Origin: Calothrix sp. CSU_2_0
Lineage (GTDB): Bacteria; Cyanobacteriota; Cyanobacteriia; Cyanobacteriales; Nostocaceae
DNA length: 64,000 nucleotides
Assembly: GCA_012034595.1 (NCBI GenBank)
Contig: JAAUPE010000004.1
Span: 1 to 64,000, forward strand
Direction: 5' to 3'
The translations under genes and the position numbers were made by a program. Positions 1 to 64,000 of the stretch are shown one piece after another. The notes under the pieces are model-generated. The model searched no databases and had not been told where the DNA came from. It saw only the letters and a program-made list of their open reading frames with translations. Position 1 is the stretch's first letter. Every line of letters begins with the position of its first letter.

Positions 1-90
1 TATTTTTGCCTATTTACCTATTTTTACCCATTTGTAAATATCTAAATATAAATGGGCACAATAACATCAAGTATGAAGGGGATGAGGGGA

Positions 91-136
91 TTTTAGATTT
101 TAGATTTTAGATTTTAGATTTTAGATTTTAGATTTA
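91..136. repeat. STRR heptamer tandem repeat (TTTTAGA)
   Basis: About six head-to-tail copies of the heptamer TTTTAGA lie upstream of the chemotaxis operon. Short tandemly repeated repetitive sequences of seven bases are typical of heterocyst-forming cyanobacteria. The rest of the first 265 bases is AT-rich spacer with no gene that I can support. Confidence 0.85.
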
Positions 137-265
137 ATAATTCAAAATCCAATAATCTAAAAACAGGTTTCCACAGCCCTTAATCACCTGATTAGAAGGC
201 TCTGGCTACGTCTTAGAGTCAATCTAAAATCCAAAATCGTTTGATGAGGAGTGCCTTGGTAATAA

Positions 266-1630
266 ATGCAGGGAAATTTAGATGAAATCGATCTTCGCAG
301 TATCCTGCAATTGATTGAATTAGGACAGCGCACAGGGGTACTATTTGTCGAAACCGATGGTATTGGCGATATGGTTCCAGGGTTAAGCTACACTTATCGC
401 AATCAATGGGGTGCAAATGCCAAGCAGCTTTTGTGCAAACAGAGCTACTTACTTCACAGCCAGCCAGGTTGTTGGTTTGTATTTTTTCTTAACGGTCAAA
501 TTGTTTACGCAAGCGATCGCGGACTGAATTTGTCTCGGTTAGATGATTATTTACGCCATTATCGGGTAAAGGTGCGGCTTGATGAAACGCTATTAACTGC
601 CACGTCATCACAGTCTATTCCTGAGTACAGCTATTTATGGGCGCTACTCGAACAAAATATCATTAACCCGACCCAAGCTCGCATTATTCTCCAAGGTTTA
701 ATTCACGAAACGATTTTTGACTTGTTAAATCTAAGGCAAGGAAATTTTATTTTTAAAGTTACTCCCCCATTTGCACCCCACTTAACAACTTGGCAAACTA
801 CGCCAATTGCGGCAAAGATAACTAAACAGGTGCAAGATTGGAAACTACTTTATCCATATATTCGTTCCCCTGATCAGTTACCAATGCTCTCCGATATCAT
901 CCGGTTACGTGCATCCCTTCCCCCAGCTACCACCAACAAGCTCAAACAATGGGCTGACGGAAAAACATCACTGCGTCAACTAGCACGTTATCTCAACCGA
1001 GATATTTCGACCGTTGCCAAAGCAATATTTCCTTACGTACAACAAGGCTGGGTGAAGCTAGTATATACGAATACAATAAATTCAATGCCGATTCAGGACA
1101 GTCAGGAGGTCAATGAGGAAAAAAAGCCAAAAATCAGAATCGTTTATATTGATGATGCAATCAGTGTTTGTAAATCAATCGAGTCGATTTTAAATTCCCA
1201 AGGTTTTGATGCGATCGCGATCGGCAATCCCCTAGAAGCCCTCAGTCGAACCTTGGTACTCAAACCCGATCTAATCCTGTGCAGCACCACCATGCCCGAA
1301 TTGGATGGTTATGAATTTTGTGCAATGCTACGACAATCAAAATTTTTTCGGTTTTTACCAATTATTTTGCTGGCTAACCAAGATGATTTTATTAATCGGA
1401 CTAAAGCCACAATGGTAGGAGCAACAGACTATTTAGCCAAACCCTTTCACGAAAACGAGCTACTAATGTTAATTAAAAAGTACCTTCAGAATAATTGTAA
1501 TTACCAAGATATAAATAATACAGGACTTGTCGATTTAATCAAAGAAAGGGTACAAAATAATATCACAGATAACATCGACTTTACCGAAGCAGATCGAAAG
1601 CTAACGCTTATAAAATTTGTCAAGGAATAA
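266..1630 (+). CDS. PatA-type response regulator (PATAN/DUF4388 + degenerate receiver)
   Basis: First gene of a five-gene chemotaxis operon resembling the hmp/pix loci of cyanobacteria, where a PatA-like protein precedes CheY, CheW, MCP and CheA. Residues 1 to about 265 fit the PATAN (DUF4388) domain, opening with the typical MQGNLDEIDL. A receiver domain follows from about residue 288 to 408, with the acidic pair D296-D297 and the conserved lysine in AKPF (K392). The residue aligned with the phosphoacceptor aspartate is a serine (S340, in ILCSTTMPELDGYE), so phosphorylation of the usual site looks impossible. The start at 266 is favoured by the family N-terminus. It is probably cytoplasmic and acts by protein contact on pili or motility. 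Family certain, role inferred. Confidence 0.9.
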   Translation: MQGNLDEIDLRSILQLIELGQRTGVLFVETDGIGDMVPGLSYTYRNQWGANAKQLLCKQSYLLHSQPGCWFVFFLNGQIVYASDRGLNLSRLDDYLRHYRVKVRLDETLLTATSSQSIPEYSYLWALLEQNIINPTQARIILQGLIHETIFDLLNLRQGNFIFKVTPPFAPHLTTWQTTPIAAKITKQVQDWKLLYPYIRSPDQLPMLSDIIRLRASLPPATTNKLKQWADGKTSLRQLARYLNRDISTVAKAIFPYVQQGWVKLVYTNTINSMPIQDSQEVNEEKKPKIRIVYIDDAISVCKSIESILNSQGFDAIAIGNPLEALSRTLVLKPDLILCSTTMPELDGYEFCAMLRQSKFFRFLPIILLANQDDFINRTKATMVGATDYLAKPFHENELLMLIKKYLQNNCNYQDINNTGLVDLIKERVQNNITDNIDFTEADRKLTLIKFVKE

Positions 1631-1718
1631 AATTAATTTATACATTAATTTATTGTGGGGATTCAGGGAATGTTCCATGTTGAGGGACATCTACATTTAC
1701 TGAGGTAGATAGGCTTAT

Positions 1719-2084
1719 ATGAGTACAGTTCTGATTGTGGAAGATAGTATCGCCCAAAGAGAGATGATAACAGACCTCCTAAAAGCGAGTGGAATGACGG
1801 TTAGCCACGCTAGTGATGGAGTTGAGGCTCTAGAAGCAATCCTCAGCGAACCTCCTGACCTCGTGGTCTTGGATATTGTCATGCCCCGGATGAATGGTTA
1901 TGAGGTTTGTCGTCGCTTAAAATCCGACCCCAAAACCCAAAATGTCCCTGTAGTTATGTGTTCCTCGAAAGGGGAAGAGTTTGACCGCTACTGGGGGATG
2001 AAACAAGGAGCAGATGCTTACATTGCAAAACCGTTTCAACCGACCGAATTGGTGGGAACAGTCAAACAACTGCTGCGAGGATAA
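1719..2084 (+). CDS. CheY/PilH-like single-domain response regulator
   Basis: A 121-residue stand-alone receiver domain, the usual length for CheY-like proteins. The acidic pocket (E8, D9), phosphoacceptor D52 (VVLDIVMP) and K104 (IAKPF) are all present, so unlike its upstream neighbour it should be phosphorylatable. It lies 88 bases after the PatA-like gene and 27 bases before cheW, consistent with one operon. In hmp/pix-type systems this protein accepts phosphate from the hybrid CheA encoded downstream and acts either as output or as phosphate sink. High confidence in family; the exact output is not visible from sequence. Confidence 0.95.
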   Translation: MSTVLIVEDSIAQREMITDLLKASGMTVSHASDGVEALEAILSEPPDLVVLDIVMPRMNGYEVCRRLKSDPKTQNVPVVMCSSKGEEFDRYWGMKQGADAYIAKPFQPTELVGTVKQLLRG

Positions 2085-2111
2085 GAAAGGATAAGAAAGG
2101 ATAAAGAAAGC

Positions 2112-2642
2112 ATGGTTAGCAAACCGGACTTTTTAGTGGGTAGTGGAGAAGATCAGTTTCGTCCTGAGTTTCAGGTCGAAAGTCCTGAAGGTGAGTTGCA
2201 TTTGCGATTTTTTATTCCCTCGCATCAGGAGTTTGCACTGCTGGCAACTGGGATTCGCGAAGTGATCGAACTAAGTCCCGACAGAATTACTCCCATTCCT
2301 AATGCTTCGCCTCTACTTTTGGGTACTCTAAATTTACGAGGTCGAGTTATTTGGGTAGCTGATTTGGGTCAGTTTCTTGGAGATGCAACAGCATTAAACA
2401 CCGACAGAGGGGAAATACCCGTAATTGCAATTGAAGAACAAGAAACAATCGTGGGTTTGGCAGTAGACGAAATCGGCGGTATGGATTGGTTGGATGTTAA
2501 AAATTTAGCCGCACCAACTAATATTCCAGACACAATGGCTCCGTTTCTACGGGGTGAATGGACGTTAAACGCAGAAAGCACTCAGTGTCTGCGACTGCTG
2601 GATCAGACCGCAATATTGCGGAGTGCGCGGTGGGCAGGATGA
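2112..2642 (+). CDS. CheW-like coupling protein
   Basis: A 176-residue CheW-domain protein that would couple the MCP to CheA at the membrane. The typical CheW features are present: an N-terminal regulatory segment around FFIPSHQEF, the [20 protein letters not shown] strand and [20 protein letters not shown] around residues 60-95. Upstream are three short repeats of GGATAAGAAA, which also supply the purine-rich ribosome binding site. The stop codon overlaps an alternative ATG of the following MCP gene (ATGA at 2639), suggesting translational coupling. High confidence. Confidence 0.93.
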
Positions 2643-2659
2643 AATTCGGAGACAGTGAA

Positions 2660-5600
2660 ATGGCAGCAAGTATAGACGATTACGCGCAGATTTATCAGCA
2701 GGCTCTGACAGCCTATGCACAACAAAAATACGAAGAAGCAGCCGCTTTAACCGACCAAGTGGTGGTGTTTTTACCCCAAGACCCTAATACCCATCTATTG
2801 CGGGGACATGTTTACTATGTTCTGCAAAACTACGATATTGCTTCATCTGAGTATCAAAAAGTACTCGAACTAACTAACGATCGCGAAATTGTTGGTTTTG
2901 CAAAAAATGGCTTGGAGAGTATTAATCAATATCAAGGACAGTTCGATGATATTGATGTACCGGAAATTGCCGAAGACGAGCAAATCAACTTTTCTGATTT
3001 GGTCGAACCAGGGGAGTTTGACAGTAAAACTGGTGAAAATGAATCTCTATTTGGAGATTTGAATAATGGCGGTTTTGACTTAAGCGCTTTTGGTGAGAGT
3101 CCTCAAGGTGGACATCAGGGTGACAATATATTTGAGGATTATTCCCCAAACAATCCCTTTGACATGCCAACTGACAGTACAGTATTTAGTGTATCTTCTG
3201 GCGATACTTCTGGAACCTCAAGTGGAAATCCCTTTGTTGCGGCAAAAGGAAAATCCCAGCCGAGTGAAGATATAACTAATGGGGAAAAACAATCGAAATT
3301 AGAATTGCCTGGGTTTTGGCAGGATGACATTCCCACTAATAGTTTTACTGATGCTGCAAGCCATGTGAGCGGCAAAATTGATGATGATAAATCGGATCGC
3401 AAGTCAGTCTCAGAAAATGCCAGCAATTCGCCATTCGGGGAATTAGATTTATCTCTAAGTAGCAGCTTTGAGAATACTTCCTCACTTTTTGAGGAAGTAA
3501 ATGAAATTGATGCCGCCAGGGATTTGAATTTTAATATACATAGTGGTATTGATGATGAGACACTGTATATCAGTGCAGTTAAGGATACAACAGATAAAAC
3601 AGCAGGGACAGAAGTACCAGAGACGGACACCTTAGCGTTTACTAGTCAAAGCGCTAGCGCAGATAATTTAGACAATGAAAATGTGACTCAGTCCACAACG
3701 GAGACACACACACGTCCGGCGGAATTTTCCACCTTTAGCATTGATTTAACACAAGAAGGAAAGCCGTCTAGTTCTGGGATGACGGCAGATCGGGATAGTT
3801 TTGATGCTGATGATAGTTTTGATTTTGAAGCTTTTGAATCGGCGTTTGGTTCCGATAGCTTGACAGACAAGGAACCTTCGGTTACTGGAGGGGATACGAG
3901 TGGTATCACTAGCGGTAATGTTGATAAGGGAAATAATGTTGAATTTTTAGATGATTTTGATGAATTTGAAGACTTTGGGAATATTCCTGGATTCGATTTA
4001 ACTGGAGAATCAACTTTTGGTAGTTCGCAACAGTTGCATTCTAGTTCGTTTGAAAATAAAGTTAAGCCTTCTTCTGAGAAATATTCAGCAACATCAAAGA
4101 GTAAAGACGCTGGTAATCACTTTGGTGATGGGTTAGCGGAATCGTTGACCTTTAGCAATACCTCCAGTCGGTCGGATATGGGGAAATCTACCCTGGGGGG
4201 GGAGCGGGAAGATGAATTGTTTAGTATTACTTCCTCGCAAGAAGCAGTACCAATTTTTACTCAATCCGATGTCAGCCACATTGAACCCCAAGTAAATGTT
4301 GAGCAGGGGTTGCTAGCACCTTTAGAAAATGCCACTCTGGAAACCAAGCAATGGTTTATTGCGGCTACTGTGGGGGTGATTTCAGCCCTCGCTGTGGCGA
4401 GTGTTAGCTTTGTGTCGGCGAATTTTTTCACCAAGGCTGAAGAACGCGCCCCGATTCGGAATACGGGTTTGGCAATGGCATTAGCTGCGGGGATTGCGGG
4501 ATGTGCCACAACTCGCTTTATGGGCAATCTCACATTTAAACAGATTCGCCGTACTACCAAGGATTTGCAAAACCAGTTTGATGCGGTGCGTCAAGGGAAC
4601 ATGGGTGTGCAAGCCACTGTTTATTCCGAAGATGAATTCGGGCAATTGGCGGCTGGCTTTAACGAAATGACCCGTGTAATTTATACAACCACGAGTGAGG
4701 CAACGCGGAAAGCCCACGAGCAGGAGGAAGCGAAGGAAAATTTGCAACGGCAGGTAATTCGCTTACTCGATGATGTGGAAGGTGCAGCGCGGGGTGACTT
4801 GACGGTGCAAGCGGAAGTTACAGCCGATGTACTGGGTGCTGTTGCGGATGCTTTTAACTTAACGATTCAAAACCTGCGGGATATTGTTCAACAGGTGAAA
4901 GTCGCAGCCCGCGAAGTCACCAAAGGAGCAACAAATTCGGAAACATTTGCGAGGGCATTATCGACGGATGCGTTGCGCCAAGCAGAGGAGTTGGCGGTAA
5001 CGTTGAACTCAGTGCAGGTAATGACTGATTCGATTCAGCGTGTGGCAGAAGCAGCCAGGGAAGCCGAAACTGTAGCGCGAGATGCCAGCGAAATCGCCAT
5101 TAAAGGTGGCGAAGCGGTGGAAAATACTGTAGCAGGTATTTTAGAAATTCGGGAGACTGTGGCGGAAACAACCCGAAAAGTGAAACGTTTGGCGGAATCA
5201 TCGCAAGAAATTTCTAAAATTGTGGCATTGATTTCGCAGATTGCTTCGCGTACCAACCTGTTAGCGTTGAATGCTTCGATTGAGGCTGCGCGTGCGGGGG
5301 AAGCTGGACGAGGTTTTGCGATCGTTGCGGATGAGGTACGTCAGCTTGCTGATAAATCAGCAAAATCGCTGAAGGAAATCGAACAAATTGTGATGCAAAT
5401 TCAAGGTGAAACTAGTTCGGTAATGACAGCGATGGAAGAAGGTACACAGCAGGTAATTACGGGTACGAGACTTGCGGAAGAGGCAAAGCGATCGCTTGAC
5501 AATATTATCCAGGTTGCTAACCGTATCGATATTCTCGTGCGATCGATTACTGCTGATACTGTAGATCAAACAGAAACCTCCCGTGCTGTGGCACAGGTGA

Positions 5601-5743
5601 TGCAATCTGTGGAGTTGACAGCGCAGGAAACTTCGCAAGAAGCGCAACGAGTTTCTGGTGCCCTACAACACTTGGTAGGTGTATCCCGTGACTTGATTGC
5701 TTCTGTGGAACGTTTCCGTGTCGAAACTGCGGAATCGAGATAA
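2660..5743 (+). CDS. Methyl-accepting chemotaxis protein (TPR + acidic linker + HAMP + MCP signal), HmpD/PilJ-like
   Basis: Chemoreceptor of the operon. From the ATG at 2660 (GGAG eight bases upstream; ATG at 2639 is the alternative) it encodes about 1027 residues. Order: TPR-like helices at about 5-90 ([10 protein letters not shown]...), a roughly 460-residue acidic Ser/Asp/Phe-rich low-complexity stretch, a pair of hydrophobic membrane segments near 563-588 and 600-620, a HAMP domain, then the coiled-coil signalling domain with the hairpin tip [15 protein letters not shown] around residue 865. There is no GAF/phytochrome domain, so it is closer to HmpD/PilJ than to the photoreceptor PixJ. 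The acidic region resembles that of the CheA downstream. What it senses is unknown. Confidence 0.9.
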
Positions 5744-5747
5744 AAAT

Positions 5748-5978
5748 TAAGTTAGGAGTTAGGAGTTAGGAGTTAGGAGTTAGGAGTTAGGAGCTAGAAC
5801 TAAAAAATAGTAATTACTAATTCATTTCTCTGAAGTTATAATCAATCGCTTTTAACTCACCAATCCTAATTTAAAACTTTTAACTTCAAACTAATAATTT
5901 ACAATTAAATAAACTAAATTAAATTTAACAACTCATAACTCATACTTCATAACTCATAATTCATAACTCATAACTTTA
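5748..5978. repeat. Two STRR blocks between MCP and cheA
   Basis: The spacer between the receptor and cheA genes contains about five copies of the heptamer AGTTAGG near 5748-5796. A second block of degenerate AACTCAT repeats lies at about 5930-5976, ending just before the cheA start codon. No gene is seen here. The repeats may be transcribed as part of the operon. Confidence 0.8.
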
Positions 5979-5983
5979 TAATT

Positions 5984-8900
5984 ATGTTACCGGAACAACA
6001 ACAACGTATTTTAGGCTATTTTATCGAAGAAGCAAGAGACCATCTCAATACAATTGAACAAGGGTTACTAAATCTCCAAGGAACTTTAGATGATCCGGAA
6101 ATGATTAATGAAGTTTTCCGGGCAGCCCACTCAATCAAAGGTGGTTCTGCGATGCTAGGCTTAAATAGCATTCAACGGACTGCACATCGTCTGGAAGATT
6201 GCTTTAAGGTTTTAAAAGAGAATCCCATTAAAGTCGATCAAAAATTAGAGTCTTTGTTTCTTGGTGTTTCTGATACTTTAAAATCTTTATTAGAGCATTT
6301 GAGCGGGACATTTGGTTTGTCGGAAGAGACGGCAAATACGATAATGTCGGAAGCTGAACCTGTTTTTGGTTGGTTGCATGAACACTTAGAGTTACTAGTA
6401 GGTGAACAAGGTGGGGCTGTAGATATTGAGAAACCAGAACCTGTTACTAAACCTACCTTTACTCCGGCTCCACCACCTCAGCCAAGCTTTGCACCTCGTT
6501 CGAGTGGGATAGTTGGCAGCAGTTTCAAACCCAAGTACTGCAAAAATTGCGAGATATGTTGCAATTATTCAAGCAAAGTCCGACACCGGAAAATCGGAAA
6601 GGATTGGAAGCTTGTTGTCAGTATTTAGCAATAATTGGTGATGACTTAAATTTAACTAATTGGTGTCATTTGTGTCGAGCTTGTGGCAGTGCGATCGCAA
6701 ATTCTGATAATAGCTATTTGATATTAGCAAAAGTCGTAATTACAGATATCAAACAAGCACAGGAGTTAGCATTAACTGGTAGAGATGGGGAAATTGCCCT
6801 TAGCCAGCAACTTGAAGCGCTAATTGGTGTACCAGAAATTGAATTGTTGGAACTGAGTAGTGATTTCTTTGATGAGCCAACAACGGGTATTTATAGTTCT
6901 GAAATATCAAAAGATGTAGTATCAAATGAAGCCATAATTGATTTTTCGGATACGTCTGATACTGATGATATTTCTGATTTTCTAACTCATGGTAATTTGG
7001 ATGGTGAGGATAATATTAATTCGCTGTTTGATTTGTCCGATCAACTTGATTCTCAGGATTCTCAGAGTCATGATAAGGTAGACTTTTTATCAAATAATTT
7101 GTCAGAGCTTTCATCAGAAGAGGATGATTTTGTTGATTCTCTATTTGAACTATCCGAGCAAATTGATTTAGAGAAAGAAGTTGATATCGAGGTAAATCCA
7201 AGTTTTACAAACGCAGAAGATAATCACGATACTATTATTTCTTTGTCTGAGCTATCTGAAGAAGTTGATAATAATTTCGGTGATGGGTTATTAATTGCTA
7301 AAGATACAACCAAAGATAAGGTTAGAAGCATCGATTCACTATTTGGAAACATTGAAGATATTGACGGAGATTTTATAGATAAAACTACAGATGATGCTGT
7401 AGAAGAAGCTTCGGGTACTAATATTATTCTCGATCCAAATGGACCAGAAGTTGGGGTTGCTGAACTTAGCGAACTTGACGAATTATTTAAAGAAGATGCT
7501 CCCGAACTTGATGGTAATTGGGAAGGGGAAGAAAGTATTGATGCAAAAGCGACTAGCGAAACCAATTCCGAAGAAAACGAAGACGAAATTCAGACTAATA
7601 GCGAAGTCGCAGATTTACTGGTATTTGAAGATAGTACTAGCGTTCACGATCGCTCTCCAAATAGTAGGGAAGAATTAACAATAGTCCAACTATTTGGTAA
7701 TTTTCTTGATGAGGATGAATCAAAGCTCAAAGAACCACCAGTACCCACAAATAATAGCGATATTCTTTCAGAGTCGCTACACGATGGTACAAAGTACCCA
7801 CCTTACGACGATGATGCAGGGCATCCGCTTTACAGCGATCGCAATATTCAAGATAATACAATTATTGTACCAATTCCAGAGCAATTAGAACTTTTGGATG
7901 ACAACAATCCAAACTTTAGTGATAAAGAAGAGGATTTATTATCCCTTGGGTTTGATAATAGTCTTGATGATAGTTTTGATAATGTACCTTCCCACGAGCA
8001 ATTGTATGAGAATGTACATGGAAAGTTAAATATTAGCGACTATAGTAACGAAAATGAAGAAGCTCCAAAGTTAGTTCATCATGAAGATTTTTCGGAAAAT
8101 TCTCGTTTTGATAATTTGTTTGTAGATGGGGAATATACTGAAGTCGATGATGATATTTCTTTAATTGAAGATAATCAATCAGATATATCTGAGATAGAAG
8201 TAATTAGCGATGTAGATATTAATATTAATAGTTATTTCGCAAGTTTAGAGTTAAGGGAAAATTTAGAATTAGAAGCAGGTTTAGAATTAGAAAAATCTCC
8301 CGATGTGAGATTAGAATCTGATAGAGTCTTTACAGGTTCGGAAACTAAAAATATCTTATCTAACAATACAGATTCAGATACATTAGATAGTTTGTTTGAT
8401 AATCTTGCTTCTACTAGCCTGGAATTTTCAGATATAGAATCTTCGCAAACGAAACTTTCTCAACCACAAGATGATTTAGCTGACTTCTGGACAGAAACCG
8501 AACCAGTAAAAGATACACAGCCATTTGAATTTGAACCTAATGAAGATATCGCTAAAGCATTAGAGGAAAGTTTATTTGAGGCAGCTTCAAATAACAGTAT
8601 TTTCGATCCGAGTACAGATGGAGAAATTTCTGTTAATGATAGCGATAGTTTTGAAATTGATGATTTAGATATTGGCTATCAACAGCAAGAGGAATCCCTC
8701 GATTTGTTTGATGAAGAAGATGGAGTAGCAGATTTGTTTGAGGAACTGACACCATCGCAGATGGCTGCTGTTTCTTCGTCTATAATTAATACGAATGATA
8801 GCCGTAATTATTCGCAGGAACCCGAAGCACTAGAATTTGCGCCAGAATTTACACAAAACCTCGCAAACGAGCCAATAAAAACGGACAAAGAGAATCTCAG

Positions 8901-11900
8901 CGAGGAAATATCACAAGTTACATTTGGTGAGTTGCAAGGTGAAGATTCTGAAGATTTGGAAATATCAGCAACAGTACATCAATTATTACCTGAAATCAAC
9001 AATGGGATTGCAGAAAATCCACTTGTGATACCTCATAGTAATGGTATATCGAATCTTGCAGAAACTGAAACTCTCATAATGCATGAGGATTTAGTTGATG
9101 ATTTCTTTGATGTTGATGCATTAGCAGCATCTATTGATGGGGTAGAAGATACAGTCGATAGAACTGAAGATTCCAGAGTTACAGAAATATTTGCACCTTC
9201 AACACTTACAAATTCAGAAATTAATTTTATCGATGATTTGTTTGGTGAAAGAACTGTTCCGCAGCTAAGTAATGAGCATGATTCGGTAAATTATTTTGTT
9301 GAGAAGAGCGAAAATATTGAGAATAGTATTAATGAAAATATTGATTTAGTTCAATCTGCGGAATTAAATGCAATTAATATTAATACAACAACTATACAAG
9401 ACTTTAATGCTGGATTAGATGATGATTTACTAGCAGATATGTTATCGGTTGATGATTTGGAAAGTTTAGGAGCAATTCTAGAACCTTCGTTAGAATCTCC
9501 TACCGATGTTCCAGCATTTAATCCTTCAGAAACTCTTGGAAAAGATTCTTTCTCGTTAGAAGATTTCTCCTCAATTGAGGTTGAAAATTTAATTTTTGCC
9601 AGTGAGGAAGTTGATAATCTGGAAATTAATAATCTGGAAATTAATAATTTAGAGTTTGATAGCTTAGAGGTTCATCAACAAGAAGTTAATAACTTGGAAA
9701 TTGATGACTTAGAAGCTCATAACTTGAAAGTTAATAACCTAGAAGAAATTAATAACCCAGAAGAAATTAATAATCTAGAAGTTGATACTGAAGATACAGA
9801 TGAATCCGCTAACTTTGACGAACTAGATGCACTCCTTGACGATTTTAATGCACCTGAATCTAATGTAGATTCATTAGAAGATGATGATTTTGCCGCACTT
9901 GATGCCTTACTTGGTAATGAGATTACACCTGTTGTTGCTGCTGCGAGTACGGCTATAGTTGTAAATGCCGCAACCATGAATCAAATCGATACCATTGACG
10001 AATTTGGTGACTTAGAAAAATTGCTGGCAGATGCCGATCAAAGTATATCAACACCAAGTACAGGAACAAATACTGGGAAAATCCAACGTCCACGAGCAGC
10101 GCGATTCGAGCAATTGATGAAAGTGTCTGTAAAGCATCTAGATGACATGAGCAACCTGGTTGGGGAGTTGGTAGTTAACCGTAATACCCTAGAACAGGAT
10201 CAAGAACGTTTGCGTCAATCACTTGATAATTTGTTGATTCAGGTACACCACTTATCAGATGTTGGTGCCAGGATGCAGGAATTGTACGAACGTTCTCTGT
10301 TAGAAGCGTCGCTGTTAGCTAGTCGTAAAGGTAGCTTTAGTGGTGGTGGAAATAGTAGTAATAATAATAGTAATACTAATAGTAGTATTGTCTCTAACCA
10401 CGATCGCGGTTTTTCCGAACTAGAAATGGACAGGTTTACACCCTTTCACACATTATCTCAAGAAATGATTGAGTTAATTGTTAGGGTGCGAGAATCTGCC
10501 AGCGATATAGATTTTGTTACCGAAGAAACCGAACGGGTAGCTCGACAATTCCGTCAAGTAACGACGCAACTGCAAGAAGGTTTGACCAAAGCGCGAATGG
10601 TTCCCTTCTCCCAAGTTACCGATAGGGTAAAACGTGGTGTGCGTGATAATGCAATTAAGTGCGGCAAACAAGTCAATTTGATTATCGAAGGGCAAGATAC
10701 TCTCATCGATAAAATGATTTTAGAGCATTTGACCGACCCACTTGTGCATATGTTGAATAATGCGATCGCACATGGTGTTGAAACTCCCGAACAACGGCAA
10801 AGCAAAGGTAAATCTGCTGTCGGTACTATCAGCGTTCGTGCTTTCCACCAAGGAAACCAAACCGTTATTTCTGTCAGTGACGATGGTGCGGGTATCGATC
10901 CCGAACAAGTTAAGCGAAAAGCTCTCAAAGTTGGGTTAATTACTCCCGAACAAGTTAAAAAGATGTCGCGTATCGAAGTCTACGAGCTATTGTTCCAGCC
11001 CAATTTTAGTACTAAAGATAAAGCTGATGATTTAGCTGGTCGTGGTGTGGGGATGGATGTTGTACGTACTAGTATCAGTGAAATTAGAGGTACAATTAAT
11101 ACCGATTCGACCCTGAATAAAGGCACAAATTTTACAATTCGCTTACCCCTGACCCTGAGCATTTGTAAAGCTCTCAGTTGTGTCTCCGATAAAGCACGGA
11201 TAGCTTTCGCAATGGATGGTGTCGAAGATACCCTCGATATACCAGTTAAAAATATTCATAAAAATCCCGCAGGAGAATCGTTTATTTTTTGGCGGGATAC
11301 ACAACTGCCTTTCAAACCGTTGAAAGACCTCCTGACTCTTAACCGTCAACTTAGCCGAGGTAGTGTTTACGGAGGAACTCGCGATGATGACATGGTATCG
11401 GTTGTAGTTATTCGTTCAGGAAATACACTGATAGCTCTCCAGGTAGACCAAGTATTAAGCGAGCAAGAAATAGTAATTAAGCAATTTGAAGGACCAGCAC
11501 CTAAGCCTATAGGTGTTGCAGGTGCTACTGTCCTTGGGGATGGTCGAATTATGCCAATCGTTGATGTTCTCGAACTTATTGATATTTTCCAAGGACGCAC
11601 CTCGAAACAAAGTGCTGTCACCATTTTCGATGTACCCAACAGTGGAAGTACGGAAAGTACAAGTTCAAAAATTGATCCAACTGTACTTATTGTTGATGAC
11701 TCAATTACAGTTCGCGAATTACTCTCGTTGTCGTTTAATAAAGCAGGTTATCGTGTAGAACAAGCCCGTGATGGACAGGAAGCTTGGGAAAAGCTTCGTT
11801 CCGGTTTACCTTGCGATATCGTCTTCTGCGACATCGAAATGCCTCGCTGCGACGGACTAGAACTACTTTCGCGCATCCAAAAAGAAGTCAGTCTCAATCA

Positions 11901-12063
11901 TTTACCGATCGCAATGTTGACTTCACGAGGTGCGGATAAGCATAAACAAATGGCGATCGATTTAGGTGCTAGTGGTTACTTTACTAAACCCTATCTCGAA
12001 GAAGCATTACTTGAAGCCGCAGCACGAATGCTCAAAGGTGAAAAACTTGTTGGTAATGGTTGA
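5984..12063 (+). CDS. CheA-type hybrid histidine kinase with giant acidic linker, interrupted by one frameshift
   Basis: Kinase of the operon. The first frame gives the P1/HPt domain with phosphoacceptor H49 (RAAHSIKGG). The second frame, open from 6451, resumes as WQQFQTQVLQKLRDMLQLF and runs to 12063. The switch must lie between 6451 and about 6503 and corresponds to loss of one base; I see no slippery heptamer. After about residue 80 of the second part come more than 1000 acidic, Asn/Asp/Ser/Leu-rich residues, including iterated LEINN-like units around 9617-9790. Then follow the dimerisation domain, HATPase (HMLNNAIAHGVE; DDGAGID; GRGVGMDVV), a CheW-like domain and a C-terminal receiver (FCDIEMPRCDG). 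Intact proteins of this type are much shorter in the linker. Indel may be an assembly error. Confidence 0.88.
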
Positions 12064-12304
12064 TTGGATTTTGGATTTCCCTCCCTATCCCGAAATCACC
12101 ACCCTTAATCCCCAGATTCTAGGGGAGAAGTTAGGGTGGGGTTCTTTTATCAATGATTGATTTATAGTGCTGCAGTACTAGCTAAGACGAATCTCGTGCA
12201 AAGCTGTATTAGAAGATACTACTATACATAACAAGTTTTAATACAAATAATTGAATACAAATGTATAATTGCTATGATTTTTAACTCCTAATTTTCTGTG
12301 AAGA

Positions 12305-14627
12305 ATGAATAAATATATTTCAGCATTCGATAGATTTTTAATAATCTTGTGTACGACGATTATTTTGTCTAGGTTTTTACTTGCACCAGCGTTCGGATTG
12401 GCAAAAGATAATATAAAACCATATTTCCATGAGGTACAAGTTGAGCTTCAACAAAAACTTATTGATAATATAGTTATTCAAAAATCAAAATCTCAAATCC
12501 AGTATCCGAATGTGGAGCCACTTTTGTACTATGGAAAAGTACCCTCTCCACAGCGCAAGATGACTCTGAAAAAATCCCTTACTTACCCGATTACCCGGAA
12601 GAGCGATCGCATTGATAACTATCATGGTACTAAAGTTAGTGACCCGTATCGTTGGTTAGAAGAGCCAGACTCGAAGGAAACTCAGACTTGGATAAATGCC
12701 CAAAATAAAGTCACTTTTGATTATTTAAACGAAATACCAGTTAGAGATAAGATTAAACAACGTCTGACGAAACTTTGGGATTACGAAAAATATGGCATTC
12801 CTTTTAAAGAGGAAAATCGCTACTTCTACCTCAGAAATGATGGTTTGCAAAATCAAAGTGTTCTTTACACACTCAATAATTTAAACGAGGAACCGAAGGT
12901 TTTACTCGATCCAAATGCACTTTCTGAAGATGGAACTGTGGCATTATCTGGCTACTCGGTAAGTGATAATGGTAAATATTTGGCATATGGTTTATCAGCA
13001 TCGGGTTCCGATTGGCAAGAATGGAAAGTTCGCGATATTCAAAGTGGTAAAGATTTAGAAGACAGTTTGAAATGGATAAATTTTCTAGTACATCGTGGAC
13101 AATGATAATAAAGGATTTTTCTATAGTCGCTACGATGAACCTAATCAAAAAACTAAATTAGAAGATATTAATTATTATCAAAAGCTCTATTATCATCGGA
13201 TTGGGACTCTGCAATCTGAGGATATTTTGATTTATAATCGTCCAGAGAATAAGGAGTGGGGTTTTAGCGGTAGTGTGACGGAAGATGGAAAGTTTCTGAT
13301 TATTTCTGTATGGTTAGGGACGGATTCTAGAAATCTACTTTTTTACAAAGATTTAACTAATAAGAATTCTCAGGTAGTGGAATTAATTAATAAACTGGAA
13401 TCGGATTTCAGCTTTGTAGATAATGATAAAAATATCTTCTATTTCCGTACAGATTTAAATGCACCACGGGGACGAGTAATTGCTATTGACATTAAAAAAC
13501 CGACTCGTACGAATTGGCGTGAAGTAATTCCTCAGTCGGAAGAAACTTTGGAGAATGTAGGGACTATTAATAATCAATTTGTTGCTGATTACCTCAAAGA
13601 TGCTCGCAGCCAAATTAAGGTGTTTGACTTGAAGGGTAAATTAATTCGTGAGGTAGAGTTACCGGGAATTGGCTCAGTATCTGGGTTTGAAGGTAAACGT
13701 AGTGATACTGAAACATTTTATAGTTTTACTAATTTCACAACTCCAGGAACAATTTATCGGTATGATATGGTTACGGGAGAAAGTAGGGTTTTTAGAGAAG
13801 CAAAAATAGATTTTAATCCCGAAAATTACGAAATAAATCAAGTTTTTTATAGCAGTAAAGATGGTACACGAATCCCAATGTTTGTTGTCCACAAAAAGGG
13901 AATTACCTTAGACGGAAATAATCCCACTTATTTGTATGGATATGGTGGTTTTAATGTTTCGCTAACACCTAGTTTTTCGGTTAGTGCTTTAGTGTGGATG
14001 GAAATGGGTGGGGTTTATGCAATGCCAAATTTACGTGGTGGTGGTGAATATGGTGAAGAATGGCATCAAGCAGGAATGAAAAAAAATAAACAAAATGTAT
14101 TTGATGATTTTATTGCTGCTGGGGAATGGTTGATTGCTAATAAGTATACTAAACCTGCAAAATTAGCGATTGGAGGAGGTAGTAATGGTGGACTTTTAGT
14201 TGGTGCTTGTATGGTGCAACGTCCCGATTTATTTGGTGCTGCTTTGCCTGCTGTTGGTGTCCTGGATATGTTACGATTTCACAAATTCACCATTGGTTGG
14301 GCTTGGACTTCGGAATACGGTTCACCGGATAATGCGGAAGATTTTAAGTTTTTGTATGCTTATTCTCCATTACATAATGTGAAACCGCGTACTGCTTATC
14401 CTGCCACATTAATTACTACAGCAGACCATGACGATCGCGTTGTACCTGCCCATAGTTTTAAGTTTGCTGCTGCGCTACAAGCTGCACAGAAAGGAGATGC
14501 ACCTGTGTTAATTAGAATTGAAACTAAAGCGGGACATGGTGCAGGTAAACCGACGACGAAAATAATTGAAGAATCGGCAGATAAGTGGGGTTTTTTGGTT
14601 AGGGTTTTGGGAATGAAATCAAGTTAA
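12305..14627 (+). CDS. Prolyl oligopeptidase family serine peptidase (S9), frameshifted
   Basis: Exported-looking prolyl oligopeptidase that would cleave short peptides after proline. An N-terminal hydrophobic signal (residues about 10-30) precedes the beta-propeller start (YPITRKSDRIDNYHGTKVSDPYRWLEEPDS). The first frame stops at 13105 and the second is open from 13095. Homologous sequence would read WINFSS-SW-DNDNKGFFYSRYD, which is restored by adding one T after the T-run at 13081-13084 and one base near 13098, so two single-base losses within 20 bases. The catalytic domain is complete: nucleophile in GGGSNGG, aspartate in DHDDRVVP, histidine in GHGAGKP. Either a recent pseudogene or sequencing error. 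Confidence 0.85.
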
Positions 14628-14666
14628 AAGTTTCTAGGGATAGGATTAGTGGACTCCTAAATAAAC

Positions 14667-16033
14667 TTAATTATGGTGAGGTTTTGCAATCATTTTCATC
14701 CCAATTGGAGCCACTAATGTTAATCCGCGACGCATGGGTTTTACGGGACGTTTGTCAAATGAAAATACTCGATAATTTGATAAAATTGTTGTCAATATAA
14801 TTTTCATTTCGTACATAGCAAAAGCCATTCCTATGCAATGACGATTTCCACCTCCAAAAGGTAGATACTCGTAAGGTGAAAACTGCTTTTCTAAAAAACG
14901 TTCGGGGATAAATTGTTTGGAATTTGGATAAACTTCTTGCCGATGGTGTGCTAAATAAATACTAGGAATAATTAATGTTTTTGTGGGTAATTGATAACCC
15001 ATTATTTCTACAGGTGAGTTGACTATTCTGCTGAAAGAACTTGTTGCGACTGGATAGATTCTTAAAGTTTCCTGACAAACTGCTGTGAGATAAGGTAACT
15101 TGTTGATTGTGCTGGGTTCGGGTTGATAGGTAAGAGTGTCGAGTTCATCTTGTAGCTTTTTTCGTACTTGTTGCGATCGCTCGATCCAATAAAAAGCCCA
15201 AACTAAAGCTGAAGCTGTGGTTTCATGTCCCAAAATTAACAGTGTTATGAGTTCGTCACGTAGTTCTTCGTCAGACATTGATTTACCATCATCGTAAGTC
15301 GCAGACATCATTAAGCTGAGAACATCTTTGCGATTTGGATTATTTGTTTGAATATCTGCACGAACTTCTTGAATGTGGCTATAGATTAATTCATCGACTT
15401 TTTCTAAAAGCGTTAAAATGTATCCCCAAGGACTCCATTTTCCAAAATCTCTTTGCCAAAATTTGAACAGTAAAGCTGCTGAAATTAAAGGAAAGCCTAA
15501 AACTTCCAAGAGTGCATTAATTGCTTGTTTTAGCTCTTCTAAGCGTTGCCCTTCATCTAAACCAAACACCACACGTAAAATTACACGCATGGTTATTTCT
15601 TGCATTGAATGACGAATATTAAATGCTTTTCCATCTTTCCAATTGTGACTAACCTGTTGGGAAATTTCGGCTATGGCTTGACCATAAGTTCGCATTCTAT
15701 CACCATGCAGGCTTGGTGCTAATAGTTTTCGCTGTTGTCGATGGGTTTGACCATCAAGTAAGACTACAGAGTTGCTACCAAGGAGATATTTTAAAATATC
15801 GTTTCCTCTTCCAGCATCTAGTTTATTAGCATGGGTAGTAAAAATTTGCTCTAGTGCTTGAGGATGGCTAAATAGACAATATTGTCACCATTTTTGGTTT
15901 TAATCGCGAAGTTATCACCATAAGTTTTAGCAAAATCTTCCATATACTTCAAAGGTTGAAATACCATTTTCATTTGCCGTAAAAATATTGATATATCCGA
16001 ACCATGAGGAATGGTCTGATTTATGATTGGCAT
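14667..16033 (-). CDS. Cytochrome P450, CYP110-like, frameshifted
   Basis: Heme monooxygenase of the cyanobacterial CYP110 type, which commonly oxidises fatty acids, alkanes or terpenes. The C-terminal frame carries the oxygen-binding I-helix (LILGHETTAS), the ExxR motif (ETLRIYP) and the heme-cysteine loop (PFGGGNRHCIG). The N-terminal frame starts at 16033 (MPIINQTIPHGSD). The frames join at about 15874, where one base is missing: the downstream frame continues upstream as FSHPQALEQIFTTHANKL and DGQTHRQQRKLLAP. The restored length, about 455 residues, is normal. Substrate cannot be inferred. One single-base deletion, possibly technical. Confidence 0.87.
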
Positions 16034-16412
16034 ACATTAATTAATCAAATGAAGCGGATAAAATCAAGTCAATAAAATCAAGTAAACAAAAAATATAACT
16101 TTTCTTACTTTTGCCGCGATTTTAGAAGATTAAAGCTGGTAATTCTGTTCGATTTGAACCTTAATTAGTATGATAATTTTATTAAGAAAAAATACTCAAA
16201 CAAAAACAATATCCCTGACTTTTTCAAAAAACAGATTGTGTAGCTTGGGTGATACATACACGTAGGTTCCGGGTAGTGTAACCCAACATTAACAAGACTA
16301 TAATGTTGGGTTTTGCTATCGCGAAACCCAACCGACAAAAACTACTAACCTAAGTCGAAAATGCTATATATTAATTTAATTTTTTTGAACTGTATTCAAC
16401 TGGATTAAATAT
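16034..16412. other. Intergenic region with a 12-bp inverted repeat (terminator-like)
   Basis: No coding region is seen. At 16280-16312 the arms AACCCAACATTA and TAATGTTGGGTT form a 12-bp perfect stem with a nine-base loop, followed by TT and a second half-copy of AACCCAACC. It could terminate transcription from either side. Related GTTGGGTT words recur at about 37757 and 37885-37950, so it may equally be a dispersed repeat. Confidence 0.5.
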
Positions 16413-17744
16413 CTAATTAATGCTTAAGGATATTGGTAAGATAATAATAAATTTACTACCTTTACCTAATTCAGATTCAACTTTAATTTTGCCTTGGTGT
16501 TTATCTTCAATAATTTGTTTAGAAATTGATAGTCCTAATCCTGTTCCTTGACCAATATTTTTTGTTGTATATAAATGGTCAAAAACACGATTTTTAATGT
16601 TTTCGCTCATTCCAGAACCATTATCTTGAATTTTAATAATTAATAATTTTACTTTTTGTTGTTCTTGGTCTAAAATTATTTCTGTAGTAATAGTAATAAT
16701 ATTTGGACTTAATTCTATTTCTAAATATTTACGTTTTTTATTAATATCATCAAAACTATCAATCGCGTTAGCAATAATATTCATAAATACTTGATTTAAT
16801 TGTCCCAAATAACATTCTATTTTGGGTATATCTCCGTAATCTTTAACAACTTGAATTGCTGGACGAGTTTCATCAGCTTTAAGACGATGTTGGAGAATCA
16901 TTAAAGTGCTGTCAATCCCTTCGTGGATATTAGCAAGAACTGTATTGCTGGTGTCACTCCGAGAAAAAGTTCGCAAAGATGTGCTGATTTCACGAATGCG
17001 ATCGCAGCCAATTTCCATTGAGTCGATCATCTTGGGTAAATCTTCAATTAAGTACTCTAAGTCAACTTCAGCTATTTTGGTTTGAATTTTTTCGCTAGGG
17101 TTGAATAATTCCTCTTGGTAAAGTCGCAAACAATCAACAATATCTTTTACTGCCAATTTGGTTTGGTTGACATTACCAGAAATAAAGCTAATCGGGTTAT
17201 TAATTTCATGTGCAACTCCTGCAATTAAGTTACCTAAAGAGGACATTTTTTCACCTTGGATTAATTGCAATTGCGATTTTTGCAGTTTTTCTAAAGCTTT
17301 TGTAAGTTCGGAAGTACGTTCGATAACTCGCTGTTCAAGTTCTTGGTTAAGAACTTGTAGCTCTTTGGTGAGGTTGCGAAGTTGTAAATGGGTACTGACA
17401 CGAGCAAGTACTTCTTCTTGGTGAAATGGCTTAGTTATATAGTCTACCGCACCTACGGAAAAGCCTTGAAGTTTTTCTTCAGTATCGGAAAGTGCTGTCA
17501 TGAAAATTACGGGAATATTTTGAGTAACTGGGGAAGATTTTAAACACTGACAAGTTTCAAAACCATTGATTCCAGGCATCATGACATCAAGTAATATTAA
17601 ATCTGGAGAGGCAATTTCGAGTTTTTCAAGAGCGCTTTCTCCACTTTGAGCAATAAGAATGCGATAACCTGCTGATTTTAAACAGTTAAATAATACTTTT
17701 GTGTTTGTGGGATTATCATCAACAATTAAAATTTGATTTTGCAT
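16413..17744 (-). CDS. Response regulator-histidine kinase (REC-HisKA-HATPase)
   Basis: A 443-residue kinase with an N-terminal receiver (DDN near residue 8-10, phosphoacceptor in LILLDVMMPG, lysine in YITKPF), a coiled-coil connector (about 125-165), a HisKA domain with the phosphorylatable histidine in GVAHEINNP, and an ATPase domain with N box (MNIIANAIDS), G1 (DNGSGM) and G2 (GTGLGLSIS). There are no membrane segments, so it should be cytoplasmic and receive its signal by phosphotransfer to the receiver, probably from the hybrid kinase encoded just upstream on the same strand. This cyanobacterial architecture is common. Regulatory target unknown. Confidence 0.93.
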   Translation of the reverse strand: MQNQILIVDDNPTNTKVLFNCLKSAGYRILIAQSGESALEKLEIASPDLILLDVMMPGINGFETCQCLKSSPVTQNIPVIFMTALSDTEEKLQGFSVGAVDYITKPFHQEEVLARVSTHLQLRNLTKELQVLNQELEQRVIERTSELTKALEKLQKSQLQLIQGEKMSSLGNLIAGVAHEINNPISFISGNVNQTKLAVKDIVDCLRLYQEELFNPSEKIQTKIAEVDLEYLIEDLPKMIDSMEIGCDRIREISTSLRTFSRSDTSNTVLANIHEGIDSTLMILQHRLKADETRPAIQVVKDYGDIPKIECYLGQLNQVFMNIIANAIDSFDDINKKRKYLEIELSPNIITITTEIILDQEQQKVKLLIIKIQDNGSGMSENIKNRVFDHLYTTKNIGQGTGLGLSISKQIIEDKHQGKIKVESELGKGSKFIIILPISLSIN

Positions 17745-17814
17745 GGTTGTAATTTAGATTTATTATTTAGTTTTTGATTCTTTATTATTTATTTATTGAT
17801 GCTTGATTCCCAAT

Positions 17815-17992
17815 TCCCCATTACTTGATTCCTAATTCCTGACTCCTGATTCCTGACTCCTGATTCTTGATTCCTAATTCCTGATTCCTGACTCCTAATT
17901 CCTGATTCCTGACTCCTGATTCTTGATTCCTAATTCCTGACTCCTGACTCCTGATTCCTAATTCCTGACTCCTGATTCCTGATTCCTCTTAA
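17815..17992. repeat. STRR block (TGATTCC/TGACTCC heptamers)
   Basis: About 25 head-to-tail degenerate heptamers of the forms TGATTCC, TAATTCC and TGACTCC fill nearly the whole spacer between the two kinase genes. Length polymorphism would be expected here. Confidence 0.9.
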
Positions 17993-17995
17993 AAA

Positions 17996-20900
17996 CTACA
18001 AATTATCCTCAATCGCTTGTTGAACTAATTTAAGGATTGCGGATTCGTTCATCTCCTCTACAAGTTGTAATAATTTGTCTGTGAAAGGTTTGTAGGAAAT
18101 ATCTAATTCCTGAATGCGATTTGCTTCTTCTTGAATTGCATCAATATCCCCAATTCTAGCTGCTAGATGCAGGGATTGTAACTCTTTGGGAGAAGGAGCT
18201 AGTAATGTTGCGATATTCGCAGGTAATTGTATTTTATCAGTAGGATTTGTGCTATTTGCTGAAATTTCATAAATCCAATACAATTGTAAATATTGACTAA
18301 TTTGTGATATTAATTCTTCGGTTTCCACTGGTTTTGGAAAAAAAAACATTTGCCCCTGCTGCAAGACTAGAAGCGCGATCGCTATCGAAAACGCTTGCAG
18401 AGGAGACAATAATTGTTGTTTGAGCAAATTCGGGATTTTGTCGCAACTGTCGTACCATTTCTAAACCATCTAGATGTGGCATGGCGATATCGGTAATAAT
18501 TAAATCAGGTTTATAAACTGCGGTTTGTTCTAATCCTTCTTTTCCATTGATTGCTTCTGCACATTCAAACCCCAGGGGTTCAAGTAAGTTAACGATTACC
18601 GAACGGTTATCCCACTGATCGTCAACTACTAATACTTTCCGACGAGTTCCTTTATAACCAATAATATTACCTTTGTATTTTTCTTTTTTAACAACAAAAT
18701 CAACCTCATTATTTACTTCAGCAAGTTTGATTTCAAACCAAAAACTGCTACCTTCTCCTAACTTGCTACTAACTTGAATACAACTGTCCATCATTTGCAC
18801 AATACGCTGACTAATTGCTAGTCCTAACCCAGTTCCTTCTGCCATCCGTCGCTTATTTCCAACTTGCTCAAATGGGAGAAATATTTTTCGCACTTCTTCT
18901 GTATCAATACCAATACCACTATCTTCAACTGTAAAACGAAGTTTAAATATAGGGTAATTAGGAGATTCGGAGGTAATCAAAGATAGTTTTCCCTTGTCTA
19001 CATCTTCGATTAACTCGACTTTAAAATTTACTCCCCCTTTATCAGTAAATTTAATTGCATTGCCAATCAAATTTATTAGTACTTGTCGCAAGCGTTTCTC
19101 GTCAGCACGAACTACAGTAGGTAGAATATTTAAACTCTTGTAAGTAAAATTAATATGTTTTTGCTCGGCACGAATGCGACAAATTTCAGTGATTCCGTAG
19201 AGAAATGTTTCTAAATCAAAATCGCTTGACTGTAAATCAAATTTGCGAGCTTCGATTTTAGAAAGGTCAAGTATATCATTAATTAAAGTTAGTAAATGCG
19301 AACCGCATTGATGAATAATACCAATTTTTTGCTTGTATTCACTATTAAGTTCTCTATCCCGTTGCAAGATTTGTGCATACCCTAAAATACCATTGAGTGG
19401 CGTTCGTAATTCGTGGCTCATATTTGCTAAAAACTCACTCTTAGCACGGTTTGCACTATCAGCAAGTTCTTTTGCCTCTAACAGTTCTGCTGTTCTTCTT
19501 TCGACATGTTGTTCGAGTTGTTCGTTAACTTCTTGAAGTGATAACTCTGCATTTTTACGTAAGGTTATATCTTGAAATGTACCAAGAATTCCGATTCTAT
19601 TTCCTTCGATATCGAGTAATGGAACCTTACTAGTTTCAATCCAAGCTTGTTTCCCATCTGCTTGTAATTGGGGTTCGATAATTTCTAGCATTGGTTTACC
19701 AGATGCCATCACAGCGCGATCGCATTCTCGAAAATATCTTGCTTCTTCAACTTTCCAAGGTAAATCGTAGTCGGTTTTACCAATAATGTCTTCTGGTAAA
19801 TCAAATCCAGCAACTTTGGCAAAATTGCGGTTACAACCTAAAAATACCGAGTTACTATCTTTCCAAAAAACATGCTGGGGAATTGTTTCTAAAATTAGCT
19901 TTAAAAATTGCTGCGATTCGCGTAATTTAATTTTCTCTTGTCTACGTTCGGTAACATCCATCCCAAAACCAACAATACCAATAATGTCACCTTCCGAATT
20001 GCGTAATGGTACTTTTTGCGTATCATAAACTCGTCTTGTGCCATCAGCAATAATAACCACATTTTCAGGATTACGAATTGTTTCACCTGCTAATACTGCT
20101 ATATCATCGCAGCGAAAACCGCGAATTCCTTTTTCCAGATTTCCAAAAACTAATTCCTCAAGAAAACCAATTTCGACATCATTTTTACCAATTATTTCTG
20201 GAAAAGTCTTATTAAGACTATCAGTCATGCCTTTATTAACAAGAATATAGCGGAAATTTTGGTCTTTAACAAATATCCAATTTGAGGTTGCATCAATAAC
20301 ATTACGAAGTAAATTTGCCTGATACTCAATTTGGTCTAAAGTAGCAGTTAAAGCAACTTCTGCAAACTTGCGATCGCTCACATCAATCGCAATACAAATT
20401 AGACTTTCGACTTGACCTATTTTATTAATGATTGGGGTGTGGCAAATATCAAAAAATGAGCCACCAATATTTGATTTATAATTTTTAATTTCACCAGTAA
20501 ATGCTTGATTAATATTTTTTATTACATCCGGATAATCTTTGTAAACCTCATACACAGATTTCCCAACAACTTCACCTGATTTTAAACCTAGTACCTCTAA
20601 AGCTTGACCTTCAGAAAAAGTAAATATACCCTCTTTATTCAAAGCAAACAGGATAATTGGAGCCGAATTAATCACAGTTCGCAAACGTTCTTCGCTTTGA
20701 TGTAGAGCTTTTTCGGTTGTTTCACGTTCATACTGTGCAGCTTGCTTTTCACTAATATCAAGCATAATTCCATCCCAAATAATTGCACCATCCGGTTGAA
20801 GTTCGGGACGAGAAATAGCTTGAAACCACTTTTGTTTTCCCGGTAAATTAATTCTTCCTTCCCAAGTCCAAGGTTGCAATGTTTGAGCAGAAACTTCTAT

Positions 20901-21830
20901 TGATTGCTTAAATTTATCCAGGTCATCTGGATGTAAACTTGGAAAAAATAATATTGCTTCTTCTTGTAATTGTTCTGGGCTATATTCAAATAAATCGCAA
21001 CCTCCAGAACTTATATAAGGAAAAGATGCCGAACCATCGGAATCAATCCGAAATTGGTAAATCATCCCCGGTATGTTATCAGCTAATCTCTGGAAACGTT
21101 GCTCGCTGGTATGTAACTCTTTGGTGCGAGTGAATAATTCCGATTGAACTTTTTGCAATTCTTGGATCGATTCCTCTAACTGTTGAATATATTGCTGAGA
21201 TTTTAAAGTAATGCGAGCATTTTCCAAAGATATCGCAGCTTGCGAACAAAGAAAATCAACCACTTTTATCACTTCATCAGTGAAAATATTTTCTTGAAAT
21301 TGTGATTCTATATATACAATTCCAATAGGTTTTCCACTTTTGTTAAATATAGGTTGACACAAATAACTAATAGGCTTATGTACTAATAAATAATTATCAG
21401 AGATTAAGCTAGTATTGAAACTAGATTGATTTGATTGACTTACTTGAATTGTGCGATATGTCTTTAGCTTTTGCTGCTTATCAAAATACAGAACAGGTTG
21501 CAAATATTGCCAAACATAGCTAACAATCTGACTAGGAAATTGTTTTAATTCTTCTTGATAAATATCTTCTGGAATTCTGGTTACAGCATTTGTATACAGT
21601 GCAGAAATTTCTAATTCTTCATTTTTATTTGGCAAAAGCAAAACACCTCGACTTGCACCAGTATATTCCGTCACTATTGTTATCAAATTACTGAGCAGTC
21701 GATCGACTTGAATTTCGCTTGTAAAAGCTTGCGATGCTTTGAGGATAGCTTCTAGATTCAGAACATTCGTAGTTGTACAATTGACCTGAGATTGTCCCTG
21801 GTTTCCGAGTTCAAAATTTGTATCTGCCAT
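17996..21830 (-). CDS. GAF-multi-PAS hybrid histidine kinase with receiver, frameshifted in the receiver
   Basis: Large soluble hybrid sensor kinase. Domains in order: GAF (about residues 25-205), four PAS/PAC modules (about 240-800, each ending in a DISEKQ/DVSDRK/DVTERR/DITLRK-type PAC tail), coiled coil, HisKA (NMSHELRTPLNGIL), HATPase (NLIGNAIKFTDKG; GTGLGLAIS) and a receiver (IITDIAMPHLDG). The frame breaks at 18338-18346, nine A on the + strand. With eight A it continues as ANVFFPKPVETEEL and then a roughly 90-residue C-terminal tail to 17996. This is the only insertion-type indel of the set and sits in the longest homopolymer. Signals and partner unknown. Confidence 0.9.
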
Positions 21831-22058
21831 AATCCCAAAATCATCAATTTACGGATTTAGTTTTCCCAAACAGACAGGTAAAATTTCACTATTTCGGATA
21901 AAACTTGTTATTTTTCAAATATTTTCTGTATTTTAGCCGTAAATTGATCGATAAGCTTTATATTTATGTAGCTATATATCGATGTTTATAGTATCTACCA
22001 AACCCTGAACATTGACACAAAACCATTTACTGATTTGTCCATAGTCAACTTATAAATC

Positions 22059-22161
22059 ATACCAATTTGAAAAAACAACGCGACAGATAGATATTTGTAG
22101 AGACGTAGTACTGCTACGTGTCTACCCTTGGATGTGTTGCAATCATTATTTGAATTGGTAT
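22059..22161 (+). repeat. MITE-like dispersed repeat, copy 1
   Basis: A 103-bp element with imperfect terminal inverted repeats (ATACCAATTTGA at the left, TGAATTGGTAT at the right) and an internal palindrome around GTAGAGACGTAGTACTGCTACG. Near-identical copies occur at 47189-47291 and, inverted, at 62829-62931. No coding capacity, so probably a non-autonomous element. The rest of the 21831-22231 spacer shows nothing I can name. Confidence 0.85.
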
Positions 22162-22231
22162 CAAGTTCAAAAAAAAGTGCTGAGTTTCTACCCAACACAT
22201 TAAAAATAAACATCCAAAATAAATATCCAAA

Positions 22232-22564
22232 TTAAGCATTCGCAAAAACATTACTTATAAAAAACCTCGTTTCCCCAATCTGGCAACAGCAACCGCAACA
22301 GGCAACCTTTTGCATTTGACCTATATCAGTAGTTAGAGGATAAACGCGAGTAATAAAGGTATTATCTTGAGGTGGGTGATTCCTTCGGAAAGCTTCGCTA
22401 ACGCGATATTCAACTAACCCAATTTGTAAATCGATACTTCGATCGGCAGATAATAAACTGATGGTGTCGAGAAGTTGACGTTGTGCAGCTTGGATAAAGC
22501 TTCCCATACTACCAGTTGTATCGATAACAAAACATAAATCGACGTGGTTAAGTCCAGTTTTCAT
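22232..22564 (-). pseudogene. Truncated von Willebrand factor A (vWA) domain protein
   Basis: N-terminal half of a vWA-domain protein starting at MKTGLNHVDL (22564). The metal-binding MIDAS motif is present (DTTGSMGS), and the sequence follows the family to ITRVYPLTTDIGQMQK. It then turns into unrelated cysteine-rich sequence and stops, so roughly the second half, with the remaining MIDAS residues, is lost. Between EYR and HPPQ there is an in-frame insertion of about eight residues encoded by a GCTTTCCGAAGG palindromic repeat. It lies downstream of the Ro60 gene on the same strand, but I do not infer a functional link. Non-functional most likely. Confidence 0.7.
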
Positions 22565-22728
22565 TGCTTGGTTTTTATTCTTATTTTCATTTTTATTTGG
22601 GAATTTGCATAAAAAGAAGAGAAAATTAAGCATATTAATTAACTCCTGTATATACACTTAAATATGAAGAGAAAAATCAAGATTATGTATATTAATACCT
22701 AATATTCCTGACAAAAAGTTATTCTCTA

Positions 22729-22873
22729 GTTACTATTATGAGATAACCATTTATCTATTCTTTCTATCTTCTCGTTTTCTCTTTCCCAGCCTTCAGGTTG
22801 GGAATTTATTTTTATTATTTTTTCTAGCCTCCAAGTATAAATAATTGAGGCTTTATATATTGATAATAGTAAC
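22729..22873 (-). other. Structured intergenic element downstream of Ro60 gene
   Basis: An 11-bp perfect inverted repeat (GTTACTATTAT at 22729, ATAATAGTAAC at 22863) encloses two further hairpins: TTCCCAGCCT...AGGTTGGGAA near 22781-22802, and GCCTC...GAGGC near 22830-22855. The result is a closed three-way-junction-like fold of about 145 nt. It lacks the conserved ACUU and AAGCUUACAUAC boxes of the Y RNAs upstream of Ro60. It could be a 3' end structure of the Ro60 transcript, a small RNA or a repeat. No gene is seen in the remainder of 22565-23029. Confidence 0.35.
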
Positions 22874-23029
22874 CAATTGTCATCTCAATTAGCAATACAA
22901 TCATCATTATTAATTTTATAAAATTAAAGTAATAATTTTATTAAAACTTTCTTGAATTTAACTTTTAACTAAAAACATCAAATTGAAAAAAGTTATCCCT
23001 CTTCCGAAAAAAAAAGAGGGAAACATATT

Positions 23030-24484
<1,455 letters not shown>

Positions 24485-24544
24485 CTACCTCCAAATAGTG
24501 AAGAGATGGGGAAGTAGTTATCGCACGCTGCGGGTTTTTTTTGA

Positions 24545-24625
24545 ATCACCGCGCAAGTCGAGAAAGCCATTTATTTTACTTTTTGCAGAGTAGTATGTAA
24601 GCTTTTTCAGTTAGGGCGCGGCGAT
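24545..24625 (-). ncRNA. Y RNA-like RNA, short form (yRNA-6), adjacent to Ro60 gene
   Basis: An 81-nt element. The ends pair in a 10-bp stem (RNA 5' AUCGCCGCGC with 3' GCGCGGUGAU, one G-U). An asymmetric internal loop has CCUAACUG on the 5' side and GACUU on the 3' side. A second stem uses GAAAAAGCU with GGCUUUCUC, followed by the conserved UACAUAC and a small UACU/AGUA hairpin in place of a tRNA-like domain. The ACUU before the terminal stem matches the arrangement known at the Ro-binding end of Y RNAs. It is the nearest element to the Ro60 gene. There is no U-run terminator; a competing stem exists with 24515-24524. Confidence 0.75.
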
Positions 24626-24680
24626 AACTACTATTATATCATTTTTAAATCTGGTTGTATCCAATTTATCCGAGCTTTCT

Positions 24681-24712
24681 TTGACACTTCACGCAAGTTA
24701 AAAAAGTTAGTG
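24681..24712 (-). pseudogene. Orphan 3' half of a Y RNA-like element
   Basis: Only the 3' strand is present (RNA AACUUUUUUAACUUGCGUGAAG), which aligns base for base with the 3' ends of the intact elements, including the invariant ACUU. No 5' partner strand or UACAUAC box is found between it and the neighbouring gene at 24732. It is probably a remnant left by rearrangement within the array. Confidence 0.55.
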
Positions 24713-24731
24713 AAATATTGAAAGTTGATTA

Positions 24732-25352
24732 TTATTGATTTAATTTTTGTACAATCAACTTAATTTCTTTTTTATTACACTGACGTTTTTTGATTCCGCC
24801 TTCAGTATCCTCTAAATAAGTTACTAAGTACCAAATATCATTAATTTTGCAATAGCGCTGATTGTCAATAAATACTTCATCATCGCGCTTTTTAGAAGCA
24901 GATTTTGATACTTTTTTCGCTAAACAAAGAAGACCAGTTTCGGGATGAACATATAGTTCTTCTCTCCAGTAACCCAGATGTCTATTTCTTCGAGAACAAG
25001 GAACATTATCAATAATAACAACATCACGCTCTACCATTGCAAATAAATGAAATAGCAAATGTTGTCCTGCTAATGTCTTCGTTTCAATTTTTTGGCAAAG
25101 CTCGCTGTAGACAATATCCCAAGGTTGGTTTAATTGCGATCGCAACCAACGCCGCAATGGTGATAAATTATCTGAAAAGCCTTTAGTTCGCCATCTATTT
25201 TTGATGATATAAGGATTAAGTAACCCATCATCTATTGCATCTTGTGTTAATTTGTAGAGAGTCTTTTTATATCCCGTAACCTTCTTTTGACTAATTCGCC
25301 ATCCCACACGTGGACGTTCGATTACTATCTTGCCTAAACGATGTTCGCTCAT
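24732..25352 (-). CDS. Conserved protein of unknown function inside the Y RNA array
   Basis: A basic protein of 206 residues if started at the ATG at 25352 (MSEHRLGKIVIERPRVGW); a TTG four codons upstream is less likely. No domain that I recognise. Visible features are an arginine/lysine-rich N-terminus, an aromatic-rich middle (WDIVYSELCQKIETKTLAGQHLLFH) and a likely structured segment around HLGYWREELYVHPETGLLCL, where paired basic residues could suit nucleic acid binding. It lies on the same strand as, and between, Y RNA-like elements and the Ro60 gene, so it may act with the Ro60-Y RNA particle. That link is inference from position only. Real gene judged from codon structure and length. 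Confidence 0.7.
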   Translation of the reverse strand: MSEHRLGKIVIERPRVGWRISQKKVTGYKKTLYKLTQDAIDDGLLNPYIIKNRWRTKGFSDNLSPLRRWLRSQLNQPWDIVYSELCQKIETKTLAGQHLLFHLFAMVERDVVIIDNVPCSRRNRHLGYWREELYVHPETGLLCLAKKVSKSASKKRDDEVFIDNQRYCKINDIWYLVTYLEDTEGGIKKRQCNKKEIKLIVQKLNQ

Positions 25353-25542
25353 ATGGAAAAACAATGCCTAAATTTAATCTTACTTGGTGAATATTTAAAT
25401 CAGTTGAATTAGTTAAATTAGTTAAATTAATTGAACTAACTGAAGTTATTTGATGCGATATCGGAATATTCAAGTAAGTATTCGCCTGCATTGTTTTTCC
25501 TCCTTTAAAGTATGATGATATATAATTTTTGGATAATAGGGA

Positions 25543-25667
25543 GTATCGCGCAAGTTAAAAAAGCTGTTTGTTCACACATGGGATTTGAACCCACATATTC
25601 TTGAACCTAAATCAAGTGCCTTTTCCATTTGGCTAGTATGTAAGCTTCTTAGATTAGGGCGCGATAC
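25543..25667 (-). ncRNA. Y RNA-like RNA with Leu(UAG)-type tRNA-like domain (yRNA-4)
   Basis: A 125-nt element. The terminal stem GUAUCGCGC/GCGCGAUAC is a perfect 9 bp. The internal loop is CCUAAUCU on the 5' side and UAACUU on the 3' side, then a second stem AAGAAGCU/AGCUUUUU. The insert at 25571-25642 folds as a tRNA: D-arm GCC/GGC, anticodon arm CUUGA-UUUAGGU-UCAAG (anticodon UAG), five-base variable loop, T-arm GUGGG-UUCAAAU-CCCAU. The acceptor 5' strand is the conserved UACAUAC, pairing with GUGUGAA with one A-A mismatch. The short variable loop is unlike real tRNA-Leu and there is no CCA, so a tRNA mimic rather than a decoding tRNA is likely. tRNA-finding software may report it as a tRNA. 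Confidence 0.8.
25571..25642 (-). tRNA. tRNA-like domain, anticodon UAG (Leu-type mimic)
   Basis: Cloverleaf-competent domain embedded in the Y RNA-like element at 25543-25667. It has a canonical T-loop (TTCAAAT), a D-loop with GG and G37 after the anticodon. It lacks the long variable arm expected of tRNA-Leu and has a mismatch in the acceptor stem. Listed separately because it can be mistaken for an independent tRNA gene. Confidence 0.55.
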
Positions 25668-25697
25668 ACTTTTGGTATTAAGCTTTGCTTATCGCAA
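25661..25697. repeat. Dispersed palindromic repeat GCGATAC...TTATCGC, copy A
   Basis: Copy of a roughly 37-bp element, GCGATAyrCCTTTGG-nn-TTAAGCTytGCTTATCGCaa in general form, whose ends are complementary. Related copies lie at 31799-31836, 33088-33125 and, partially, 35204-35234. This copy abuts the 5' end of the Leu-type Y RNA. Confidence 0.65.
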
Positions 25698-25752
25698 TAT
25701 TTTTAATTTAGCTAAATTCAAAGCTAAATTAATATTTTAAGTTTTTAAAAAC

Positions 25753-26000
25753 CTCGCATAAGTCGAAAAAGTTATTACAATCTACCGCTCTTACTTAGCT
25801 ATATCTTATTATTAGATTAATCTAAGCAGTGGGCACACATTTCTAATCGGAGAACGCAAGACTTGAAATGCAATCGCTAATTCAATTATCAACACTTCGA
25901 GAACAAATATATCCCGTGTTGAGCGTCTCAACTGAATATCGCTACCTTAGGGTCGTTATAGTTACGAAAAGGATGTAAACTTATCCGGTAAGGATGCGAG
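25753..26000 (-). ncRNA. Large Y RNA-like RNA with 23S helix 69-like insert (yRNA-3)
   Basis: A 248-nt element with the same framework: terminal stem CUCGCAU/AUGCGAG, 5' loop CCUUACCG, second stem AAGUU/AACUU and 3' ACUU. The second stem shows a compensatory change against its siblings (GC to GU on one side, GC to AC on the other), and the 5' box reads UUUACAUCC. The insert includes 25934-25966, which matches 30 of 33 bases of the universally conserved 23S rRNA helix 69 region, as recalled (the I-CeuI target region). Further on are GUUGAG/CUCAAC and CAACAC/GUGUUG hairpins and a partial tRNA-like 5' half (AGCUAAGUAAGAGC D-arm). Fold beyond the conserved stems is uncertain. Confidence 0.7.
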
Positions 26001-26012
26001 ATAATTTTATTT

Positions 26013-26180
26013 ATCCCACGTAAGTTAATAAAGCTATTTTTACAAGTCGTCTGCTCTACTATTGAGCTACATCCCCCAGATTAATTATCAATACAATAAA
26101 TAACGGGGATGATGGGATTCGCACCCATAACCGAACGATTAACTATATGTATGTAAGCTTTAAAAGTGAGGACGCAGGAT
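26013..26180 (-). ncRNA. Y RNA-like RNA with circularly permuted Thr(UGU)-type tRNA domain (yRNA-2)
   Basis: A 168-nt element. The terminal stem AUCCUGCGU/ACGUGGGAU is 9 bp with two G-U pairs, then CCUCACUU, AAGCUUACAUAC, and on the 3' side AGCUUUAUUAACUU. Inside, the 3' half of a tRNA (26105-26142: anticodon-stem strand UCGUU, variable loop, T-arm AUGGG-UGCGAAU-CCCAU, acceptor CAUCCCC) comes first. After a 28-nt AU-rich linker comes the 5' half (26040-26076: acceptor GGGGAUG, D-arm GCUC/GAGC, anticodon strand GACGA then CUUGUAA). The acceptor stem is a perfect 7 bp. The Ro-binding stem thus enters through the anticodon loop, the topology described for YrlA RNAs. The D-loop lacks GG. Confidence 0.82.
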
Positions 26181-26191
26181 TGATTATTGGA

Positions 26192-26316
26192 CACTTCGCG
26201 CAAGTTAAGAAAGCTGTTGGTATATACACAGGAATTGAACCTGCACCTTTCGATTAAGAGTCGAACGCTCAACCAATGAGCTAGTATGTAAGCTTTCTAA
26301 ATTGGGGCGCGAAGTG
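26192..26316 (-). ncRNA. Y RNA-like RNA with Lys(CUU)-type tRNA-like domain (yRNA-1)
   Basis: A 125-nt element. The terminal stem CACUUCGCGC/GCGCGAAGUG is a perfect 10 bp, the internal loop is CCCAAUUU against UUAACUU, and the second stem AGAAAGCU/AGCUUUCU is a perfect 8 bp. The enclosed domain (26221-26290) has D-arm GCUC/GAGC, anticodon arm UUCGA-CUCUUAA-UCGAA (anticodon CUU), T-arm GCAGG-UUCAAUU-CCUGU, and an acceptor UACAUAC/GUAUAUA with one C-A mismatch, followed by CCA. It is the first element of the array in transcription order; only 11 bases separate it from the next, suggesting a processed polycistronic precursor. Confidence 0.8.
26221..26290 (-). tRNA. tRNA-like domain, anticodon CUU (Lys-type mimic)
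   Basis: Cloverleaf-competent 70-nt domain within the Y RNA-like element at 26192-26316. It has a complete D-arm and T-arm, a seven-base anticodon loop and an encoded CCA directly after the acceptor stem. The acceptor 5' strand is the UACAUAC box shared with elements that have no linear tRNA, which argues that it is part of the larger RNA rather than an independent tRNA gene. Confidence 0.55.
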
Positions 26317-26398
26317 ATATTTTTAGTAAAGTTATGAGTTATAAATTGATTATTTCTTAATTTATAACCATTAACCATTAACAATTAACCATAAACAA

Positions 26399-26665
<267 letters not shown>

Positions 26666-26886
26666 TTATACTACAATCGTATTACAAAAGTGTCAAGAGG
26701 ATGGGAATATTTTTTTGGAGACTAGCTAATGCCTTACTCCGTCTCAGTTTCAATAGTGTAGTATGATATATTGCTATGCGATCGCTAATGAATATTCAAA
26801 AATCTTTCTAGTTTCCCCCCTTAACAAGGGGGGATTGAGGGGACTTTATATAAAGTCAATCTTTCAATAATAAGTTGACTTATGAA

Positions 26887-27369
26887 TTAAAGATTGGAAG
26901 TTTCTGCTTGTGATTCTTCATCTTCTGCTTGTGTTTGCACTTCTGCTTCATCTTGGTTCCGAGGTTCGCGTTTTTGTATTCTCGCATTTGCCGATGGAGC
27001 GCGAAAAGAGGGAATATTGCTGAGAACGGCAATAATTCCGGTTCTTCCTGTCTCGATAGTAGCGTCACTAAGTACTTCTAAAACTTCAACGCTCAATATC
27101 TCTTGGATTATCTCCTTAAGTTGTGGTTTAATTGCTTCATCAAGGTCATTTCTCACTTGTTCTGCGAGTTCTTGTCTACCAGCTTGCGCTAGGACTTGTT
27201 CTGGTGGAGTAATCGAATTTTCGATGACTAGAAGTAAATTGTGATCGCTTAATTGACAAGTAACTTTACTCGGTTGATGTCCTAGCTGTTCGCGATAAAA
27301 AGCTTGGATGCGTTGCGATACTGTGCGTTCGATTTGACCACGAGTTGGTGTGGATGTAGATGTTGTCAT
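26887..27369 (-). CDS. DUF2294 domain-containing protein
   Basis: About 160 residues. The first 120 match the DUF2294 family (RGQIERTVSQRIQAFYREQLG, KVTCQLSDHNLLLVIENS, LSDATIETGRTGIIAVLS), whose biochemical role is unknown. The C-terminal 45 residues are charged and disordered (EAEVQTQAEDEESQAE). The ATG at 27369 is preferred because GGAAA lies about nine bases upstream; the ATG five codons earlier (27384) would put that Shine-Dalgarno inside the gene. No membrane segment, so probably cytoplasmic. Confidence 0.85.
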   Translation of the reverse strand: MTTSTSTPTRGQIERTVSQRIQAFYREQLGHQPSKVTCQLSDHNLLLVIENSITPPEQVLAQAGRQELAEQVRNDLDEAIKPQLKEIIQEILSVEVLEVLSDATIETGRTGIIAVLSNIPSFRAPSANARIQKREPRNQDEAEVQTQAEDEESQAETSNL

Positions 27370-27953
27370 TTTATTTATTTCCATAAAACATTCAGACTGC
27401 TATTAATTAACTTGAGTATTTCGTTTATGCTACGAATATATAGGTTTTTTACTAGCAGTGTAAGCAAAATAAAAGGCTGCAAAAATTACAATTCCACAGT
27501 CATTATATTTATAATATTCTTTTTTATACTTTATATGCACCATCCTCGTGTCGTATTTACTATCATATTTACTCACCCACAAGAATGAGATTCTAAAATA
27601 TTTACTCTATCAATATGTATAAAGTCAAATAAAGGTAGATATGAATTATAGGATTGACAATTTAAAACTTATATACTACGCAAAATGCGCTACGGGGAGT
27701 ATTTCCGTGGACACTTTTGTGCATTTGAATCGCTAAAAAACTCCGGGTTTCATCATGGATGAGGTTTATGTATATATCTGAGGCTATATTTTTGATGCAA
27801 AAATTATTACATTACTAAGACTTGCTTATTTCCATTGATGGATGCACTATTAGTAAACCTTCATCTAATCTAAAGATTAATAATTAGTAAACTAAATACC
27901 CAACACTAAAGTCGATTCACGATGGATGCAATCTGGGTAGGGTGAGTATAGCA
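27370..27953. other. AT-rich intergenic region
   Basis: No convincing gene on either strand. It separates the divergent DUF2294 and LuxR-type regulator genes and presumably carries both promoters, but I cannot place them with confidence. Confidence 0.5.
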
Positions 27954-28676
27954 ATGAGCGAAATCAGCATTGTTTTGATCGAAGACCATGACCTAGCACG
28001 TATGGGGTTAAAAGCAGCACTACAGACGAATAGCTCGCTTCAAGTAGTTGGTGAAGCTGCTAATGCCACCAAAGGATTGAAACTACTGCAAACATCCAAA
28101 CCAGATGTGGCAGTTGTCGATCTTGGCTTACCGGATATGGATGGAATCGAATTAACACGTAGATTCCGTAAGTATCAACAAGAAACTGGAATTGGAGGGA
28201 CAAAGATTTTAGTTTTGACGATGAACCATAGTGAAGATGCTGTACTGGCAGCATTTGCCGCAGGTGCAGATTCGTATTACATGAAGGATACAAGTATTGA
28301 TAAGTTAACCGAAGCGATTCAAGCGACTCATGGAGGCAACTCATGGATCGATCCAGCAATTGCGAACGTTGTGTTGCGACAGATACGCCATGTGGTATCT
28401 GAAAAGGAAATATCAAGCAAACAACCTAAAACAGTTAAAATTGAAGCGCTGGAGAGCGAATACGAGCAAGTATTAGAAACTTATCCCCTAACCCAGCGTG
28501 AACTTGAGATTTTAGAGCTAATCGTTGCTGGATGTAGTAACGGACAAATTGCCGAGAAGCTTTATATAACAGTAGGTACAGTCAAAACCCACGTTCGTAA
28601 CATTCTCAACAAATTATGCGCTGACGATCGCACTCAAGCAGCAGTTCGTGCATTGCGAGCAGGATTAGTTGTTTAA
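27954..28676 (+). CDS. NarL/LuxR-family response regulator
   Basis: A two-component transcription factor of about 240 residues. N-terminal receiver: acidic pair in IEDHD, phosphoacceptor in VAVVDLGLPDMDG, lysine in YYMKDTS. C-terminal LuxR-type helix-turn-helix: LTQRELEILELIVAGCSNGQ and YITVGTVKTHVRNILNKL. The ATG at 27954 has AGGGTGA upstream; an in-frame GTG at 27942 is the alternative. No kinase gene is adjacent, so the partner kinase is unknown. A spacer of 388 bases with no gene follows. Confidence 0.93.
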   Translation: MSEISIVLIEDHDLARMGLKAALQTNSSLQVVGEAANATKGLKLLQTSKPDVAVVDLGLPDMDGIELTRRFRKYQQETGIGGTKILVLTMNHSEDAVLAAFAAGADSYYMKDTSIDKLTEAIQATHGGNSWIDPAIANVVLRQIRHVVSEKEISSKQPKTVKIEALESEYEQVLETYPLTQRELEILELIVAGCSNGQIAEKLYITVGTVKTHVRNILNKLCADDRTQAAVRALRAGLVV

Positions 28677-29009
28677 AAGTAGCTAAATAAGTTTTTAATA
28701 GTCGCAAAAAGAAGGTTAATTTTAGTTACCTAATTTTAGCAATTTTAAATAAATTTTTAGTTTTGATTTAATATTAATTTCAATTTAATAGTAGATGCAA
28801 TACTTAATTGAATACTGTAACTCTACTGAATCTGTTGTCAATTACCAAGAAACAATACCGTAGTCAGCGAGCAGATACAGCTTGATATTTTTGTATAATT
28901 GTTGAATTTGCCTTACTTTTGGGCAAGAGTACAAAGAGTTTTATTATTCTTGCCTAATTCAAAAAATCTACAACTGAATACACAGAATAAAAGCATACCT
29001 AATTAATTT

Positions 29010-29063
29010 TTGCTCCTACCTCCTGCCTCCTGCCTCCTGCCTTCTGTCTTCTGCCTCCTACCA
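29010..29063. repeat. STRR block (CTCCTGC heptamers)
   Basis: About seven degenerate heptamers (CTCCTGC, CTTCTGC, CTCCTAC) end directly at the stop codon of the LprI-like gene. The rest of 28677-29009 holds no gene that I can support. Confidence 0.85.
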
Positions 29064-29064
29064 C

Positions 29065-29505
29065 TTACCGTCGATTTAACTCTTGCAACCACACATCTAA
29101 ATCTCTCAATCTTTGATTTGTCACCCTTGCATAGCAACTGATTCGTGTTGGTGGTTCCAGACTTCCCCCTTCATACATTCCACCTTCAAACCCACAGGAA
29201 GTATCTCGATATTTAACCCAGTTTTCTTGAGAGGCAATTAAACGTTTTTTTTGAGCTAAACTTAATTTCGTCTGCATTTGTTTATACACACTAATTAACT
29301 TTTTGTCCGCTTCTCTGTACGCACTTCTCCCGCACTCAATCATATCTCGTGTTGTTTGCGGGTCTTTACAATTAGGTGGTGGCAGAGTTTGTGAGATTTT
29401 GTTGGGATAATTTTTTGTAATCTTTTGTGCCAAGCTAGGTGTAATATTAGCCCCCAACAATAATCCGGTTAGTAATAATAAGGTTACTTGCAAGTGTAAT
29501 TTCAT
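29065..29505 (-). CDS. Lysozyme inhibitor LprI/DUF1311-like secreted protein
   Basis: A 146-residue protein with a clear N-terminal signal peptide (hydrophobic residues 7-19, cleavage probably after SLAQ near residue 27). The mature part fits the DUF1311/LprI-N family: NCKDPQTTRDMIECGRSAYREADKKLISVYKQM and a later SQENWVKYRDTSCGFE with paired cysteines. Family members include periplasmic lysozyme inhibitors. Here only a periplasmic location is supported; the function is an extrapolation. Confidence 0.85.
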   Translation of the reverse strand: MKLHLQVTLLLLTGLLLGANITPSLAQKITKNYPNKISQTLPPPNCKDPQTTRDMIECGRSAYREADKKLISVYKQMQTKLSLAQKKRLIASQENWVKYRDTSCGFEGGMYEGGSLEPPTRISCYARVTNQRLRDLDVWLQELNRR

Positions 29506-29903
29506 TCTTATTCCTCACCTTGACAGTGCGATCGCTTTACGTATCACAATCGTAATCACTAATTCCTCATGATTATTAATGATAGCAGCGTTGGTTTAAT
29601 CACCTTAAATACTTAATACAAACTAAGCAAAAATTATAGTAGTTTAGATATTAAGGCTTTTAAATAGATACTTTTATGTGAATAAACCTGAAAATGAAAT
29701 TAAAAGAGTTAGGATGATATTTTATACATTAATTTGAATTTAGGCTGATTGAGAATAGCAAAAACAGAGCCACTTGTTTATAAAAATTTAAGAATTGAAC
29801 ATTAAATAGGATTCAAGACTTACCCAAACTGGGAGCATACGACCCATCATTTACAATTGGGTAAGACAGCGTATTATCCTCTAAGATTATACTGAGGCTT
29901 TTT
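29506..29903. other. Intergenic region without recognisable gene
   Basis: AT-rich spacer with one HIP1-like GCGATCGC at about 29528. I see no gene, strong hairpin or repeat. Confidence 0.4.
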
Positions 29904-30212
29904 ATGTTACGTGTGACAATTGATGAAATTCAACGCGATCCTTCAAAGTATCTGCGTCAAGTGGAGGCAGGTGAAACTTTTGTGATTATTCAAGCAAACA
30001 AGGCGATCGCTGAACTTAGACCGATTTCCAGCAAGAAAGAATTACGACCTTTTGGTTTGTGTGCAGGCAAGTTTACTGTTCCAGATGATTTTGATGCTCC
30101 TTTGCCAGAGGATATTCTCAGTGCAGCTGCAGACCCACACACTTCAGGAGAACTCATGTTTGACCAAAAATTTGGGATACAAGCCCCGTCTTTCAACGAT
30201 ACGAATTATTAG
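29904..30212 (+). CDS. Phd/YefM-type antitoxin, orphan
   Basis: The N-terminal 55 residues match Phd/YefM antitoxins of type II toxin-antitoxin systems (MLRVTIDEIQRDPSKYLRQVEAGETFVI, then AIAELRPI), which bind DNA and neutralise a partner toxin. The C-terminus continues as GKFTVPDDFDAPLPEDILSA, typical of antitoxins paired with PIN toxins, but then runs about 20 residues longer than usual. The expected toxin gene does not follow: the downstream sequence contains a palindromic repeat (CGCGAAGCG at about 30307) and no PIN domain. It may be a solitary remnant. Confidence 0.75.
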   Translation: MLRVTIDEIQRDPSKYLRQVEAGETFVIIQANKAIAELRPISSKKELRPFGLCAGKFTVPDDFDAPLPEDILSAAADPHTSGELMFDQKFGIQAPSFNDTNY

Positions 30213-30384
30213 TGCGCGAAAAGTAACCCGCTCAGAAAGATTTGGATTGACGCATACCTATCACCTGCGATCGCAAGCTGGTAAATTCATTGGAATCCCT
30301 TTGTACGCGAAGCGTTGCCGAAGTCTAGCAAGAATTGTCGTACCTTAGTCGAGGAGTATTAACCATGATTCCCCTATCTCCTTT

Positions 30385-31152
<768 letters not shown>

Positions 31153-31331
31153 TCAAGATTCCTCACAATTTTTAATTCACGCGCAAATTTATCTTACAGG
31201 TTAATGGGAATTGCGTAGCTCGCAAACCATCGGGTATTACGAATTAAAAATTTCCCTTTTTCTTTCCCATTTTCTGCTTTTGCCCAACTAAGATTAGAGA
31301 CGAACTATAACCATAGATAAATCGGTGCTAT

Positions 31332-31649
31332 ATGGCTACGAAAAAGCAATTTAATAGTTTTGAAGAAATGCTTGCTAATTCAGATGTGCCCGTATTGGTT
31401 GATTTTTACGCTGATTGGTGCGGACCTTGTAAGATTATGAGTCAGGTTTTAGAACAGGTCAATGCTCAACTCCAAGGTCGGATGCAGGTTGCCAAAATTG
31501 ATACTGAAAAGTATCCCCAATTAGCAACCCAATATCAAATTTATGCATTACCAACACTGATTTTATTTAAACAGGGTCAGCCTGTAGATAAAATTGAGGG
31601 TGTAATGCAAGCACCCGATTTAGTCCGACATTTGGAAGCCAAACTTTAA
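31332..31649 (+). CDS. Thioredoxin
   Basis: A 105-residue thioredoxin with the active site WCGPCK, the conserved cis-proline segment (YALPTLILF) and FYADW before the active site. It should reduce protein disulfides in the cytoplasm with electrons from a thioredoxin reductase. The sequence (NAQLQGRMQVAKIDTEKYPQLA) is closer to the cyanobacterial/chloroplast y-type than to m-type thioredoxin, though I cannot settle the subtype by eye. The ATG at 31332 is the only sensible start. Confidence 0.93.
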   Translation: MATKKQFNSFEEMLANSDVPVLVDFYADWCGPCKIMSQVLEQVNAQLQGRMQVAKIDTEKYPQLATQYQIYALPTLILFKQGQPVDKIEGVMQAPDLVRHLEAKL

Positions 31650-31798
31650 AACTTCAATTTGTATATTTATAGGGGAGAGGGGCATTAGATACTTAATTCG
31701 GATCGAAATAATGATGCCTTTAAAGCCTCTCTCCTTGGAGGTCAAGTTAAGAGTACCTCACATAGTACTTTTAACCAATCGTTAACTCAATATCACAT

Positions 31799-31836
31799 GC
31801 GATATACCTTTGGCTTTAAGCTTTGTTTATCGCAAC
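31799..31836. repeat. Dispersed palindromic repeat GCGATA...TTATCGC, copy B
   Basis: GCGATATACCTTTGGC followed by TTTAAGCTTTGTTTATCGCAAC; the same element as at 25661 and 33088. It lies in the spacer after the thioredoxin gene. Confidence 0.65.
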
Positions 31837-31900
31837 ACTATTGTAGGGTGGATTTGTTCTACTTCTAAAGGTAAATTTTTTGACTGAAAACGTTAAATTG

Positions 31901-32400
31901 CTAAGGATTGCGTAAATATGATTTTTGTATGGCATTGTTCTCAATCTGAGTACGAAAATGTTCCATCATTTCGAGAATCTCATCATGCAACTGTTGATAT
32001 TCTTCACGATCGAGTAATAAATATTCACCATGAGCAATTCCATTTCTGCGCTTCAGCAATTGTTCATTAATAATGACCTCTTTCGTTTTATAAAAAGAGT
32101 AGTCTAAACCCAGGATACAGACAATCTCTCGCAAAATATCGGAAGATAAATTAGAACCTGTTGAAATTACATCTTCAAAAGGAAGTGAAGTTTTTTGACT
32201 TGCCTGAGTCAGCATGAAATTAGCAACTTCTGTAAATATTGTTGCCTTATTGGTTTCGCTTGCCTCTTTGAGCTTAAATTTCATTGCCACAGCCACAAAA
32301 TTTATAGCCAATTCATCATAGGTTAATTTTTGTCTGGAAACGAATTCCAAATAACTAGTTGCAACAGTTTTGATATATCCTTCCCATAGTTGATAACCTT
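31901..32400 (-). pseudogene. RiboL-PSP-HEPN (MAE_28990-type) nuclease, 5'-truncated
   Basis: C-terminal two thirds of a HEPN-type nuclease of the Microcystis MAE_28990/MAE_18760 family, which occurs next to DUF262 proteins in defence or toxin-antitoxin loci. Recognisable sequence starts at YQLWEGYIKTVATSYLEFVS and runs to the end. The RxxxxH motif characteristic of HEPN RNases is intact (RRNGIAHGEY). The normal N-terminus is missing; the reading frame is fused at about 32395-32410 to DUF262 sequence in another frame. An ATG at 32449 lies inside the DUF262 part and is not the natural start. Probably inactive or unexpressed. Confidence 0.75.
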
Positions 32401-32675
32401 TGTAAACCGTCAACAACATCCCAAATACCATCTTCCCGTTGAGACACAAAGATAGGTGGGATGGGTATACCTAATAGAATAGATTCAATTAATTTGGTTT
32501 TCTGATAATCAGACCAACGAAAAAATCTTTGAAATTCTGGATGAATTTCGATTTCTTGTTGCTGATATAAACTAATCCATTCACCAATGGATGTTGAGTA
32601 GCGATCGGAGCGAATTTCCTGCCTTTTTTGGTCAATTTCAGATTGGAGTGTATCTAGTTTTTCTCCGATATTCAT
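32396..32675 (-). pseudogene. DUF262 (GmrSD-like) protein, N-terminal fragment
   Basis: First about 95 residues of a DUF262 protein, from MNIGEKLDTL (32675) to WDVVDGLQRLST. The DUF262 hallmark (DGxQR, here DGLQRLST) and the preceding IPIPPIFVSQ are clear. In intact homologs roughly 300 more residues follow; here the sequence passes straight into the HEPN gene and stops at 32355. A deletion joining the two genes of a DUF262-HEPN pair explains both fragments. Confidence 0.75.
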
Positions 32676-32815
32676 AACTATCGCTTCCAATATGTCTAGT
32701 AGTAAAAATAATGACTAAGTATGTTGATTGAATTGACAACATACCTTCTATTGTAGCGATCGCATGTTTGATAGAGACGCTTTGTAAAACATCTCTATCA
32801 ACTTGGATTAGTTTC

Positions 32816-33057
32816 TTACAATTGCAGCAAACTTTCGACTTCCTGCAATTTTGCCCTAGCAATATCTAAACCAGGAGATAATTCCAGCGCTTCGGTGTAA
32901 TATGCGATCGCTTCTTCTAACTTACCCTGTCGCTGCAAAATTTCACCCAAAACCGCATAATACTTGCCATTTTGCGAATCTAATCCGAGCGAATTTAAAT
33001 TGCAATTATCTAATCTCAGTGTTCCCTTTTCGTGAAACTTAATTACATCTTCCCGAT
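32816..33057 (-). pseudogene. TPR-repeat protein, C-terminal fragment
   Basis: An open frame without a start codon encodes GKYYAVLGEILQRQGKLEEA, then IAYYTEALELSPGLDIARAK and a final EVESLLQL. This is a complete tetratricopeptide repeat and the C-terminal helix of a TPR protein. The frame is closed upstream by a stop near 33058 and no further TPR sequence follows, so this is a truncated gene end. Confidence 0.7.
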
Positions 33058-33087
33058 TTTTTCATCCAACTCATACCATCTTTGTAA

Positions 33088-33125
33088 GCGATACGCCTTT
33101 GGTGTTAAGCTCCGCTTATCGCAAC
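33088..33125. repeat. Dispersed palindromic repeat GCGATAC...TTATCGC, copy C
   Basis: GCGATACGCCTTTGGTG followed by TTAAGCTCCGCTTATCGCAAC; ends complementary as in copies A and B. It sits just upstream of the TPR fragment. The remaining bases to 33288 carry no gene that I can support. Confidence 0.65.
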
Positions 33126-33288
33126 CTTATTTAAACTTAAAGCCAGAAAAGTATCGCGATAAATTACTACCTAAATTTTCTGAATTGGATAATACTAATC
33201 ATCGAGAATTACCAGCTATATAAATAATTTTATGGATATCTAGTTTAATGCCTTTATATAAAAAATATTCTGCTTATCTATTTACAAA

Positions 33289-33996
33289 TTAATATCTATA
33301 ATCATCTCTTTTTCTTCGTCTATTACCTGTCGAGCGACGACGAGGTTTGTCGTTTTCATCGTTGTCGAGACGACTGCTTACTTCCGTGAAAAAATCGCGA
33401 CGCAAAATTGGATAGTCACTTACCCATAAATCACGACTAGGAATATAAATATCACTGATTTCTTCAATAGTACTCAGGTCTCCACGATTTGACATTACCA
33501 ATAATTCTGCCCATTGACCCGATGAAATTGCTTTATATGCAACCCTTAGTGGTGCTTGAAATTCGGCTATGAATCCTGTGTCATCACCAATTTCTAAATT
33601 GATTCGTTTTTCGCGGTTTTCAACAATTACTAAATCACCTTTATTATTAACTGTTTCCTGCTTACCAATTAATTCTTCGGTAATCCAGAAATCTAATATA
33701 CGACCGCGAAAAAAACCACTATATTTGTAGCGACGACATTTAAGGTTTCGCTGGCTAGCTTGAAATACTGGACCCCATAACCAATAAAATGCACCAATTA
33801 TTCCAACGATAAAAACCACAGGAAAATCGACTTTAAAAAATACTTTAACGAGTAAAATTATCGCAGCACTCACAACAGAAATTAGTAACCGTTGTAAAAA
33901 ATTTGAGAATTTACCCCAATAGTATTTATATTGAGGACCTGTGGCAATCAGTGGAATAAGTTGTTCAAATTTTTCGCGGGTTAGTGGAACAAGCAT
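33289..33996 (-). CDS. Conserved cyanobacterial membrane protein of unknown function
   Basis: A 235-residue protein beginning MLVPLTREKFEQLIPLIATG at 33996. The open frame continues upstream, but only through the TTTTAGA/TTTTGGA repeat, giving meaningless NPKSKI repeats, so the earlier ATG at 34170 is rejected. Two membrane segments lie at about residues 36-57 and 63-82. A long soluble domain follows (FRGRILDFWITEELIGKQET ... DIYIPSRDLWVSDYPILRRDFF), with a basic Arg-rich tail. Homologs are sometimes labelled phosphate transporter permease, which two membrane helices do not support. Function unknown. Confidence 0.82.
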   Translation of the reverse strand: MLVPLTREKFEQLIPLIATGPQYKYYWGKFSNFLQRLLISVVSAAIILLVKVFFKVDFPVVFIVGIIGAFYWLWGPVFQASQRNLKCRRYKYSGFFRGRILDFWITEELIGKQETVNNKGDLVIVENREKRINLEIGDDTGFIAEFQAPLRVAYKAISSGQWAELLVMSNRGDLSTIEEISDIYIPSRDLWVSDYPILRRDFFTEVSSRLDNDENDKPRRRSTGNRRRKRDDYRY

Positions 33997-34003
33997 AAAG
34001 ACG

Positions 34004-34161
34004 ATTTTAGATTTTAGATTTTGGATTTTCGTAGAGACGTTCCGGTGGAACGTCTTTATTAAAATATATTGGATTGTGGATTGTGGATTGTGGATTTTAG
34101 ATTTTGGATTTTGGATTTTGGATTTTGGATTGTGGATTTTGGATTGTGGATTTTGGATTAG
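34004..34161. repeat. STRR array (TTTTGGA/TTGTGGA) with an embedded hairpin
   Basis: About fifteen degenerate heptamers (TTTTAGA, TTTTGGA, TTGTGGA) form the block. It is split by a small insertion containing the perfect hairpin AGACGTTCC-GGT-GGAACGTCT at 34035-34055. It lies between dapB and the membrane protein gene. Confidence 0.88.
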
Positions 34162-34258
34162 GGAAAACATTTCTATGGGTATTAAAATTGCTAACTACCC
34201 CATCCCCACAGAGTTATTTTGCCTTCCCTAATTTACCTTTCCTCTAATTCCCTACTCC

Positions 34259-35095
34259 CTATAATATTTTTTCTAATCCATATACTAACGACTTTAACTG
34301 CTGAACTTTGCGAATTGCCAGTAAAACACCTGGCATATAACAAGCGCGATCGCTTGTGTCGTGACGCAAAGTATAAATTTGACCTGCTGCCCCAAATATT
34401 ACCTCTTGATGAGCAATTAATCCTGGGAGCCTAATACTATGTATTCTAATCCCTTCTCCCGCTTCGCTACCTCTTGCACCTTTGATTTTCTCTTCTTCTT
34501 GTACTTGGGGTGGGTTAAAAGTTTTACCCATTTCCGCGAGTAATTGTGCGGTTTGAATCGCTGTACCACTGGGAGCATCAGCTTTTTGGTTGTGGTGGAG
34601 TTCAATAATTTCCACATGGTCAAAGTATTGCGATGCTGCTACTGCTGCTTGTTGTAATAACACCATCCCAATCGAGAAGTTGGGAATGATTAAACAACCT
34701 GTGCTGGCTTTTTCGGCAAAGTCGGCTAAATCTTGTAACTTTTCTGGACTCAAACCCGTTGTACCCACCACCGGACGAATCCCATATGCGATCGCACTCC
34801 GCACGTTATCATAAACCCCACTGGGATGGGTAAAGTCTACCATCACCCCTGGTTGCATTTGCCTCTCCCCTGCCACATACCCCAACATCGGTTCGAGTTG
34901 GTTGGTAATTGGTACTTCTAAGGGTTCGCTTAAACCTGCTAATTCCCCCGCATCTTTCCCTTGATGTTCGGAACTGGTATCTAAAGCACCCATCAATACC
35001 ATATCGGATGCTTGCGCTACAGCTTTCACTACCTCACGCCCCATTTTACCCGCCGCACCATTAATAATTACCGGAATTGCACTTTGATTGGACAT
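34259..35095 (-). CDS. dapB: 4-hydroxy-tetrahydrodipicolinate reductase
   Basis: Catalyses the NAD(P)H-dependent reduction step of the lysine/diaminopimelate pathway. A 278-residue protein with N-terminal Rossmann motif [29 protein letters not shown], and the diagnostic catalytic segment [15 protein letters not shown]. The C-terminus ([21 protein letters not shown]) matches the family. The ATG at 35095 ([19 protein letters not shown]) fits cyanobacterial homologs. It is transcribed away from the CobW-like gene. High confidence. Confidence 0.96.
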
Positions 35096-35203
35096 TTTTC
35101 TAAAATCTGTTTTGAGCTAACAAAGGAATTTTAAAGGACTTTGGGATTGTCTAATTTGAGATTTTGAATTTAGGACTAATTCTAGCGCTATGATATCTTT
35201 CTT

Positions 35204-35234
35204 GCGATATGCCTCCGAGATTAAGCTCGCGAAA
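35204..35234. repeat. Dispersed palindromic repeat, partial copy D
   Basis: GCGATATGCCTCCGAGATTAA followed by GCTCGCGAAAC resembles the first two thirds of copies A to C; the closing TTATCGC arm is replaced. It lies in the promoter interval between dapB and the CobW-like gene. Confidence 0.45.
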
Positions 35235-35318
35235 CTTTGCTACTCTTAATGCATCCCACAGCAAGATTTCGCTGCTTACCGCTTGCGAATATTCTAAAAA
35301 TGATTATCATTAAATATT

Positions 35319-36092
35319 ATGACTATACCTATTATCACTGTTGTTGCGGGTTTGGCTGGTTGCGGTAAAACCACTTGGATTTCCCAGCAAATTAGTCACG
35401 CTAACGCAGGCAATATATTATACTTTAGTCCTGGTACTGGTAATCTGCCGATTGACCAAGCACGTCTTGCGGCTGATTTTCCCCATATTCAGGTTTTTAA
35501 AGATGGGCAAGAAATTGAATTTATCCAGCAGATGATATTAGCAAATGCTGTTTTTATTGAACTGGGTGCATATTTAGAATTAGATGCAGTCGAGCAAATT
35601 CTTGATGATTTACCTTATCAAAAAGTCGCTGTTATTTCACCACAAGAAAAAATCTCGGAATATCAAATTTGGGCGCAGGACATAGTTCGAGGTGCAATGA
35701 TTAATACTAATATCAATCCTACAAAACTATGGCGTGTGCCAACCCAAGGACAAGTAATAGATGAAGAAAGTTTGAGGGAATTTTGGTATGAATTAACTCA
35801 AGGTGCTTACGGTCAAGTAATTCGTGCCAAAGGTATATTTGATGTGGCTGATGGTAGACAAATTTATGGTGATTTTGTTGCGGGAGTTCCATCAGTTGAT
35901 TTTCTGGAATTAGACTTACCTCGTCATCTCGAAGGTAGACCCCAAAGATTCAGTGGAATCGAAGTTTTGGGGGAAGATTTGGATGAAGTTGTTATGCGAC
36001 AAACTTTAGTCGATTGTTGTTTGTTAGATGCTGCAATTGGTCAATATCAACAACAGGTAAAACAGATTTTATTAGAGGGTTCAGTAGAGTGA
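35319..36092 (+). CDS. CobW/COG0523-like GTP-binding protein
   Basis: A 257-residue P-loop protein with Walker A GLAGCGKTT at residues 11-19 and, after a divergent middle, a C-terminal domain like CobW_C (YGQVIRAKGIFDVADGRQIYGDFVAG ... LLDAAI). COG0523 proteins are GTP-dependent metal chaperones, often for zinc. The canonical CxCC metal motif is not seen, so the metal role is uncertain. Its stop codon overlaps the GTG start of the next gene (GTGA at 36089), indicating translational coupling to the phosphoesterase. Probably an operon of three genes. Confidence 0.8.
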   Translation: MTIPIITVVAGLAGCGKTTWISQQISHANAGNILYFSPGTGNLPIDQARLAADFPHIQVFKDGQEIEFIQQMILANAVFIELGAYLELDAVEQILDDLPYQKVAVISPQEKISEYQIWAQDIVRGAMINTNINPTKLWRVPTQGQVIDEESLREFWYELTQGAYGQVIRAKGIFDVADGRQIYGDFVAGVPSVDFLELDLPRHLEGRPQRFSGIEVLGEDLDEVVMRQTLVDCCLLDAAIGQYQQQVKQILLEGSVE

Positions 36093-36901
36093 AAATAGCA
36101 GTAATATCATGTATTCATGGTAATTATCCAGCTTTAGATACAGTTTTATTAGATATAGATAAACACAAAGCTGAAAAAATCTATTGTCTTGGTGATTTAG
36201 TCGGGTATGGTCCCCATCCTAATGCTGTGATTACCCAAATTCGGGCTTTAGATATTCCCACCTGTGCGGGATGTTGGGATGAGGATATTGTGGAAGGATT
36301 AAATGCCTGTGATTGTAGTTATCCTTCACTTTTAGCAGAAAAAAGAGGTATACAAGCACATGAATGGACAAATAACGAAATTCATCCCGAACATCGAGAA
36401 TATTTAGCGCAATTACCCCAGATTTTCAAACAAGATAATCTAGCATTTGTTCACGGTAGTCCCCATAGTAATCACGAGTATTTATTACCTGAACTTGATG
36501 CTTTTGTTGCTTTGGAACGGGTAATTTCTACAGAAGCAGATATCTTATTTTGTGGACATACCCATGTACCTTATGTGAGAAATTTGGAAGGGGGAAATTT
36601 AAAAATAATTGTTAGTGGAGAAGGTCATCAAGAAAAAGATAAAAGCTTTGATGCACCTTTAAAGCGAATAATTAATGTTGGTTCGGTGGGTGAACCTCGA
36701 CATGGACGACCGAATGCTACATACGTAATTTACGACACTGAAAGCGAAGAAGTCACTTTGCGGGAAGTTGAGTACGACTATCAGAAAACCTGTGCGGCAA
36801 TTATCGAAAAAGGTTTACCATCTATCTTCGCATGGCGTTTGGCACGGGGAATTGAGTTTGCTGAACGTGCAGATGATCCCACCCATGTTTGTACTAAATA
36901 A
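36089..36901 (+). CDS. Calcineurin-like metallophosphoesterase (YfcE/DUF2436-type)
   Basis: A 270-residue phosphoesterase starting at GTG 36089 (VKIAVISCIHGNYPAL), overlapping the upstream stop codon. Metal-binding motifs: SCIHGN (the usual DxH has Cys in place of the first Asp), GDLVGYGP, a C-terminal CGHTHVPY and GSVGEPRHGRP. The GxHE-type asparagine motif is altered to AGCWDED. It belongs to the serine/threonine-phosphatase-like family with unknown natural substrate. An in-frame ATG at 36014 exists but lies inside the upstream gene. The role with the CobW-like protein is only suggested by coupling. Confidence 0.85.
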   Translation: MKIAVISCIHGNYPALDTVLLDIDKHKAEKIYCLGDLVGYGPHPNAVITQIRALDIPTCAGCWDEDIVEGLNACDCSYPSLLAEKRGIQAHEWTNNEIHPEHREYLAQLPQIFKQDNLAFVHGSPHSNHEYLLPELDAFVALERVISTEADILFCGHTHVPYVRNLEGGNLKIIVSGEGHQEKDKSFDAPLKRIINVGSVGEPRHGRPNATYVIYDTESEEVTLREVEYDYQKTCAAIIEKGLPSIFAWRLARGIEFAERADDPTHVCTK

Positions 36902-36955
36902 AAAGGGAATTTGGCATTGGTAATTGGCAAAGTAGAGCGTATTACGAATTTATTT

Positions 36956-37657
36956 ATGTGGGCAATTTTAAGCGGAGTTGAAGGTAATTTGGCAGCTTAT
37001 AATGCGGTAATTAGTGATATTTACCGTCAAAATCGCAATTTGGAAGCTGTATATATTTTAGGTGATGTTGTCGGTGCAACACCGGAATCGGAAGCAGTGG
37101 TAGAACGGGTAAGAAACCCACTGCAAGGTGAATTTGAACCTTTGGTATGTAAGGGTTGGTGGGAAGAACAATGTTTAATTCTCTATGGATTGGGTGTTGT
37201 TGGAGAAGCGATCGCACTGTTGGAAAAGTATGGTGGTGATACAGTCAAAACTTTGGCTGAATCGGTTTCGCGGGATACTTTGCAATGGATACGGGGTTTA
37301 GATTTTGGTTTTTTTGAATTGGACTGTTTATTACTTCATGGTTCCCCATTGGGGGTTGAGGAAGAATTAACACCAGAAACACCGGCAATTTTAATGTGCG
37401 ATCGCATTTCTCGAATGCAGGCAAATAATTTGTTTTGCGGACGTTCTGGTTTAGTGTTTAATTATCAATTGCAAGCAGCTTCGATTAGTTCCACTGTCAC
37501 AACTCTTGATACTCCTGCATCGACACAAACCCTCTCTGTCACGAATTTACGCCAAATCATTGGTGTGGGAAATGTCGGACGTATACCAGGTAGAGCAACT
37601 TACACGCTTTACGATCCAAATACTAATAAGGTTGAGTTTCAGCAGTTATCTTATTAA
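36956..37657 (+). CDS. Degenerate metallophosphoesterase-like protein
   Basis: A 233-residue paralog of the preceding gene, starting at MWAILSGVEGNLAAY. The position of the metal-binding histidine (SCIHGN in the neighbour) reads SGVEGN, the GDVVGATPE box is kept, and the C-terminal GHTH box is replaced by CGRSG. With at least two metal ligands missing it is unlikely to be a classical phosphoesterase. It may be a regulatory partner or bind a different ligand. The gap of 54 bases to the upstream gene suggests the same operon. The TTG at 36911 is a less likely start. Confidence 0.78.
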   Translation: MWAILSGVEGNLAAYNAVISDIYRQNRNLEAVYILGDVVGATPESEAVVERVRNPLQGEFEPLVCKGWWEEQCLILYGLGVVGEAIALLEKYGGDTVKTLAESVSRDTLQWIRGLDFGFFELDCLLLHGSPLGVEEELTPETPAILMCDRISRMQANNLFCGRSGLVFNYQLQAASISSTVTTLDTPASTQTLSVTNLRQIIGVGNVGRIPGRATYTLYDPNTNKVEFQQLSY

Positions 37658-38073
37658 AGATTTAAGATTTCCAAACTGTGGAATATTTTATTGTAAGTTG
37701 GGTGGAAGCGCATTAGAGATATTTGTAATGATATGAGAAATCTACATTTGCGCTGTAACCCAACATTTTATGATGATGATTTTAGGGGAATATGTAATCA
37801 ACCAAAATTTTTAAAACGTGAATTTTAATCATTTGATTTAGATGTTTTTGTGGTTTGAATAATTTCCGTTTTCCTCATCTCATCTGTTGGGTTACTATGC
37901 GAGAAGTAAGCTATACCAACCTACCTCATATCATCTGTTGGGTTACGCACTCGCTGACTCCCAAACTACGAAGGATTACTAATTTCAGTGAGTCTTGAAA
38001 TCCAGGTGAAACAATGATTGTAGAGACAAGATGACTTTATATTTAACATTGGGTATCGCGTTAGTTTTATCTT
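37658..38073. other. Intergenic region with GTTGGGTTA direct repeats
   Basis: No gene. Two copies of CATCTGTTGGGTTAC lie at about 37880 and 37930, with a related AACCCAACA at 37757, the same words as in the hairpin at 16280. Probably dispersed repeats, possibly acting as transcription terminators between convergent genes. Confidence 0.45.
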
Positions 38074-40185
38074 CTACTTGATTGGATGCTTCTGGTGGTA
38101 ATGAATTTTTTCGCTTTGGCTGGATTCGAGAGAATCTTTAATTGGATTAATATTGACAACACCAAGTTTTTCAGTTTCTTTACTTTCTTTATTTCCTCTA
38201 TTTCTTGCCAAAGTATTATCTGGAGAATCCAGAACTAATTCTTTGATAATTGGTAGTTCTTGTGCTATCCCCAATAATGGGATATCGATTAAAGGTAAGG
38301 AAATAGTTGCCGTTGTACCTTGATGGATTCCAGCACTTTCTAAACTAATTGTTCCTCCCATTAATTCCATCAAGTTGCGAGAAATAGCTAGTCCTAAACC
38401 AGTTCCTTCAAACTTGCGATTTGTGGAACCTTCGACCATGACGTAGGGACGAAATAATTTTTGCTGCTGATTCGGTTCGATACCAATACCTGTATCTTGA
38501 ATTTTGATGATTACATGGGGTATGCTAATTAATTGATTTTGTCGCTTAATTTCTGCACTAATCGTAATGCTACCTTCTTCTGTAAATTTTGTAGCATTGC
38601 CGATGATATTGATCAAAACCTGCTTTAATTTTTGAGGATCTGCTTTTACTAGCATTGGTTCGGAAAACTCTGGAATATTGAAATGTAAACCCTTTTGTTG
38701 AATATTCACAGATTGTAAGTTAATAACGTCTTTTAATATTTGACGTAAATCAACTTCTTCCAAAAATACTGATAATTTTCCAGCTTCTATTTTGGAGATA
38801 TCAAGTAAATCGTTAATAATTGCTAGTAGGTGAATTGCAGTTTCATCAGCTCGTTTGAGAAATTCTAATTCTTCTTCCCTATCGTCACATAAATCTTCGC
38901 GCACAACTCGAACACAGTTGATAATAACATTGAGTGGATTTCTTAATTCGTGTGATGTTGTTGCTAAAAATTGGCTTTTGACTTGATTTGCTGTTTTTGC
39001 ATCTTTCCAGGAACTTTCAATTTCTTCAGCCCATACTTTGAGCCGTTCAACCATTCTATCTATAGCTTGGGCAAGCTGGTTAAATTCGCGAATTTGGAAG
39101 TTGTCGGGTACAGGTTGTGTTTGCGAATTTGAATTGATATTTAAGGCATAATCGCGCAATTGTTCGACTGGATTTGCCAGATAACGTGCGATATATAAAG
39201 ATGCTAATAAACAAGCACCAATTAAGCCTATTGTCAATACCACAAGAATTATTTTGATTTCCGTTAACCCATATAAAGCATTATCTAGAGTTGTGACATC
39301 CAATATTACCCATTTTTGATTTGTGGTGTTGGGAATTGGACTGGGGATTGCTGTATAACCTGCGAGTAATTCTTCACCTTGTTTTTCAAAGAAGAACTGC
39401 AAGCTATCTTGTTTGCCTGCGATCGCATTGCGGACAATCTTCTTTAATCTTGATGCGTCGCTATGTTGGGCAATATTTGTACCGATTCGTTCGGGAATGG
39501 GATGTGCCAAAATTGTCCCATTATCGGCAATCACAACCGTCGATCCAGTTAGCAATCCTGGTGTATTTTTACTTTTCTGCTGTAACTCGGATTGAATCGA
39601 TAATAAATAACGTATATTTCCAGCATTATTATATATCGGAGATGTCAGAATCAACTGTAATTTATTTTGTGTACCTCGTTCTACATTTCTCAGGGACTTA
39701 ATATATACTTTAGGCGGAACAACAACTCTGATGTGGATATTATTTTCTGTTCCTGCCCTCTCTGATGATAAAGTTAGATTCGTCCCATGATTATTTAAAC
39801 TTTTTCCATCCAAAGGTTCATCACCACAAGTACTAGCAATAACTTGATTGATTTCTAAGTCACTAAATTGAGTGCATTCAATTTGTTTTGGTAAATTTTG
39901 TTCGAGTAAATTAATAAATAGCTGCACATCAACTTTTGAACCCGATCGCATGACAGTTGTTTGACTCGCAGTAGACAAGTTCGCTTTAAGACTTGCTACT
40001 GTATCTAAAATTTTTTCTCCTTTGAGAATTGCATTTTCCGTTAAATTTTGACGTGCAGTATCTAACTGGGTATAACGAGCTTTTTTGAAGACTACAATTT
40101 CACCAATCAACAACACTGGAACTGACAAAAGCAAAATCCTTGTCACTAGCAAGCGACGAAATGATAATTGACGCAGTTTAGACAT
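38074..40185 (-). CDS. Membrane sensor histidine kinase (dCache-HAMP-HisKA-HATPase)
   Basis: A kinase of about 703 residues from MSKLRQLSFRRL (40185). Transmembrane helix at about 13-35, then an extracytoplasmic sensor of about 280 residues with the Cache-like IADNGTILAHPIPERIGTN, a second helix at about 310-335 (IILVVLTIGLIGACLLASLY), HAMP, HisKA (TTSHELRNPLNVII), and HATPase (NIIGNATKFTEEG; DTGIGIEPN; GTGLGLAIS). The C-terminal 70 residues are low-complexity. It should detect a small periplasmic ligand. No cognate response regulator is adjacent. The spacer to 40520 shows no gene. Confidence 0.93.
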   Translation of the reverse strand: MSKLRQLSFRRLLVTRILLLSVPVLLIGEIVVFKKARYTQLDTARQNLTENAILKGEKILDTVASLKANLSTASQTTVMRSGSKVDVQLFINLLEQNLPKQIECTQFSDLEINQVIASTCGDEPLDGKSLNNHGTNLTLSSERAGTENNIHIRVVVPPKVYIKSLRNVERGTQNKLQLILTSPIYNNAGNIRYLLSIQSELQQKSKNTPGLLTGSTVVIADNGTILAHPIPERIGTNIAQHSDASRLKKIVRNAIAGKQDSLQFFFEKQGEELLAGYTAIPSPIPNTTNQKWVILDVTTLDNALYGLTEIKIILVVLTIGLIGACLLASLYIARYLANPVEQLRDYALNINSNSQTQPVPDNFQIREFNQLAQAIDRMVERLKVWAEEIESSWKDAKTANQVKSQFLATTSHELRNPLNVIINCVRVVREDLCDDREEELEFLKRADETAIHLLAIINDLLDISKIEAGKLSVFLEEVDLRQILKDVINLQSVNIQQKGLHFNIPEFSEPMLVKADPQKLKQVLINIIGNATKFTEEGSITISAEIKRQNQLISIPHVIIKIQDTGIGIEPNQQQKLFRPYVMVEGSTNRKFEGTGLGLAISRNLMELMGGTISLESAGIHQGTTATISLPLIDIPLLGIAQELPIIKELVLDSPDNTLARNRGNKESKETEKLGVVNINPIKDSLESSQSEKIHYHQKHPIK

Positions 40186-40520
40186 CGGCAATCTCACTTA
40201 GCATACGCAAACCACAAAAGCTACGATATACAATTTGATAACAGAAAGTTATTAAATAATAATTATCGCTCTGAGTGGCACAATTATTACTGCAACTTGA
40301 TTTTTTTTTCCCATAAACTGGAATTAACAATCTATCAAGCATTGAAATTACCTGTGTAACTGTTGCTTTGTTTACATGGCGACACCAGGAACACTATGTT
40401 CCCTAACTTCACTAAATCTCAGCTTGAATAGCTAATGTCAGAACAGCCACAATAATTAAAACGAGTAAAACAGACAGAACAATCAAAGACTATCTTAATC
40501 TACATACTTATCAGTATATA

Positions 40521-41228
40521 ATGTTGCTACATCGTCCTTATGTTACAGTCATCCTCGCAATGAGTGCAGATGGCAAAATTGCGGATTTTCAACGCTCCCC
40601 CGCAAAGTTTGGCTCGAAACTTGACAAAGCACACCTGGAAAACCAAATTGCCAGTTCAGATGCAGTATTATTTGGTGCTGCAACTCTTAGGGCTTATGGG
40701 ACAACAATGACTGTATCGAAACCTGATTTGCTGCAACACAGGGAAAAGGCAGATAAACCTTCACAGCCTCTTCATATAGTAATTACAGAAAGCGCTAAAC
40801 TCAATCCGGAAATTCGCTTTTTTCAGCAACCTGTTCGACGTTGGTTGTTGACAACCCATGTAGGGGCTAGTTTTTGGCAAAATCGTCTAGAATTTGAAAG
40901 GATTTTAGTTTTTGAGAGAGATTGCGAAAAAAAGGATCGGGAAATCAATCAAAAAATCGACATAACAGCAGCATTAGAACATTTTCAGATTGAAGGGATA
41001 AGGAACCTGGCGGTTTTGGGTGGTGGTACAGTTGTTGCGTCAATGTTCGAGTTAGATTTAATCGATGAATTATGGTTAACGGTTTGCCCTTTGATTTTGG
41101 GAGGTGCGATCGCACCAACTCCCGTGGAAGGTAAGGGATTTCTGGAGAAGTTAGCACCACGTCTCGAACTGATGGACGTGCAAACTGCCGAAAATGAGGT
41201 TTTTTTGCATTATCGGGTGAAAAGATAA
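40521..41228 (+). CDS. RibD C-terminal/dihydrofolate reductase-like protein
   Basis: A 235-residue reductase of the RibD_C family: VTVILAMSADGKIAD at the N-terminus, VLFGAATLRAYGT, and the cofactor motif NLAVLGGGTVVASMFELDLIDELWLTVCPLILGG. In riboflavin synthesis such domains reduce the ribosyl side chain of the pyrimidine intermediate with NADPH. Here the deaminase domain of RibD is absent, so this may be a stand-alone paralog of unknown substrate. Single gene, no operon partners. Confidence 0.88.
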   Translation: MLLHRPYVTVILAMSADGKIADFQRSPAKFGSKLDKAHLENQIASSDAVLFGAATLRAYGTTMTVSKPDLLQHREKADKPSQPLHIVITESAKLNPEIRFFQQPVRRWLLTTHVGASFWQNRLEFERILVFERDCEKKDREINQKIDITAALEHFQIEGIRNLAVLGGGTVVASMFELDLIDELWLTVCPLILGGAIAPTPVEGKGFLEKLAPRLELMDVQTAENEVFLHYRVKR

Positions 41229-41295
41229 GGCTCAGATGTTGGCTTTGACATATACTGAGTAGTTAAAGTTTACGCAAAATTAGTGTTTACAGTAG

Positions 41296-41353
41296 GGGCG
41301 AACGGCCGTTCGCCCTTACAATATTCAAGCCGTTCGCCCTTACAATATTCAAG
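41296..41353. repeat. 20-bp palindrome and 24-bp tandem duplication
   Basis: A perfect palindrome GGGCGAACGG/CCGTTCGCCC occupies 41296-41315. Its right half starts a 24-bp unit (CCGTTCGCCCTTACAATATT plus CAAG) repeated exactly at 41306-41329 and 41330-41353. It follows the RibD-like gene and could end its transcript. Confidence 0.85.
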
Positions 41354-41421
41354 ACAAGTTTTTTGCAATACACTGTTTCACGATCGCTTTTCATCGCATT
41401 TCCCACAAAGTCAGCAGATTA

Positions 41422-41469
41422 GTTGACATCCTCCCCACCTTCTGGGTTTGCCAGAAGGTGGGGATTCCA
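41422..41469. mobile_element. Possible IS200/IS605-type element end (hairpin TCCTCCCC...GGGGATTCC)
   Basis: TTGACATCCTCCCCACC is followed by a 13-bp perfect stem (41433-41445 with 41451-41463, loop GTTTG) and then GGGGATTCC. The pattern TTGACATCCTCCCC-stem-GGGGATTCC is familiar from ends of IS200/IS605-family elements and their guide-RNA scaffolds in cyanobacteria. No tnpA or tnpB sequence is present nearby, so this would be a solitary end or a non-autonomous relic. A simple terminator for the upstream gene is the alternative. Confidence 0.4.
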
Positions 41470-41615
41470 AGAATCACTTGTTGGGTTTTCTCTTTCCACG
41501 AGTCGGCTTATCGTAGAGAAGAGAAAACGAATTTGTTGATGTAACATCAAGGAACTGCGTTAACGTCTTAGCTGTCCTATCCTTAAGAAGATAACAGAGT
41601 GTGGTGGGTGAAATT

Positions 41616-42551
41616 GTGTTTTTTAGCGTTGTTATTCCGACATATAATCGCAAACCGATATTAGAGAAATGCCTGAAAGCGCTAGAAATGCAGGAAATTA
41701 GCGCATCAACTACTATCCAAGACTACGAGGTTGTGGTTGTTGATGATGGTTCGACTGATGGGACATTGCAATGGTTAGAGGAATGCAAAAACGAGTTTCC
41801 CCACGTGCAAGTATTTGAGCAAAATCATCAAGGACCTTCGGCGGCAAGAAATTTGGGAGTTCTGCAAGCAAAAGGCGATACAATCATTTTTATTGATAGC
41901 GATTTAGTTGTCACCAAAGTCTTTTTACAATCCCATGCCGATGCCTTAGTTGATGGGAAAAATAAACTAGGTAGTGACAAATTTTTTACCTATGGTGCGG
42001 TCATTAATACGGCTAATTTTGAAAATCCCACTTCCGAACCTTATAAAATTACAGATTTTTCACGAGCATTCTTTGCCACAGGAAATGTTGCGATCGCAAA
42101 GCATTGGTTAGTGGAAGCTGGGCTGTTTGATACGGAATTTCAATTGTATGGTTGGGAAGATTTAGAATTGGGGGTACGCTTAAAAAATCTCGGATTAGTT
42201 CTCATAAAATGTCCCCAAGCTGTGGGATATCACTGGCATCCAGCTTTTAGTATCGACGAAATTCCTAGTTTAATCGATAAAGAGATTCAACGGGGCAAGA
42301 TGGGAGTTTTGTTTTATCAAAAGCATCCCACTTGGGAAGTGCGGTTGATGATTCAAATGACTTTATTACACAAAATATTGTGGGGAACCCTGACGTTAAA
42401 TGGTTTTTTGAATGAGCGCACAATGTTACCAATTTTGAAATGGTTGATTAGTATTGGTCAATCGCAGTTAGCGTTAGAATTAGCGCGAATATTTTTGAAT
42501 TGGTATAACGTTAAAGGTGTATATCAAGCTTACGCGGAGATGCAGGGTTAA
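41616..42551 (+). CDS. Glycosyltransferase family 2
   Basis: A GT-A fold glycosyltransferase of 311 residues that transfers a sugar from a nucleotide sugar to an unknown acceptor. The start is taken at GTG 41616, giving MFFSVVIPTYNRKPIL as in homologs; GTG 41601 is in frame upstream. Motifs: VVVVDDGSTDGT, the DxD-like FIDSDLVV, NLGVLQAKGD, and the acceptor-side GWEDLELGVRLKN (ED motif). No membrane helix except a weak C-terminal hydrophobic stretch. It borders the integron remnant but has normal composition. Confidence 0.9.
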   Translation: MFFSVVIPTYNRKPILEKCLKALEMQEISASTTIQDYEVVVVDDGSTDGTLQWLEECKNEFPHVQVFEQNHQGPSAARNLGVLQAKGDTIIFIDSDLVVTKVFLQSHADALVDGKNKLGSDKFFTYGAVINTANFENPTSEPYKITDFSRAFFATGNVAIAKHWLVEAGLFDTEFQLYGWEDLELGVRLKNLGLVLIKCPQAVGYHWHPAFSIDEIPSLIDKEIQRGKMGVLFYQKHPTWEVRLMIQMTLLHKILWGTLTLNGFLNERTMLPILKWLISIGQSQLALELARIFLNWYNVKGVYQAYAEMQG

Positions 42552-42619
42552 AATCTCACCAGAATTATGCTTATTGCAAAGCCAATGCTACTATACCAAA
42601 AGTGTTGGATATCCAGCTT

Positions 42620-42750
42620 GCGATCGCACGTGATTAAGTGTGCGTCGCTCCAAATTGTCATGCCACTAGCACTGGATAATTGAGCTTCCACGAAGCGTGT
42701 AGAAGTGCCTATTTTTGTATGGGAATTGGAGTGCGATCGGTTTTCTAGTA
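42620..42750. repeat. Integron-associated repeat R, copy 1
   Basis: About 130 bp, from GCGATCGCACGTGATTAAGT through ATGCCACTAGCACTGGATAA, AGAAGTGCCTATTTTTGTAT to the edge of attC-like site 1. Three more copies (43857, 45467, 46317) precede the other attC-like sites at the same distance. On the - strand each copy lies immediately after an attC and, in two cases, immediately after the 3' end of an intI remnant. Confidence 0.8.
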
Positions 42751-42753
42751 AAT

Positions 42754-42840
42754 TGTTAACGGTGAAGCTCAACGGCGGCAGATAACCTTTGGGCGCTAAA
42801 CCAATATCTCCGTTCCGTCCATTGCAGCGCAGTGTTAGGC
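42754..42840 (-). other. attC-like integron recombination site 1
   Basis: Read on the - strand it begins with GCCTAAC (R'' core RYYYAAC) and ends with GTTAAC. The arms pair imperfectly, with extra bases on the R'' side, as in attC sites. The centre (AGATA...TATCT) differs from the other three sites, while the ends are conserved. It directly follows the 3' end of a toxin gene on the - strand. Confidence 0.65.
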
Positions 42841-42855
42841 GGCTGGCAGCTTCGA

Positions 42856-43146
42856 TCACTTGCGGCTTTTCCAGTAACCAGGCTCACGACTGCAATGCAT
42901 AACCGCCAAAATTAAAATGTAGTCTTGCTCAATTGTATAGAGAACACCATAAGGAAACTTACGCGCCATACACCGCCGAACATCTTCATCAATTTCAGCG
43001 TAACGGGTTGGAGACTCTCTGATCCGATAAACTGTATCCTCGAGCGCGTTTATGAACGCTTGAGCAACCTCAACCTTCTGCTCTGTGTAGTATTGAACTG
43101 CTTCAGCGTATTCATTCAGTGCTTCAGGATGAAATACGTACCTCAT
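42856..43146 (-). CDS. RelE/ParE-family toxin (integron cassette)
   Basis: A 96-residue toxin of the RelE/ParE superfamily: YVFHPEALNEYAEAVQYYTEQ, ALEDTVYRIRESPTRYAEID, RRCMARKFPYGVLYTIEQDY and ILAVMHCSREPGYWKSR. ParE members poison gyrase and RelE members cleave mRNA; the sequence alone does not decide, though the ParE-like N-terminus favours gyrase inhibition. It overlaps the stop of its antitoxin gene (ATGA at 43143-43146). Fifteen bases after its stop comes attC-like site 1, as expected for a cassette gene. Confidence 0.9.
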   Translation of the reverse strand: MRYVFHPEALNEYAEAVQYYTEQKVEVAQAFINALEDTVYRIRESPTRYAEIDEDVRRCMARKFPYGVLYTIEQDYILILAVMHCSREPGYWKSRK

Positions 43147-43373
43147 GGCTCAATCAGCCGTCTGACTTGCGCTAAAGCATCTTCGCCTGAAATTGGTTGA
43201 ATAGAACCATTTCGCACCTCATCTCGTCGGCGCTTGGCTTCAGCTACCCAAACTGCCTGAATTACTGAGTCGGTATCGAACTCCAAGCTTTCCACCAACT
43301 TATCTGCCAGGAGTGCTCTTGACTCACTAGGCAAGGATAATATTTCCTCAGTCAATTGCTCAATTGAGCGCAT
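43143..43373 (-). CDS. Addiction module antitoxin (PF09720-type)
   Basis: A 76-residue antitoxin, first gene of the pair: MRSIEQLTEEILSLPSESRA, LLADKLVESLE, and a C-terminal GSIQPISGEDALAQVRRLI. This fits the addiction module family (TIGR02574/PF09720) normally paired with ParE-like toxins. It should bind and neutralise the toxin encoded by the overlapping downstream gene and may repress the pair's own promoter. Encoded on the - strand, the orientation expected from the attC sites. Confidence 0.9.
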   Translation of the reverse strand: MRSIEQLTEEILSLPSESRALLADKLVESLEFDTDSVIQAVWVAEAKRRRDEVRNGSIQPISGEDALAQVRRLIEP

Positions 43374-43428
43374 AATACCAATCCCTCGCAGAAAGCTGAA
43401 TCCTAGACAATTGTAGCAAAATCTGACA

Positions 43429-43816
43429 TGAGAAGAACTTCAGGAAGTAGCCATCCACCTCAGCCACCATATTAGAACGAAAATACCCTCGTGCCCAATA
43501 TGAATGGATTTGGCAGTTTGTTTTTCCTTCTGGAAATATATCCAAATATCCCCGTAGCGGAGAAGTTCGTCGTCACCATCTACATGAAAGTATTTTGCAA
43601 AAAGCCTTAAAACAAGCGGTTCGTCAAGCTGGTATTCAAAAAAAGGTGGGTTGTCATACGTTTCGCCACAGTTTTGCTACCCATTTATTGCAAAATGGCT
43701 ATGATATCCGTACCGTCCAGGAATTACTCGGACACAAAGACTTAAAAACTACTATGATTTATACCCATGTTCTCAACCGTGGTGGTAAGGGTGTGCGAAG
43801 TCCTTTAGATGGATAA
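43429..43816 (+). pseudogene. intI: Integron integrase IntI remnant 1 (C-terminal part)
   Basis: C-terminal half of an integron tyrosine recombinase. Reading frames joined by a frameshift near 43461 give LQEVAIHL, then [20 protein letters not shown] (the additional domain that marks IntI proteins), [11 protein letters not shown], and then the catalytic box [20 protein letters not shown] with [20 protein letters not shown] and the terminal [11 protein letters not shown]. The HxxR, H and nucleophile tyrosine (MIYTHV) are intact, but the N-terminal half with the first catalytic arginine is missing. It lies opposite to the cassette genes, the usual integron arrangement. Confidence 0.88.
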
Positions 43817-43856
43817 TTGATTGCGATAGTTTAAGCCGAACGCTACAATTTTCCCG

Positions 43857-43988
43857 CGATCGCACGTGATTAAGTGTGCGTCGATCCAAATTGTCATGCC
43901 ACTAGCACTGGATGATTGAGCTTCCGGGAAGCGTGTAGAAGTGCCTATTTTTGTATGGGAATTGGAGTGTGATCGGTTTTCTAGTAAA
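43857..43988. repeat. Integron-associated repeat R, copy 2
   Basis: Same repeat as at 42620, lying 40 bases downstream of the stop codon of intI remnant 1. The junction sequence (GATAATTGATTGCGATAGTT then TAAGCCG) is shared with copy 3. Confidence 0.82.
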
Positions 43989-43990
43989 TT

Positions 43991-44075
43991 GTTAACGGCT
44001 AAGTTGAGCGGCGGTCAGAATCCTTTGCGTCCTTACCAAGGACTCCCGTCCGTCCGCTCCAACGTGTTGTTAGAC
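43991..44075 (-). other. attC-like integron recombination site 2
   Basis: On the - strand: GTCTAAC core, then CACGTTGGAGCGGACGG, a central hairpin GTCCTT-GGT-AAGGAC, then CCGCCGCTCAACTTAGCC and GTTAAC. Pairing the arms leaves a G and an A unpaired on the R'' side (GTTGGAGCGGACGG against CCG-CCGCT-CAAC), matching the extrahelical bases typical of attC. This is the clearest of the four sites. Confidence 0.75.
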
Positions 44076-44226
44076 CGCGTTTTCGCGACAAGCTCACAAC
44101 TTCTCTACCGCTTTCAGCTTCCTTCTTGCGTAAATCTTCAAATATTGCATCTAGGTTATAATTGAAAGATTTTGCATACGCTTCGCGGATTTGGTGAATT
44201 TCTTCGACAATTTCATCTTCCCACAT
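43999..44226 (-). CDS. Antitoxin of PIN toxin, C-terminus encoded by attC
   Basis: A 75-residue frame. The first 50 residues (MWEDEIVEEIHQIREAYAKS ... SGREVVSLSRKR) are a small antitoxin-like protein of a type found after PIN-domain toxins in cyanobacteria. Residues 51-75 (GLTTRWSGRT... to RRST) are translated from attC-like site 2, and the stop TAG lies in its L' arm. The start codon is three bases after the toxin stop. Normal homologs should end near residue 50, so the tail results from cassette insertion. Probably still able to contact its toxin. Confidence 0.75.
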   Translation of the reverse strand: MWEDEIVEEIHQIREAYAKSFNYNLDAIFEDLRKKEAESGREVVSLSRKRGLTTRWSGRTGVLGKDAKDSDRRST

Positions 44227-44229
44227 GAC

Positions 44230-44703
44230 CTAATCTCCCATCAGTTCGTTTGGCGTGCAGAGAACGGGCAACACGTAGCCAAAATCGAGGCTAATCTCTG
44301 CCAACTTCCCTTGGATTTGAGCGTTAGCGATATGCTTACAGTTCCACGTTAGCAGATAATCCATGCCGTGGACTGTTGCAGCAGCGATATGAATTGCGTC
44401 CACTCTCGCTTTCGGAGGCAGATTACTCCGGGATAGGAATTGTGCGGCTAAACCTTGTACATCTTTATTTAGTGCTAGTAAGGGAAAATTACGCAGAATT
44501 TCTAGCCGTTGAGCCGCGATCGCACCATCTCCTTGTGCAACCTCTTCTAGAACTGCCTCTGAAGTGTAGAGAGTGAAAGCAGTTCGACGAAATTCCCACC
44601 AGTCTTTTGTGACCTCCATATTTGCAGCCAGAATCAAGTTTTTGGTTGATCTGGCTGTGAGATAACCCAAGATGCTGGTTTCAATGTATACCGTTTCACT
44701 CAT
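44230..44703 (-). CDS. PIN-domain toxin (VapC-like)
   Basis: A ribonuclease toxin of the PIN fold, about 157 residues from MSETVYIETSILGYLTARST (44703; an ATG five codons upstream is possible). Acidic active-site residues are visible as E in YIETS (D/E of the first motif), E in TSEAVLEEVAQGD, D in KARVDAIHIAAATVHG and the later WNCKHIAN motif. The order toxin-antitoxin is reversed from classical VapBC but normal for this PIN subfamily. Cassette gene on the - strand; the antitoxin follows after three bases. Confidence 0.86.
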   Translation of the reverse strand: MSETVYIETSILGYLTARSTKNLILAANMEVTKDWWEFRRTAFTLYTSEAVLEEVAQGDGAIAAQRLEILRNFPLLALNKDVQGLAAQFLSRSNLPPKARVDAIHIAAATVHGMDYLLTWNCKHIANAQIQGKLAEISLDFGYVLPVLCTPNELMGD

Positions 44704-44737
44704 ATTTAGAAACTGCAAGTTACTTGTTTCGGCAAAA

Positions 44738-45130
44738 TTACGTCGTAATTTTAGTATTTCTCATACTTACACTACTAGATGCACGAATACTCCCAAATAT
44801 GCCTATTACCGAGGATATGAATGCCAAACCAATTAAGGCGGTTAGCAGTCGAATTTCGATATTACTCGATGCTGGCTTGGACAAATCAGCAAGCTTTGAA
44901 AAGAAGCTCCCATATAACATACCTGCGCTTGCAGCAAACGAGGACGAAAAGGCACAAAGGCGAGGAATAGATGGTCGAGCCATGAGGATTGCTGTTACAA
45001 CAAGCGGTAGTCCTACGAAGAAGTCATCTAGAACAAACAGTGGGTTTCGCCCCTGCCCCCAGCTCCGGATAGTTTCGCCAATCATCAAAGATAAACCAAG
45101 GAGAATTGCCCAGACTCTCCAAAACTTCAT
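44738..45130 (-). CDS. Small membrane protein of integron cassette
   Basis: A 130-residue protein with about four hydrophobic segments (VWAILLGLSLMIGETI; VGLPLVVTAILMA; AFSSSFAASAGMLY; LLTALIGLAFISSVIGIFGS). I do not recognise a family; it resembles small integral membrane proteins often found in integron cassettes. Only the - strand frame has membrane-protein character, so the open + strand frame is rejected. It begins next to intI remnant 2 and has no attC between it and the PIN toxin gene, so the three genes share one cassette or an attC was lost. Confidence 0.65.
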   Translation of the reverse strand: MKFWRVWAILLGLSLMIGETIRSWGQGRNPLFVLDDFFVGLPLVVTAILMARPSIPRLCAFSSSFAASAGMLYGSFFSKLADLSKPASSNIEIRLLTALIGLAFISSVIGIFGSIRASSSVSMRNTKITT

Positions 45131-45176
45131 AACTGATACTCCTTCAAACTAGGCAGAACATTACCTCAATGTTTTA

Positions 45177-45414
45177 CCACACAGCGCCATCCCAAGGATA
45201 TGGGAGTAAATCAAGTCGAAGCTTTTTTAACCCATTTAGCAGTTCAAGAAAAAGTCTCTGCTTCTACTCAAAATCAGGCTTTTAATGCACTTTTATTTTT
45301 ATATAGAGAAGTTTTAAATATCGATCTAGGACAGGGAATCAACGCAAAGCAAGCAAAAACTACTCGCTATGTTCCAACAGTTTTAACCGCGAAGTCCTTT
45401 AGATGGATAATTGA
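45177..45414 (+). pseudogene. intI: Integron integrase IntI remnant 2 (N-terminal part fused to the last codons)
   Basis: N-terminal core-binding domain of IntI: RHPKDMGVNQVEAFLTHLAV, KVSASTQNQAFNALLFLYRE and VLNIDLGQGINAKQAKTTRY, VPTVLTA. At 45389 the sequence jumps to GCGAAGTCCTTTAGATGG, identical to the last codons of remnant 1, so about 200 residues including all catalytic residues are deleted. Its 3' side continues into repeat R exactly as in remnant 1. Clearly inactive. Confidence 0.87.
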
Positions 45415-45466
45415 TTGCGATAGTTTAAGCCGCCACAATTTTCCCGCGATCGCCCTACTCCAGGTT

Positions 45467-45600
45467 GCGATCGCAGGTGATAATTGTGCGTCAACTCAAA
45501 TTTTCACGCCACTAGCACTGGATGATTGAGCTTCCGCCAAGCGTGTAGAAGTGCCTATTTTTGTATGGCAATTGGAGTGCGATCGCATTTGGTATTAAAT
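45467..45600. repeat. Integron-associated repeat R, copy 3
   Basis: Same repeat, with a longer upstream part shared only with copy 4 (CCCGCGATCGCCCTACTCCA then GGTTGC) and a different right end (CATTTGGTATTAAAT), also shared with copy 4. Confidence 0.82.
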
Positions 45601-45601
45601 T

Positions 45602-45688
45602 GTTAACGGTTCTGTTCACCCGCCGCGAGTAACCTCTCGGATTCTCCAACTACTTCTATACAGTCGGTGTGCAACAGGCTTGTTGTGC
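45602..45688 (-). other. attC-like integron recombination site 3
   Basis: - strand ends are GCACAAC (degenerate R'') and GTTAAC. The arms AACAAGCCTGTTGCACACCG and CGGCGGGTGAACAGAACC pair imperfectly, around a central CGAG-GTTA-CTCG hairpin. It follows the toxin gene stop (45695) by six bases. Confidence 0.55.
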
Positions 45689-45694
45689 TGCTGT

Positions 45695-45970
45695 CTACAA
45701 ATTGCCGACTAGCTTATCGTACTCTGCATGAGTTCCGATCCAGAACCAAGAAATACCGCTTTCTACTTCAACACCCAAAGCACGGTAATCCAATCCTGCT
45801 CGAACTGACCAGTACTTTTTACCGATTTTCTTGAAGTGCAATGAGGGATGAGAGGGATCGGCTTTCAAAAGTTCATAGCACTGGTCTGCTGTCTCCTGCA
45901 CGTTCTTGGGTAAATCGTCATAGCACTTCCAAAATCTTCGGGTTGTGTAGTGCATCAGATTTCTTGGCAA
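45695..45970 (-). CDS. RelE/HigB-like toxin (integron cassette)
   Basis: A 91-residue protein of the RelE/ParE superfamily: RRFWKCYDDLPKNVQETADQ, CYELLKADPSHPSLHFKKIG, KYWSVRAGLDYRALGVEVES, and WFWIGTHAEYDKLV. The pattern (GTHAEYDKL) resembles ParE/RelE-like toxins common in cyanobacteria, probably an mRNA interferase. Its start overlaps the end of the antitoxin gene by 16 bases, and attC-like site 3 follows its stop. Confidence 0.87.
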   Translation of the reverse strand: MPRNLMHYTTRRFWKCYDDLPKNVQETADQCYELLKADPSHPSLHFKKIGKKYWSVRAGLDYRALGVEVESGISWFWIGTHAEYDKLVGNL

Positions 45971-46155
45971 TGCCCTGCATTGAACTCAGCGATCGCTTCT
46001 GCCGCCAAAGCATCTAGTTTGCCCTCTGCGATGTCTTGTTCTATCTGTTCATCCCAACGCTGATAGTCCACATCCAAAACCCATTGCCTGAGTCGCTGAA
46101 ACTCATCTGATGGAAGGGTCAGGATAGCTGCTTCAATTTGTTCAAGGGTTGACAT
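45955..46155 (-). CDS. Antitoxin partner of RelE-like toxin (integron cassette)
   Basis: A 66-residue acidic protein (MSTLEQIEAAILTLPSDEFQ ... AIAEFNAGHCQEI), first gene of the pair and overlapping the toxin gene. The form TLEQIEAAILTLP..RLRQWV followed by DIAEGKLDALAAEAIAEF is a known small antitoxin type accompanying RelE-like toxins. Encoded on the - strand with the cassette orientation. Confidence 0.85.
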   Translation of the reverse strand: MSTLEQIEAAILTLPSDEFQRLRQWVLDVDYQRWDEQIEQDIAEGKLDALAAEAIAEFNAGHCQEI

Positions 46156-46316
46156 ATCAGCTTACAACTCGATTAACTGCGATCAACATTATAACTCTGC
46201 CACAAGGATCAACTTCCTATTGATCTCATGTGTTCTAATTTCCACTCTACCCACTGGGGATAAGTTTGAACTTCTGTTGGTGCATCTAATTTCCCGCGAT
46301 CGCCCTATTCCAGGTT

Positions 46317-46450
46317 GCGATCGCAGGTGATAAGTGTGCGTCGATCCAAATTGTCATGCCACTAGCACTGGATGATTGAGCTTCCGAGAAGCGTGTAGAA
46401 GTGCCTATTTTTGTATGGGAATTGGTGTGCGATCGCATTTGGTATTAAAT
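46317..46450. repeat. Integron-associated repeat R, copy 4
   Basis: Outermost copy, next to attC-like site 4. No intI sequence lies between it and the toxin-antitoxin pair at 46155, only about 160 bases of unassigned sequence. Confidence 0.82.
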
Positions 46451-46451
46451 T

Positions 46452-46535
46452 TTAACGGCTAAGTTGAGCGGTGGCTACTATCCTTCCCATCTCCATCAAG
46501 CTCTCTCGCCCGTCTGCTCCAACGTTTTGTTAGAC
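46452..46535 (-). other. attC-like integron recombination site 4
   Basis: - strand starts with GTCTAAC, then AAAACGTTGGAGCAGACGGG, and ends CCACCGCTCAACTTAGCC GTTAA. It shares the unpaired bases on the R'' side with site 2, and the centre differs. It marks the outer end of the recognisable array. Confidence 0.7.
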
Positions 46536-46644
46536 TGGGGTTTCGCGACAAGTTCACGACCTCTCTGCTGCTTTCTGATTGCTGCTTCTGCAAATCAGCA
46601 AAGATGGCTTTCAAATTATGACCAAATGAATGAGAATACCTCAA
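46459..46644 (-). pseudogene. Fragment of PIN-associated antitoxin read into attC
   Basis: The first 36 codons (FGHNLKAIFADLQKQQSESS and REVVNLSRN) are homologous to the C-terminal half of the antitoxin at 43999-44226. The remainder (LTKRW... to RRST) is translated attC-like site 4, in the same frame and with the same stop as in that gene. The N-terminal half and the toxin are missing, so this is the tail of a lost cassette. Confidence 0.65.
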
Positions 46645-46928
46645 ACCCCCTATGGGTATATGTAATTATAATGATTAGATAAATATTTCTTTATACCAAA
46701 GTTTAGTCAAATAGTGTAACATTTTAAAACTAGTTTATCCTTAGGCTTGCTACTGCCAAAGGCATGGCAGCAAAGGAAAAATGAGTTATACCTCTGGCAA
46801 ACATTAGGTGAAATAGTATTACTTTTTTTACCCTTGGTTCCGTACTGGGGGTTTTTATTTAGCAAAATTCAGTAATCAACAGTCAGGATTTAATTACTGG
46901 GATGCTGAATCTTTTGTAAGCAACTCCG

Positions 46929-47102
46929 CTATTTCTTTTCCTTATAGTTGAGGATAAATGCCAGTAATGAAGCCAGTACAAAAGTTGTCAGAATTGGTTG
47001 GAAGTATTGAAAAAATTTTAATGCTAACCAACTATTTAGAAAAATCAGAGGAAATAGCAGCGTTATAATTAGCCATTGCAAAAGTTTATTTAGGGAAATC
47101 AT
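46929..47102 (-). pseudogene. AI-2E family transporter, N-terminal fragment
   Basis: A 57-codon frame (MISLNKLLQWLIITLLFPLI, then FLNSWLALKFFQYFQPILTT, FVLASLLAFILNY) reads like the first two membrane helices of a cyanobacterial AI-2E/PerM family transporter, then ends in KEKK and a stop instead of continuing for about 300 residues. Truncated gene. Nothing else is recognised between 46645 and 46928. Confidence 0.6.
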
Positions 47103-47188
47103 CATAATTTAAATTTTAGTCAGCGAACATTTAATTTGAAGGGAAGGGAGCATTTACAGAGGCATCCAGCATTTAGGATTCAAAGGTA

Positions 47189-47291
47189 ATACCAATTTGA
47201 AAAAACAACGCGACAGATAGATATTTGTAGAGACGTAGCAGTGCTATGTCTCTACCGTTGGATGTGTTACAATCATTATTTGAATTGGGAT
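47189..47291 (+). repeat. MITE-like dispersed repeat, copy 2
   Basis: Same 103-bp element as at 22059, with the same terminal inverted repeats; the internal palindrome reads GTAGAGACGTAGCAGTGCTA. It is followed at 47400-47458 by another STRR block (CCTAATTCAAAACTC units). No gene in 47106-47459. Confidence 0.85.
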
Positions 47292-47459
47292 AAAAAAGCT
47301 TTAGAATAGCTTTTTACTTTTGAATATACCTCATATAATTGCAATTTTCTGTCAGATGTCATAACTCACATCAATACCAGATATATCCCATCTCTACATT
47401 CCTAATTCAAAACTCCTAACTCCTAATTCAAAACTCTTAACTCTTAACTCTTAACTATA

Positions 47460-48182
47460 TTAAACCCCAGCAAACCATTCATAACCTTGGTCTTCCCAGT
47501 ATCCTTTATAAATAGATAAATTACTCACTAGAGTAATACGAATCACCCATTTACTTTGTTTATAACCCAGTTTGATTGGTGATGCTAAACGTAAAGGTGC
47601 TCCATTATCTACTGGTAATGGTTCACCATTTTTATGGTAGGCTAATAAAGTTTGTGGATGTAGTGCTGAAGCAATATCCCAACTCGAATAATAATTATCT
47701 CCCGATAGAAAATAGGCATATTTGACGGTTTCTTTGGGTTGAGCAAGGGCAACAATTTCACTCATCTTTACACCACCCCATTGCACGATCGCAGCCCAAC
47801 CTTCGACACAAATGTGACGAATAATCATTGATGTTAATGGTAGCGCTTGAATTTCTTTCATGCTCAAATTCAGAGGATTATTCACCTCCCCATCAACTAT
47901 TAAACGATATTTTTCGATATCGATAATTGGTGTATCTCGAAAAGTATTAACGATTAATCCATTTGGTTCGATTTGATTTGTGGCAAATTCCGGTATAAGT
48001 TTTTGCGGTTGGAAGATTAAGGATTCAACTTTTTGGTTGAGTGGTTCGGAAAGTTTACCGGCTACATCTTCAAATATTGGTGTACCACAACCTCCGAGAA
48101 GGAAGTTTAACCCTGATAAACCTGATATTTGCAGAAGTTGACGACGTGTTAGTTGTGGACGAGGTATGCGAATTATGCCCAT
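47460..48182 (-). CDS. MsrP/YedY-like molybdopterin-dependent oxidoreductase
   Basis: A sulfite oxidase-fold molybdopterin enzyme of 240 residues starting at MGIIRIPRPQLTRRQLLQIS (48182). The N-terminus has a twin-arginine motif (TRRQLLQ) and a hydrophobic stretch ending in LLGGCG, which suggests Tat export and possible lipid anchoring. The molybdenum-ligating cysteine is in IRHICVEGW. Further motifs: GEVNNPLNLSMKEIQALP and NGEPLPVDNGAPLRL. Upstream ATGs are in frame but lie within the cytochrome gene. With the adjacent b-type cytochrome it would form a YedYZ/MsrPQ-like membrane reductase, perhaps repairing oxidised methionine. Confidence 0.88.
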   Translation of the reverse strand: MGIIRIPRPQLTRRQLLQISGLSGLNFLLGGCGTPIFEDVAGKLSEPLNQKVESLIFQPQKLIPEFATNQIEPNGLIVNTFRDTPIIDIEKYRLIVDGEVNNPLNLSMKEIQALPLTSMIIRHICVEGWAAIVQWGGVKMSEIVALAQPKETVKYAYFLSGDNYYSSWDIASALHPQTLLAYHKNGEPLPVDNGAPLRLASPIKLGYKQSKWVIRITLVSNLSIYKGYWEDQGYEWFAGV

Positions 48183-48274
48183 TACGGTTTTTAATTGGAG
48201 AAGTAGGTCAGTACAATTCGTAATTAATACCCCACCCATATAGTTAGCTGATGGTGGAGCAATTACCAAAATCA

Positions 48275-48943
48275 TTACCAAAACATCGATTCGGTTAATT
48301 TCTGACCTCCAGCTTTCCAACCCAGAAATGAGTGAATGAGGACGAAAATAATCACTGTTGGAACTGAGGAGAAGTGAACGATGCGTAACGCTTGCCAATC
48401 CCCAAAGCATTCGACAATCCAAGGAAACTGTGCTGGTTTGTACATACCCACACCTGTAAATATTGCTAGCAGCAGGATAGGGATGATGCTGGTGTAAACA
48501 ATACGATGCCAAGCATATATTAAACGTTTGGGATTTTTGGTTTTTTGCAGTGCTTTAATATCGTTTGCACCCACAAATTTATGCTGCCAGCGACGGGTTA
48601 CAAATACGTAAATTCCATACCAGAGCAGGTTTAAGGAAAATGCCCACATGGCTGCAAAGTGCCAGTGTCTACCACCTGCTAACCATCCCCCTAATGTAAA
48701 GAGGGGAAAAATATGCAATCCCCCACGTCCTCCGAATACTGGGTTAGCGTTATAAATTTGCAGTCCACTGGTAAGCATAACGAAAATACTAACGATGTTT
48801 ACCCAGTGAAATATTTTAGCTGCGATCGCGCTTTGCGCGGTTCCCTTCAGGAACATCGCGTAGCGTTTCCCCTGGAGAATCGCTGTAAAGCGGATGCCTT
48901 GCACCATCTCTGGAGTTTCCCTGGTTTTAGGTGGAACTGTCAT
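48275..48943 (-). CDS. b-type cytochrome membrane subunit (cytochrome b561-like)
   Basis: A 222-residue integral membrane protein with four helices (about 45-62, 90-115, 143-165, 185-205). It has histidines suited to heme ligation (FHWVNIV, WHFAAMW, WHRIVYT, VHFSSV). It precedes the molybdopterin oxidoreductase by 92 bases on the same strand and is the likely electron donor subunit. About 18 codons near the N-terminus (GKRYAMFLKGTAQSAIA) are encoded by a typical palindromic cyanobacterial repeat inserted in frame between AILQ and AKIFHW. Function should survive because the insertion precedes the first helix. Confidence 0.87.
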   Translation of the reverse strand: MTVPPKTRETPEMVQGIRFTAILQGKRYAMFLKGTAQSAIAAKIFHWVNIVSIFVMLTSGLQIYNANPVFGGRGGLHIFPLFTLGGWLAGGRHWHFAAMWAFSLNLLWYGIYVFVTRRWQHKFVGANDIKALQKTKNPKRLIYAWHRIVYTSIIPILLLAIFTGVGMYKPAQFPWIVECFGDWQALRIVHFSSVPTVIIFVLIHSFLGWKAGGQKLTESMFW

Positions 48944-50111
48944 TTTTCGATTCTTAATCTTTTTTTACTTTTTCTCTTTTCTATTTCACTAGTACAGAAC
49001 GGCGGAAATAGCGCAAAGTTGCAAAGCTCGTCACGGGGATACTCCCCGGTGGCAGACTTTGCGGCGGTGTCGGTTTCCGTCCCGCCAAACTTTGTAAGAG
49101 AAAGCTACCATACCCTGCGGGAAGCCGCTCCGCGTCTATAAAATGGCTGAAAAGCTTATAAAATCATCTTTCTTTCTTTTGCCTTTTATCTTTTTACTTT
49201 TGCCTTGAGGTACTAGTGGCAATTTATATATATTAATTCTTTATGGGAATTACAAGCTAATAAATCTGTATCAAAATCAATACTGTATATGCCAGTTTAT
49301 TGAGCTTCATATTCAGAATTGTATAAAAATTAATGAAGGTGAGTTCAAGCCTACCTTCATTAATTAAAACCAAATTTTTAGAAAAGAATCATTATTTCGG
49401 GAAAAACGTCAAGTTGATATGTACCAGTTTCAATTGTGAACTTAGTTCATGCAAATCTATAATCTCTAAATCAAGGTGTTTATAAATTTGAATTTAATTC
49501 ACACCTGTTCTATCCATTTGGTAGTTATCTTTCAGCAGTCTGATGTATGTGCGGTAGGGGATATATTGCAAGGGATCGTACCCATTAAAACGGAGAATAA
49601 GTACGCAAGCCAGGAGTACTTGCCTGCAATAATTGCTTTGATAACTTCTTCAACCTGTTTATTATTCATCATCTTTTATATCTCGATATAGTGTCTGTTT
49701 AATCTTTGAGTAATAGGGAACATTTTTATCTCAATTCACAGTGTATATATGGATTGGGATACTATTTCGTTATTTCTTAAAAAAACTGTAAAGACTTCGT
49801 AAAGCTTTCATTAATTTATTATTAATGCACTTATTTTTCTAAATAAAATTACTTTTTTATTTAGAATTTTATATTTCAATACGGTTCAGTTAAGACTAAA
49901 CTATTCAATATTTTAAACCGCCATAGACACGGAGTGGCTTCCCGTAGGGTAGCAAGAGAAGGAAAAAATACTTAACTGAACTGTATTGTTTTATATTTAC
50001 TTATTTATACATTTTTAAATACATTAAACAAACAGGATTCAAAGCCCTCTGATAGTAAAAATGGATTGTAGCTTTTATGAATAAAATGGGCAATTAAGTG
50101 CATTTTTTTTG
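48944..50111. other. Long intergenic region with dispersed repeats
   Basis: About 1.2 kb without a convincing gene. Around 49035-49060 there is a GGGGATACTCCCC hairpin, followed by several GC-rich palindromic words (CGGGAAGCCGCTCCGCG near 49118). Around 49921-49960 lies ATAGACACGGAGTGGCTTCC then CGTAGGGTAGCA, which resembles 54270-54302. A 71-codon open frame at 49476-49691 has no features of a real protein. Confidence 0.5.
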
Positions 50112-51652
50112 CTAAAAGCTGGCATGTTTTCTGATGTCAGCGTATTGTTTAACTGCGGTATTTATCTCAATAAAGAACTCACTACCTTTTCCCAATTGAG
50201 ATTTGCAGCCGAGTTTGCCTCGATGTTTTTCAACAATAATTTTACGGCTAATTGCTAAACCTAGTCCATTCCCTTTACCGATGGATTTGGTGCTAAAGAA
50301 AGGTTCAAATATACGACGTTGAATGTGGGGAAGAATGCCCTTGCCATTATCGGAAATACGAATTAGTATCTTTTGCTTCGGGGGGTTTTCTTGATTTGGG
50401 GTTTTGCAACCATTACTGCAAATCAAAGATAAATGGCTATTGACAATTTCGGTGCTAATCCAAATTTTGGGGATAAAAGAGTAGTCATGCTGCATTCGTT
50501 CTTCTAAAGCTTCAATGGCATTAGTCAGAATATTCAGAAAGACTTGATTTAATTCTCCTGGAATGCATTCTACAAGTGGAATATCGCCGAATTTTTTAAT
50601 AATTTGAATACCTGGTCGGTGGATTTGTTCTTTGAAACGGTGTTGTAAAATTGTCAGGATACTGTTGAGTCCGTCATGCAGGTTGGTTCTTTTCAGGTGA
50701 GCGTTGTCAAATTGCAAAAACTTGTGTAATGCCGATACCGTGTCTTGAAGATGGTCTGAACCTGCACGCATTGACCATAGGGATTTGAGGAAGTCGGTTT
50801 TGACAAAATCGATGTTGGTGGATTTCCCTGATGAAGCGATCGCAGTGGGTGGTATGGGGTAGCTGTGTTGGTACTGTTCGAGGAGATCGATTAAGTCTTC
50901 GGCATTTTGGCTGGTACTGTAAATATTGGAGAAAATAAAGTTAACGGGGTTGTAAATTTCGTTAACTAAATCCACAATTAGTTGTCCCAAAGTCGATAGT
51001 TTTGCTTTTTGGAGGAGTTGGGTTTGGATTTGTGCTAGTTCTTGCTGTGTGGCAGCAATTTTCTCTAATGCTTCCCTGGCTTTGCTCTCAGCTACTTGGA
51101 TTTGTTGCCGAAGTTGGGATTTTGAATTGCGATCGCAATTTCCCGACTTACCTGTTGTAAAATCTCAACTTCTCCTGTTTCCCAAGTACGGGTACTGCGG
51201 GAATCATCCACAATTACCATTCCCCACATCATAGTTTGCCCAGATGGTTGATGATTTCCAGCTTCTGCATGCAGCAAAATTGGGGTAACTAACCCAGATG
51301 GGTGATGTATTTTATCTAAAACGGATAAGTCGGAATCAATAGCCACAATTCCGCTTTCTGGAAAAATCTGGTAAATCGCAACTCTATTGATATCGAAAAA
51401 TTTTCGTACCTCTGTCACAGATGCTTGCAATATATCTTTCAGGGATATTCCACCATCAATCCGATCGACTATTTTGCGTACCTTAGCCAAAAAACTCTCT
51501 TTTGCTAACGCTATTAGTAACGATGACTGTAATTTCTCGTAATTCTCTAGCGTTAGGGGTGCAGACAATTGCCCTTGTTCTGAAGTAACTTGGGCGCATC
51601 GTTGTGAAGCATCGACCTCAAACTTATGGGTAGCTGGTTCTTCGATGTGCAT
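50112..51652 (-). CDS. GAF-domain histidine kinase, frameshifted
   Basis: Soluble sensor kinase. The first frame (from 51652) holds a GAF domain (about residues 60-180; MMWGMVIVDDSRSTRTWETG). At 51120-51123 one T of a T-run is missing on the + strand; correcting it restores QLRQQIQVAESKAREALEKI, a coiled coil, and connects to the kinase core LSTLGQLIVDLVNEIYNPVN. The phosphorylatable histidine of the normal GVAHEINNP is not seen: the motif reads VDLVNEIYNP, with Asn in place of His. ATPase motifs are intact (LTNAIEALEE; DNGKGILPH; GNGLGLAIS). It may therefore be a degenerate kinase acting through dimerisation. Confidence 0.82.
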
Positions 51653-52139
51653 AGCTGCTGGTAGGATGGGAAAGATGTTATGTAGCTTGATGCGGTATTA
51701 GTACTCTGACGTTTAAACTGTGAACTAAATAGTATTTTTTTAGTCGCATTTCTATGTCAGCTACTACTATTGATCCTGGACTGAAGCAACAAAAACGTAA
51801 ACGGGAAAATGTAACTTCCTCGTTTTCTTTAATGCTCGGTTAAACATCAAATCAGCTACATGATGTACATTTGAAATGAGAAATAGCAGCCAGCTATAGT
51901 ATATGAGTTAACATTATTCCTATTGATTTTCTCGGTCTAGCAAGATTCAGTCAAAGCTGAAATCAAGGCAAAATGGATGTTTCATAAATTAAAACAAAAG
52001 TCAAGGCTTCATTGTAGTGTTTTAAGTAAAAGGAGTAGTTTATCGATTGTATCGAGGCTACATTACTATTAGTTGTTCCACCCCTGAAATGTCACGTAAC
52101 ACTACAAAAGAAAACCACAACAATAACATCTAATGACTG
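51653..52139. other. Intergenic region, no gene seen
   Basis: Divergent promoter interval between the GAF kinase and the AAA-GGDEF gene. No repeat or hairpin stands out. Confidence 0.4.
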
Positions 52140-54209
52140 ATGACAATCGAAGAAGTCATACTGCTAATCAAAGCTAGTTTTCCCAATACTTTAACCCCAC
52201 TTCAAGAGTTAGTACTGCGTTCTTCATGGGACGGTAAAACTTATACTAATATAGCTTTAGAAGCTCATTACGGTGAAGAAAGAGTTAGAAAAGTTGCTTC
52301 AAATCTATGGCAACTCATGAGCGATTTTTGGCAAGAACCAATCCAAAAATCAAATTTCCGTCAAGTTTTACAATTGCGAGAACTAGAAAGAAGGCAGCAT
52401 CAACTGATTCAAGAATTTAATCGGGTCACTACTAAGGTCTCATTAGAATTTCCTAATGGTCCTGTATCAATTGATTCTGAATTTTATATTTATCGTCCGC
52501 CAATTGAGCAGATGGCTTGTGATGAAATTACTGGACCAGGAGGTGCAGTTTGTATAAAATCACCGAAAAGAATGGGGAAAAGTTCCTTACTATTGAGGAT
52601 TTTGGCGCATGGAGCAAACTTAGGTTATAGAACTGTGAGTTTGGATTTTCAACAAGCCGATCTATCTATTTTTGCGAATATAGATAAGTTTTTGCGCTGG
52701 TTTTGTGCTAATATCAGCCGCGAATTAGGCTTGGAGCCAAAACTCAACGATTATTGGAACGAGGATATGGGCAGCAAAGTTAGTTGCTTGATTTATTTTC
52801 AGGATTATTTGCTGACATCGTTAGAAAGTCCGTTGGTTTTAGCATTGAATGAAATCGATGTGGTGTTGGAATATCCGGAAATTGCCAAGGATTTTTTGAC
52901 GCTGTTACGCTCTTGGTACGAACAAGCTAAGTATATAGAAGCTTGGCAGGGTTTAAGGCTGGTAATGGCTTATTCTAGCGAGGTTCTGGTGCATTCGCGG
53001 ATGACCCATTCACCCTTGAATATTGGCTTACCGATTAAGTTACCGCCATTTTCCCAAGAGCAGGTGGAGGATTTGGCACAACGACATGGTTTAGATTGGT
53101 GCGGTAAGCGGAGCTTAATGCCTCCGTCATCTCGCAGTGAAGCCGATCGCTTGATGGGGATGGTGGGGGGACATCCCTATTTAATTAGGTTAGCGCTGTA
53201 CTATTTGGTTGCGAAAGGGGGATTGGAGGGAGATTTAGAGATGCTATTGCAACAAGCTCCTACGGAATCGGGGATTTTCGATGAGTATTTGCGACAATAT
53301 GTGTTGTTTTTAAGGGGAGAACCCGAACTTGCGGCAGCTTTTTATGAAGTTATCGCCACTGATACTCCGGTGAGATTGGAGCCAATTTTGGCGCATCGTT
53401 TGCAGAATTTGGGGTTAGTGAATTTAGAAGGCGATCGCGTTTGTCCGGCTTGTGAATTGTTTCGGCTTTATTTTCGCGAACAGTTAAATTATGGGCAAAG
53501 CATCCCCCAGCAAAGTTTTGCTAGCTCAATGCCAGAGGCACATCGTATGGAGGAACTCGCACGGGAGAATCAGCATTTGCGGATGCGATCGACTTTAGAT
53601 GAACTGACTCAAGTTGCAAACCGTCGTTATTTTAATACTTACTTACAAATTGAGTGGCAGCGCTATGGAAGGGAAAATCTCGCCAGTCTATCGGGTGAGG
53701 AAATTCCCTTATCGTTGATTTTGTGCGATATCGATTACTTCAAAATCTACAATAAAACTTATGGCAATATTGCTGGAGATGATTGCTTGCGGAAAATTGC
53801 TAAAACTATCCAGAAATCTTTAGAACGGGTGCTTGGTGGTAGTTTTTGCGCTGCTAAAGGTACTTTCGATCCATCTATTTCTGGGAATATGCGGCTGGAA
53901 GGTCAATCGCTACTCATTGCCCGTTACAGTGGTGAGCAATTTGCAATTGTTGTTCATGCTGACGCTGGTGTCGCAGTCAATATCGCCGAAACGATTCGTG
54001 AAGGTGTTAAGGAATTGGCAATTTTATGTGATTATCCTGGAATCGGCGGACTTCCTGCTAGTGTTTTGACCGTTAGTATCGGAGTTGCGAGTATTATTCC
54101 CGATCGCGAAACTGAACCCAAAACTGAACCCGAAACCATTATTGTCGCTGCCGAAAAAGCCCTAAGTTTAGCAAAACGTCGAGGACGCGATCGCGTTGTA
54201 TTGGGTTAA
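52140..54209 (+). CDS. AAA-like ATPase fused to GGDEF (diguanylate cyclase-like) domain
   Basis: A 689-residue protein. Residues 1-85 are the helix-turn-helix-like N-terminal domain of cyanobacterial vWA-MoxR-associated/AAA proteins (TPLQELVLRSSWDGKTYTNI). Then comes an AAA-like ATPase with Walker A SPKRMGKSSLL (about 142-152), a LALNEIDVVLE Walker B-like segment, and winged-helix-like sequence to about 450. After that is a GGDEF domain: LDELTQVANRRYF, ILCDIDYFKIYNKTYGNIAGD. The signature is SGEQF instead of GGDEF/GGEEF, so catalytic activity is uncertain. No inhibitory RxxD motif is seen upstream. It could couple nucleotide-dependent signalling to c-di-GMP. Confidence 0.88.
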   Translation: MTIEEVILLIKASFPNTLTPLQELVLRSSWDGKTYTNIALEAHYGEERVRKVASNLWQLMSDFWQEPIQKSNFRQVLQLRELERRQHQLIQEFNRVTTKVSLEFPNGPVSIDSEFYIYRPPIEQMACDEITGPGGAVCIKSPKRMGKSSLLLRILAHGANLGYRTVSLDFQQADLSIFANIDKFLRWFCANISRELGLEPKLNDYWNEDMGSKVSCLIYFQDYLLTSLESPLVLALNEIDVVLEYPEIAKDFLTLLRSWYEQAKYIEAWQGLRLVMAYSSEVLVHSRMTHSPLNIGLPIKLPPFSQEQVEDLAQRHGLDWCGKRSLMPPSSRSEADRLMGMVGGHPYLIRLALYYLVAKGGLEGDLEMLLQQAPTESGIFDEYLRQYVLFLRGEPELAAAFYEVIATDTPVRLEPILAHRLQNLGLVNLEGDRVCPACELFRLYFREQLNYGQSIPQQSFASSMPEAHRMEELARENQHLRMRSTLDELTQVANRRYFNTYLQIEWQRYGRENLASLSGEEIPLSLILCDIDYFKIYNKTYGNIAGDDCLRKIAKTIQKSLERVLGGSFCAAKGTFDPSISGNMRLEGQSLLIARYSGEQFAIVVHADAGVAVNIAETIREGVKELAILCDYPGIGGLPASVLTVSIGVASIIPDRETEPKTEPETIIVAAEKALSLAKRRGRDRVVLG

Positions 54210-54447
54210 AAGTTTTGAGTTAGATGTTTTGAGTTAGGGACTATACGCCAGAAGTCAGAGTACTCCCATGGGGTAGACACGTAGTGGCTTCTGTAAAGGA
54301 GTATGGCAGTCAGAACTAAAATAGCTTTATATATGGCTTTTGGATTGTCTGACTATACCTCACATAATTGCAATCTGCTGTTATTTAACAGCTATTTCTT
54401 GGCTTTTCTCATGAATTTAGATATTGCATAATTATCACCGTACCAAG

Positions 54448-56802
54448 ATGAAATACCAGGTACTCGACCGAATTTTTAATAAACATCAAACATCACGTAA
54501 GTTTGAGCGTTTAGAAATTGATGCGAATTTTTATATTGTTGATACTTCCGAACAAGTACGACGATTTGCTGATAAGCCTGATGAAGTGATTTTAGGGAAA
54601 GATGTGCGGTTAAGCTTTCCGGAACTCATTGGTTTAGAAGAAGTATTGATTTCCATATTACAAGGAAATCAAGAATTATTTGAATTAGAGGGAATTCAAC
54701 GATGTTTAGAGCATTCATCTGACTTACTGTATATTGATATTTATATTTTGAGCGAGCCTAGTCAAAATCAGGAGAAGAATCGTCTAATTATCTTTTTAGA
54801 AGATGTCACCGATCGCATGTTAGTAAAGCAGAAGTTCTCGCAACATTCCCATGAGACAAATTTACTATCAAGTGTTTTATCTTCATACAAAAATTATATG
54901 GATAAAGTTATCACTTCAATGGCTGATGCCTTGATAGTGACAGCAAAATCTGGAGAAATTAAGAAAGTTAATCGGGCAGCGCTGGAGTTATTTGGTTACA
55001 GTGAAGAAGAATTAATTAATCAATCAATTTCAATTATTATTGATGATAATCAACTTTTACAAAAAGCGATTCAGCAATATACTATTTTTCACAAATATTT
55101 TCAAAATGCCGAAGTAGTTTGTCGGACGAAAACTAGAGAAAAAGTATTAGTCGCTTTTTCTTGTTCGGTAATTCAGAAAAAAATCGATGGTTTAGAAGAT
55201 ATTGTTTATATTGGACGAGATATAACAGCCCGCAAACTCAGACAGCAAAGACATTCCGCTCAATATTCAATTACGCGAATTATCTCCGAATCCACAAGCA
55301 TTAAATCAGCAATTCCTGAGATTTTGCGAATGATTTGTGAAAGTTTAGGATGGGATTTGGGAGAACTTTGGACAACTAACGAATATATTTCTACATCAAC
55401 TTTACAATCTCAAAATTATCCAGTACTTCGCTGTGTCGAAATGTGGTCTTCCCGTAACGTTGCAATCCGAGAATTCAAATTGGTTACTTGGAAAACCATA
55501 TATCAGTCTGGGATGGGTTTACCAGGTAGAATTTGGACAATGGGTACACCAATTTGGGTCAGGGATGTCAAAAACGATGTTGATGCGCGATCGCAATTTG
55601 CGACAACAAGTGGATTGCAAGCTGCATTTGGATTTCCCATTCTCGATGACCTTCAAACCTTTGGGGTGATGACTTTTTTTAGTCGGGAAAACCAACCTCC
55701 TGATGTTGATTTGCTACAAATGATGGTTTCTATTGGCAATCAAATTGCAGAATTTATCAAAAGAAAACATGCAGAGGAAGCACTTTTAGAAAGCGAAGAA
55801 AGATATCGTGATTTGTTTGAAAATGCTAACGATTTAATCCAGTCAGCTAATTCCTACGGACAAATTATATATGTAAATCGGGCTTGGTATGAAACCCTGG
55901 GATATACCCCCGATGACATTACTAATCTGAATATATTTGATATTATTCCCCCCGAATATCAAAAACAATGTCGGCAAATATTTTCTCGTGTTCTGGCTGG
56001 TGAAAAAATTGAAGCAGTGCAAACAGCCTTTATAACTAAAAATGGCGATATCGTGATTTTAGAAGGGAATATTAGCTGTAAATTTGAAAATGGCAAACCC
56101 ATTGCTACACGGGGAATTTTTCGCAACATCACTCAGCGTGTAGCGGCAGAAAACGCACTTCGAGAACAGCAAGAACAAACCGAACGTTTATTACTAAATA
56201 TTCTCCCCGAAACTATTGCTAATCGCTTAAAAATTCAACCCGGTAACATCGCCGAAGACTATGCTAATGTATCAGTGATGTTCGCTGATATCGTCGGATT
56301 TACGCAAATTTCTGCGAGATTAGGGGCTATCCAACTAGTAAAACTCCTCAATCAAATTTTTTCAGCCTTTGACCGCTTGTGCGATCGCTATGGTTTAGAA
56401 AAAATCAAAACCATTGGTGATGCTTATATGGTGGTTGGTGGTTTACCCAATCGCAGTTCTAACCATGCTAGCGCGATCGCAAATATGGCTCTTGACATGC
56501 AAAAAGCGATCGCAATTTTCAACACAGAGAATCAGCAAAACTTCAATATCCGCATTGGAATTCATAGCGGTCCCGTCGTTGCTGGGGTAATTGGCATAAA
56601 AAAGTTTACGTATGACCTCTGGGGAGATACGGTAAATATTGCTAGCAGAATGGAATCACACGGTGTAGTCGGAAAGATTCAAGTTTCCGAATATACATAC
56701 AATCTATTGCATAATCAATTTATTTTTGAAAAGCGTGGGGAAATCGAAATCAAAGGTAAAGGTACAATGACAACTTACCTATTGCAAGGGAAAGCAAGAT
56801 GA
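54448..56802 (+). CDS. PAS/GAF-regulated class III adenylate/guanylate cyclase
   Basis: A cyclase of about 784 residues from MKYQVLDRIFN (54448; a TTG eight codons earlier is in frame). Order: N-terminal PAS-like region, PAS (ITSMADALIVTAKSGEIKKV), GAF (about 285-450, with GLPGRIWTMGTPIWVRDV), PAS/PAC (DLFENANDLIQSANSYGQII), a coiled-coil linker (REQQEQTERLLLNILPETIA), and a catalytic CHD domain: VMFADIVGFT (metal aspartates), KTIGDAYMVVGG and DLWGDTVNIASRME. The substrate residues (KT...DLWG) suit ATP, giving cAMP. The domain order is like cyanobacterial CyaB/CyaC relatives. No membrane segment. Confidence 0.92.
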   Translation: MKYQVLDRIFNKHQTSRKFERLEIDANFYIVDTSEQVRRFADKPDEVILGKDVRLSFPELIGLEEVLISILQGNQELFELEGIQRCLEHSSDLLYIDIYILSEPSQNQEKNRLIIFLEDVTDRMLVKQKFSQHSHETNLLSSVLSSYKNYMDKVITSMADALIVTAKSGEIKKVNRAALELFGYSEEELINQSISIIIDDNQLLQKAIQQYTIFHKYFQNAEVVCRTKTREKVLVAFSCSVIQKKIDGLEDIVYIGRDITARKLRQQRHSAQYSITRIISESTSIKSAIPEILRMICESLGWDLGELWTTNEYISTSTLQSQNYPVLRCVEMWSSRNVAIREFKLVTWKTIYQSGMGLPGRIWTMGTPIWVRDVKNDVDARSQFATTSGLQAAFGFPILDDLQTFGVMTFFSRENQPPDVDLLQMMVSIGNQIAEFIKRKHAEEALLESEERYRDLFENANDLIQSANSYGQIIYVNRAWYETLGYTPDDITNLNIFDIIPPEYQKQCRQIFSRVLAGEKIEAVQTAFITKNGDIVILEGNISCKFENGKPIATRGIFRNITQRVAAENALREQQEQTERLLLNILPETIANRLKIQPGNIAEDYANVSVMFADIVGFTQISARLGAIQLVKLLNQIFSAFDRLCDRYGLEKIKTIGDAYMVVGGLPNRSSNHASAIANMALDMQKAIAIFNTENQQNFNIRIGIHSGPVVAGVIGIKKFTYDLWGDTVNIASRMESHGVVGKIQVSEYTYNLLHNQFIFEKRGEIEIKGKGTMTTYLLQGKAR

Positions 56803-56871
56803 AACAGGGGATTGGAAATCGCAAAATTTCTCCATTTCTCCATTTCTCCATTTCTCCCCAATCCCCAATTC

Positions 56872-58364
56872 CTAACCTATCCCCAATTTCCCAGCCAAAA
56901 CTGGAGTTAAAGGTATAAGGGTTGCCACCATGAGAAATAAAGCTAGCAAACCCAAGGCAGCACGGGCATCATCGGGTTCAGTAATTTCATTCAAACTGGG
57001 ACGCTCCAAATCCCGTTGTAAAAAGAAAATTGCGATCGCCCAATACATTGCTAAGGGATTTCCCAAAGAGACTATAACTAACACCAATAAAGTCGCAAAT
57101 GTTGTCCTATTGGCAACTTTACGTCCATAAATCGCTTGAACTATCCGACCACCGTCTAATTGTCCTGCTGGCATCAAATTGAGCGCAGTTATAACCAAAC
57201 CCAACCAACCAATCGCCACTAAAGGATGAATCCCCACCACAGGCGATTGTAAAGCCGAACCCAAAACAACCTTTGCCAAACTTCCAACTAAAATCGAACC
57301 TTGGAAAAACTGACTGGGTAACTGAAACAAAGCACCTTCTTGTGACAGCAACAACCCCACTACCAACATCATTAAAGCAACAATTCCACCTGCTGCTGGT
57401 CCAGAAACAGCAATATCAAATAGGACTCTCCGATTAGGTATTAACGACTCAAATCTGGTAATTGCACCAAATGAACCAATTTGGACAGCAGGAAGTAAGA
57501 AAGGAAAACTCAAGCGAACTTGGTGACGACGAGCAGCCAACCAATGACCGATTTCATGGGCGACTAAAACGGCAAGAATACCAGATGCGATCGGTAAAGC
57601 TTGCTGGTAGCGTGAAGGTTCGGCAAAAAAATCAAAACCTAGTAACAAACCACCCGCTTCCAGGGATGTACCAATTGTAGCTATTAGTAAAATAAGAGCA
57701 AATACCTTTTGCGCTAACGTTGTCGTCAATGGGTCATTACGACTCGGTAGAACGATAACAACAGGTTTTTCCTCGCTACCTTCAACCAAAAACAAGCGAT
57801 ATTTATCACCCAAGCGTTTTTGCAAACTCTCAGTTAAGCGATTGTGGACAGTTTCCGCTTCCCCTCTAAGATTACCTTTAAAAACAGCACCTTCCTGGAA
57901 AGGAATAGTTTCAGTCGCAAAAAGGTATCAATACCGAAAATACCTTTTATTACGCTCAATTCTTCATCGGGAATAGGAATAGTTTCAACTACAACCGATG
58001 AGTCAGCAGATGAATCGCTATTTTTCCCACTGTTGATTGTCGATGTGTTCTTTTCAGAAAGCCTTTCTGTAGCTTTTTGGCGTAAAATTGCATCCTGTCC
58101 AGCTGCTCGCAGTTGCCTTCCTAAATAAACATAAAGACCTGCGGAAGCAACCAAGAAAAAGAGAATAGCAACAATGTTTATATAAATCCCAGCTGCAAAC
58201 AAGCCGAAGAATAACAGCCAGGGAGCCATTAATACAACCGACTGCAACCAGGCTAAGATTCCTAGCTTACCAAAAGGTTTTGCGCGATAAAAGCCCCAAC
58301 CCAAAATACCAAAAGCGATAATCACGACGATCGCGACTAAAGGAGTTTCTGACGCAGTAAACAT
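56872..58364 (-). CDS. Site-2 protease (M50) family membrane metalloprotease, frameshifted
   Basis: Intramembrane zinc protease of the chloroplast EGY/cyanobacterial S2P type. The first frame (from 58364) has two membrane helices and the start of the soluble domain, up to IKGIFGIDTF. At 57919-57923 (five A on the + strand, six expected) one base is missing; the corrected reading FATETIPFQEGAVFKGNLRG continues into the second frame. There lie the zinc motif AHEIGHW, the LDG motif (AGQLDGGRI) and five or more further helices. Restored length is about 497 residues, normal for the family. Likely substrates are membrane-bound regulators; none can be named here. Confidence 0.88.
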
Positions 58365-58599
58365 CTTCTAAACCTTTGTTTTACAAAATCAAGCCTGAGT
58401 TAGCCATTTATTAAAGACTATTTAATAAATGTATGGGGAAATGGGGAAACGGGGAAGGGGGAGTTAGGAGTTATGAGTTAGGAGTTAGGAGTTAATAAAT
58501 ACAAATTCCCAATGCCCAATGTCCAATACTTCGGCAAAGTCTCACAGTGAGCTTGTCGAACTGCTCATTACAAGTCCCCAATTCCCAATTCCCAATTCC

Positions 58600-59979
58600 C
58601 TATTCATTCATATTGTGATAAGTTGCGACTGCGGAAGGTGAAACGCGATTTAAATAACGGAATATCCAATATTTAAAAATCGTGTCTAAAATCACCGGAA
58701 AAGTGGCAATAAATAAGAAAATAAAGCTGTGATTTCCTGGTAATCCCCAATGTCTAGAGACTCCCTCAAGAATTACTTCCCAACCGTGGGGTGAGTGAAA
58801 ACCGACAAATATATCGGTAAACAAAATGATAATAAATGCTTTGGCGCTGTCACTTAAACCATAAACAACATGGTCAAAAAAATCTTTAAGAACCGCGATT
58901 TCGCGCTTACTAACTACCAATAAAAAACTAAACGCAATTACAGAAAGAATATCAGAAAAAACATTTTTAATGGCATTTGCACTTTCACCTCGGTACTCTT
59001 CGGCAATTTCCCGTGCTTTATCTTTGACTTCTAACTCCATTTCTTCTGCCGATAGGGGAGACCTTAAACCGATTAAATTTTGAAATCTGATTCGTTCTTC
59101 AAACCTTTGTAACTCAACTAATGCTTCCTCTTCCATTTCATAGTTGATGAAGACTTTCACCGTGTCTTGGTGACGAAAATGGTCAACTATTGGTCCAACT
59201 ACAAATGCTTTTGATAATTGATGGGTCAGAATCGGGACAATTATGAGTAATAGAATAAATCTCACGGAAATAATCGTGCGTCGTTGAGATTTACGAAAAT
59301 TTTGGACAACACCTAGCTCTGCATTCGGGTCTAACTCGACCTGTAATCGGCTAATTGTACTCAAAATGGAACGAGGCAATACTCCTGTCGTATTTGCTTT
59401 ACTACGCTGTCCATTATTACCATTATTGATTGCTTGATTTTGTAATCTTGACGATGTAACAGCACTATTAGATTGTACAATCTGTGAATTATTGACTGAA
59501 TTATTAGTTGATTTATTAATTGAACTATTAACTGCTGATGCTGGTAAATTTGATTCTGAAAACCCTGCCCCCGTATCAAAATCATAGTCTACATATTTTG
59601 CTGTAATCTCATCAATGAGCTTTAGCTTTTCTAATACTTCTGTGGGGTTAATTAACTCTAAACCGTATTTTCTGGCAGCTTTTTGGTTTGATTCATTGAA
59701 AAAGAAGCGACTCGAATTAAATTCTGTTAGTCGCATTCGGACAATTTTTAATTGTTTTCTTAAATTGGATTCAAAAAATCTAGTGACACTACTATATGTT
59801 GTCGGATCGAGATTTATTTTATTACCATTAAAGTGTTCATCTTCGATTTCTTTAATATGTAATGCTGCTGCGTAGGCTTCGTCTAAAGAACGTTGTGGTG
59901 TTCTCAAATACCACTTATAAAGTGATACTAAATTCAAGTAGATTTTTTGAGTGAGGCTAGGGTTATTCATCGCAGGCAA
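58600..59979 (-). CDS. pcxA: Proton extrusion protein PcxA (CemA family)
   Basis: Cyanobacterial PcxA, related to chloroplast CemA, needed for light-induced proton extrusion. A 459-residue protein (MNNPSLTQKIYLNL; ATG at 59970 probably used, 59979 possible). The N-terminal half is soluble with a low-complexity Asn/Ser linker (SSINKSTNNSVNNS). The C-terminal half has four membrane segments (FILLLIIVPILTHQL; VFSDILSVIAFSFLLV; AFIIILFTDIFVGFHSPHGW; FIFLFIATFPVILDTIFKYW) and the conserved FVGFHSPHGWE signature, ending in SAVATYHNMNE. High confidence. Confidence 0.94.
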   Translation of the reverse strand: MPAMNNPSLTQKIYLNLVSLYKWYLRTPQRSLDEAYAAALHIKEIEDEHFNGNKINLDPTTYSSVTRFFESNLRKQLKIVRMRLTEFNSSRFFFNESNQKAARKYGLELINPTEVLEKLKLIDEITAKYVDYDFDTGAGFSESNLPASAVNSSINKSTNNSVNNSQIVQSNSAVTSSRLQNQAINNGNNGQRSKANTTGVLPRSILSTISRLQVELDPNAELGVVQNFRKSQRRTIISVRFILLLIIVPILTHQLSKAFVVGPIVDHFRHQDTVKVFINYEMEEEALVELQRFEERIRFQNLIGLRSPLSAEEMELEVKDKAREIAEEYRGESANAIKNVFSDILSVIAFSFLLVVSKREIAVLKDFFDHVVYGLSDSAKAFIIILFTDIFVGFHSPHGWEVILEGVSRHWGLPGNHSFIFLFIATFPVILDTIFKYWIFRYLNRVSPSAVATYHNMNE

Positions 59980-60059
59980 TCATCCAGCATTATTTTGGCG
60001 ATCTATTAACCTAAAGAGAATGTAAGAGTTATAGTAACAAATTGGCAAGGAGACGGTGT

Positions 60060-62272
60060 GTGATTTTAGATTCGCTTTGGATTGTTGGTCCAAGTCGCAG
60101 TGGAAAAACGACTCGTTTGGTTGAACAATTTTGTATCTGGGTACAAGGCACAAATCAGAGCCAGGATTTATTTTATACTAATAGCTCCCACGGGAACAGT
60201 AGTCGGTTTATCCCGCGTCGTGTCTTTCTCCATCCCCATGACCCAGGAGTTTTAGTCTTTGCTGCCAATAGTGATAATCAACGAAATTTAGCCGATAAAA
60301 TAATTACAGCAACTCAGGGTAAATACCCAGTCCGAGTTAAGACTCCTTTAGGTTTTTTTCAAGACGAAATAATTTTATATTTTCCACTAGTAGTCGAATT
60401 ATTAAACTTAAAAGCACAATTTCCAGTGCGTTTGCGTCCAGAAACCGAGCAAGAATTAGCTACAAAGTTGTGGAAAAATCATCTTACCGACGAGATATTA
60501 AAACGTGCAGGGGTAAATGAGTATCGTTTGGTGCGGCGAATTCTTGACTTGTTGCAGTTAGCGGCTTTGAGTGGGACAAGCTGTGGGGAAATTGGCAATG
60601 TTTTAGCAACAGCATTACAGCAAGAAAGTTCCTCCCATCTCGAACCAGAATTTTTTGCTCAATTGCTCTTAGAATGGCGTAATTGGTGTTTACAACGGGG
60701 ATTTTTAAGCTACGGAATTATTACAGAACTTTACAGCCAGCATTTATTGCCGAACCCAAGTTACCAACAGCGATTAGCGCAGCGATATCAGGCGATATTG
60801 GCGGATGATGTTGGAGATTATCCAGCGATCGCACGGGATTTGTTTGAGGTGTTGCAAAATAAAGGTGCTTGTTCCGCATTTAGTTATAACCCTGATGGGA
60901 TAGTACGGTTGGGATTGGGTGCTGACCCTAGTTATTTAGAGGGATTAGCAGCAAAGTGCGAAGTCGAGATGTTGACACCACCTTTAAATAGTCTTGCAGA
61001 TATTTTGGCGACTCCGATGGTGGAACTTGTCAACGAACCCATGTCCTTATTGAGTTTGCCTTCGACCGTTGAATCGATTCAAACCATGTCACGGGCATTA
61101 TTATTACGTCAAACTGCCGAAACAATCGTCAAAGCAGTCAAAGAACGACAAGTAGAACCCAAAGATATTGTGATTATTGCCCCCGGTTTGGATGCGATCG
61201 CTCGATACAGTCTCGTCGAAATCCTCAGCAAACAAAATATCTCGCTCCATTCACTCAACGACCAAAGACCTTTAATTGCATCACCAATTGTTCGCGCTTT
61301 GTTAACCTTGGTAGCACTGATTTATCCGGGTTTGGGACGCTTAGTAGACCGGGATACTGTTGCGGAAATGTTGGTGGTCTTGAGTCGGGGTGATTTGGAG
61401 CGGGGGGAAATAACTAATGAAGTAACACAACCAATTCCCAATAATTATCCCCATATCGACCCTGTACGTGCTGGATTAATTGCTGATTACTGCTTTGTAC
61501 CCCATCCCGACCATCCCAATTTACTACCAGAAACCGCATTCGACCGTTGGGACAGATTAGGTTTTGCCGCAACCACCGCTTACAAGGAGATATTGCAATG
61601 GCTGGAAATAGAACGTGGTCGTTTAGAACAGCGTTTTATTCCTAGTCCCATTTCTCTGTTATATGCGGCGATTGAAAAGTTTTTTCTCAATGGCAGCATT
61701 CTTCCCTACGACCAATTAGCAATATTGCGGGAATTTTTAGAAACAGCACAGCACTATTGGGAAATTGACACCAGACTTGGGAGCGAGGGAATCGAAAATA
61801 GCTATTTTTCTTCTTCTAATCCCCACTCAACCATCGGCGAATTTATCCAATTACTGCGAAGGGGGACAGTTTCCGCCAACCCTTACCCAGTTCGTCCAGT
61901 TGGTCCAGCAGCCAATGCAGTCACCTTAGCCACCATTTTCAATACCGTTCCAGCCGAAAATCCCACAAATGGCATTTTTGGCTGGATATCGGTTCCCCAT
62001 TGTGGTCAAAAGGTGGTGCAGCAACTTTATTTGGTGCGAATATATTTTTGCGCGATCGCATGGGTCAACCTTGGACAGCAGAAGATGAAACCCAAGCTGA
62101 ATATCAACGGGTGAAGCGAATTTTAGCCGATTTGTTAGGTCGAGTTTCGGAAAGATTATATTTATGTCACAGCGAATTAGCAGTAAACGGACAGGAACAA
62201 TTAGGACCGTTACTACCTTTAGTTCATGCTTGTATTTCTGTTGTGAATGAACCTGTGGGAAGTGGAAAATAA
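60060..62272 (+). CDS. UvrD/AddB-like P-loop protein, frameshifted
   Basis: A large cyanobacterial protein annotated in relatives as recombinase or hypothetical. The start is taken at GTG 60060 (VILDSLWIVGPSRSGKTTRL) because AGGAG lies eight bases upstream. Walker A is GPSRSGKTT, a Walker B-like ILADDVGDYP lies near residue 245, and KDIVIIAPGLDAIARYSLVE plus DQRPLIASPIVRAL resemble helicase C-terminal motifs. At 61936-61939 one T is missing: correction changes the frame to QYRSSRKSHKWHFWLDIGSP and on to GGAATLFGANIFLRDRMGQP and the normal end at 62272. A role in DNA repair is inferred from motifs only. Confidence 0.78.
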
Positions 62273-62288
62273 TCCTGAATTCCGGATT

Positions 62289-62738
62289 TTAGATAACAAC
62301 TTTTTGGGAATTTTTATTTTTATTGATATGCTCCACTCTGGAATAGGTTTCAATCCAGACTTTTGCTCCACAATCTAACGGGCTATCTGGCTGATAAACG
62401 ACTCGACAGCAACCGTGGATTATAACTTCATGTCCATAATCATTGCCTTTGTAGTTTTTTACCGAGATAACCGGTTCTCTGGCTCCTGTTTTGTTATTTT
62501 CGCGAATCACATTTTGGTTAACGTGAATCTTAGAAACAAGACCGGGACGACATTTATTCCAAGTAAGTTCGGGTCCCCGACTGCCTTTTGATGCTTGGGG
62601 TTTGCCATCAACTAAAGGAATAACCCATATTTCCCCAACTTTAAAAGCACCCTTAATTCTTCCCGTATTAATTAAGAACCGGATTCGACTTGTGGAAACA
62701 CCCAAATTTTTAGCTAATTCTGTAACACTCTGATACAT
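62289..62738 (-). CDS. MerR/excisionase-like HTH protein, unknown function
   Basis: A 149-residue protein. Residues 1-50 are a winged-helix/MerR- or excisionase-type DNA-binding domain (SVTELAKNLGVSTSRIRFLI, NTGRIKGAFKVGEIWVIP). The remaining 100 residues form a beta-rich domain with three cysteines and a conserved-looking HGCCRVVYQPDSPLDCGAKVW, with no family that I know. It may be a site-specific DNA-binding protein of mobile or regulatory origin. Single gene between the UvrD-like gene and a MITE copy. Confidence 0.75.
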   Translation of the reverse strand: MYQSVTELAKNLGVSTSRIRFLINTGRIKGAFKVGEIWVIPLVDGKPQASKGSRGPELTWNKCRPGLVSKIHVNQNVIRENNKTGAREPVISVKNYKGNDYGHEVIIHGCCRVVYQPDSPLDCGAKVWIETYSRVEHINKNKNSQKVVI

Positions 62739-62828
62739 AAAAAAACTGTTGCGACCTAGTAATAGTTAATTTAGAACAGTTTTTTGTGATAATAATGCCA
62801 AATTGGCAGTTTTTTACTGGAATACCTA

Positions 62829-62931
62829 ATATCAATTCAAATAATGATTGCAACACATCCAACGGTAGAGACGTAGCACTGCTACGTCTCTACAAATATC
62901 TATCTGTTGCGTTGTTTTTTCAAATTGGTAC
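62829..62931 (-). repeat. MITE-like dispersed repeat, copy 3 (inverted)
   Basis: Reverse-oriented copy of the element at 22059 and 47189: TATCAATTCAAATAATGATT at the left and TTTTTTCAAATTGGTA at the right, with the internal GTAGAGACGTAGCACTGCTA palindrome. The adjoining 62932-63096 region shows no gene. Confidence 0.85.
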
Positions 62932-63096
62932 AAGTATTTTTACATAATTTATCACAAGCAATTTCCGGAGCCGCAACAACGACTCCTGTAGTCACTAAAA
63001 GAGAATTTTAAAACCTAAATAAATAAATTATTCACTCAAGACTTGTAATTGCAAGACTTGACAAAACTTAGTGTAAATTTTCAGGGAGATAAAATC

Positions 63097-63252
63097 ATGG
63101 CTGCCCGTACAAGTAGACAAAAACCACCAGTTAAAGATGTACCAAGAAGAAGAATACCAGGTGGTTCGCGTTTGCGTTCAATTAGTATAGAAAATGTGAC
63201 AGATAGTTCATCCGAGCAAGAACAAGAGGATGGAGAAAGGGAAAAAGAATAA
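63097..63252 (+). CDS. Small basic/acidic peptide of unknown function
   Basis: A 51-codon frame starting at MAARTSRQKPPVKDVPRRRI (63097), preceded by AGGGAGATAAAATC. A Shine-Dalgarno of that quality argues that it is translated. The first half is strongly basic (RRRIPGGSRLRS) and the second acidic (SSEQEQEDGEREKE), with no hydrophobic stretch and no cysteine. I recognise no family. It ends 16 bases before the pdxH stop on the opposite strand. Confidence 0.5.
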   Translation: MAARTSRQKPPVKDVPRRRIPGGSRLRSISIENVTDSSSEQEQEDGEREKE

Positions 63253-63268
63253 TTTGGAAAATGAATTA

Positions 63269-63988
63269 TCAAGGAGATAATCGTTCAATCTTCCAACTGC
63301 CATTTTCCAATCGAGTATAACGCAAGCGATCGTGCAAGCGACTAGGACGACCTTGCCAAAATTCGATTTCTGTAGGTATAACTCGTAACCCACCCCAATA
63401 CTGTGGACGGGGAACATTTCCATCTATATATTGATTTTGTAATTCCTGAAAACGTTGTTCTAAAACATTGCGATCGCCTATAATTTCGCTTTGGTTGGAT
63501 GTCCAAGCACCAAGACGACTATTTAATGGACGACTGTAAAAATACTCATCTGACTCATTTTCTGAGACTTTCTCAACCCCTCCGCAAATCCTGACTTGTC
63601 GTTCGAGTTCTGCCCACCAAAAGACTAGGGATGCTTGAGGATTTTCGGCTAACTCTTGTCCTTTTTGACTTTTGTAATTTGTATAAAAAACAAAACCCCT
63701 GGTATCAAAATTCTTTAATAAGACAATTCGTGCCGATGGTTTGCCGTCAGTTGTAGTAGTCGCTAATGTCATTGCATTTGGTTCGGTCAGTTGAGCTGCG
63801 CGTGCTTGCTCGAACCATTGTTGAAATTGTACAAAAGGATTAGGGTCAATGTCAGTTTCCTGCATACCCTTGAGGGTGTAATCTTTGCGTAGGTCTGCGA
63901 TCGCGAAGGGTGGGTTTTGCCCAATCGCAACAGCATTTTCCTGTGGGGGTATTCCGCTTTTCGATAGTTGATTTATCGGTTTATCCAT
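63269..63988 (-). CDS. pdxH: Pyridoxamine 5'-phosphate oxidase
   Basis: FMN-dependent oxidase that makes pyridoxal 5'-phosphate from pyridoxine or pyridoxamine phosphate. A 239-residue protein: [50 protein letters not shown] (FMN-binding), [39 protein letters not shown], and the C-terminal [14 protein letters not shown]. The N-terminal 25 residues extend beyond the core as in other cyanobacteria. The start codon at 63988 lies near the window edge but is complete. High confidence. Confidence 0.95.
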
Positions 63989-64000
63989 GTTGATGTACTC

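What the first reader, a model, noticed from the sequence alone, without database searches (positions are those of the whole stretch)
24545..26316. Array of five Y RNA-like RNAs upstream of a Ro60 gene
Seen: five elements on the - strand share one architecture: a terminal stem of 7-10 bp whose sequence differs in each (CACUUCGCGC, AUCCUGCGU, CUCGCAU, GUAUCGCGC, AUCGCCGCGC) but always pairs with its own partner, an 8-nt 5' loop of CCUAAYYK type, a second stem with AAGCUUACAUAC, and an invariant ACUU on the 3' side. The changes are compensatory, so the RNA fold is conserved. A sixth is a 3' half only. Known: bacterial Ro60 genes are accompanied by Y RNAs, usually one or two, with Ro bound at the terminal stem. 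Inference: this is an expanded Y RNA family serving one Ro60 protein.
Basis: partly seen in the sequence, partly recalled or inferred. Interest (0 to 1): 0.95.

Follow-up and report, generated by a model that had tools for sequence, protein, structure and literature searches.

The report
Ro60 RNAs mimicking tRNAs and rRNA
Next to a Ro60 gene, many filamentous cyanobacteria carry a row of small RNAs that share one holder structure but each present a different copy of a piece of the translation machinery (whole tRNAs, cut-and-rejoined tRNAs, working parts of the ribosome's large RNA), probably switched on when protein synthesis is under attack.

Summary
The five elements are real: in the 64-kb window only they score 19 or more with my descriptor, and their terminal stems pair with their own partners far better than with swapped ones. 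Such elements stand beside 77 of 80 named Ro60-like genes, 311 sense against 6 antisense. Of 291 genomes, 86 have both Ro60 and the RNA, 9 Ro60 only, 5 RNA only, 191 neither. The protein is Ro60 by fold, not by Pfam.

Elements 1 and 4 hold whole tRNA-like domains, element 2 a circularly permuted tRNA (YrlA topology), element 3 a 23S rRNA H69-H71 strand. Relatives add other permutations and an RNA with the sarcin-ricin loop followed by the GTPase-associated centre of 23S rRNA. Reversed or shuffled 23S gives little.

The operon has a TTGACA-N17-TAGTAT promoter carrying the TrcR site of the Anabaena translation-stress regulon. I read it as a stress-induced set of Ro60-bound translation-machinery mimics acting as bait for damaging or repairing factors. 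Identity is strong; mechanism is inference.

The parts
26668..26696 (-). Promoter TTGACA-N17-TAGTAT with TrcR-type site TGTAGTAT (26668-26675) over the -10
   Evidence: 1 match, 0.07 expected; TGTAGTAT alone: 4 matches, 1.63 expected, so not telling by itself; site as published for the Anabaena trn operon (PMC10272220, passages); TTGACN-N14..18-TGTAGTAT upstream in 43 of 61 loci sense, 0 antisense, and 31 of 80 named loci sense, 0 antisense
26399..26599 (-). 66-aa ORF ([12 protein letters not shown]...), first gene after the promoter
   Evidence: homologue upstream in 123 of 144 loci (set holds duplicate genomes); no Pfam or NCBIfam family for its first 65 aa
26192..26316 (-). Y element 1: shell plus whole unpermuted tRNA-like module, ARAGORN Lys(CTT) 26219-26290
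   Evidence: RF00005 59.1 bits; R1 135.6 bits; it is one of the rows R1 was built from
26013..26180 (-). Y element 2: shell plus circularly permuted tRNA opened in the anticodon arm (YrlA topology)
   Evidence: Rfam YrlA 34.3 bits, gathering score 69; end-joined insert reads as a tRNA, joint at position 36 of 81; R1 45.1 bits
25751..26002 (-). Y element 3: shell plus module with a 23S rRNA H69-H71-like strand (33 nt, 91% identical to 23S about Ec 1909-1941)
   Evidence: (nhmmer 1.8e-8 for the 5' part of the class, database size set to 1 Mb); class E, 27 unique sequences; not found by R1
25543..25667 (-). Y element 4: shell plus whole tRNA-like module, ARAGORN Leu(TAG) 25570-25642
   Evidence: RF00005 49.2 bits; R1 128.8 bits; one of the rows R1 was built from
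24732..25364 (-). 210-aa ORF inside the array, no known family
   Evidence: homologue upstream in 61 of 144 loci
24683..24710 (-). Remnant: 3' half of a sixth element
   Evidence: whole element at the same place in Calothrix sp. NIES-4101
24545..24625 (-). Y element 5: short shell without a module, between the last ORF and the Ro60 start codon
   Evidence: (R1 61.8 bits)
24621..24632 (-). 5' strand AGTAGTTATCGC of an alternative 12-bp helix that overlaps the terminal stem of element 5
   Evidence: longest helix 12 bp, 0 of 50 shuffles as long
24513..24524 (-). 3' strand GCGATAACTACT of that helix, upstream of the Ro60 ribosome-binding site
23030..24478 (-). Ro60-like protein, 482 aa, N-terminal helical repeats plus VWA-like domain with DKSGS (MIDAS type)

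Best explanation
This is a Ro60 operon whose non-coding part is an array of Y RNAs. Each RNA is a constant Ro60-docking shell (terminal stem, CCYAAC loop, AAGC/GCUU inner stem, 3' ACUUG); most hold a mimic of a piece of the translation machinery: whole tRNA, circularly permuted tRNA, the 23S H69-H71 strand, and in relatives the sarcin-ricin loop followed by the GTPase-associated centre. Transcription most likely starts at a TrcR-type promoter that is silent in normal growth and opens when translation elongation is blocked. Most likely mechanism (inferred): Ro60 binds the shells and the RNP exposes the modules as bait for factors that act on tRNA anticodon loops and on ribosomal functional centres, such as ribotoxins and modification or repair enzymes. 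They are thereby drawn off or brought to the Ro60 particle while RtcB and the spare trn tRNAs restore translation. The last, empty shell before the Ro60 start codon probably lets free Ro60 regulate its own synthesis. Shown: shell, covariation, the tRNA, permuted-tRNA and 23S similarity, linkage to Ro60, the promoter motif. Inferred: Ro60 binding, induction, decoy or recruitment, autoregulation.
For: Shell and covariation. Linkage to Ro60. Ro60 fold: (PDB ranks 1-12 all Ro60, Rsr or TROVE, best E 1.3e-9). Whole tRNA modules; acceptor strand TACATAC in 152 of 159 while ARAGORN different 'anticodons', 25 of 159 elements with A34 other than ACG, 6 stop, 13 not three letters, so mimics rather than decoding tRNAs. 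Permuted tRNAs: end-joined inserts give a tRNA across the joint in 93 of 156, shuffled inserts 0 of 156. 23S similarity: 43 hits at E<=1, none antisense, against 2 for reversed 23S and a mean of 0.9 for 30 shuffles. Of 23 loci with a hit in the GTPase-centre region I dropped one (L118, E 0.96); in the other 22, AGTACGAGAGG lies within 130 nt upstream in 22 of 22 and occurs nowhere else in the 751,547 bases searched; the class-G alignment folds a three-way junction over that segment (my reading). Promoter; the TrcR regulon includes rtcB and trn and is relieved by elongation inhibitors (PMC10272220, passages and section 8). Prior suggestion that YrlA may competitively inhibit an anticodon nuclease (PMC7790460, passages).
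Against: No expression or binding data. The 3' half of class E shows no sequence match to 23S, so only the H69-H71 strand is shown. Of the 22 sarcin-ricin/GTPase-centre elements all have the inner shell motifs, but the terminal stem reaches my threshold in only 4 and is not found in 8. In Salmonella YrlA was not cut by the nuclease that cuts tRNAs (PMC7790460), which fits an inhibitor but not a sacrificial decoy. The window lacks the boxA leader seen in 30 of 61 loci, and the window's genome shows no sarcin-ricin element by an exact pattern. 49 of 80 named loci lack the strict promoter pattern although 74 have at least 1.5 kb upstream; in the own genome the pattern has 3 matches and its backward control 2. 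9 of 95 Ro60 genomes have no RNA hit and 5 of 91 RNA genomes no Ro60 hit. 75 of 439 unique elements are unclassified.
Confidence: 0.6

Rival explanations
1. Docking handles, not decoys. As in the Deinococcus Rsr-Y RNA-PNPase particle, the modules steer Ro60 to tRNA- or rRNA-processing enzymes or to damaged ribosomes and tRNAs for surveillance and decay.
For: Known bacterial precedent (Rsr-Y RNA-PNPase as described in PMC8058203 and PMC7790460, passages). Modules keep tRNA and 23S residues such as the T arm and AGTACGAGAGG, which enzymes of maturation and modification recognise (recalled).
Against: A handle needs one or two modules; the arrays keep up to nine elements with varied anticodon loops. 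Nothing here tests PNPase or enzyme binding.
Confidence: 0.35
2. Precursors of spare tRNAs: the shell is trimmed off and the tRNA module joins the trn tRNA set.
For: Whole tRNA modules score as tRNA; 16 of 61 loci hold 10 or more sense tRNA-like genes in the fetched stretch, Y modules included, and 10 of 80 named loci 10 or more outside Y elements.
Against: Near-constant TACATAC acceptor strand whatever the 'anticodon', with A34, stop and non-triplet anticodons; permuted and rRNA modules cannot decode.
Confidence: 0.04
3. A cis-acting leader only: the array is a structured 5' UTR that controls Ro60 expression.
For: Element 5 overlaps a second helix before the Ro60 ribosome-binding site; in 27 of 83 loci the last element has one that at most 2 of 50 shuffles reach.
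Against: 56 of 83 loci do not pass that test; ORFs stand between elements; the sarcin-ricin class mostly lies in or beside trn arrays or after Ro60, where it cannot act as a leader.
Confidence: 0.08
4. Debris: rRNA and tRNA pieces carried in by mobile elements (the H69 strand includes the recalled I-CeuI homing site) or by gene conversion.
For: High identity of the 33-nt strand to 23S.
Against: Inside the same shell motifs, on the sense strand, in many genera, with paired changes on both sides in 23 of 46 (E) and 22 of 50 (G) predicted pairs; reversed and shuffled 23S controls low.
Confidence: 0.03

Closest known systems
Bacterial Ro60 (Rsr) with YrlA Y RNA in the Salmonella rsr-yrlBA-rtcBA RNA repair operon
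   Same: Ro60-fold protein beside Y RNAs with a tRNA-like module, 3' ACUUG motif as in the Rfam YrlA consensus, link to an RtcB regulon; element 2 has the YrlA topology
   Different: Here an array of up to nine RNAs, modules that are whole tRNAs, tRNAs opened at other places, or 23S rRNA pieces; TrcR-type promoter instead of RtcR; the YrlA scores seen lie below Rfam's gathering score
Deinococcus Rsr-Y RNA-PNPase particle (known through passages of PMC8058203 and PMC7790460)
   Same: Ro60 plus a Y RNA as an accessory RNA
   Different: PNPase link untested here; no rRNA modules described there as far as I recall
trn tRNA operon and TrcR regulon of Anabaena sp. PCC 7120 (PMC10272220)
   Same: Same promoter motif; in 16 of 61 loci an array of 10 or more tRNA-like genes lies in the same stretch
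   Different: The paper's main text has no occurrence of 'ro60', 'trove' or 'noncoding'; I read passages and section 8 only
TROVE proteins of jumbo phages (PMC7824862) and Borgs (PMC11208441)
   Same: A huge phage, LR756511.1, has this Ro60 (47.5% identity) with a Y array
   Different: The passages read name the protein (the first also a tRNA-like partner), not arrays or rRNA modules

Membership tests
Ro60 / TROVE protein | HEAT-like ring plus VWA domain fold of Ro60 | tested here: met
   Model pLDDT 68, pTM 0.47; Foldseek PDB ranks 1-12 are all Ro60, Rsr or TROVE structures, E 1.3e-9 to 2.7e-6, TM 0.43-0.56, rmsd 9-11 A over the chain
Ro60 / TROVE protein | Match to the Pfam TROVE model PF05731 | tested here: not met
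   No match; profile search of PDB chains finds only two TROVE chains at E 0.0072
Ro60 / TROVE protein | MIDAS-type DxSxS in the VWA domain | tested here: met
   D305-K-S307-G-S309; D305, S307 and S309 invariant in 14 sequences
Ro60 / TROVE protein | Binds Y RNA or misfolded RNA | not testable with these tools
   needs biochemistry
Bacterial Y RNA (general) | Gene next to a Ro60 gene | tested here: met
Bacterial Y RNA (general) | Terminal stem joining both ends, kept by compensatory change | tested here: met
   weak for the sarcin-ricin class (4 of 22 at threshold)
Bacterial Y RNA (general) | Bound by Ro60 | not testable with these tools
   needs co-purification
Rfam YrlA (RF02553) | Gathering score 69 bits | tested here: not met
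   element 2 scores 34.3; best in six relatives' loci 41.7; so not filed as YrlA
Rfam YrlA (RF02553) | T arm, closed acceptor stem, then D arm (permuted tRNA) | tested here: met
   for element 2; elements 1, 3, 4 and 5 do not have it
tRNA (decoding) | Own acceptor identity with a matching usable anticodon | tested here: not met
   near-constant acceptor strand, odd anticodons across class A; charging itself not testable
TrcR regulon | TGTAGTAT at the -10 | tested here: met
   TrcR binding itself not testable; a TrcR gene in this genome was not searched for

The most novel reading that the evidence does not exclude
Filamentous cyanobacteria, and one huge phage, keep a stress-inducible RNP library in which one Ro60 protein displays decoys of the surfaces that ribotoxins, antibiotics and translation factors recognise: anticodon loops, other tRNA faces exposed by several circular permutations, and in the cyanobacteria the 23S H69-H71 bridge and the sarcin-ricin loop with the GTPase-associated centre. 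It would be an RNA-based shield of the translation apparatus, with the repertoire diversified by adding modules to a constant Ro60-binding shell.
Probability: 0.3. Interest if true: 0.97.

Novelty: new variant of a known kind. Interest (0 to 1): 0.92.

Why it matters
Bacterial Y RNAs are known to mimic tRNA, but why has been open. An array in which the same shell carries different tRNA faces and also pieces of 23S rRNA functional centres suggests that the shell is a display device and the cargo is the translation machinery itself. That makes the function of Y RNA modules directly testable: swap or delete modules and ask which factor stops binding and which stress becomes lethal. It also joins three threads that were separate in what I could read: Ro60 RNPs, the cryptic trn tRNA operon, and the TrcR/RtcB translation-stress regulon of cyanobacteria.

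Tried and rejected
Rejected: that element 3 is a full circular permutation of 23S domain IV. The 5' strand matches (1.8e-8), but the 3' half gives no nhmmer hit; some sequences show a possible H69 stem between the two halves by eye, untested. 16S rRNA: the hits fall on spacer tRNAs and a spacer boxA, apart from a few weak ones (E 0.35-0.95) elsewhere in the fetched rRNA stretch. 23S of the own genome: not found by the LSU model or by a pattern; both can miss it, as the model did not ring in Synechococcus elongatus and the pattern missed the one-contig genome G027, so a relative's 23S was used. Viral contig scan with the single protein: 14 pattern stretches, no relative. Plasmid search with a sarcin-ricin element: only Dolichospermum pAfl69. 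rtcB of the own genome has TTGACA-N18-TATAAT with ATACTACA (reverse of the site) in the spacer and no exact forward site, only TGTAGTAC at -576: suggestive only. A second strict promoter in the genome (L211) precedes a 64-aa ORF and tRNA-like fragments, not pursued. Three of the 93 'permuted' calls have the joint at tRNA position 8-10 and are really whole modules missed by the linear scan. Class G was defined by the sarcin-ricin motif, so its 22 of 22 is circular; one search tests it from the BLAST hits instead. Literature: the listings shown by 10 searches (several returned far more papers than listed) showed no paper on cyanobacterial Y RNA arrays or rRNA-mimicking Y RNAs; Ro60 + Y RNA + cyanobacteria gave 2 papers, sarcin-ricin + Y RNA + Ro60 none. 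The main papers and reviews (Chen 2014, Sim and Wolin 2018, Sim 2020) are not held, so novelty rests on an open-access subset and on recall.
Full report
Observation. The five elements are present on the - strand at 26192-26316, 26013-26180, 25751-26002, 25543-25667 and 24545-24625. A descriptor of the shell finds these five at 19.6 or more and lists nothing else in the 64-kb window above 18.2, on either strand; at its looser threshold, shuffles of a 16-kb piece give 0.55 per shuffle. The stem test avoids choosing by the stem: 265 candidates were picked by inner motifs only, within 3.2 kb upstream of Ro60 genes. 97% form 6 bp or more with their own partner, against a mean of 54% (maximum 60%) with swapped partners; 8 bp or more 84% against 28% (maximum 34%). 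The 439 unique elements have 220 different 5' strands. The sixth 3' half looks like a relic: in Calothrix sp. NIES-4101 a whole element stands between the 210-aa ORF and Ro60.

Protein. The 482-aa protein has no Pfam TROVE or NCBIfam match. A profile from 16 relatives finds two TROVE chains in the PDB, E 0.0072. An AlphaFold model of modest quality (pLDDT 68, pTM 0.47, 14 sequences) matches Ro60, Rsr and TROVE structures in ranks 1-12, E 1.3e-9 to 2.7e-6. I take it as Ro60 by fold; RNA binding is untested. It is distinct from the TROVE-model protein found in 18 of 60 relatives, whose surroundings were only briefly checked.

Distribution. Relatives of the protein occur in 95 of 291 genomes of the order, some as partial or broken copies, and 193 stretches of the named genome collection encode one, of which the best 80 were kept. 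An RNA model built from 39 whole-tRNA elements, two of them from the window (R1), hits 91 of the same 291 genomes at E<=1e-6. 86 genomes have both, 9 Ro60 only, 5 RNA only (three of these at E 2e-7 to 7e-7), 191 neither. These genomes are related, so the Fisher value of 1.6e-56 overstates the evidence. Among the 80 named loci, 77 have at least one element (mean 3.9, up to 9), 311 sense against 6 antisense. A huge phage (LR756511.1) and plasmids of Kovacikia and Dolichospermum carry a Ro60-like gene with such elements.

Modules. In 144 loci, which include duplicate genomes, I found 572 elements, 439 unique. Class A (159): whole tRNA-like module. The acceptor strand is TACATAC in 152 of 159, while ARAGORN reads 36 'anticodons', 25 elements with A34 other than ACG, 6 stop and 13 not three letters long; a 39-sequence alignment shows 31 predicted pairs, 18 with paired changes, among them the anticodon, D and T stems. 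Class P (93): joining the ends of the insert yields a tRNA across the joint in 93 of 156 candidates and in 0 of 156 shuffled ones. The joint lies at tRNA position 30-46 in 81, 17-19 in 5, 27-28 in 3, 57 in 1 (the phage) and 8-10 in 3, the last being unpermuted. Class E (27): 23S H69-H71 strand. Class G (22, defined by the sarcin-ricin motif). Class F (63): shells under 100 nt without a module. 75 are unclassified. The window holds A, P, E, A, F.

23S. With a cyanobacterial 23S (L120) as query against the 61 loci, three named loci and the window (present twice): 43 hits at E<=1, all sense, 26 at E<=1e-3; reversed 23S 2; 30 dinucleotide shuffles mean 0.9 (maximum 4), none at E<=1e-3. Two regions recur (Ec numbers set by me from the H69 motif): about Ec 1909-1941, in 19 loci, and Ec 1062-1144, the GTPase-associated centre, in 22 loci; a 23rd, L118 at Ec 1112-1165 with E 0.96, was dropped. 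In all 22 the sarcin-ricin sequence AGTACGAGAGG stands within 130 nt upstream, and these are its only 22 occurrences in 751,547 bases; all 22 have the inner shell motifs on both sides, but the terminal stem reaches 19 in only 4, lies lower in 10 and is not found in 8. Class E and G alignments have 23 of 46 and 22 of 50 predicted pairs with changes on both sides. Against my reading: the 3' half of class E has no 23S match.

Operon. TTGACA-N17-TAGTAT with TGTAGTAT over the -10 lies 69 nt before the first ORF (expected 0.07 per window). TGTAGTAT alone is not telling (4 in the window, 1.63 expected), and in the whole genome the spaced pattern has 3 matches against 2 for its backward control; the weight lies in the conservation. 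The site equals the TrcR site at the trn promoter in Anabaena (PMC10272220, passages). The pattern TTGACN-N14..18-TGTAGTAT is upstream in 43 of 61 loci sense, 0 antisense, and in 31 of 80 named loci sense, 0 antisense, where 74 have at least 1.5 kb upstream; 33 of 61 have two sites in tandem. 30 of 61 carry a boxA like that of the 16S-23S spacer, 0 antisense; the window does not. 16 of 61 loci hold 10 or more sense tRNA-like genes in the fetched stretch (Y modules included) and 10 of 80 named loci 10 or more outside Y elements. The own genome has an rtcB.

Element 5. The short shell before Ro60 overlaps a second, 12-bp helix whose 3' strand lies upstream of the ribosome-binding site; in 27 of 83 loci the last element before Ro60 has a helix that at most 2 of 50 shuffles reach, with different sequences pairing in different loci, while 56 do not. 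I infer an autoregulatory switch.

Mechanism. Shown: a conserved shell, linked to Ro60, carrying different translation-machinery mimics, behind a TrcR-type promoter in many loci. Inferred: induction by translation stress, Ro60 binding, and that the modules act as bait. For YrlA, competitive inhibition of an anticodon nuclease has been suggested and YrlA itself was not cut (PMC7790460, passages). That ribotoxins target anticodon loops, the sarcin-ricin loop and the H69-H71 region is recalled, not from a call. Docking of processing enzymes is the main rival. Class: a new variant of the Ro60-Y RNA kind; not a member of Rfam YrlA, whose gathering score was tested and not met.

Noticed in passing
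L125 (LR756511.1, huge phage, 276738-296234): Ro60-like gene with a Y array and tRNA-like modules, plus ordinary tRNA genes further on.
   Followed up: partly
L066, L071, L077, L079, L081, L084, L085, L095, L096, L097, L099, L101, L109, L111: The sarcin-ricin plus GTPase-centre RNA lies inside or beside the trn tRNA array in these loci; in others it begins about 1.5-5.8 kb after the Ro60 start codon.
   Followed up: partly
L092, L097, L101, L113, L117, L118, elements at -140 to -810 from Ro60: Unclassified elements share a GGUGC...CGCUG(C/A)AAGCC-like hairpin whose model, if any, I could not name.
   Followed up: no
L211 (own genome C122:3956-3984): A second TrcR-type promoter with two sites, followed by a 64-aa ORF and tRNA-like fragments, perhaps a decayed trn array.
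   Followed up: partly
L213 (own genome C279, rtcB): The rtcB promoter has the TrcR-type site in reverse orientation between -35 and -10.
   Followed up: partly
L001-L018 (PF05731 proteins of relatives): A different TROVE protein in 18 of 60 relatives has tRNA-family hits near it, many with 120-140-nt spans, and YrlA hits below the gathering score.
   Followed up: partly
window 26399-26599: 66-aa protein of unknown family, found upstream of Ro60 in 123 of 144 loci.
   Followed up: partly
window 22232-22657: Short, apparently truncated VWA-domain ORF downstream of Ro60.
   Followed up: no
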